A stretch of DNA of 34,896 bases, taken from NCBI GenBank assembly GCA_024274875.1, contig JAJSAH010000017.1:1-34896 (forward strand). Reading direction: 5' to 3'. A program made the position numbers and the translations under genes. Under the pieces are notes generated by a model. It did no database searches. It was not told the origin of the DNA and saw nothing but the letters and a program-made list of their open reading frames with translations. The stretch comes from an archaeon (GTDB lineage: Archaea; Micrarchaeota; Micrarchaeia; CAILAH01). This document shows positions 1 to 34,896 of the stretch, piece by piece; within the stretch, counting starts at the first letter, position 1; each line of letters begins with the position of its first letter.

Positions 1-5
1 AGCAA

Positions 6-2999
6 ATGCTCAAAAATATGAGGGAGTTCAACGAAGAGAAAAGAGATGCAATTCTGCGCATCAACAGAATGCTTGGTATAGTAAGAGATGTGTCAAAGGA
101 TGCAAATGACATTCTTATGGAGATGGATTCGGAAGTTAAAAAGGTTCTGTTCAAGTCGCTCATGTCTGCATTCAGGGAAATGGAAGAGGAAAAGGAGAGA
201 AGGATTGGTGTTGAAGAAACTGCTGAACAAATTCTCATGAAAGCAAAGCGTGGAAGATATTATTACAAAGAAGTGGAAATTGGTGGAAAAAAGCATGTGT
301 TTGTGCGAGGATTCGTAGATCCTACTGAGCAAGATGTGATCAACCTGCTTGCATTGTATATCAAATTATTTCCGCATAAGAAAGATGCTTTGATTAGCAA
401 AATTATGGAGCATCTGCCACCTGAAAAAAGAAACATTGAGATTGCAAAAGAATACGCAAACTTTTACGAAGAATTGAAGAATCTTGGAATACTGTTTCCT
501 GGCTTAGACCTTCCATATGAAGCTGCTGAAAAATTCCCATGGATATTTGAATCAAAAAGCAGATATGTGGCAATTCCTGAAGATATGGCGCTTGGCGACC
601 TGCTGGGACCAACAGACAAACTGATTAATTATAAAATCGTAAGAGAGAGGGGAGAAGTTAAAATAAAAGCGCCTAAAGGAAAATACTTAGAGAAAGTCAG
701 GAGATTTATGGATTGGATGGATAAACAGGCAACGCAGTTCATAGGAGGAAGGTATATTGGAATCCTCTCAGAAACTGCCGCAACAAGCGTAATATACACT
801 AGGCACGCTGAGAGGATAAAATCAGGAGGAAGATATTACAAAGGGATAAGCACTTTTGCCGAAGAAGTGCTAAGAAATGAAAATTTAGCGGAGGCGCTCA
901 GCAAAGCATACTTCTTGCGGGCAATCATTGGAATGAAGAAGAAGTATAAAAAAGAAGAATGGGAAGAGATTGAGGAAGTTATCGGGCCGACCATTACAAA
1001 AAAGAAAATCATAGCTGAAATAAACAATGTAATCAAACGCGCAAAAAACAAAGATGAAATATTAAAACTGGAAGAGCTTAGAACAAACATAAACTCGCTC
1101 GATTTCTCTGATGCAACAGATCTTGACACGGCAATTGAATTATGCAGCTACCATGTAGGAGAGTATGTTATGCAGAATGCCCTTCTCGATGCGATCACAA
1201 AATCAAAGATGTATATCAATGAATGCGAACATGAGATGAGATTTATCAAAAAAGATTTGGAAATTGTTGAATCAAGCGTAAAAGAAGTTGCAAAGAGAAT
1301 CATGACAGGAATTGGTAATTTGCACCTAACATCAAAGCAAAAACTAATAATCAGCGCATACATCGATCAAATCATATCTAGCAGAGGAACGGAGAAGTTC
1401 CCTGAGAGTATAAGAAATAACATCTCAAAAATAACGAACCTGCTAAAAGAGTGGAGAGCTAAAGCAGAACATAAAGATGTTCCAGCATATGATGCGTTAA
1501 TACATTTATTAGAAGGAGATATTCGCGTGCGCGCAGAGATGCTTGCGGAAAAATTTGAAGAGTTGAACAAGAATATGAAACATGCTAGAGCATCTAAGAA
1601 TATGTATGAAGGGATAAGGAAAAACAGCAGATTCAGGAAGAGAATGGCAAGCATTTTAAACTGCCGATTCTTTGCAAAAGTGTTTGAGCATGAAAAAGCT
1701 AAATTCACAAGAGAAGCTATGCAAACGCAGCGCATAGCGCAAGAAAACCAAAACATGCCGCTTATTTTCTATGTTAATGAATACAGCAAGAAGTTGAAAA
1801 AGAAGCGAAGGGAAAGAGATGAGTTTGAGAAGGCATTTGACAACCGGCTTAGGAATATTTCATATTTAGTTGATAAATTCTTAGACAGCGCATATGCTGC
1901 CATGGGTTCCACTTTAAACGCGGCAATGCACACCAGGTCGAAAGAATTTGGATTGGAAATCTCCTCTGTTGCAGGCTATCAATTTGCAGGACCGATTGCA
2001 TCTTCATTGTTGCAAAGATTGGGAACATTTGGCAAATATGGAAACAGGGGCTGGTTCACTGGAATATTCCTATCATACCCTATCAGAACCGCCGAAAGAA
2101 TTTACTCAAAAAGATATCCTGTTCTGCGCATGTTCAGCCGCACTCCTGCAGTATACGAACCTATGAAAGAGATGAACACGGCTGGATTCGCAATCGTAAA
2201 TGCACTATTTTACAGAAAGATTGCTAATTGGGCTTCAAGAGTCGGCGAATTGTTAAGAACATTTTCGAAGGACTCGCCGCCTCCCGCATATTTCCATTAT
2301 CTTACAACTGCCAACATGTACGGTGAAACGAGATTATTTGAGATGTTTGATTTATTGGGCAATACATTCAGAGCAACGCCAAGAGGGCCGAGAGATATAT
2401 TTAATTACATGCTGTACAAACCAAACGATTTAGTCATGGACTTTAAAGATATGGTATATACCATGAAAGAGGGGAGATCGATGAAAAAGACGCCTGAGCA
2501 CTTGCGCGATGTAGGTATTTATGGCGTAGCTGCAAATTCAAAATTCATTGCAGGCAGAGAGATTGATTATGTCGAAACTGCATTGGGCGGACCTGCATCG
2601 ATGTATCCGCAAAGAACATACAACGCATTCTACTCGCATCCCCATTTAAGCATGCCTGGGCTTAGGTTCAGCGCATACGGAGATTTCTATGAGCGCACGC
2701 AATCGCCGGTTGAAGTTGCATCTGAGTTGTTGCACATGCACAAGCTGTCTAAGAAAGTTGTAACTCTCCCATTAACAGTAATTCCTGCGCTGATACTCGC
2801 GCCAACTATTGTGCCTACTGCATACTTGTTCTCGGCGCCGCCAATATGGTATCTCAGCTCGGCGCTGCGCAACATTCCCGCTAAGGAGATCCCAATGCTG
2901 AGGGCAATAATACCAAAAATGGTTGATTGGAGAACGCATAAAATGATTATGGACAGATATAAGCATATGTATACAGGAATATATCAATCAGGTGGTTAG
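6..2999 (+). CDS. Large uncharacterised, mostly helical, charged protein with a C-terminal hydrophobic segment; frame is open to the left edge, so it may be 5'-truncated
   Basis: 997-aa ORF; Lys/Glu-rich N-terminal two thirds; hydrophobic stretch VVTLPLTVIPALILAPTIVPTAYLFSAPPIWYL near the C-terminus; no family recognised. Confidence 0.8.
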   Translation: MLKNMREFNEEKRDAILRINRMLGIVRDVSKDANDILMEMDSEVKKVLFKSLMSAFREMEEEKERRIGVEETAEQILMKAKRGRYYYKEVEIGGKKHVFVRGFVDPTEQDVINLLALYIKLFPHKKDALISKIMEHLPPEKRNIEIAKEYANFYEELKNLGILFPGLDLPYEAAEKFPWIFESKSRYVAIPEDMALGDLLGPTDKLINYKIVRERGEVKIKAPKGKYLEKVRRFMDWMDKQATQFIGGRYIGILSETAATSVIYTRHAERIKSGGRYYKGISTFAEEVLRNENLAEALSKAYFLRAIIGMKKKYKKEEWEEIEEVIGPTITKKKIIAEINNVIKRAKNKDEILKLEELRTNINSLDFSDATDLDTAIELCSYHVGEYVMQNALLDAITKSKMYINECEHEMRFIKKDLEIVESSVKEVAKRIMTGIGNLHLTSKQKLIISAYIDQIISSRGTEKFPESIRNNISKITNLLKEWRAKAEHKDVPAYDALIHLLEGDIRVRAEMLAEKFEELNKNMKHARASKNMYEGIRKNSRFRKRMASILNCRFFAKVFEHEKAKFTREAMQTQRIAQENQNMPLIFYVNEYSKKLKKKRRERDEFEKAFDNRLRNISYLVDKFLDSAYAAMGSTLNAAMHTRSKEFGLEISSVAGYQFAGPIASSLLQRLGTFGKYGNRGWFTGIFLSYPIRTAERIYSKRYPVLRMFSRTPAVYEPMKEMNTAGFAIVNALFYRKIANWASRVGELLRTFSKDSPPPAYFHYLTTANMYGETRLFEMFDLLGNTFRATPRGPRDIFNYMLYKPNDLVMDFKDMVYTMKEGRSMKKTPEHLRDVGIYGVAANSKFIAGREIDYVETALGGPASMYPQRTYNAFYSHPHLSMPGLRFSAYGDFYERTQSPVEVASELLHMHKLSKKVVTLPLTVIPALILAPTIVPTAYLFSAPPIWYLSSALRNIPAKEIPMLRAIIPKMVDWRTHKMIMDRYKHMYTGIYQSGG

Positions 3000-3001
3000 C
3001 G

Positions 3002-4882
3002 GTGAAATTATTTTCGCATATAATATTCGTTGCGTTAGTTCTGTATTTGCTTGCAGGATGCATACAAAATCCTGCAGAATATCAAGAATATGTCATACAA
3101 TCAACTCAACAAGTTATAAAAAATCCTGAATGCACTTGTTTAATCTGCACAAACAGCACGGGAAGTTGGTTCAAAGATGTTTTCGTCGTAAATGATTTGT
3201 CTGATGGATCATGCTTTTTCAAGCAAAATTGCAGCAGATCGTTCATATACTACTACTTAATGGAAGATGACTTTAATTATGTAAAGGATTTTGGCGTTGG
3301 GCAGGGATCATCATACGCAGAATTTGAGGAATCAAATCTCAGGTGCAACCTCGCTGAAAACTATGCGCTGAGAATTCTGTACAGCAAATACAGAGCGCCC
3401 ATGTATGACTCAAATGTGTTTTTCGACACCAGCGAAGCAGATACTGTCGAATGCATGCTTGAGAAAGGAGTCATCCCAATCTATGTGATGTACTCAGCAG
3501 GCACATATGTGCAGGATGATTGGATAGGAGAATTTGTTGATCAAAGCGAAGTTAAAGGAGCGCCAGTATTTATATCCCCTGAAGCATTTTTCACAAAAGA
3601 TCTTGCTGAAAATGTAACGCGGCAAATCGATGCAATATATGATAATTGCGAGATTGAAGAAATAGAAGGTGATGTTTGCGAAGAGTATGATGAATTTGGA
3701 GATTGCAAAAAGTATGAAACTGTTTATGAGAGAGGATGCAAAGTGGCGATATTCCCTATTCAGAACAGCGATGAGGAGTTTTTTGAGGCTATTGATTCAA
3801 TAGATAAAGAGACAATTAATGATAAGGTGTCGCTGGTTATGTTGAATTTAGATATAAACAAGCAAAACTATGAATGCGATGCAGGGTATGCGCTTGCTGA
3901 GATAATGAACCGAAGCAGGTATGTATTAAATAGGTACAGAAAACCATCATTCCTTATTTTTTCAATAGATCCTTCATGTTCCAGCTCGGCAGACCGCATA
4001 TACGGAACATTGTATACATCTATTCCAGTGATGAGAACTGTTGGCATTATTGGCGCCATATATTCTCAATACTCAGATTTCAGCGGCAATCCATTTAATC
4101 GCGGAGAGAATGCATACAGCACAAAGGATTCAGATATGTGGTTCAAGTTATGCAAATATTATAACTCCCCGCCATACAAAAAAGAGCCGATAATATACCA
4201 AAGCGATGGAGTCAACATAACAAGCGTATGCGATTATGCCAGCGTGCATGGAATAGATGCTATCGAGACCGCTGCGCTTGACAGATTTGATTCGGAAAAA
4301 GTCGGAGAGGATGCGATAGATGATTACGATATGTGCATCTCAGAAATCGATTTTGGAGATATTGAAGAAATAGCAGAAAAATGGAGCAAATGGGATGATT
4401 ACCGCGTCAGTGCAACAGATGATGATTGCGCATACGGATACCCAGATGTAGAAATAATGGCAGAAAGATGCAGTTTAAGCAGGCATCTGCTGAGAGCGCT
4501 GTACAAGTTTGATATGATGCCTCAAAGCTGTGATGAATGGTATGATTTTGAAAAAGAAGTGAATGATGCTGGAGTGATTGATTTAGAAATTATTAATCCT
4601 GATAGAGATTTTGAAACGGAATTGGGCAGAGTTGCATTTTTATACGCGCTTAAGAAAGATAATGAAGCAATATACTACCAAGTAATCAACAGTATAGGGA
4701 ATTATGAGAGAGCGGAACATTCAGGAAGAATAAGCATAAGCAAGAATTCGCTGTATAAAATCTGCGAGCCGAGCGCAAGGAGTGCATATGATTCAACACC
4801 ATGCAAAGTGCTGAAACACTACAAAGAGTATAGGGACGAATGCGATATGAATGATTTGATTGATTGGATTAAAAAGCACTAA
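3002..4882 (+). CDS. Predicted secreted Cys-rich lipoprotein, unknown function; alternating strand/helix pattern may indicate a TIM-barrel/hydrolase-like domain
   Basis: GTG start 2 nt after the previous stop; signal peptide with lipobox LLAGC (MKLFSHIIFVALVLYLLAGC); 626 aa; segments GVIPIYVMYSAG, KPSFLIFSIDP and VGIIGAIYSQYSDF look like buried strands. Confidence 0.8.
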   Translation: MKLFSHIIFVALVLYLLAGCIQNPAEYQEYVIQSTQQVIKNPECTCLICTNSTGSWFKDVFVVNDLSDGSCFFKQNCSRSFIYYYLMEDDFNYVKDFGVGQGSSYAEFEESNLRCNLAENYALRILYSKYRAPMYDSNVFFDTSEADTVECMLEKGVIPIYVMYSAGTYVQDDWIGEFVDQSEVKGAPVFISPEAFFTKDLAENVTRQIDAIYDNCEIEEIEGDVCEEYDEFGDCKKYETVYERGCKVAIFPIQNSDEEFFEAIDSIDKETINDKVSLVMLNLDINKQNYECDAGYALAEIMNRSRYVLNRYRKPSFLIFSIDPSCSSSADRIYGTLYTSIPVMRTVGIIGAIYSQYSDFSGNPFNRGENAYSTKDSDMWFKLCKYYNSPPYKKEPIIYQSDGVNITSVCDYASVHGIDAIETAALDRFDSEKVGEDAIDDYDMCISEIDFGDIEEIAEKWSKWDDYRVSATDDDCAYGYPDVEIMAERCSLSRHLLRALYKFDMMPQSCDEWYDFEKEVNDAGVIDLEIINPDRDFETELGRVAFLYALKKDNEAIYYQVINSIGNYERAEHSGRISISKNSLYKICEPSARSAYDSTPCKVLKHYKEYRDECDMNDLIDWIKKH

Positions 4883-6054
4883 TGCGAATGCTTGAGCGCT
4901 TCATCAACAATCTCATCAATATTTTCTGAAACAATTCTTCGATTGCCTGCAAAAACAATCCTGAAATGCCCTTCCATGCCAAAACCAACCCCAGGAACAA
5001 CTACTATTCCACGGCGCTTTATCAAATCTTTAACAAAATTAATACTCTTCTGCCTCCATCCCATCTTAATGAACGCATAATATGCTGCATGAATTTGATT
5101 AACTGACAACACGCTGCTATCATTTATTTTGCGATAAACTATCTTGGCATTGCGCTTCAGCAGACCCATATAATTTCTCAGATATGCATCTGTAAGAGAG
5201 CTTAAGATATGCGGCAAAGCATGCTGAAATGGAGTTGGGGAACATAACCTCAACATCATAAGCTTCCTAAAATTATCCACAACGCCTTTAAGAGAACGAT
5301 GCCTGCCAAACACCGCCCAACCTATTCTCCAGCCGGGAACTCTAAAAAGCTTAGATATGCCGCTTAGAACAATTACTTTGTCATCTTCATTATTGCGGAG
5401 CGCATAACTCATACCTCTATCATACACCATCTCCGAATAAATCTCATCTGAAATAAGGGTTGCGCTGCTCGACAACACATATTCTTTAATTTCATCGAGC
5501 AATGATTTGGGCATGCTCGATCCAAGAGGGTTGTTTGGATTTATAACAACCACAGCTTTTGCACGGCGCTTTACAGCATCCTTTACGCTGTTAATGTCCG
5601 GAAAACCATGCTCATCAAAATTATAAAACACTGGTTTTATGCCGTATAAACGCGCCAGCGCATCATACAAAGGGTAGTAAGGTTTTGGAAGCGCAATGCG
5701 CTCGCCCCTGTTGAATATGGAAAGGTATAGCATGCTTATAGCTTCGGTAACGCCGCTTGTTATGTATGCATCCTGCGCCCGGACCGACATGCCTCTCCTA
5801 TCATAAAACTGTGCGATTGCTTCCCTAGCAACATCTGCGCCATCAGATTTCGCATAAAAATTGTTTCCATCCCTAAGAGATTTAATTGCCGAGTTGATCA
5901 CGGAAGGTAGAGCGCCCATGCCAAGCTTGACAGGGTCGCCTATGTTGAGATACCTCAACTTTACCCCATGCTTAGCCGCATAATTTCTGGCAAAATCCTC
6001 TATCTCGCGTATTGAATATTCAACCGCTTCAAGCCGGCCTGAATGCATGCGCAT
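4879..6054 (-). CDS. Pyridoxal-phosphate-dependent aminotransferase class I/II (aspartate/alanine aminotransferase-like)
   Basis: Motifs INPNNPLGSSMPKS, SDEIYSEMVYD, LSGISKLFRVPGWRIGWAVF. Start placed at 6054 (track start 6060) from distance to the TTTAAA element; exact start uncertain. Confidence 0.9.
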   Translation of the reverse strand: MRMHSGRLEAVEYSIREIEDFARNYAAKHGVKLRYLNIGDPVKLGMGALPSVINSAIKSLRDGNNFYAKSDGADVAREAIAQFYDRRGMSVRAQDAYITSGVTEAISMLYLSIFNRGERIALPKPYYPLYDALARLYGIKPVFYNFDEHGFPDINSVKDAVKRRAKAVVVINPNNPLGSSMPKSLLDEIKEYVLSSSATLISDEIYSEMVYDRGMSYALRNNEDDKVIVLSGISKLFRVPGWRIGWAVFGRHRSLKGVVDNFRKLMMLRLCSPTPFQHALPHILSSLTDAYLRNYMGLLKRNAKIVYRKINDSSVLSVNQIHAAYYAFIKMGWRQKSINFVKDLIKRRGIVVVPGVGFGMEGHFRIVFAGNRRIVSENIDEIVDEALKHSH

Positions 6055-6075
6055 ATGCATACATGAGTATGAATA

Positions 6076-6081
6076 TTTAAA
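6076..6081. promoter_or_regulatory. Palindromic TTTAAA between the aminotransferase and PDO-like genes
   Basis: Centre ~26 bp from ATG 6105 (+) and ~24 bp from ATG 6054 (-). Confidence 0.6.
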
Positions 6082-6104
6082 ATTATGATATGCGATTATA
6101 TTGC

Positions 6105-6698
6105 ATGGCGATTGACCGAATATCGATGGAATTGATTCAGAAAGAGTTCAGGAAAAGATTGAAGAAGAAAGTTAAGCTAAGGGTTTTGCTTGGAAAGAAT
6201 TGCATAATTTGCAAAGACCTTGAAAAATTCATTAGAGATATTGCTGAAATCTCTGAAAACAAAATATCGTATGAATTAGTTAATAATGCTGATGAATATC
6301 CAGTGCTCTGGATAGGCAAAAACATTAAGTACATGGGGATGCCTACCGGCAACATCACCGGAATGTTTCTGCAGTTCTTAATGGATGTTAGCTCCAACAC
6401 ATACTTTGCAGATAAGGATACATTGAGAGAGGTTAAAAAACTTGAAGACGTGCTGATAGAAGCATACATCGCGACATTTTGCAGAAACTCGCCGCAACAA
6501 GTTAGGTGGGCTTTTGAGTTCAGTGCAATAAACCCAAAAATAAAATCCGTAATAATAGATATTAATCAATTTCCACAGCTTGCAACAAAAAACGCAATTA
6601 AATTCACGCCTACAACGACAATAAACAAGAAAGTAAATTTCATAGGCGCATGCGCGCCTGATGAACTGCTGAGAAAGATTAAGCTGGCTATTTATTGA
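6105..6698 (+). CDS. Protein disulfide oxidoreductase (PDO)-like tandem thioredoxin-fold protein with CIIC first site and CRNS second site
   Basis: KNCIICKDLEKFIRDIAEISENKISYELV and YMGMPTGN resemble the PDO N-terminal domain; ATFCRNSPQQVRWAFEFS ... FTPTT resembles the C-terminal domain with cis-Pro. Start 6105 (MAIDRIS) preferred over 6090. Confidence 0.75.
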   Translation: MAIDRISMELIQKEFRKRLKKKVKLRVLLGKNCIICKDLEKFIRDIAEISENKISYELVNNADEYPVLWIGKNIKYMGMPTGNITGMFLQFLMDVSSNTYFADKDTLREVKKLEDVLIEAYIATFCRNSPQQVRWAFEFSAINPKIKSVIIDINQFPQLATKNAIKFTPTTTINKKVNFIGACAPDELLRKIKLAIY

Positions 6699-7761
6699 GG
6701 TATATTGTCTGCGTTGGGAACGCCATATCAATCTTCTGTTTGTCAAACTTGCGTTTTACTTCCATATTTATCTCGTGCTGCGTCTCCCTATACTTAGAAG
6801 TATCCTTTATCCAATACCTCATGTTTATGTTTAGCGAGTACGCGCCAAACTCAACAAACTTCACATCATACTTAATGACATTCTTATGCGATTCAGCAAT
6901 TTTCTCAAGCATTTTTATGGCATTCTCCATTTTTTTGTATCCTGTGTCGTAAGTTATGCCAATCGTTTGCTCTATCCTGCGGGTTTTGGCTTGCGAAAAA
7001 TTCTCAACTATCTCAGAAGAAAGCTTGCTATTTGGGACCACCAATATTGTGCCGCTGGGCGTTTCAAGCTTAGTGCTGCGAATGCCGACTTCCTTAACTG
7101 TGCCCATATTTCCTCCAAACTTTATGAAATCCTTTATTTTGAATGGTTTATCCGAAAATATTATCACAGACCCTATGAAATTGCTGACTGTATCTTGGGC
7201 AGCGAGAGCTACTGCAAGACCCCCAACACCTAACCCTGCAAGCAAGGTTGTGATATCGTATCCAAAATTGCCCAAGATGAACAGGATTGTAAGCACAATT
7301 ATAATTAGCTTTGTGCCTTTGCGCAAAATAGGAAGAAGCTGATCATCTAATTCAGTTTCTGACTTTTCAACAAAAGGTCTGATATAGAACACAATCATTG
7401 TGTCTACCAACCTAAGCACCAGCCAGGCAATGTTGATTATGATAAGAATCGAAACTATTGCGCCTATGAAATCATGCGGCGCAGTGTTGGGCACCAAAAA
7501 CATCGTATTAGAGATGTACACGCCAAGCACGATGACCAGCATAGTCAAAGGATGCTCAAGAATCTCAACTAAAATATCATCAAATTTGGTGTTTGTTTTT
7601 TCAGTATATCTGCGAATCTGGTTTTTGAACAGATAGTATACAACCTTAGAGAGTAAAACAAACAGCAATACCACTGCAAAAAACTGCAGGTACTGATACA
7701 ATGCATTGCCGAACATGGCTGTTGACAGCAATGCTGGAGAAGCAAACGCGCTTAAATCCAT
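6688..7761 (-). CDS. Small-conductance mechanosensitive channel, MscS family
   Basis: N-terminal TM helices; GLGVGGLAVALAAQDTVSNFIGSVIIFSDKPFKIKDFI signature; beta domain IRSTKLETPSGTILVVPNSKL. Confidence 0.93.
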   Translation of the reverse strand: MDLSAFASPALLSTAMFGNALYQYLQFFAVVLLFVLLSKVVYYLFKNQIRRYTEKTNTKFDDILVEILEHPLTMLVIVLGVYISNTMFLVPNTAPHDFIGAIVSILIIINIAWLVLRLVDTMIVFYIRPFVEKSETELDDQLLPILRKGTKLIIIVLTILFILGNFGYDITTLLAGLGVGGLAVALAAQDTVSNFIGSVIIFSDKPFKIKDFIKFGGNMGTVKEVGIRSTKLETPSGTILVVPNSKLSSEIVENFSQAKTRRIEQTIGITYDTGYKKMENAIKMLEKIAESHKNVIKYDVKFVEFGAYSLNINMRYWIKDTSKYRETQHEINMEVKRKFDKQKIDMAFPTQTIYLNK

Positions 7762-7836
7762 GCGTTAGTTAATCCCGACAAAATATATAAATTATATGCG
7801 CGCCTAATAATCATTCTGTTTTAATCGCAAATATGT

Positions 7837-7954
7837 GCCGGGGTGGCAGAACCAGGTAATGCGCTAGCCTTGAGCCGCAAACCGCGCGATTGATTGCGGA
7901 TGCAAGACAGCTAGTGGGCTTCGGCCCTTGGGAGTTCGAATCTCTCCCCCGGCG
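7837..7954 (+). tRNA. tRNA-Ser(TGA) with a 34-nt intron at 37/38 (7875-7908)
   Basis: Acceptor GCCGGGG/CCCCGGC, discriminator G73; anticodon stem CTAGC/GCTAG; spliced loop CTTGAGA; long variable arm TGGGCTTCGGCCCTTG; TTCGAAT T-loop; intron pairs CTTG/CAAG and CCGCAA/TTGCGG. Confidence 0.9.
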
Positions 7955-7966
7955 TAAAAATATGAA

Positions 7967-9325
7967 CTAAAATTCGAGAAATTCAAGCAGATCTTCTATG
8001 TTATGAACCTCTATCATATTTGCCCAACCGGGCCTATTAGTGCGCACCGCAGCTGCGAACACAATCGTATCCTTCTCAGAAAGGAAACCTCTCTCAAGGC
8101 ATAACAGCACGGCGCGCTGGACAAGGTTTCGTTTTGGAGCGGCATGCCACAACATAGGAATTACATTATACAATAAATTAAGCTCAAGCGATACATCTTT
8201 GCTGTCCGTTATAGCGATAATTGGCTTCGGAAGCTTAAACCTTGATATCAATCTTGCGACATACCCTGAGCGCGTAACGACCACAATCTTATCAATCTCC
8301 TTCTTTGATGCAATTGAATGCAATGTCTTGCTGAGTATGTCTGATATCGGCTCTATGCTTTTTACGCATGTTTGCTCGGGTATTTTCGTGCGCACATAAG
8401 GAGCCACATGCTTGGATGCCTTCTTAACCTCGCGAATTGCATTTATAGGATGCTTGCCAACAGCAGTTTCATTTGATAGCATGATTGCATCAGCGCCATC
8501 AAGAACTGCGTTTGCAATATCGCTCACTTCGGCGCGTGTTGGCACAGGGTTGTTAATCATAGAATACAAAACCTGTGTTGCAACAATGCTCGGTTTTGCG
8601 TAATTATTGGCTATCTCTATCATATGTTTTTGCAGTATCGGAACATGCTCTGCTGGAACTTCTATTCCCAAATCACCTCTCGCAACCATAACGCCATCCG
8701 CCTCATCAATTATGCTGTGTATATTCTTTATTCCTTCCGTATTCTCAATCTTCGCTATTATGCGAGCATCAGTAAACCTTCTCGCCTCTTTTATATCTCT
8801 AACTGTCCTCGTGTATGAGAGGGAGACAAAGGTTGGGTCGATCGATTTAAGCGTTTGCACATCAGTTTTTTTAAGGGCAGGAAATTTCACTGACCTGCCT
8901 TTCAAATTCACTCCTGAACGGTTCTTAATAAGCACATTGTCTTCTGCTTTGAAAGTCATCTCTTTTTTGTATTTTGAAATTAGTTTGAGCGATACCCTGC
9001 CATCATCTAAATATATCCTGTCGCCCACTTTTATGTGCGGGTATAAATTTTGGTCAAACTGCACCATGGATGATTTGGAAGCGCCAATTACTACTTTCTC
9101 GCCTTTCTTAACCTTAATGCTAGCTGAGGTTTGTATGCGAACTTCGGGTCCGCTCGTATCAATCATCACGGGTACGCCATGCCTTTCAAGCTTTCTGAAA
9201 ACCTTTGCGGCATCTTCAGGAGTTTGATGCGATATGTTCTGCCTCAGCACATCTGCTTCCCTGCACACTTTTGCAAGAATTGCATCCTCATAAACTGCCG
9301 GTCCGTATGTTGCGATTACTTTCAT
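7967..9325 (-). CDS. pyk: Pyruvate kinase
   Basis: MKVIATYGPAV start; DGVMVARGDLGIEVPAEHVPILQKHMI and ATQVLYSMINNPVPTRAEVSDIANAVLDGADAIMLSNETAVGKHP. TTTAAA centred ~25 bp upstream of 9325; the longer track ORF runs into the tRNA region. Confidence 0.95.
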   Translation of the reverse strand: MKVIATYGPAVYEDAILAKVCREADVLRQNISHQTPEDAAKVFRKLERHGVPVMIDTSGPEVRIQTSASIKVKKGEKVVIGASKSSMVQFDQNLYPHIKVGDRIYLDDGRVSLKLISKYKKEMTFKAEDNVLIKNRSGVNLKGRSVKFPALKKTDVQTLKSIDPTFVSLSYTRTVRDIKEARRFTDARIIAKIENTEGIKNIHSIIDEADGVMVARGDLGIEVPAEHVPILQKHMIEIANNYAKPSIVATQVLYSMINNPVPTRAEVSDIANAVLDGADAIMLSNETAVGKHPINAIREVKKASKHVAPYVRTKIPEQTCVKSIEPISDILSKTLHSIASKKEIDKIVVVTRSGYVARLISRFKLPKPIIAITDSKDVSLELNLLYNVIPMLWHAAPKRNLVQRAVLLCLERGFLSEKDTIVFAAAVRTNRPGWANMIEVHNIEDLLEFLEF

Positions 9326-9370
9326 TGTAGTATAATCCAAAGCAGAATTTAAAAACATGATTTTATGTCT

Positions 9371-9412
9371 GCAAGGCAGGTGCGCGAATGAAGTGAGTGC
9401 TCCTGCCGGGAT
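9371..9412. repeat. Copy 1 of a 42-bp direct repeat containing the tRNA-Glu 3' end plus 3' flank (copy 2 at 9455-9496)
   Basis: gcaaggcaggtgcgcgaaTgaagtgagtgctcctgccgggat vs gcaaggcaggtgcgcgaaCgaagtgagtgctcctgccgggat: one mismatch in 42. Confidence 0.95.
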
Positions 9413-9439
9413 CGAGGTTTGCGAAGCAAAGCGAGAGTG

Positions 9440-9456
9440 GCAAATCGAAGATTTGC
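9440..9456. repeat. Perfect inverted repeat GCAAATC-gaa-GATTTGC between the two direct-repeat copies
   Basis: Read directly from sequence; 7-bp stem, 3-nt loop. Confidence 0.85.
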
Positions 9457-9481
9457 AAGGCAGGTGCGCGAACGAAGTGAG

Positions 9482-9576
9482 TGCTCCTGCCGGGATTTGA
9501 ACCCGGGTCTCCGGCTTTCGCCAGAAGGTCTTTCTGCGAGAGGCCGGCATCCTTAACCGAGCTAGACTACAGGAGC
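9482..9576 (-). tRNA. tRNA-Glu(CTC) with a 20-nt intron at 37/38 (9517-9536)
   Basis: Acceptor GCTCCTG/CAGGAGC; D arm GTCTAGCTCGGTTAAGGAT; stem CCGGC/GCCGG; spliced loop CTCTCGA; T arm CCCGGGTTCAAATCCCGG; no encoded CCA. Confidence 0.88.
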
Positions 9577-9631
9577 AATGTTTAATGTTCAACAGACCAA
9601 AACTGAAATGCTTTCAGGGTGGGAAGGGTTG

Positions 9632-9676
9632 CGAAGGGCGGGTCTGGCGCCCTTCGACCGAGCTAGACTACAGGAG
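9632..9676 (-). pseudogene. tRNA-Glu 5' fragment (acceptor and D-arm copy) joined to a perfect 9-bp hairpin
   Basis: + strand ccgagctagactacaggag (9658-9676) is identical to 9557-9575 inside tRNA-Glu; adjacent CGAAGGGCG-ggtctgg-CGCCCTTCG at 9632-9656; no 3' half adjacent. Confidence 0.75.
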
Positions 9677-9733
9677 TCCGCATACTGTTTTATGAATAAA
9701 AGGCATTTAAATATTACCCCTGAATATTAATCT

Positions 9734-10762
9734 ATGAATGTGCGCGCGATTGCGTTTATGCTTATGCTTGCGGCAGGCCTTATGCTGAGCGGATGCATAA
9801 CTCCTATAACTCCTGAACCGCCGCAGAAAGAACCTCCAAAGCAAGACATAATTCCTAACGAATCCATCGCTGATAAAAATGCCACTGTTAAGGAGCCTAT
9901 AATTATCGGGCCTTGCCAGGGATACTCAATAAGCGAGGTTGACGGATGCCTGTACAACATATCGTTATGCAGCCATATTTCATCGATGCAATTGAAAGAT
10001 CAGTGTTATTATAATTCAGCGAACTGCACAGAGATATTGAATGAATCTCTCAGGAGCGAGTGCGCGCTTAAAGCAAAGCTTGCTGAGTGCGAGAAGGAAG
10101 ACAACATCAACCTATGCAAAGCGCTTTCCACAGGTGATCCATTATACTGCGGCGTGAATGAAAACTGCATACTTAAATACTCTTATGAAAAAGGCGATGA
10201 CAGCACGTGCTCAATCCTCGATGATTATGCTAAGTATGCGTGCGTTGCGGCTGCGAGGGCTAATTACAGAGTATGTTATGAGATGCAGTATGAAGCTTCG
10301 CAAAAAGAATGCCTTAAATTGTACGCTAGCATTACAGGCGTTGATGGAAACATCTGCTCAAAGATAAGTTTTGCGGATTACAGGGAAGACTGCTACAAAG
10401 GAGTTGCCGAAAACACCCTTGATTATTCAAACTGCCTGCTCATTGGAACATATAAACTTCATAGGGAATGCCTTTCAAACGTTGCAACAAATACAGGTAA
10501 TGCCACCATATGCGAAAAACTGAGGCAGTTTTATACGGAAAAGGAATGGCAAGAAGATGTTGATTTCTGCAAAACACGAGTCGCTCAGGTTAATTATAAA
10601 CCCCAAATATGCCAGGAGTTGAAGAACACCGGATATAGGCAGGGTTGTTTTGGAGGCAGCATAGTGGATGGGAAAGTGCAAAAAGAGGACTGCGATATGA
10701 TAGATAAGAACCAATTCCCCGAATGGAGCGATGAGTGCTACAAACGCGCAGCAAAAGAATAG
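9734..10762 (+). CDS. Secreted Cys-rich lipoprotein with repeated Cys-x~10-12-Cys spacing, unknown function
   Basis: Signal peptide and lipobox MLSGC; Pro-rich linker; 25 Cys counted in 342 aa; TTTAAA 25 bp upstream of ATG. Confidence 0.85.
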   Translation: MNVRAIAFMLMLAAGLMLSGCITPITPEPPQKEPPKQDIIPNESIADKNATVKEPIIIGPCQGYSISEVDGCLYNISLCSHISSMQLKDQCYYNSANCTEILNESLRSECALKAKLAECEKEDNINLCKALSTGDPLYCGVNENCILKYSYEKGDDSTCSILDDYAKYACVAAARANYRVCYEMQYEASQKECLKLYASITGVDGNICSKISFADYREDCYKGVAENTLDYSNCLLIGTYKLHRECLSNVATNTGNATICEKLRQFYTEKEWQEDVDFCKTRVAQVNYKPQICQELKNTGYRQGCFGGSIVDGKVQKEDCDMIDKNQFPEWSDECYKRAAKE

Positions 10763-10766
10763 TTGT

Positions 10767-11372
10767 TTATTTTGATTTCAGCATTTTCAGCACGAAAAAT
10801 CCTTCTCTTTCCATTTCTTCGAGGCGCAGCGTAATCTGCTTGCCCTCCTCTTCAAGTTTTGGAATGAGTATATATTCAAGCGCATTTACCCTCCGTTTCG
10901 TTTTCTCGATTTCTTTAATTATTCTTTTGAGCGCATTTTCAGTTTCAGCAAGCATGATTATCATGTCTAACACTTGCGAGAATCTTTTAACCACCTCATC
11001 AACGCTGTAATCGGTCGCAAGCGTGCTGTACGACTGCTCGCTGACCTTCTCGCGTTTTATCTCAGGTATTCTAACGCCCATCACATTGCGCTCTTTAACC
11101 TGTATCGCATACGGCTCGTCTATTCCCTCCGCAGCGACATTCAATATGAGAGGCCCATGCCTCAATTCAACAACTGCCATTCTTTGATATACTTCATACA
11201 GTTCTTCATTGAGCTTCTCGCGCAGATCGCTGGCCTTTGAATATATTTTAAAAAATTCCATTATCAGCGCATCTCTCTTCTGTTTAAGCAACTTGTGCCC
11301 TTTTGTCGCTAGCTTTTTTCTATCCTTTATTTTCATTAGTTCCATTCGCGTTGGTATCACTTGCTCTGGCAT
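10767..11372 (-). CDS. atpD: V/A-type ATP synthase subunit D
   Basis: MPEQVIPTRMELMKIKDRKKLATKGHKLLKQKRDALI N-terminus and RRVNALEYILIPKLEEEGKQITLRLEEMEREGFFVLKMLK C-terminus. Start 11372, not the track start 11549, which overlaps gatE. Confidence 0.92.
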   Translation of the reverse strand: MPEQVIPTRMELMKIKDRKKLATKGHKLLKQKRDALIMEFFKIYSKASDLREKLNEELYEVYQRMAVVELRHGPLILNVAAEGIDEPYAIQVKERNVMGVRIPEIKREKVSEQSYSTLATDYSVDEVVKRFSQVLDMIIMLAETENALKRIIKEIEKTKRRVNALEYILIPKLEEEGKQITLRLEEMEREGFFVLKMLKSK

Positions 11373-11394
11373 GTGCATATTATATAAGCTAAGT

Positions 11395-11400
11395 TTTAAA
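11395..11400. promoter_or_regulatory. Palindromic TTTAAA between atpD and gatE
   Basis: Centre ~26 bp from ATG 11424 (+) and ~25 bp from ATG 11372 (-); a second TATA-like TTATATAA at 11380-11387. Confidence 0.6.
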
Positions 11401-11423
11401 GCGTTTTGCTGAGAGAATATTGC

Positions 11424-13214
11424 ATGAATGATGGCGAAGTAAAAATTGGTTTGGAGATTCATCAGAGGTTGAACACAGGAAAACTGTTCTGCAGATGCCC
11501 ATCCGCATCCAACGGCGAGGTTAAGAACATCTTGAAACGCAGGTTGCATATAGTAAAGAGCGAGCTTGGGGAAGAGGATATAGCCGCGCAGGTTGAGGAG
11601 CTCAAGAGCAAGGAATTCACTTATTACATTTACGATAATTCATGCCTTGTTGAGTGCGATGAAGAACCTCCGCACCCTATGAATAACACTGCGCTGCACG
11701 TATGCCTTGCCGTTGCGCAGCATCTCAACATGGACATAGTTGACCAAATATTTGTGATGAGAAAAACCGTGATAGATGGGAGCAATACTTCTGGGTTTCA
11801 GCGCACCGCCATTATTGGACTGGGCGGCCGCATAGCGAGCAGCAAAGGCGATGTCGGTGTGCAAACATTATGCATCGAAGAGGAAAGTTCAAGCATAATC
11901 GGAAAGCGCGAAGAAGGCAAGTTTGGGTTGGACAGATTGGGCATTCCGCTTATTGAGATTGCCACTGCTCCGGATATTAAAGACGGCGAGCATGCACGCG
12001 AAGTGGCGAAGAGCATAGGCATGATGCTGCGAATGACTGGCAAATCTGCAAGAGGAATCGGAACTATACGGCAGGATTTGAATATATCTATACCTGGAGG
12101 TGCGAGAGTTGAGATAAAAGGCGTGCAAGAGCTTGATGATATACCGAAAATAGTTGATAATGAAATCTTGAGGCAAAAACAATTGCTTCAAATTATTAAC
12201 AAGCTTCCGAACAAGGCGCCTTCTGTAAAAGATATTGAATACATCGATGTTACAGATGAATTTGCAAACGGCAAAAAATGGATTGTTAAAATGATTGAAA
12301 AAGGTGCTAAAGTTATTGCAGTGAAACTCCCTGCCATGAAGGGATTGCTGGGGATTGAGCTGTGCGAAGGGCGCAGGTATGGAAGCGAACTCAGCGATTA
12401 TGCAAAATCATACGGGTTTGGCGGGCTGATGCACGGCGATGAAGATTTTGAAAAATACGGAGTAAGCAGGAGAGATATTGAGAAGCGGTTAAAACTTGGC
12501 AGAAATGATTCATACGCAATCCTCATCGGAGCATTTGATAGTAGAATGAAATTAGCATTCAATGCATTGGTTGAGCGCGCGTATCTCAAACGCATCCCAG
12601 AAGAAACGCGCAGAGTTGCGAAAGGCGGGATTACTCAATACATGAGGCCTATGGCAACCGGTGCAAGGATGTATCCTGAGACGGACATTAAACCAATACT
12701 CGTAGACAAATCACTCATTTTAGAATCGAAAAAATATGCGCCGCGCGATCCTGCGCAAGTATTGAAAGAGATTGAGAAGGACACCAACAAGGATTTGGCA
12801 GTGCAATTGATTCGCTCTCCATTTTTAGGAACATATTACAGCGCGATTAAGCGCGGCATACCTGCAAAAACTGCCGCGGTCATGCTTGTTAACACGCTAA
12901 AAAGCATATCAAGAGACGGGCTTGACATACAGAACATTGATGAAGACCAGATTCTTGAAGCGCTTGAGCAATATAGGGATAAGAAAATTACAAAGAAAGG
13001 CATCGAAGAAGTGTTGAGGCGCTTGTGCGCGAAAGAGGGAAATGTTGCGCAGATAATTAAAGAACACAGTTTGGAAAGGATCTGCGGTGATAAGCTTGCA
13101 AAGATAGGTAAGAAATTTAATTGGGACATTAAAAAAATAATGAGCATGCACAGAATGAACATTGATGCTGAAGAACTTATGGCGCTCAGAAAAAAACATG
13201 CGCAAAAAGGTTAA
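11424..13214 (+). CDS. gatE: Glutamyl-tRNA(Gln) amidotransferase subunit E
   Basis: MNDGEVKIGLEIHQRLNTGKLFCRCPS; GTIRQDLNISIPGGARVEIKGVQELDDIPKIVDNEILRQ; GAD-like insert; YqeY-like tail. Confidence 0.95.
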   Translation: MNDGEVKIGLEIHQRLNTGKLFCRCPSASNGEVKNILKRRLHIVKSELGEEDIAAQVEELKSKEFTYYIYDNSCLVECDEEPPHPMNNTALHVCLAVAQHLNMDIVDQIFVMRKTVIDGSNTSGFQRTAIIGLGGRIASSKGDVGVQTLCIEEESSSIIGKREEGKFGLDRLGIPLIEIATAPDIKDGEHAREVAKSIGMMLRMTGKSARGIGTIRQDLNISIPGGARVEIKGVQELDDIPKIVDNEILRQKQLLQIINKLPNKAPSVKDIEYIDVTDEFANGKKWIVKMIEKGAKVIAVKLPAMKGLLGIELCEGRRYGSELSDYAKSYGFGGLMHGDEDFEKYGVSRRDIEKRLKLGRNDSYAILIGAFDSRMKLAFNALVERAYLKRIPEETRRVAKGGITQYMRPMATGARMYPETDIKPILVDKSLILESKKYAPRDPAQVLKEIEKDTNKDLAVQLIRSPFLGTYYSAIKRGIPAKTAAVMLVNTLKSISRDGLDIQNIDEDQILEALEQYRDKKITKKGIEEVLRRLCAKEGNVAQIIKEHSLERICGDKLAKIGKKFNWDIKKIMSMHRMNIDAEELMALRKKHAQKG

Positions 13215-13684
13215 GATTGCAATCTCCATTCTTCAGGCTCATAAGTCGCAATGACAAGCGCGCATAGCGGTTGGTTTTCGCACATCCCGCCAACAATCTC
13301 ATAACTTAATTTGTATTGCTCATTCTTAAGCTCTTGCATATGAATCAGCGTTTTCTTTATTTTCTCTTCAACCGCATCCCTGCTGTCTCCAGTTATCTCA
13401 ACAAAATAACCCGACCCATCATTTCTCAAATACCATCCCAACCCTGCATACACATTTGTCAGGGTCTTTGATGTTTTGCAATAGCTAAGCACAACATAAA
13501 ACTTAGACCCATATGAGTACTGCTTTGATGTTTTCTTGCGCAATTCAACAACGCTCCCTTTGGGTATAACTGAGCTTAGGACTATGAGGTTTGCATCCCC
13601 CAACCCTACTCTGGCAAGCGCATCATGGAATGCTGCAAGTTCTGTAGGCCCTCTGCCCAACGCTGACATAACTTCGATTTTCAT
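13211..13684 (-). CDS. pdaD: Pyruvoyl-dependent arginine decarboxylase
   Basis: GRGPTELAAFHDALARVGLGDANLIVLSSVIPKGS (SS self-cleavage site), C-terminal EIVGGMCENQPLCALVIATY; start likely 13684 (MKIEVMSALG). Confidence 0.88.
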   Translation of the reverse strand: MKIEVMSALGRGPTELAAFHDALARVGLGDANLIVLSSVIPKGSVVELRKKTSKQYSYGSKFYVVLSYCKTSKTLTNVYAGLGWYLRNDGSGYFVEITGDSRDAVEEKIKKTLIHMQELKNEQYKLSYEIVGGMCENQPLCALVIATYEPEEWRLQS

Positions 13685-13742
13685 CGAGGAGAAATAAGTT
13701 TTCAATTATTAAAAAGGTTTTGTTTGGATAAAATACATAGAT

Positions 13743-14372
13743 ATGATGAACGAACTCATAGAACAAATTAGAAAGATAGATGAGGAGATAAGAGAGGATA
13801 TAGATTTGCGGTGGGATGAATTCCGAAAGATGAAGAGAAAAGGCGAGCGCGTGTGGTTTTCTGAGCTATGCTTTTGCATACTCACTGCAAACACATCTGC
13901 TGAGATGGGCATAAAGGTTCAAAAAACGCTTGGTTATGAAGGGTTCGCCAAGAGCAAACCAGTTATGCTGCCCAAACTGTTGAAAAAATGCAATGCGCGC
14001 TTCTACAACAAGCGCGCCGAATACATACTGCGCGCAAGAAAATATGATGGCAAGCTTAAACGGATAATCCAATCCATGGACAATCAATTTAAGGCGAGAG
14101 AATGGCTCTCAAAAAACATAATGGGAGTGGGTTATAAAGAGGCAAGCCATTTCCTAAGGAATGTTGGCTATGGCGACTTGGCAATACTTGATAAGCACAT
14201 ACTCCGCATACTGCGCAAGCACGATTTAATAGGCAGTTTTATGAGCATTAGCAAGAGGAGATATATCGCTATTGAGCATGTGCTTAGGAACATCAGCAAT
14301 GAACTGTACATGCCTCTCGGCAAACTTGATCTGTGCTTATGGTACTTAGAAACCGGTAAGGTGCTTAAATGA
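13743..14372 (+). CDS. ogg: N-glycosylase/DNA lyase (archaeal Ogg2 type)
   Basis: FSELCFCILTANTSAEMGIKVQ; IMGVGYKEASHFLRNVGYGDLAILDKHILRIL (HhH-GPD-like with catalytic K and D); LDLCLWYLETGKVLK tail. Confidence 0.92.
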   Translation: MMNELIEQIRKIDEEIREDIDLRWDEFRKMKRKGERVWFSELCFCILTANTSAEMGIKVQKTLGYEGFAKSKPVMLPKLLKKCNARFYNKRAEYILRARKYDGKLKRIIQSMDNQFKAREWLSKNIMGVGYKEASHFLRNVGYGDLAILDKHILRILRKHDLIGSFMSISKRRYIAIEHVLRNISNELYMPLGKLDLCLWYLETGKVLK

Positions 14373-16201
14373 ATATGGATTACCTAATGCAGCTCATCGC
14401 AAAAAAAGTGAGCGAAGCAATCCGCGATGAATACAATATTGCGATGCCTGCAGATGAGATTTCGCACCTCATCCAACCTGGCCGCATGCGCGGAGTTGAT
14501 ATTGAGTGCAGGATTGCGTTCAGGATTGCAAAACAAGCGCGCGCTTCACCGCAAAAAATTGCCGATGCTATTCTGCCGCGCATAAAAGACGAGTTATATG
14601 AGTTATCAAGCGCAAACGGATACATTAATTTTAAGCTAAGCAATAGGTTCTATGAACTTGCGCTGTCTGATCCGAACATGTTGGATTTGAAAACGCGTAA
14701 TGAGAGGGTAATCATAGAATATCCTAGCGTTAATCCAAATAAACCACTTCACATAGGCCATCTAAGGAATGCAATCTTAGGAGACTGCTTATCGCGGCTG
14801 TATGAACTGGCTGGATTCAAAGTCATACGAATGAACTACATAGATGATTTAGGCCTTCAAGTTGCGCAGAGCTTATGGGGATATATGAAGCGCAATGCAA
14901 ACTCAGATGAAAAATTTGACCATTGGCTTGGAAGGGAATATGTTAGCATATCAAAATCCATGGAAAACAAGGAAGTGCAAAAAGAAGTTGAACAAGTTAT
15001 GCAAAAGTTGGAGGAGGGTAATGAGGAATTGCGCAAACTTAATAGGGAGATGTGCAGCTTATGCGTAAAAGCGCAGCATGAAACTTTGGAAAGCGTAGGG
15101 ATTTTTCATGATGTTCTCGTATGGGAAAGCGATATCGTTAATGCTGGGGCATTTGAAAAAGGCATGAACATATTGAGAGAGAAAAATGTGCTTAAACGCA
15201 AAGGATCTGGAAAATATGCTGGATGCGAAGTTGTTGAATTGAGCAGCCATCCAACATTCAAGAACTTAAAAGATGCGGATAAAGTGTTCATACGCGCGAA
15301 CGGAGTTGCCACATACACCGCAAAGGATATGTCGTTCGCTATGTGGAAGTTTGGGATCATTGATTGCGATATAAAATTCGATAAACTGCTTATCCAGAAA
15401 AACGGTAAGATTTTGCACACGAGCGCACAGAATGGCAGCAGAGCAATGCAATTCAACCATGCTGAGAAGGTTATTAACATAATAGGGGTAGAGCAGGAAT
15501 ACCCGCAGCAAATAATTAAGATGATTCTGAGCGTTGCAGGATTTGAGAAAGAATCAGAAAATTATGTGCACATTTCATATGCGCATGCGCGGTTATCATC
15601 GCATAAATTCTCCGGAAGAAAAGGAACTTGGATGGGATACACTTCTGATGAACTGATTGCAGAAAGTGTTAGAAAAGCGTATGATAAGATTAAAGATCGG
15701 TTTGAAAGTTATGGTGAAGAGACAAAGCGCGTAATAAGCGAATCTGTTGGGGTCGGAGCAATAAGGTACAGCTTTACGAAACTGAGCCCTGAAAAAGAAT
15801 TGGTATTTGATTGGGATAAAGCGCTGAATTTCGAAGGAGACAGCGGTCCATACCTGCAGTATTCTAGGACGCGCGCTGCGCATATACTTGAGAAGCAGGG
15901 TATTGATGAAGGATGGAACGCGAGATATGAAATAACAACCGATGCTGAAAAACAGCTTATAAAATGCATCTCTATGCTCAGCATAGTTGTTGATAATTCA
16001 ATAAAGAACAATACTGTGCACAGGATTAATGATTATGCGACTGAACTGTCGTCATTTTTCAACAAGTTCTACGCGGCATGCAAAGTAATAGGCGAAGATA
16101 AGAATGTCTCAGAAACGCGGAAGAGGATTGTGGAAAAATACATAAAAGCAATGGATATTTGCATGAACATACTAGGAATACCAATTGTTTCAAAAATGTG
16201 A
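14369..16201 (+). CDS. argS: Arginyl-tRNA synthetase
   Basis: VIIEYPSVNPNKPLHIGHLRNAILGD (HIGH motif), DGESGPYLQYSRTRAAHIL-like GDSGPYLQYSRTRAAHIL; 4-bp ATGA overlap with ogg. Confidence 0.95.
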   Translation: MNMDYLMQLIAKKVSEAIRDEYNIAMPADEISHLIQPGRMRGVDIECRIAFRIAKQARASPQKIADAILPRIKDELYELSSANGYINFKLSNRFYELALSDPNMLDLKTRNERVIIEYPSVNPNKPLHIGHLRNAILGDCLSRLYELAGFKVIRMNYIDDLGLQVAQSLWGYMKRNANSDEKFDHWLGREYVSISKSMENKEVQKEVEQVMQKLEEGNEELRKLNREMCSLCVKAQHETLESVGIFHDVLVWESDIVNAGAFEKGMNILREKNVLKRKGSGKYAGCEVVELSSHPTFKNLKDADKVFIRANGVATYTAKDMSFAMWKFGIIDCDIKFDKLLIQKNGKILHTSAQNGSRAMQFNHAEKVINIIGVEQEYPQQIIKMILSVAGFEKESENYVHISYAHARLSSHKFSGRKGTWMGYTSDELIAESVRKAYDKIKDRFESYGEETKRVISESVGVGAIRYSFTKLSPEKELVFDWDKALNFEGDSGPYLQYSRTRAAHILEKQGIDEGWNARYEITTDAEKQLIKCISMLSIVVDNSIKNNTVHRINDYATELSSFFNKFYAACKVIGEDKNVSETRKRIVEKYIKAMDICMNILGIPIVSKM

Positions 16202-16244
16202 GATGATATAAACTTTATTACATAATGTAATATGGTGAATTTTC

Positions 16245-18551
16245 ATGGCATACGTAGCATGGTTTGGCGATTTAACCAAAGATGATGTTGGCATTGCTGG
16301 AGGCAAGGGCGCAAACTTGGGCGAGCTGTACAGAGCGGGATTGCCTGTGCCGCCAGGGTTCGTGCTTTTGAGCAATGCATATTTTGATTTCATAGAGAAA
16401 TCAAAGATTGGCTCAAAGATTTCCAGCATAATAAAGAACACAAATATATACAACAACAACGAGCTTCAACGCGCAAGCAAGGAAATCAAAAGCATGATAT
16501 CCAATTCAAAAATGCCTAAGGATATTGAAAAAGATATACGGAAAGCGTACAAAACGCTTCGAGGAGGAGATAAGGAATTTATGGTTGCAGTAAGAAGTTC
16601 TGCAACTGCCGAGGACCTTCCAACCGCATCATTCGCAGGTGAGCAGAAAACATTTGTGAATATTAAGAATGAGAGCGATGCAGTTTCTGCAGTGCAAAAA
16701 TGCTGGGCGTCATTGTTTGAAGCGCGCGCGATATTTTACAGGGAAGAACAGGGGTTTGGCCATACAAAAATCGGGATCGCAGTAATTGTGCAGGAGATGG
16801 TTCAATCTGAGAAATCCGGCGTTATGTTCACTATTGATCCAATAACGAACGATGAAAATGTGATAATAATCGAGGCGGTGTATGGTTTGGGCGAGGCTAT
16901 TGTATCCGGCATGGTTACTCCTGATTCATACAGAGTTGACAAAGCGAACTTGAAAATACTGGATAAAAAAATCAGCAAGCAAAACTTCATGATTGCGTTG
17001 GCTGGAGATAAAACTAGCTCAGTTAATGTCAAGGAGAAATTGAGAGACAAGCAAAAAATTACTGATAAAAATATTGTTGAACTTGCAAAATTAGGTAAAA
17101 AAATCGAGCTGCATTACGATGGAAAACCCCAAGATATTGAATGGGCAATCGTTCGCAACAATGTATATATTGTGCAAAGCAGGCCTGTTACAACGCTCAG
17201 CAAGAAACGCACCCAGCTTGAAACAACCAAAACAAAAAAAGTATCTGAAGCAAAAATACTCGTAAGAGGACAGGGCGCCACAACTGGCGCAAGCACAGGC
17301 GCCGTCAAAATAATATCCGGTCCTGAAGAGATAAGCAAAGTAAACAGCGGGGACATACTCGTAACGAAGATGACATCTCCTGATTTCGTGCCAGCGATGC
17401 GCAAAGCCAGCGCAATAGTGACTGATGAGGGAGGAATAACTAGCCATGCAGCCATCGTGAGCAGAGAACTTGGAATACCTTGTATAGTTGGGACAGGGAA
17501 TGCAACAAAAACATTGCATGAAGGAGAAATCATAACAGTTGATGCTGACCACGGCATAGTGTATGAGGGTGCAGTAGATATAGGGATGAAGATACTTAAA
17601 GAGTCTCCTTCTGCTCTAAGCTCAATACAGATGACTGTGCCAACAGGCACAAAAATATATGTAAACCTTGCTGAGCCAGCGCTTGCCGAAAAATCTGCTG
17701 CAAAAGATGTTGATGGAGTTGGGCTTCTGCGTGCTGAATTCATGATTGCTGATATCGGCGTGCATCCGCGCAAGATCATAGAAGAGAGCAGGCAAGAAGA
17801 ATTCATGAACAAGCTTGCGGAGGGAGTGCGAAGAATTGGCGCAGCGTTCTACCCTAGGCCTGTTGTATACAGAACAACTGATTTTAAAACGAATGAATAC
17901 AGATCGCTCATAGGAGGCAAGGAATACGAACCTCAAGAAAACAACCCTATGATAGGATACAGAGGGTGCGCAAGGTATGTGCATGACCCTGAAGTGTTCA
18001 AGATGGAGCTTAGGGCAATCAAAAAAGTAAGAGAGAAATACGGACTCAAAAATGTTTGGGTTATGGTTCCGTTCGTTCGCACTATCGATGAGTTGAAGAT
18101 TGTTAACAGCATTCTGAGAGAGATTGGGTTGAAACGATCAGGCAATTTTAAATTGTGGGCGATGGTGGAAGTCCCTTCAGCAGTGTTGATGATAGATGAA
18201 ATATCAAAGCATGTAGATGGCGTATCCATAGGCAGCAACGATTTGACGCAGTTAGTGTTGGGCATTGACAGGGACAACGCGCGCATGGCCGAAGAGTTTG
18301 ATGAAAGGAATCCTGCGGTTCTCAAAGCAATCGAGCAAACGATAAAAGGCGCGAACAGGAACGGAATCACAGTATCAATCTGCGGGCAGGCGCCGAGCGT
18401 GCACCCAGAGTTTGCCGAGAAATTGGTGGAATTTGGGATAACAAGCATATCAGTTAATCCCGATGCAATCGAGAGGACAAGAAAACATGTGGCATCTGCT
18501 GAAAAAAAACTTATGTTGAAGTTTCTAAGAAAGATGGGTGAAAGCCAGTGA
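16245..18551 (+). CDS. ppsA: Phosphoenolpyruvate synthase
   Basis: DVGIAGGKGANLGELYRAGLPVPPGFV; GGITSHAAIVSRELGIPCIVGTGNAT (phospho-His); SIGSNDLTQLVLGIDRDN; 768 aa. Confidence 0.96.
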   Translation: MAYVAWFGDLTKDDVGIAGGKGANLGELYRAGLPVPPGFVLLSNAYFDFIEKSKIGSKISSIIKNTNIYNNNELQRASKEIKSMISNSKMPKDIEKDIRKAYKTLRGGDKEFMVAVRSSATAEDLPTASFAGEQKTFVNIKNESDAVSAVQKCWASLFEARAIFYREEQGFGHTKIGIAVIVQEMVQSEKSGVMFTIDPITNDENVIIIEAVYGLGEAIVSGMVTPDSYRVDKANLKILDKKISKQNFMIALAGDKTSSVNVKEKLRDKQKITDKNIVELAKLGKKIELHYDGKPQDIEWAIVRNNVYIVQSRPVTTLSKKRTQLETTKTKKVSEAKILVRGQGATTGASTGAVKIISGPEEISKVNSGDILVTKMTSPDFVPAMRKASAIVTDEGGITSHAAIVSRELGIPCIVGTGNATKTLHEGEIITVDADHGIVYEGAVDIGMKILKESPSALSSIQMTVPTGTKIYVNLAEPALAEKSAAKDVDGVGLLRAEFMIADIGVHPRKIIEESRQEEFMNKLAEGVRRIGAAFYPRPVVYRTTDFKTNEYRSLIGGKEYEPQENNPMIGYRGCARYVHDPEVFKMELRAIKKVREKYGLKNVWVMVPFVRTIDELKIVNSILREIGLKRSGNFKLWAMVEVPSAVLMIDEISKHVDGVSIGSNDLTQLVLGIDRDNARMAEEFDERNPAVLKAIEQTIKGANRNGITVSICGQAPSVHPEFAEKLVEFGITSISVNPDAIERTRKHVASAEKKLMLKFLRKMGESQ

Positions 18552-18587
18552 AAGAATATATAAATATAATGCATTCTTTATTCTTCC

Positions 18588-19523
18588 ATGCCAGCAGAGA
18601 ATGAAAGAAAGCGCGTGCTCATACAATTGCCGGAAGGCCTTAAAAGCAGGGCAGTTGAATATGTTAAACAGTATGAATCGGAAGGTTATGAAGTGTTTGT
18701 ATCAGCAGAGCCCTGCTACGGCGCCTGCGAGATTCCCATTCATGAAGCAAAAATGCTTGGGTGCAGCAAGATTGTGCATTTCGGCCATGCGAAATTCTGC
18801 GATGTTGATAGCATAGAAGTTGAATATGTGCCATTGTTCGAGCGCATAGATGGAATTGAGGAATTGATAAATAAAGCCATTGAAAAAGGATTGGAACAGC
18901 ATAAAAATATCGGACTTATAACTAACATTAGCCATGCGAAGCAGATTGATGAAATTAAGAATGAATTTGAGAAGCATGGCAAAACAGTTCATATCTCTGA
19001 AGGAAGCGGAAGATGCCCGTACCGCGCGCAGGTGCTTGGTTGCGATATCACTGCATTGAACAGAATAAGAAATGATATAGATTGCCTTATCTATTTTGGG
19101 GGAGGAACATTTCATGCGCTTGCGCCTGGCGTGGTGGATGAGAATTATTCGCTGCCAACACTATGGATCAATCCGTTTTCAAGGCAGGTGAAATGGATTA
19201 CGGAAGATATACAACGAGTGCAAAAGCAGAGAAGAATGAGCATTGCAAAAGCGCTCGATGCAAAAACATACGGAATACTGGTAAGCACAAAATTGGGGCA
19301 GTATAATATGGATGTGGCGATAAATGTGTTAAAACTGGTGGAAAAACAGGGGAAAAGAGGGGTTATAATTGTTGGAAACACATTTGATTTTAATACCCTA
19401 TATAATTTTACGGGCGTGGATGCGTTTATCAATACTGCATGCCCTAGGTTGGTTGACGACCAAAACAAGATTAATAAGCCAATAGTTAATGCACAAGAAT
19501 TAGCGCGAATCCTAGAAAAGTAA
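18588..19523 (+). CDS. dph2: 2-(3-amino-3-carboxypropyl)histidine synthase, diphthamide biosynthesis
   Basis: LIQLPEGLKSRAVEYV; AEPCYGACEIP, GRCPYRAQVLGCD and NTACPRLVDDQ carry candidate FeS-cluster Cys. Confidence 0.92.
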   Translation: MPAENERKRVLIQLPEGLKSRAVEYVKQYESEGYEVFVSAEPCYGACEIPIHEAKMLGCSKIVHFGHAKFCDVDSIEVEYVPLFERIDGIEELINKAIEKGLEQHKNIGLITNISHAKQIDEIKNEFEKHGKTVHISEGSGRCPYRAQVLGCDITALNRIRNDIDCLIYFGGGTFHALAPGVVDENYSLPTLWINPFSRQVKWITEDIQRVQKQRRMSIAKALDAKTYGILVSTKLGQYNMDVAINVLKLVEKQGKRGVIIVGNTFDFNTLYNFTGVDAFINTACPRLVDDQNKINKPIVNAQELARILEK

Positions 19524-19524
19524 A

Positions 19525-19557
19525 ATAAAAAAGAAAAAATTAGCCAGTCAACTGGCT
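19525..19557 (-). terminator. Hairpin plus T-rich tract at the S-layer gene 3' end; the stem overlaps the last codons
   Basis: Minus strand AGCCAGT-TG-ACTGGCT (complement of 19542-19557) then AATTTTTTCTTTTTTATTTTA. Confidence 0.7.
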
Positions 19558-22248
19558 GATGAACTGCTGCGCTGCAGTCATTGTGTCCTCAGCAGAGTAA
19601 CCGGCAACGACAATCTTGCCAGTCTCAACTTCTTGGACAACCACATCACCAGGCGCCTCGAGCGCAACATCAGTTCCGCTGAGGATTGCCTCTGTGACAG
19701 TGTTGACCGCAGGACCACCAACAGCAATCACCGTCTCAGCGCTCGCCGCATCACTGTCAAGCACTACGAGATCGGTCGGCACATCCTGTCTCTCACCAAG
19801 GTTAGCTGCATCAGCTACGCTCAATTCGCAGCTAACTCCCTCAAGACCAGTCACAGTCGCATCTGCGCAGGTTACACCGCCTGTCTCAACATCGATTGAT
19901 TTAACAGTCAATGTCGAGCCGTCGCTCAGATCGATTGAGTCGCCCTCAACCAAATCAGAGTAGGTGGTAACCGTGCCCTCGGTCGTGCCTTCACCAACCG
20001 ACTCAAAGATGAACTGCAGGTTGCCCACGTCCTTCGCTAAGTAGACTGTGTAAGATGTGGTTCCGGTGTCGCCAGTGTCCACATAACTGCCCCTGTGCGT
20101 GTAGTACCTGGTCTCATCTATCTGCGTGCTCGAGTTCGCAAAATTGGTCCTCGTAGAAGAGCTGATGTCATTTGACAGGTCCGCCCTGTAAATCACATAG
20201 TCCTCTTCAGAACCATCTGTCTCGCCAGAGAAGTCAAACTCGAGGTCCCATGCACCACCTGAAGGAGCAGTGCCTGCGCTCTCATCAGTTTTTTCAACTG
20301 CTCTAATTGACAGCCAGTCTGCGTCGTTGTTGCCAGCGTCTTCACCGATGTTTATCAACACAAGGAAGTTGCTGTTCGCAGCAGACAAAGTTCCTGAACC
20401 GTTCAAATCGTTGTTGGTCGTGTTCCACTCACCGATCTCAAACCACATCGGGTACTCCGCACCGCCGAAGTTGTAGTTTACCTTCCAAGCATCAGTCGCC
20501 GGCTCAGTCCTCAAGCCATTAGTGTCTGCGTTCTTAACAGGCACATAGTCGCCGCCAACCTCAACCAAAACTGTTTGGTTGCCAGTCCATGATGCGTCAT
20601 CTGTCGCGGTGTAGTTGTACACTGTCGGGCAGTAGACAAACTCATCGGTTGTAATCTCCTCGCTGTTTCCATCCTGGAACTTGAAGATCTTCTCGCTCGC
20701 TGACACGACAATCACTTTGTCGTTCGTGCTTCCAGAAGTTCCCGCCTCATAGTCCTCAGTGCCATCGTGGTTCGAGGATGTAGAGTTGTGGTTGAACCTG
20801 TATGAGCTCGCACCCTCCAAGGCAAACTGCACATCAACATAGTCGGAATCCTGAAGATCCAAACCTGTGAAAGTGAACCTCCACCTTGTCGGGTCTGGCA
20901 ACACATCAACTGAGTCGCCGGTGTTCAGGTTCTTGTTCTCAGTAGAGAACAGCTGGATCTTGTGCAACCTGTCGGCCTTCGGGCTTGAGTCATCAAGGTC
21001 CTTCCAAATCAACTTGACCTTCCATTTCTTGTTTGTCTCATCATCTATCTTCTTGCCGCTCTCAAGCGTCAACTCATTGGAGAACACAGCAACTTCCGCC
21101 CATTTCTCAGTCAAGGTATAACCTGGAGCTACCTGGTACACGCGAACCCTGTATGTGTTGTCGCCTGCCTGGATCTCTGTTGTTGAACCTGCAGACACAA
21201 CCTTGTTCGCAATCTCCTCACCTGCAGAGTTCTTCACTGAGAAAATCGCAAGGTCGCTTGACTGACTACCGGACGCTGGCTTAAGGTCACCGAGCACCAA
21301 AGTGTTGCCGTCGCCCAAATCAAGCGATTCACCGATCTGCAACTTAGGAGAGTACGCGCTCTCTTTCGCAAGCTTTATCTTGCCGCCTTCAGTCGCGCTT
21401 GAACCACTTCCACCGTTAGGCTGTTCCATATCAGAGATGATCCACTCTTCGCCAAGGTACTTAACCTTAACCCTGTGGTTCTCAGTTGCCTTGTCTGTGT
21501 TGTAGTCGCTGTGCGATGAGTTCACACAGTATGCCCAATCACCCCCAACAGAGTCCTGGCATACGGGGATACCGTCCGTTCCAAACACAATCTCATACGC
21601 AACCTTTGTGTTGGATGACCTAAAGTCGCCATCATCATTGTTGAATGCGACTCCATCGGACTTAGCATACAAATACTGCTCCTCTTCATACTCAGCGCCT
21701 GCCTGCGTGTCCTTTGGAACATAGTCGGCAAGCGGAGTGAAATCACTTCCGGTCACCTTAATTGCGTTAATCGTCGCGGAACTCGTTCCTGAGTTGAATG
21801 GGTCAGGCGTTGCAGTAATTGTGTCTTGGGACCTGTCCTTCATGTCCTCATCAATATAGTCATCGATAAGCATTTCCATCGCATACGCGCCAGCTGGGAT
21901 CGTTCCCGCAGGTGATTCCAACTCAAGCGTTACGGATTTGCTCAACACTTCGCACACGCCTGCCTCGCCGGCAGCTTCGCATGACAAGCCATCCAAACCC
22001 GTAGGCGTCGCAGTCACTTCACTCTGCTTAAATGCGCGGTTGCCCAACACAGCCGCAATGTTCGCAGCAGCCACTCCGTCACTAGCTTTCGCAGCAGCAC
22101 CAACCACAACCTTTGCCAAAGGCATTCCGTTGGCGTTCACAAGCTCCGTATTGCCAAACGTCACGGAGCCGGCTCCCAGCAAAGCACCGCCTAACAAGGC
22201 CGCGCCTGCAGCAAGAGCCACAATTTTCTTCGTGTTCAGACTTTTCAT
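19540..22248 (-). CDS. S-layer protein (Methanococcales-type S_layer_N / S_layer_C family)
   Basis: Signal peptide MKSLNTKKIVALAAGAALLGGALLGAGSVTFG; C-terminal VIAVGGPAVNTVTEAILSG...GKIVVAGYSAEDTMTAAQQFISQL; Ser/Thr/Asp-rich, multiple N-x-S/T sites. Confidence 0.9.
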   Translation of the reverse strand: MKSLNTKKIVALAAGAALLGGALLGAGSVTFGNTELVNANGMPLAKVVVGAAAKASDGVAAANIAAVLGNRAFKQSEVTATPTGLDGLSCEAAGEAGVCEVLSKSVTLELESPAGTIPAGAYAMEMLIDDYIDEDMKDRSQDTITATPDPFNSGTSSATINAIKVTGSDFTPLADYVPKDTQAGAEYEEEQYLYAKSDGVAFNNDDGDFRSSNTKVAYEIVFGTDGIPVCQDSVGGDWAYCVNSSHSDYNTDKATENHRVKVKYLGEEWIISDMEQPNGGSGSSATEGGKIKLAKESAYSPKLQIGESLDLGDGNTLVLGDLKPASGSQSSDLAIFSVKNSAGEEIANKVVSAGSTTEIQAGDNTYRVRVYQVAPGYTLTEKWAEVAVFSNELTLESGKKIDDETNKKWKVKLIWKDLDDSSPKADRLHKIQLFSTENKNLNTGDSVDVLPDPTRWRFTFTGLDLQDSDYVDVQFALEGASSYRFNHNSTSSNHDGTEDYEAGTSGSTNDKVIVVSASEKIFKFQDGNSEEITTDEFVYCPTVYNYTATDDASWTGNQTVLVEVGGDYVPVKNADTNGLRTEPATDAWKVNYNFGGAEYPMWFEIGEWNTTNNDLNGSGTLSAANSNFLVLINIGEDAGNNDADWLSIRAVEKTDESAGTAPSGGAWDLEFDFSGETDGSEEDYVIYRADLSNDISSSTRTNFANSSTQIDETRYYTHRGSYVDTGDTGTTSYTVYLAKDVGNLQFIFESVGEGTTEGTVTTYSDLVEGDSIDLSDGSTLTVKSIDVETGGVTCADATVTGLEGVSCELSVADAANLGERQDVPTDLVVLDSDAASAETVIAVGGPAVNTVTEAILSGTDVALEAPGDVVVQEVETGKIVVAGYSAEDTMTAAQQFISQLTG

Positions 22249-22250
22249 TC

Positions 22251-22337
22251 CTTCACCTCATTTTTCAACATCGGAAGAGACTATGGCTTAGCCCCGCTCC
22301 GAAGCAGTGTTAGAGATTGCGAGATAACCTTTTTAAA
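22251..22337 (-). promoter_or_regulatory. S-layer gene promoter and ~60-nt leader with Shine-Dalgarno-like GAGGTGA
   Basis: TTTAAA at 22332-22337, ~86 bp from the ATG; minus strand ...AAAATGAGGTGAAGGAATG. Confidence 0.6.
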
Positions 22338-22421
22338 GATTAAATATATTTGTTAAGTTTAATTTATATCATTAAATATATATTACGGCATTTTCATAAA
22401 ACTTCATCACATATAAACGGA

Positions 22422-24095
22422 TTACAGAAGTGTCTGCGCGGCGTAGTATAGAATGAACATCAACGGAAGCAGGAATATGAAGTACAGCATGAACCGTTTC
22501 CATGAGCCCGAATAATCCGCCATAAACAGGCTTGCCAACAAGGCGAACTCTGCGAGATATATATTTATAGACAGCTCAACCGCTGGAAGCAGAGACCTGC
22601 TTGAAGAAACCGCAAGCAAAGATTCTATGTACGAGAGGTCGAGCGACGAGACGAGTGATAGCACCGCACCGAATATGAGCGGAACAAGAAAACATGCAAC
22701 CATCAAATTATATTTTTGCATTGAGAGCACGCTGCTCCGCTCTTTAAGAAGAAGAAACATATCATGAATGTCTTCCGCAGTTTTTTTGAGCGCATCTTCG
22801 AGCGAGGCGCCCACCTCATGGATTTTCATAAGAAGAGATATCCCCCTCTCTATCACAGGAGACCTGTTGAGATCTATGATTGACTGCAACGCAACGCGAA
22901 CTGAGAACCCTGCGTTAACCTGCCTGTGCGCCCTTCTACACTCTCTCGACAGTTCACCGTAATTAGCATTAGCAATCTCTCTTATGACTTTCTCCATGCC
23001 AAAGTTGTGCAGTGACGCTGCGTAGAATAACGCATCAGGCATATAATCTTCCATTCCGGAAATCCTCATATCATCTATATATAGAAATATCCCATACAGC
23101 ACAAGAGGGGACAGAATAATTATGAATGAAAATATAGATTGCGTTATAATAAACATCAACATCGCGAGCGCTAGTGAAAAAAGCGATAAGTACGCAAGAA
23201 ACCTGCGCGCAGGCATGTTTATCCCATATTTGCTGAGAAATATTGTAAATTTAGCCAATTCATCTTCAGACATGAACTCGCTGCCGCGTTTTGATGATAT
23301 AGGTGACAGCGCGCGCATTGCGAGCAGCATCAGCAAAATCAGTGCAGGAAGCGCAATGATATATATAAAGTATATCATCAGAGGCGTAAGAGACACATCC
23401 ATAAATGATGAGCCCACTAATATGTAAGTTGTTGCTAAAGCTGGAACAACAGAACTCAAAGCAATAAGCATAACGCCCATTACAGAACTTCTCGAAGCAT
23501 ATTCTTTCATTCTCGATTTATGCTCTGCGCTTATCTCATCAACAAGCTTGCCCAATCCGCTCTCTTCATACCCATACCGATATAGGAACATTAAATGAGA
23601 TAGGGCCTTATCTAACATGCGGGATGCCACGCTGTTTCGAATTTCATCGAATGCATCGGCTGGGCTCATCCCATTCTGTATATTTTTAGTTATTGATGCA
23701 AAAACCCGGCTGGACTCATCTCCGTATTGAGAGATTGATTCGAGCGCCTTATCGAAGGGAACTCCTATCGCAAGCTCTGTCGAGATTGAACGCAGTTGAA
23801 CAGGCAGTTCAGTTTCAATCTTAAGCGCGATGTTTTTTGCAAAGAGTTTAGGTATCCTGAGCAAACCAAGGTATGCAATCAACGCAAGCAAAATGAATAA
23901 TAGCGCGCCATATTCTTGCTCAAACTGAACAAACGCGCCCATAACATACAACGCTGCTGCGGCAAACGCAATTGAGATAACTGCGCAGTACATTGCATAC
24001 TTCTCAGCGGGAATATGCATGCGCGCGCATGCAAGATCGTGAGAAAGCTCCCTCTCTCTCTCAGCGCTTATCAACCTCAACTTAAGCTTGCGCAT
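22422..24095 (-). CDS. FlaJ/TadC-like type II/IV pilus platform membrane protein (T2SSF family)
   Basis: Two repeated modules ELPVQLRSISTELAIGVPFDKALESIS / YMPDALFYAASLHNFGMEKVIREIA with several TM helices after each. Confidence 0.82.
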   Translation of the reverse strand: MRKLKLRLISAERERELSHDLACARMHIPAEKYAMYCAVISIAFAAAALYVMGAFVQFEQEYGALLFILLALIAYLGLLRIPKLFAKNIALKIETELPVQLRSISTELAIGVPFDKALESISQYGDESSRVFASITKNIQNGMSPADAFDEIRNSVASRMLDKALSHLMFLYRYGYEESGLGKLVDEISAEHKSRMKEYASRSSVMGVMLIALSSVVPALATTYILVGSSFMDVSLTPLMIYFIYIIALPALILLMLLAMRALSPISSKRGSEFMSEDELAKFTIFLSKYGINMPARRFLAYLSLFSLALAMLMFIITQSIFSFIIILSPLVLYGIFLYIDDMRISGMEDYMPDALFYAASLHNFGMEKVIREIANANYGELSRECRRAHRQVNAGFSVRVALQSIIDLNRSPVIERGISLLMKIHEVGASLEDALKKTAEDIHDMFLLLKERSSVLSMQKYNLMVACFLVPLIFGAVLSLVSSLDLSYIESLLAVSSSRSLLPAVELSINIYLAEFALLASLFMADYSGSWKRFMLYFIFLLPLMFILYYAAQTLL

Positions 24096-24120
24096 AGGAA
24101 ATATTTAGCGCAATAAATGA

Positions 24121-25674
24121 TTAAAATGCGTTTTTGTCATATGTGTTCAAAACAATCCTCTGCAATTCTATCGGCTTTATCTCCTCAGCAACCTGAAGCG
24201 CGTATGATAATTTTGATTCGCTGTCTGAATAAATCTCCAATATAACATCTCCTTTCTTTATCTTATCGCCATGCTCAACTTTCAGAATTATGCCTGCGCC
24301 CTTAACCTTCGGAGATCCTGCAGCCCGCGCAATGCGTGATATCTTTTTGTTGCAAACATACTCAACCCTTCCCGACCGCTCTGCATACAATTCACCCTTA
24401 TACTGCCCTATGGGAAGATTATCAATGCTTAGGTTAGGGCTTCCGCCCTGCGCCTCAACAATTTCTCTTAACTTGTTGAACGCTTTCCCAGATTTCACAA
24501 TACCTATTGCGCTGTCAAACCCATTGCCTTTCTCAACTAAACCTGCAGATTCAAGCAGAGAACCTGCAAGCATGCATCCTTTGTTTAAAAGATCTTGCGG
24601 TCCGCCTCCCTGCAAAACTTCTATCACATCTTTGCATTCCAATGCCGGACCCACTCCGTACCCTATCGGGTCGCTTCCTTCGGTAACAAACACGCGCGTC
24701 TTGATTCCAACGCGAGTTCCTATATCGATGAAATCCTTCGCAAGCTGTTTAGCTTTTGCAGGATCCTCCATTTTTGCGCCTCTGCCCACCGGTATATCTA
24801 TTACAGCATACTCTGATCCCGCCGCCTTCTTCTTAGCCATTATGCTTGCGAGGAGCATGCCGCGCGGGTCAAGCCTGAAAGGATACCGTATCCTTATTAG
24901 CTTGTCATCTGCAGGAGCAAGGTGCGCTCCCCCGCCCCATACAACGCATCCATGTGTCTTTAAAACAATGTTGCGGATTTCTTCTATTGAGAAATTAACA
25001 TCGCATAATGTTTCCATCGTATCAGCAGTTCCTGCCGCAGATGTGATCGCGCGCGAAGAAGTTTTTGGCATATACGCGCCTGCTGCAGCGAGTATAGGCA
25101 CAACAATCATTGTTGTGCGGTTGCCTGCAACGCCGCCTATGCAATGCTTATCAACTATGGGATGCACGCCTAAATCTAAAGTATCTCCTGAGTTCATTAT
25201 AGAATATGTCAGCGAAACTGTCTCCTCCGCGTTGAATCCCCTCGTATATACGCCTGCAACAAACACTGCAAGCTCTGCCTCGCTCAGCTTGTTTGCCATG
25301 AGGTCTTTGATTATTGTATCTATTTCACTTGATTTCAGCTCGCCTCCGTCAAGCTTCTTTTTTATGTACTCAATTGACGCAGGCTTTCTCAAAGGCATTA
25401 TGTAAACTTTATCACCGGGATTTAGCTTAAGCTGGTCGGCAATCTCGATGAACACCCCAACCTCGCCTTCCTTAACAAGAGTTGATGAAGTGTCTACGAT
25501 TGCTGAAAGCACTTTATCTTTGCGAATTATCTCTACGCGGTCGTTAAGGAATAGGTCGCGTTGCCGCGCCTCGGATTCATTGAGAACAACTATAGGTAAT
25601 CCTGCCCCTATATCAAATATCTTGACCTTGTATGAAACCTTTATGTGCTCTCTTGCCTTGTCGTCCATATTCAA
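24121..25674 (-). CDS. deoA: AMP phosphorylase (thymidine phosphorylase family)
   Basis: VDKHCIGGVAGNRTTMIVVPILAAAGAYMPKTSSRAITSAAGTADTMETL; N-terminal archaeal extension; 517 aa. Confidence 0.93.
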   Translation of the reverse strand: MNMDDKAREHIKVSYKVKIFDIGAGLPIVVLNESEARQRDLFLNDRVEIIRKDKVLSAIVDTSSTLVKEGEVGVFIEIADQLKLNPGDKVYIMPLRKPASIEYIKKKLDGGELKSSEIDTIIKDLMANKLSEAELAVFVAGVYTRGFNAEETVSLTYSIMNSGDTLDLGVHPIVDKHCIGGVAGNRTTMIVVPILAAAGAYMPKTSSRAITSAAGTADTMETLCDVNFSIEEIRNIVLKTHGCVVWGGGAHLAPADDKLIRIRYPFRLDPRGMLLASIMAKKKAAGSEYAVIDIPVGRGAKMEDPAKAKQLAKDFIDIGTRVGIKTRVFVTEGSDPIGYGVGPALECKDVIEVLQGGGPQDLLNKGCMLAGSLLESAGLVEKGNGFDSAIGIVKSGKAFNKLREIVEAQGGSPNLSIDNLPIGQYKGELYAERSGRVEYVCNKKISRIARAAGSPKVKGAGIILKVEHGDKIKKGDVILEIYSDSESKLSYALQVAEEIKPIELQRIVLNTYDKNAF

Positions 25675-25678
25675 TCAA

Positions 25679-26578
25679 TCACCTTGAAAGCAGCATTATC
25701 GACTGCGGAGGCACTATGCCCTTCTCAGTGATGTATGCTGTGATATATCTGGATAATGTAAGATCAAACGCAGGGTTTCTTATAGATAGATTGCGCGGTT
25801 TCTTGCCCGATAAAACTTCTGATGGATCGCGCTCTTCAATAACCTCCTGCACGCCCCATCGCGTCAGCATATTAAACTTGTGCAGTTCTGCCGCGGAATA
25901 GAATGGGATGTCGTATTCATACGCAAAATGCGCAATTGCTGAGGTTCCAATCTTGTTTATTAGATTGCCTGATGCAGTTATAGCATCCGCGCCAACGAAT
26001 ACTGCATTGCAGTTCTTCATGTAAACCTGTGCTGCGCTGTCAACGATCAAAGTCGTCGGTATTCCATGCGACGACAATTCTTTCGCAGTTTTAACTCCTT
26101 GGAATTTCGGGCGCGTCTCGCCAACAACCACTGAAAACTCCTTGCCATCGTCATATGCCTGCTTGAATATGGATACTACTGTAGAGCTGTGGCAATGAGT
26201 AAAGTATCTGCCGCCGTTTCCTACTAATGCTGCTCCATAATCTACAAGCATGATGAACTTCTCCTTCATCTCTGCGAGCAATGTTTTTCTCAATGTTCTT
26301 AACTGTTCCTTCATCTCATCTACTGATGAATACTCATCGCTAGCTATGCGCGAGATTATGAACTTTAAATAATTTCTCAGCATAGGTTCAGTCGGACGCG
26401 CTGATGCAATCGCATCAGCAGTTACAAGCATTCTCGAAAAATACGCATTGCGGTCATTCCCTCTGAATGAATCTGATTCAAGCACCATCGCCTCAACAGC
26501 GGCTTTTGCTATGTTGCGCGCGCCCTGCACTTTAAGGTTCTTTATGTCGCTTATTATTTTCTTCGCTTTGTTATTCAT
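25679..26578 (-). CDS. e2b2: Ribose-1,5-bisphosphate isomerase (eIF2B-alpha/beta/delta family)
   Basis: VQGARNIAKAAVEAM; VVGETRPKFQGVKTAKELSSHGIPTTLIVDSAAQVYMKNCNAVFVGADAITASGNLINKIGTSAIA; start MNNKAKKI at 26578. Confidence 0.9.
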   Translation of the reverse strand: MNNKAKKIISDIKNLKVQGARNIAKAAVEAMVLESDSFRGNDRNAYFSRMLVTADAIASARPTEPMLRNYLKFIISRIASDEYSSVDEMKEQLRTLRKTLLAEMKEKFIMLVDYGAALVGNGGRYFTHCHSSTVVSIFKQAYDDGKEFSVVVGETRPKFQGVKTAKELSSHGIPTTLIVDSAAQVYMKNCNAVFVGADAITASGNLINKIGTSAIAHFAYEYDIPFYSAAELHKFNMLTRWGVQEVIEERDPSEVLSGKKPRNLSIRNPAFDLTLSRYITAYITEKGIVPPQSIMLLSR

Positions 26579-26600
26579 AAATGAGTATTTGCAATATAAC

Positions 26601-26606
26601 TTTAAA
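26601..26606. promoter_or_regulatory. Palindromic TTTAAA between e2b2 and ftsZ
   Basis: Centre ~28 bp from ATG 26632 (+) and ~25 bp from ATG 26578 (-). Confidence 0.6.
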
Positions 26607-26631
26607 AAAGTTGACAAACTTAATTCTTCGT

Positions 26632-27702
26632 ATGGAAGAAAACATTGCTGAAGAGCTGAATATAAACAGCGAGGATGATGAGCTAATACAATTCCTTAAC
26701 GAAACAAAACCAAAAATCTGCGTTGTTGGAACTGGGGGGAGCGGATGCAATACTATCAACAGGCTCAGGCAGATGGGCATTCACGGAGCTGAGTTGGTCG
26801 GGGTGAATACAGATGTGCAGCACCTTCTCAAAATCAAATCAGATAAAAAAATTCTTATAGGAAAGAAAATCACAAAAGGAATGGGAGCCGGAAGCAACCC
26901 TGAAGTAGGGGAGGCTGCCGCTAAAGAAAACATTTCTGATATAGAGAAAGCGCTTGAAGGAGCATCAATGGTGTTTGTCACATGCGGGCTTGGAGGAGGC
27001 ACGGGCACAGGGTCTGCGCATGTAATTGCAGAGACAGCTAAGAGCCTCGGAGCGCTCACTGTAGGCGTGGTCACTCTCCCTTTCTATTCCGAAGGAAGAG
27101 CAAGGAGGAAGAATGCTTTGGAAGGGTTGAACAGGCTTAAGAAAAAAGCCGACACGACGATAGTAATCCCTAATGATAAACTGCTCACAATTGCGCCCGA
27201 CCTTCCGCTTAACACTGCGTTCAGGCTGTCTGATGAGGTGCTTGCAGGCGCATCTAAAGGCATAACTGAGCTCATAACAAAGGCAGGGCTCGTGAATCTC
27301 GACTTTGCGGATATAAAAACAACTCTATCTAACGGAGGGTATGCAGTGATCGGCACTGGCGAATCAGCCATAGATGCAAAACCGAACGAGCGCGCTAAAC
27401 ATGCGATTGAAGCCGCGCTCAACTCGCCGCTGCTTGATGCAGACATCAAAGACTCCGACCGCGCGCTTGTGAATGTAATTGGGGGCGCAGATATGACATT
27501 GCGCGAAGCAGAATTAATGGTTACTGAAGTATCAAACAGAATTGCAAAAGATTCACACATCATCTGGGGTGCAAGGGTTGATGAGGAACTGCCTAAGAAT
27601 ATAATAAAGGTTCTTGTGCTAATAGCTGGTGCAGAGTTCCCTGAATACAAGCTTGAGATGAAAAAGATTGAGGAGCTCAACATTGACTTAGATTCCATAT
27701 AG
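26632..27702 (+). CDS. ftsZ: Cell division protein FtsZ
   Basis: CVVGTGGSGCNTINRL; FVTCGLGGGTGTGSAHVIAE; start MEENIAEEL 28 bp downstream of TTTAAA. Confidence 0.96.
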   Translation: MEENIAEELNINSEDDELIQFLNETKPKICVVGTGGSGCNTINRLRQMGIHGAELVGVNTDVQHLLKIKSDKKILIGKKITKGMGAGSNPEVGEAAAKENISDIEKALEGASMVFVTCGLGGGTGTGSAHVIAETAKSLGALTVGVVTLPFYSEGRARRKNALEGLNRLKKKADTTIVIPNDKLLTIAPDLPLNTAFRLSDEVLAGASKGITELITKAGLVNLDFADIKTTLSNGGYAVIGTGESAIDAKPNERAKHAIEAALNSPLLDADIKDSDRALVNVIGGADMTLREAELMVTEVSNRIAKDSHIIWGARVDEELPKNIIKVLVLIAGAEFPEYKLEMKKIEELNIDLDSI

Positions 27703-27704
27703 AG

Positions 27705-27881
27705 GTGGCCGGATTGGTAAGATTTGTGGTGGATTTCATAAACCAGTCAAAAAGAGTCATGAAAGTTGCAAAAAAGCCTGCATACTCTGAATTTGAGCGA
27801 ATGTTTAGGATTGTATCCATATCAGCATTCGCTATCGGATTGCTGGGGTTCATCATAAGTTTCATATTTTCTCTGTTATAG
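27705..27881 (+). CDS. secE: Protein translocase subunit SecE (Sec61 gamma)
   Basis: GTG-start 58-aa frame (M)AGLVRFVVDFINQSKRVMKVAKKPAYSEFERMFRIVSISAFAIGLLGFIISFIFSLL between ftsZ and nusG; absent from the ORF track. Confidence 0.9.
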   Translation: MAGLVRFVVDFINQSKRVMKVAKKPAYSEFERMFRIVSISAFAIGLLGFIISFIFSLL

Positions 27882-27892
27882 TTGGTGGTCGA

Positions 27893-28351
27893 ATGGGATA
27901 TTATGCATTGAGAGTAACTGCAGGGCAAGAGAAAATCATCGCGGACCTGCTCAAAAACCGCATTCGCAAGTTGGGAATATCTGTATACTCAATATTAGTT
28001 TTGGAAGGATTCAAGGGGTATATATTGATAGAGGCAGATGATGAGACGGTTGCGCGGAGAATCGCATTCCAAGTGCCGAATGTGAAAGGCGTGTTGCCTG
28101 GGGAAATCAGCGCTGAAGAGATTAAGAAAATGGTCGAGGCGAAGCCGCAGATATTCAGCATAAGCAAAGGAGATATTGTTGAAGTTATAAATGGGCCTTT
28201 CAAAGGGGATAGAGCAAAGGTGGTTAAGATTGATTTGGAGAAAGAGGAGGCAACAATTGAACTGCTCGAAGTAACAGTTCCAATACCCATAACAACTAAA
28301 TTATCATGGTTAAAAATACATCAAAAAGCGGAGGAGAGTTCAGATGGCTAA
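27893..28351 (+). CDS. nusG: Transcription elongation factor NusG/Spt5
   Basis: NGN domain YYALRVTAGQEKIIADLL, VPNVKGVLPGEIS; KOW KGDIVEVINGPFKGDRAKV. Confidence 0.95.
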   Translation: MGYYALRVTAGQEKIIADLLKNRIRKLGISVYSILVLEGFKGYILIEADDETVARRIAFQVPNVKGVLPGEISAEEIKKMVEAKPQIFSISKGDIVEVINGPFKGDRAKVVKIDLEKEEATIELLEVTVPIPITTKLSWLKIHQKAEESSDG

Positions 28352-28823
28352 ACTGACTATAAGCGCATTGGTTTCGGGAGGAAAGGCTTCTGCCGGCCCG
28401 CCGTTGGGTCCGGCGTTGGGGCCAACTGGCATTAACATCGGCCAGGTGATTGCTGCAATAAACGAGAAGACAAAGGATTTCGCAGGCATACAGGTGCCGG
28501 TGAAAGTTATTGTTGACCCGTCCACAAAAGAATTCGAGATTGAAGTTGGGTCGCCTCCTGTCAGCGCTCTTATAAAGAAAGAGTTAGGGATTGAGAAAGG
28601 CGCAGGCAACAGGGAATCCAGCGCGGGGGACATTAAAATGGAAAGCGTGGTAAAAATTGCTAAAATGAAAATGGATGCGCTCAACACCCCATCGCTCAAA
28701 AACGCTGTGTGCCAGGTTCTCGGCACATGCATAAGCATGGGCGTGACATGCAGCGGGAAAGATTGCAAGGATGTGATCAAAGAAGTCAAGCAGGGGGTGC
28801 ACGATGCGCTTCTCTCTGAGTAA
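28344..28823 (+). CDS. rpl11: Ribosomal protein L11
   Basis: GGKASAGPPLGPALGPTGINIGQVIAAINEKTKDF; VLGTCISMGVTCSGKD; overlaps nusG by 8 bp. Confidence 0.97.
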   Translation: MAKLTISALVSGGKASAGPPLGPALGPTGINIGQVIAAINEKTKDFAGIQVPVKVIVDPSTKEFEIEVGSPPVSALIKKELGIEKGAGNRESSAGDIKMESVVKIAKMKMDALNTPSLKNAVCQVLGTCISMGVTCSGKDCKDVIKEVKQGVHDALLSE

Positions 28824-30429
28824 GCACTTCATAATCGCATTGCTTATTTTTTCATCATGCGCATTCGCAGACAGGGTTAAATGGTCATCTTATTACAACG
28901 CAGATGTAACTGGCGGCATATTGGTGGATTCCAATTACATATATTTAAGCGCGATGGACTCATTATCAAAACTGCAGATGCAAGATGGGAAAACTATCTG
29001 GAGCATTCAACTCAAAGGAAGATTGCTCAAACCTGTTAAAGCAGGATCGTTCATCGTGGCAGTTTCAAAGGAAGGGACTGCATACATAGTCAGCAGTTCA
29101 ACAAAATCTGTTGTAAAAACAGTAAACATAAGCGGTTCTGTGCTGAATGACCCGCTTGCAATATCAAACAATCTATACCTGCCCACAAGCAATGGGATAG
29201 TTGCGTTAAATGTAAACAGCGGGAAGGTGATGTGGACTGCAAACGGATGCGTTTCGCAGGCAACGCCTCTGCTTGTAGGGGATCGAATATTTGCGGTCTG
29301 CGATAATGGATATGTGAAATTCCTATCGGCATCAAGCGGGCAGGTTGTTGAAGAGACCAAATACAAGAGCATATTTTGGAAATCATCACCAGCGTTGAGC
29401 AAAGGAAAGATATTCATAGGCAGTTTTGATGGGAAAGTGTATGCTGTATCTCAGCAATCATCAAAGAGCATAAGTTGGGTGAGAAATACTATTGATGGAA
29501 GTTCAGTGAGTTCGGACATAGTTATAGATGGAGATGACATACTCATTTGCACTGCTGGCGGGAAACTATACTCCTTGGGATTCGACGGCAAAGAGAAATG
29601 GCACGCTGAAGTTGATAGTGAAATTGCAGCAAGGCCTATTATAACGCCGAATGGAATTTACGCAATTACGGATAGCGGAACATTTTATGGAATGGATAGG
29701 AATGGAAACATCAATTGGGTGTATGAAACCGGATTGCCAATCAAATCAGACGCATACAAAAAAGGCAGCATGATTTATTTTGTCTCAAAAAATGGAACGC
29801 TTGCAGCGCTATCAACATCGTCCTGCAACATCATATTTCCATCTCAAAATGAAGATGTGTCAGGGATAGATGTGCTTGAAGTTGAGGTTGATGCATATGC
29901 AGACACAAAAATAAACAGCGTGCAGGTTATGGGAAGTTCCGGAAGATGGATTGAGGCAGAACTCAAAGACGGATCATATATAGCAAGAATTCCATCATCG
30001 GAAATACCTTTGGGGGAATCAGAGATTTTGTGCAGGGTCGCAAGCGAGGATGGGTTTGAGCTAGAGCCTTACAGCTCGGTCGCAGTAATCAAAAAAAATA
30101 CTGCGAAAAACATGATTGTTGAAGCGCCTTCGAATGTTGGCTACGGGTCATCATTCAAAATCATAATAAAAGATGAAAATGGTGCGCTGCTTGATCATGC
30201 GAACATCGTTTTTGGAACGCTCAATTACAGGAATGTATACGGAGAAGTGGAAATTACCCCTCCAAAGAAAGGCACTTACAACCTCGAAGTAAGAAGAGCT
30301 GGATACAAGCCATACAAAAGCACTGTAACTGTGGGAGATGACTACACAATCTTTGGAGTTGCAATAATCATCACTCTTTTATTATTATCAGTCTTTTATG
30401 TATTTTATAAAAGGTGGATGGAGGAGTAA
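28804..30429 (+). CDS. Surface PQQ-like beta-propeller protein with signal peptide and C-terminal TM anchor
   Basis: Signal MRFSLSKHFIIALLIFSSCAFA; repeated blades such as GIVALNVNSGKVMWTANG, KLYSLGFDGKEKWHAEVD, TFYGMDRNGNINWVYETG; TM FGVAIIITLLLLSVFYVFYKRW; 20-bp overlap with rpl11. Confidence 0.85.
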   Translation: MRFSLSKHFIIALLIFSSCAFADRVKWSSYYNADVTGGILVDSNYIYLSAMDSLSKLQMQDGKTIWSIQLKGRLLKPVKAGSFIVAVSKEGTAYIVSSSTKSVVKTVNISGSVLNDPLAISNNLYLPTSNGIVALNVNSGKVMWTANGCVSQATPLLVGDRIFAVCDNGYVKFLSASSGQVVEETKYKSIFWKSSPALSKGKIFIGSFDGKVYAVSQQSSKSISWVRNTIDGSSVSSDIVIDGDDILICTAGGKLYSLGFDGKEKWHAEVDSEIAARPIITPNGIYAITDSGTFYGMDRNGNINWVYETGLPIKSDAYKKGSMIYFVSKNGTLAALSTSSCNIIFPSQNEDVSGIDVLEVEVDAYADTKINSVQVMGSSGRWIEAELKDGSYIARIPSSEIPLGESEILCRVASEDGFELEPYSSVAVIKKNTAKNMIVEAPSNVGYGSSFKIIIKDENGALLDHANIVFGTLNYRNVYGEVEITPPKKGTYNLEVRRAGYKPYKSTVTVGDDYTIFGVAIIITLLLLSVFYVFYKRWMEE

Positions 30430-30431
30430 AT

Positions 30432-30923
30432 ATGGCATTGCCAAAGCATAAGCTGATAGAAAAGAATGTTATTAGGGGGTTTTTGGGCGAAGGGCAGTTT
30501 CAACCTGCAGGAGTCGATCTAACTGTCTCTAAAATATTTGAGTTTGCGGATGATGGCAGAATTGATTATGACAACCGCGAACGCAAGATAAGCGATGCAA
30601 AGGAGATTGGTTTTGATGAAAATGGATATGCGCATTTAAAGAAAGGCGCGTACAAAATAAGGTATAATGAAATAGTATGCATTCCAAAAGATGCAGTGGC
30701 ATGGGTCCTGCCGCGATCATCATTGCTTAGATGCGGAGCAAGCCTTGAGAGCGCTGTATGGGATCCTGGATATGAAGGGCGCGGGGAATCCCTGCTGGTT
30801 GTTTATAACGAGCACGGTCTGAAGCTCAAGAAGAATGGCAAAGTTGGGCAGATGGTATTCATACAATTGGTTGAGGAAGCAAAAGAAGGATATAACGGAG
30901 CGTACCAAGGTGAGAATTTATGA
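30432..30923 (+). CDS. dut: Archaeal dUTPase / dCTP deaminase family
   Basis: GEGQFQPAGVDLTVSKIFEF; VLPRSSLLRCGASLESAVWDPGYEGRGESLLVVYNEHGLKL. Confidence 0.9.
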   Translation: MALPKHKLIEKNVIRGFLGEGQFQPAGVDLTVSKIFEFADDGRIDYDNRERKISDAKEIGFDENGYAHLKKGAYKIRYNEIVCIPKDAVAWVLPRSSLLRCGASLESAVWDPGYEGRGESLLVVYNEHGLKLKKNGKVGQMVFIQLVEEAKEGYNGAYQGENL

Positions 30924-31642
30924 AGAAATATGGTTATGTTGCATTGGTATTTGGCACAGTTTTTTTGTTTATGCTTGCTTCAGGATGCACGGGCGCAGGA
31001 GCCACTAAAACATGCACTGATGACAGCAAATGCGCAACATGGCAGTTCTGCGGTGAAAAAGGAGTGTGCAAGCCGAGACCCGGATACTGCGCGAGAAGCG
31101 CAGATTGCGGAGATGTGCAGAAATACAAATGCAATGTGAAGACGCATAAGTGCGAATTTAATGAAGGGTTCTGTTCATCAGATGCAGATTGCGAGAATTG
31201 GCAGGTGTGCGACACAGTTTTGGGGGAATGTAAAACAAAAGCAGGATACTGCGACTCAAACGAGTTCTGCAAGAATTCATGGGAGTACTGCGATGATGAA
31301 ACCCACACATGCAAACCGCAGCCCGGTAAATGCTCTGATGATTTCGACTGCAATGCATGGGAACTGTGCGATGAAAAATCCAACATCTGCGAGCCGATTG
31401 AAGGCAGGTGCAACATCGATGCAGATTGCGATGATTGGGAATACTGCGATACAAAAAAGAACACTTGCAAAGTAAAGAAAGGGTTCTGCAACGATGAAGG
31501 CGACTGCAACAAATGGGAGTTTTGCAACCTGCAAACAAAAAGGTGTGTTCCAAAAACAGGTTACTGCAATGTTGATGAGGACTGCACAAATGGATACTGT
31601 AACGAACGAACTCATGAATGCACTCAAGCGGAAAATGTGTAA
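30920..31642 (+). CDS. Lipoprotein made of eight tandem 4-Cys repeats
   Basis: Lipobox LASGC; repeated C-x5-C-x5-6-C-x6-C units such as FCSSDADCENWQVCDTVLGECKTKAG; ATGA overlap with dut. Confidence 0.88.
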   Translation: MKKYGYVALVFGTVFLFMLASGCTGAGATKTCTDDSKCATWQFCGEKGVCKPRPGYCARSADCGDVQKYKCNVKTHKCEFNEGFCSSDADCENWQVCDTVLGECKTKAGYCDSNEFCKNSWEYCDDETHTCKPQPGKCSDDFDCNAWELCDEKSNICEPIEGRCNIDADCDDWEYCDTKKNTCKVKKGFCNDEGDCNKWEFCNLQTKRCVPKTGYCNVDEDCTNGYCNERTHECTQAENV

Positions 31643-31650
31643 GTGAGAAC

Positions 31651-32853
31651 ATGGGCAGGAGGAAGATATTGTTCATCATGTTGGATGGGATTGGCGGCCT
31701 GCCTGTTAACGATGGAAAAACTGAATGGGAAATCACTCCTACGCCAAACCTGGATTCGCTGGCGCGAAAAGGGGCGTACGGGCTGATGCATCCTATAAAA
31801 ATGGGAGTTATACCTGGAAGCGATACATCACAACTTAATATACTTGGGTATCCGCCCAAAACATACTATCCTGGAAGGGGACCTCTGGAAGCGCTTGGCA
31901 TAGGCATGGAGGTAAGTGAAAACGATGTTGCTTTCAGGGCAAATTTTGCAACTGTTGATAACAGCTTTAATGTCATAGATCGAAGGGCAGGAAGAATAGA
32001 TACTAATGCGGCATCCGAGCTCGCAAAAGCGATAAGCAATATTGAGATTGATGGAATGCAATTCATATTTAAAAACAGCGTTGAGCACCGCGGCGCACTC
32101 ATCGTGCGCGGGAATGGATTGAGCGCAAATGTTGAGGACACCGACCCTCATGCAACTGGAGTGCAGGTTGCGCAGCCCAGCATAAACAAAGAAAATGCAA
32201 AAATTGTTCGAGCAATCAACAAATACACCGCAAAAGTGCATAAAATACTGAAATCGCATCCTTTGAACAAAAACCGAGATAATCCAGCAAACATATTGCT
32301 TCTTCGCGGCGCAGGTAAGATGAAAAAAGTTGAGCCGTTCAAAAATAAGTATGGCATGAAAGCGTGCTGCGTTGCTGGCGCTGCGCTATACAAAGGCATT
32401 GCAAGATATATTGGAATGGATGTTATAAATGTAAAAGGCGCTACCGGCACATACGAATCAGACCTTAATGCAAAGGCGGATGCTTCATTGAAAATGCTGG
32501 ATAAGTATGATTTTGTATATTTGCATGTTAAAGGAATGGACAACGCAGGGCATGATGGAAGCGTTAAAAAACGCATGCACATGATTAAGAAAATCGATCG
32601 CATGGTAGGGAGATTGCTCAGCGCAGATGCAGTAATAGTTGCCACAGGAGACCATTCTACTCCAACCGTGAGAAAATCGCACTCATTTGAGCCCGTGCCT
32701 TTCCTCGTTTCTAATGTAGATGCAAGGGACTATGGAATTAAAAAATTCTGCGAGGTTGAATGCAGAAAAGGAGAATTGGGAATTTTTAATGGAGAGTTAG
32801 CATTGAACATAACGATGGCGTATGCAGGAAGGGTTGAAAAATACGGAGAATAG
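31651..32853 (+). CDS. apgM: 2,3-bisphosphoglycerate-independent phosphoglycerate mutase (archaeal type)
   Basis: MGRRKILFIMLDGIGGLP; IPGSDTSQLNILGY; YPGRGPLEALGIGM; VKGMDNAGHDGS; ATGDHSTP. Confidence 0.95.
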   Translation: MGRRKILFIMLDGIGGLPVNDGKTEWEITPTPNLDSLARKGAYGLMHPIKMGVIPGSDTSQLNILGYPPKTYYPGRGPLEALGIGMEVSENDVAFRANFATVDNSFNVIDRRAGRIDTNAASELAKAISNIEIDGMQFIFKNSVEHRGALIVRGNGLSANVEDTDPHATGVQVAQPSINKENAKIVRAINKYTAKVHKILKSHPLNKNRDNPANILLLRGAGKMKKVEPFKNKYGMKACCVAGAALYKGIARYIGMDVINVKGATGTYESDLNAKADASLKMLDKYDFVYLHVKGMDNAGHDGSVKKRMHMIKKIDRMVGRLLSADAVIVATGDHSTPTVRKSHSFEPVPFLVSNVDARDYGIKKFCEVECRKGELGIFNGELALNITMAYAGRVEKYGE

Positions 32854-32864
32854 ATTGCGAAACA

Positions 32865-33464
32865 TCAAAGAATAATATCCTCTATGGAAAGCAAGATCAT
32901 AGAAAGGAATAGGATTATTAGAATAACAGTCATTCCTTTAAACATTACATCAAGCGAGGAAATTGATAGCGTGAATTCATTGGCTGTTTTAAGAATCTGC
33001 ACGCTCAAATTATTGTTAGCAAACGGCGATTCATAAGATGACATGCTGAGAGATTGTTTCTTATCGCTTATTTCGATCAGCAGTTCTGCAAGCTCATCCT
33101 CCGCCTGCTTCAAATTGATCGTTTGATCATCTAAATCCATATTGGTAACTTTTGCAATCTCATTTATAGATTGTCTCGATGACTTAACTGCGAGGTATGT
33201 GTTATTAACATTATGCTCCATGCTCGACAACAACATAAGATTCGTCTCAGAGATATCACTAACTGCTTTTGCATTGTATGATGCAGCATTGCTTAGCACA
33301 ACCATGGAGTTCAGCAAAGAAGATGAAGATTGTTCAAGCGATGATATTGATGGGGATACTATAAAATACACAAGCAATGTAAATATTATCCCAACTACCG
33401 AGAGAAGAGAAATTATCATAGAAGACAAGCTTTTGAATGCAATAATCTGATTCTCTTTATCCAA
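32865..33464 (-). CDS. Small membrane protein with N- and C-terminal TM helices and a helical ectodomain
   Basis: 199 aa; TTG start directly after the upstream stop (TGATTG) with GGAGGGG upstream; TM MIISLLSVVGIIFTLLVYFIV and MTVILIILFLSMILLSI. Confidence 0.7.
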   Translation of the reverse strand: MDKENQIIAFKSLSSMIISLLSVVGIIFTLLVYFIVSPSISSLEQSSSSLLNSMVVLSNAASYNAKAVSDISETNLMLLSSMEHNVNNTYLAVKSSRQSINEIAKVTNMDLDDQTINLKQAEDELAELLIEISDKKQSLSMSSYESPFANNNLSVQILKTANEFTLSISSLDVMFKGMTVILIILFLSMILLSIEDIIL

Positions 33465-34896
33465 TCACAATCCCCTCCTCAACGAATTCAATAGCATCGC
33501 AAACGGAATAAATATTGATATTAAAATTAATAATATGAACTCTATCTTGTTCTCAACAGAATCTGCGCCAAACACGTATTTCTCTTTTGGCTCAACCAAA
33601 TCGCTCGAAGCAGAGCCAATGCTTTCATTAACTAATTTGCGCGCGTGCAGATCATAAAAATATGCAGTTCTCAACATGCTTAACTTGGCATCAGGACCGT
33701 AATCAGAATTAATGCCTAAATAATCTGAATGCGCTTGCATCATCTTTGACCAATCGCTCTCAGATGAATAGTTTGTTAAATCGCTGTCATATGTAAGATT
33801 TTCACCGCCCTCATAAAAAATGATCTCCATCAACGACGCTCCATAATATCCCTCTTCGTATGCGCGCATTGCTTTTTCCAAATGCTCGTTTGGTTCCGAA
33901 TTAGCATAATAATGCATCAGCAGATCTTCATCATACTTCTCCAAAAGCGATTTGTTGAAAACAAAATGGTCATTAAACCCTGCGATTGCATAGGAGAGTT
34001 TGCACCATTCATGCGCGCGGGCTATGCTCTCAATTGCCAGCATTCTATGAGACAAAGACATCTCCCCAGAAATTGACTCATTTACCTTCTGCATCTCATC
34101 CTCTGCCCAATACAACCTAAGTTCAGAATTAAGGTATGCTGAAAACGATGAAGCGTTCATAACCTTTCCGCGCGCGCTTTCGATGCAGTCCCAAACGCGC
34201 TCTTCCAACTTAATCAGTTCGTAATTCGATAAGTTAGAGTTGAGTACGCGGGCTTTATAAAGCGCAAGGAATGCTTCGTTGCCGGCGCTGTACGAGTACC
34301 CCTTGCTCTGCAGATCACGCGCAAGCCTGCGCTTCGAATCCAGGTAATTGTATGCATCAGGATATGCGCCCTTCGCGAGCAACAGTTCATAATCAAGATC
34401 ATTCAGCAATTGCTCAACCGCATATGAGAACATAGGATCTGGCTCGCGCATCTGCAGAGAACTTATGTTTGCATTAGAAATCTGGTAGTTAAGATTAGTG
34501 TTATAACTTGAATCAGTTGCAGTGAAAGTGTTGTATGCATCATCAAAACTATCATACTCAACTACAGGAAAATTAAGCTCCTTGCTTATTTTATCCAACC
34601 GTATGCGGTCATCAACTGAGGCTATCCTAACCATCAGCATCTTCTTGCCGTTTTGAGATGCAACTTCAGCCTTCTGCGCAAGCGCGCCGACTGGAATCAC
34701 ATAACCATTCCTATCTAATCCCCCTGTAATCGTTATATCATGCGAAATATCCTTGTTTTCAGATAAACTCTTTATTATGATCCCCATCGCGACTCCTGCG
34801 CTTGGACCATCGAGCAGGCTCGCATATCCCGAAGCATCAGTTGACACAAGGAAATCCATGCCTGCTAAATTGCGCTTAGAAGATATGTATGCAACA
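33465..34896 (-). CDS. Lon-like (S16) serine protease with C-terminal TM anchor, truncated at the right edge
   Basis: LDGPSAGVAMGIIIK (catalytic Ser) and ITGGLDRNGYVIPVGALAQKAEVA (catalytic Lys); frame open to window end (VAYISSKRNLAGMDFLVS); C-terminal TM IEFILLILISIFIPFAMLLN. Confidence 0.85.
   Translation of the reverse strand, partial: VAYISSKRNLAGMDFLVSTDASGYASLLDGPSAGVAMGIIIKSLSENKDISHDITITGGLDRNGYVIPVGALAQKAEVASQNGKKMLMVRIASVDDRIRLDKISKELNFPVVEYDSFDDAYNTFTATDSSYNTNLNYQISNANISSLQMREPDPMFSYAVEQLLNDLDYELLLAKGAYPDAYNYLDSKRRLARDLQSKGYSYSAGNEAFLALYKARVLNSNLSNYELIKLEERVWDCIESARGKVMNASSFSAYLNSELRLYWAEDEMQKVNESISGEMSLSHRMLAIESIARAHEWCKLSYAIAGFNDHFVFNKSLLEKYDEDLLMHYYANSEPNEHLEKAMRAYEEGYYGASLMEIIFYEGGENLTYDSDLTNYSSESDWSKMMQAHSDYLGINSDYGPDAKLSMLRTAYFYDLHARKLVNESIGSASSDLVEPKEKYVFGADSVENKIEFILLILISIFIPFAMLLNSLRRGL

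Follow-up and report, generated by a model that had tools for sequence, protein, structure and literature searches.

A conserved Micrarchaeota lipoprotein with tandem four-cysteine units as a putative envelope strut

Introduction

The Dickkopf N-terminal domain (Dickkopf_N) holds ten Cys residues, and each LDL-receptor class A module holds six. In the squash knottin EETI-II, five residues separate the successive Cys residues II, III, V, and VI, which pair as II–V and III–VI, and the inhibitory loop of squash inhibitors precedes the cystine-stabilized β-sheet (CSB) core. Knottins have a CSB core organized around Cys II, III, V, and VI (PMC2984590). In squash inhibitors, Cys II and III flank a 3-10 helix, after which comes a hairpin (PMC2659701), and Min-23 is a stable, autonomous CSB unit with two disulfides (PMC6259850). 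The Cys-rich repeats of Myxococcus TraA have been proposed to act as a rigid stalk (PMC3325183). In haloarchaea, the most common lipobox is LAGC (PMC2945643). Within the Micrarchaeota, 'Ca. Mancarchaeum acidiphilum' Mia14 has been co-cultured with Cuniculiplasma (PMC5498576).

DPANN envelope proteins are largely uncharacterized. Here, we describe a lipoprotein gene of a Micrarchaeota genome (assembly total, 833 kb) located in a window of 34,896 nucleotides, i.e., the whole stretch of DNA analyzed (contig C17). We propose that its product is a disulfide-braced strut or scaffold of the envelope, composed of modules with a two-disulfide knottin core and working together with a neighboring β-propeller protein, a reading to which we give about even chances.

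Architecture of the Cys-repeat lipoprotein

The coordinates of the lipoprotein gene, its units, and the adjacent genes are listed in Table 1. The ATG of the lipoprotein gene overlaps the stop codon of the preceding dCTP-deaminase-like gene (ATGA), and the translation contains 33 Cys residues. The protein showed the pattern of an archaeal lipoprotein, with a signal peptide followed by LASG-C23. The lipobox residues G22 and C23, together with all 32 unit Cys residues, were invariant in 41 homologues; this supports the exported lipoprotein proposed in the initial annotation, with C23 as the predicted lipidation site. The mature chain has 32 Cys among 217 residues, many Asp and Glu residues, and a net charge of −15. 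It stops six residues past unit 8 and consists only of the units, without a head domain.

Table 1. Lipoprotein gene, its units, and neighboring genes in the window
Feature	Coordinates	Strand	Description
PQQ-type β-propeller gene	28804..30429	+	Signal peptide and C-terminal TM segment; Pfam PQQ_2, E 2e-25
dCTP-deaminase-like gene	30414..30923	+	Pfam DCD; between propeller and lipoprotein genes
Cys-repeat lipoprotein gene (P0001)	30920..31642	+	ORF, 240 aa; conserved in 41 homologues
Signal peptide (residues 1–22) and lipobox L19-A20-S21-G22/C23	30920..30988	+	From sequence; G22 and C23 invariant
Unit 1 (C32–C50)	31013..31069	+	Loops C1–C2, C2–C3, C3–C4: 5,5,5
Unit 2 (C57–C78)	31088..31153	+	Loops 5,7,6
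Unit 3 (C85–C104)	31172..31231	+	Loops 5,5,6
Unit 4 (C111–C131)	31250..31312	+	Loops 5,6,6
Unit 5 (C138–C157)	31331..31390	+	Loops 5,5,6; within modeled units 5–7
Unit 6 (C164–C183)	31409..31468	+	Loops 5,5,6; within modeled units 5–7
Unit 7 (C190–C209)	31487..31546	+	Loops 5,5,6; within modeled units 5–7
Unit 8 (C216–C234)	31565..31621	+	Loops 5,4,6
apgM, 2,3-bisphosphoglycerate-independent phosphoglycerate mutase	31654..32853	+	Pfam PhosphMutase; housekeeping

The eight four-Cys units and the additional lipobox Cys noticed at the outset were confirmed, and positions 31013–31621 extend exactly from C32 to C234. The spacing first given, C-x5-C-x5-6-C-x6-C in units of ~25–28 residues, agrees with the modal unit, C-x5-C-x5-C-x6-C-x6 with a period of 26 residues, but the second loop spans a wider range (x4–7). 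Units 1, 2, 4, and 8 each differ from the modal form in a single loop, by one or two residues, and all inter-unit linkers are six residues long. The consensus of the canonical units was C-x2-D-x-D-C-x2-W-[QE]-x-C-[DN]-x2-[TS]-[HN]-x-C-x-P-[KR]-x-G-[FYR]. Trp was present in 83% of these units, Gly in 87%, and Asp in 64% at two positions. The lipoprotein had 28 sliding four-Cys windows that fitted the unit spacing. When the mature chain was shuffled 20,000 times with its 32 Cys residues kept, the mean was 0.33 such windows and no shuffle gave more than 6, so the regularity of the units is not due to chance.

Conservation and evolution of the array

A profile search based on the 41 homologues detected the family in 101 of 301 genomes of the phylum (E ≤ 1e-5), a count that includes a handful of partial matches or matches inside other, larger Cys-rich proteins; the two named homologues belong to Micrarchaeota MAGs. 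Presence and absence of the gene on an EF-2 tree (58 genomes, rooted by midpoint only) required 5 changes, compared with a mean of 19.8 after shuffling. The gene was missing throughout clade f4/f8 (13 genomes sampled; f numbers are arbitrary family labels assigned by the search) and throughout the nested clade of f5, f9, f11, and f15 (12 genomes sampled), with three further scattered absences on the tree that incomplete draft assemblies may explain. Past the lipobox, there were eight units in f1, 10 in f14 and f19, 11 in f10 and f20, and 12 in most other families. As for repeat-number variation across strains, which the initial annotation proposed to check, the count was fixed by clade, as far as sampled. 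The gene is inherited vertically with clade-specific unit numbers.

In the 12-unit proteins, identity at non-Cys positions was 33% between units at the same position, 23% between units at other positions, and 24% among units within one protein. Because same-position units are more alike and no tandem repeat of the unit was found at the DNA level in the lipoprotein gene, the sequences indicate that the array is ancient and position-specific. Recent slippage was ruled out by the same absence of a DNA tandem repeat, together with the positional distinctness of the units and the clade-fixed count, and array length and order have therefore been kept. Relative to another f1 genome (G001), the lipoprotein was 62% identical, as compared with 64% for apgM and 55% for the propeller protein, and thus showed no sign of fast diversification.

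Other occurrences of Cys-rich sequences were recorded in the phylum. Stretches of the same type of unit lie in larger ORFs of 497–3155 aa (G047:C20, G024:C75, G023:C29, and G297:C46), and the module is therefore also used within other Micrarchaeota proteins. The homologue in G054 (L017:1492-3360, an open frame of 636 codons) carries a long Cys-poor insert that splits the array after the first units. Just downstream of the lipoprotein gene, two f14 genomes encode a different Cys-rich protein (L074:8556-10328 and L079:8268-9977) of 570–591 aa with 70-odd Cys residues, CC-containing repeats, and no Pfam family. A second lipoprotein-like copy in the genome that contains the window was rejected, since the weak match on contig C8 was due to chance and that protein lacks Cys repeats. 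A phage origin was likewise rejected: tblastn against 50,697 phage records and a peptide-pattern search of IMG/VR both gave no match.

The distribution of the gene bears on the suggestion of the initial annotation that the protein makes contact with a host or partner, i.e., that the array is an adhesin reaching past the S-layer to bind another cell. A lipid-anchored, extracellular protein with multivalent repeats would suit this role, and the Trp and Asp residues of the units could make repeated binding sites. Host-associated members exist in the Micrarchaeota (PMC5498576), and TraA provides a proposed stalk of Cys-rich repeats (PMC3325183). However, the lipoprotein lacks a head domain, shows a uniform number of units within clades and no fast diversification, and is absent from all sampled genomes of two clades. 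Moreover, homologue searches of the phylum genomes found no homologue in G033, tentatively identified as the host-associated, co-cultured Mia14. If G033 is Mia14, association with a host does not generally require the lipoprotein in this phylum, although other lineages may differ. These observations weaken host or partner contact as a general role, and we consider an adhesin unlikely.

Predicted fold and disulfides

AlphaFold2 modeled the whole lipoprotein from a 3-row alignment with a pLDDT of 82.4 and a pTM of 0.39, and units 5–7 from 24 rows with a pLDDT of 94.6, a pTM of 0.71, and good mutual confidence of the three units; the overall shape of the eight-unit array may be rod-like, as first suggested. 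The rows for units 5–7 came only from the window and related loci, and overlapping stretches of the same repeats were included among them, so the depth gained in this way does not count as independent evidence. In the predicted fold of units 5–7, each unit consists of a one-residue bridge (strand), a short helix, and a β-hairpin, in that order. Squash knottins (EETI-II) overlaid a single unit at 0.7–0.8 Å over 22–24 residues with both models. The knottin match is local, and a Foldseek search against the PDB returned nothing at E ≤ 0.001. Sequence searches of solved structures brought no convincing match, with E values of 0.016 for an insulin-like growth factor and 0.014 for an EGF-family protein. 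By analogy with the pairing in EETI-II, we infer that the units should pair C1–C3 and C2–C4.

The genome that contains the window encodes an exported DsbA-like protein with a CPYC motif, while DsbB, DsbD_TM, and VKOR were not detected in it. DsbA-like (Thioredoxin_4) matches were found in 22 of the 31 gene-bearing genomes versus 11 of 29 others, a difference that could come from relatedness alone; the other nine gene-bearing genomes had no Thioredoxin_4 match. VKOR occurred in all 13 sampled f4/f8 genomes and in 0 of the 47 other sampled genomes (60 relatives in total). It was rejected as a partner, being absent from every gene-bearing genome and present in a clade without the lipoprotein gene. 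The gene for the exported DsbA-like protein is closely preceded by one for a membrane protein of 158 aa whose C-terminus forms a MarR/DUF7343 winged helix (L088:596-1072, contig C15), possibly a membrane-bound regulator.

Metal binding by a metallothionein-like or zinc-ribbon array without disulfides would accord with the Cys density, the many acidic residues, and the net charge of the mature chain. Against this, the lipoprotein, on the exported side of the membrane, contains no CxxC or CxC motif and keeps a fixed x5/x5/x6 spacing; the model and its fold matches are disulfide miniproteins, and an exported DsbA-like enzyme is present. We regard such an array as very improbable; disulfides rather than metal-binding Cys residues, as first supposed, are probable. 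Inhibition of a protease by every unit in the fashion of squash inhibitors is about equally improbable: squash trypsin inhibitors are the closest solved structures to single units, and the Ascaris carboxypeptidase inhibitor ranked first among the Foldseek matches for the three-unit fragment, but these fold matches were not significant and the squash inhibitory loop has no counterpart beyond the six-residue linker. A redox buffer or DsbA substrate sink, in which reversible disulfide oxidation is the function, would fit the high Cys density in the envelope, but the invariance of all Cys residues in a fixed geometry is that expected of structural disulfides, and we find this the least probable alternative.

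Genomic context

In the window, genes for an Spt5-like protein, L11, the PQQ β-propeller, the dCTP-deaminase-like protein, the lipoprotein, and apgM form a same-strand run. To examine this context, we compared 42 neighborhoods from 18 labeled families. In f1, f2, f10, f24, and f25, the same-strand gene immediately upstream encodes a secreted, membrane-anchored propeller, whereas in f21 and one f12 genome the propeller gene is one gene off; according to Pfam, the propeller is of the PQQ type in f1 and of the NHL type in other families. The propeller gene was non-adjacent in over half of the families. The remaining neighborhoods have no common genes, so the propeller link is recurrent rather than strict, and the propeller gene is a probable functional neighbor of the lipoprotein gene. 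The dCTP-deaminase-like gene was found at the same place in one other f1 genome (G001). The apgM gene adjoins the lipoprotein gene in f1, f10, f18, f21, and some f6 genomes; because apgM is a housekeeping gene, part of this gene order may be inherited inertia.

Elsewhere in the window, positions 19540-22248 (−) encode a 902-aa S-layer-like protein (PF05124, E 2e-11), with the two halves of the profile matching opposite ends of the protein. Matches occurred in 54 of 60 relatives, and S-layer presence did not separate gene-bearing from gene-lacking genomes, so this co-occurrence is uninformative. An AMP/thymidine-phosphorylase-like gene (24121-25674, −) and an IF-2B-type gene, possibly ribose-1,5-bisphosphate isomerase (25679-26617, −), are immediate neighbors, an arrangement also seen for the AMP salvage pathway of archaea. 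Two consecutive ORFs at 6-2999 (+; 997 aa) and 3002-4882 (+; 626 aa) had no Pfam match at E ≤ 1e-5.

Proposed role in the envelope

The architecture of the lipoprotein is well supported, and the data also show invariant Cys residues, wide vertical conservation, and a recurrent gene order. In the proposed role, the protein would be exported by Sec and anchored in the membrane at its N-terminus as a lipoprotein. Each 26-residue module would fold as a two-disulfide cystine-stabilized β-sheet, and the string, resembling Min-23-type miniproteins in series, would form a disulfide-braced strut or scaffold between the membrane and the S-layer. There, it may dock envelope proteins, foremost the membrane-anchored β-propeller protein encoded next to it. 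An extended form of this proposal seems to us quite unlikely. In it, the lipoprotein would be central to the envelope of a large Micrarchaeota branch as a naturally multivalent array whose modules have a knottin core and dock the S-layer or its glycans as well as the propeller through repeated Trp and Asp positions; the unit number would set the distance between membrane and S-layer, and membrane proteins of giant viruses would use the same module type.

The lipoprotein is near-universal in the clades that bear the gene and evolves about as slowly as the neighboring enzyme. With its clear signature and a small, probably easily refolded unit, it is directly testable.

Comparison with known systems

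The lipoprotein shares with TraA (TIGR04201) an envelope location and tandem Cys-rich repeats, whereas the TIGR04201 repeat has three invariant Cys residues and TraA carries a PA14 domain and MYXO-CTERM. An NCBIfam scan (E ≤ 10) gave no TIGR04201 match in the lipoprotein, and only the whole-protein TraA model was hit, at 7.7 bits against a cut-off of 750. LDL-receptor class A modules are similar as small serial disulfide modules with acidic residues, and five of the 41 homologues matched them at E ≤ 0.1; the lipoprotein itself, with four Cys per unit, had no match to PF00057 at E ≤ 10.

The resemblance to Dickkopf pointed out in the initial annotation was confined to likeness. Cys spacing is similar, 21 of the 41 homologues gave weak sequence matches to Dickkopf_N, and draxin was a weak fold match to the model, but the lipoprotein scored 14.9 bits (E 0.035) against the PF04706 cut-off of 25, and membership in the family was rejected. 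The ten Cys residues of Dickkopf_N form one domain, whereas the lipoprotein has four per unit and all of its units are alike.

The closest Pfam family was DUF5885 (PF19232), which the lipoprotein matched at 48 bits (cut-off 33.2, E 1.5e-12) and which matched all 41 homologues at E ≤ 0.1. The matches fell in several stretches, the best covering columns 30–111 of 265, and this partial coverage indicates that the repeat region is common to both rather than the whole family architecture. Both have tandem four-Cys units, but the array described here makes up an archaeal lipoprotein by itself, with no further domain. As for the function of DUF5885, we found no literature naming the family. Among predicted viral structures, there were 24 fold matches at E ≤ 0.001, mostly to pithovirus, cedratvirus, and pandoravirus proteins, several of which are labeled transmembrane. 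The archaeal and giant-virus arrays may reflect either common descent or convergence, to which Cys-rich repeats are prone.

Knottins and inhibitor cystine knots have three disulfides, one of them threaded; with four Cys residues, a unit of the lipoprotein can form at most two internal disulfides, leaving no third disulfide and no knot. The units lack the first and fourth Cys residues of knottins, occur in tandem, and have no detectable sequence homology to them. The likeness is to the CSB core of EETI-II and Min-23, with its short helix followed by a β-hairpin, and Min-23 also has four Cys residues. In the AlphaFold2 model, the order of strand residue, helix, and hairpin may correspond to that of a Min-23-like core, and the overlay of a unit on squash knottins was 0.8 Å over 24 residues. 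The family is real and conserved across a large part of the Micrarchaeota, with small disulfide modules arranged in tandem on an anchor in the envelope, and it would represent a natural tandem of the two-disulfide core that engineers cut from a plant knottin (Min-23).
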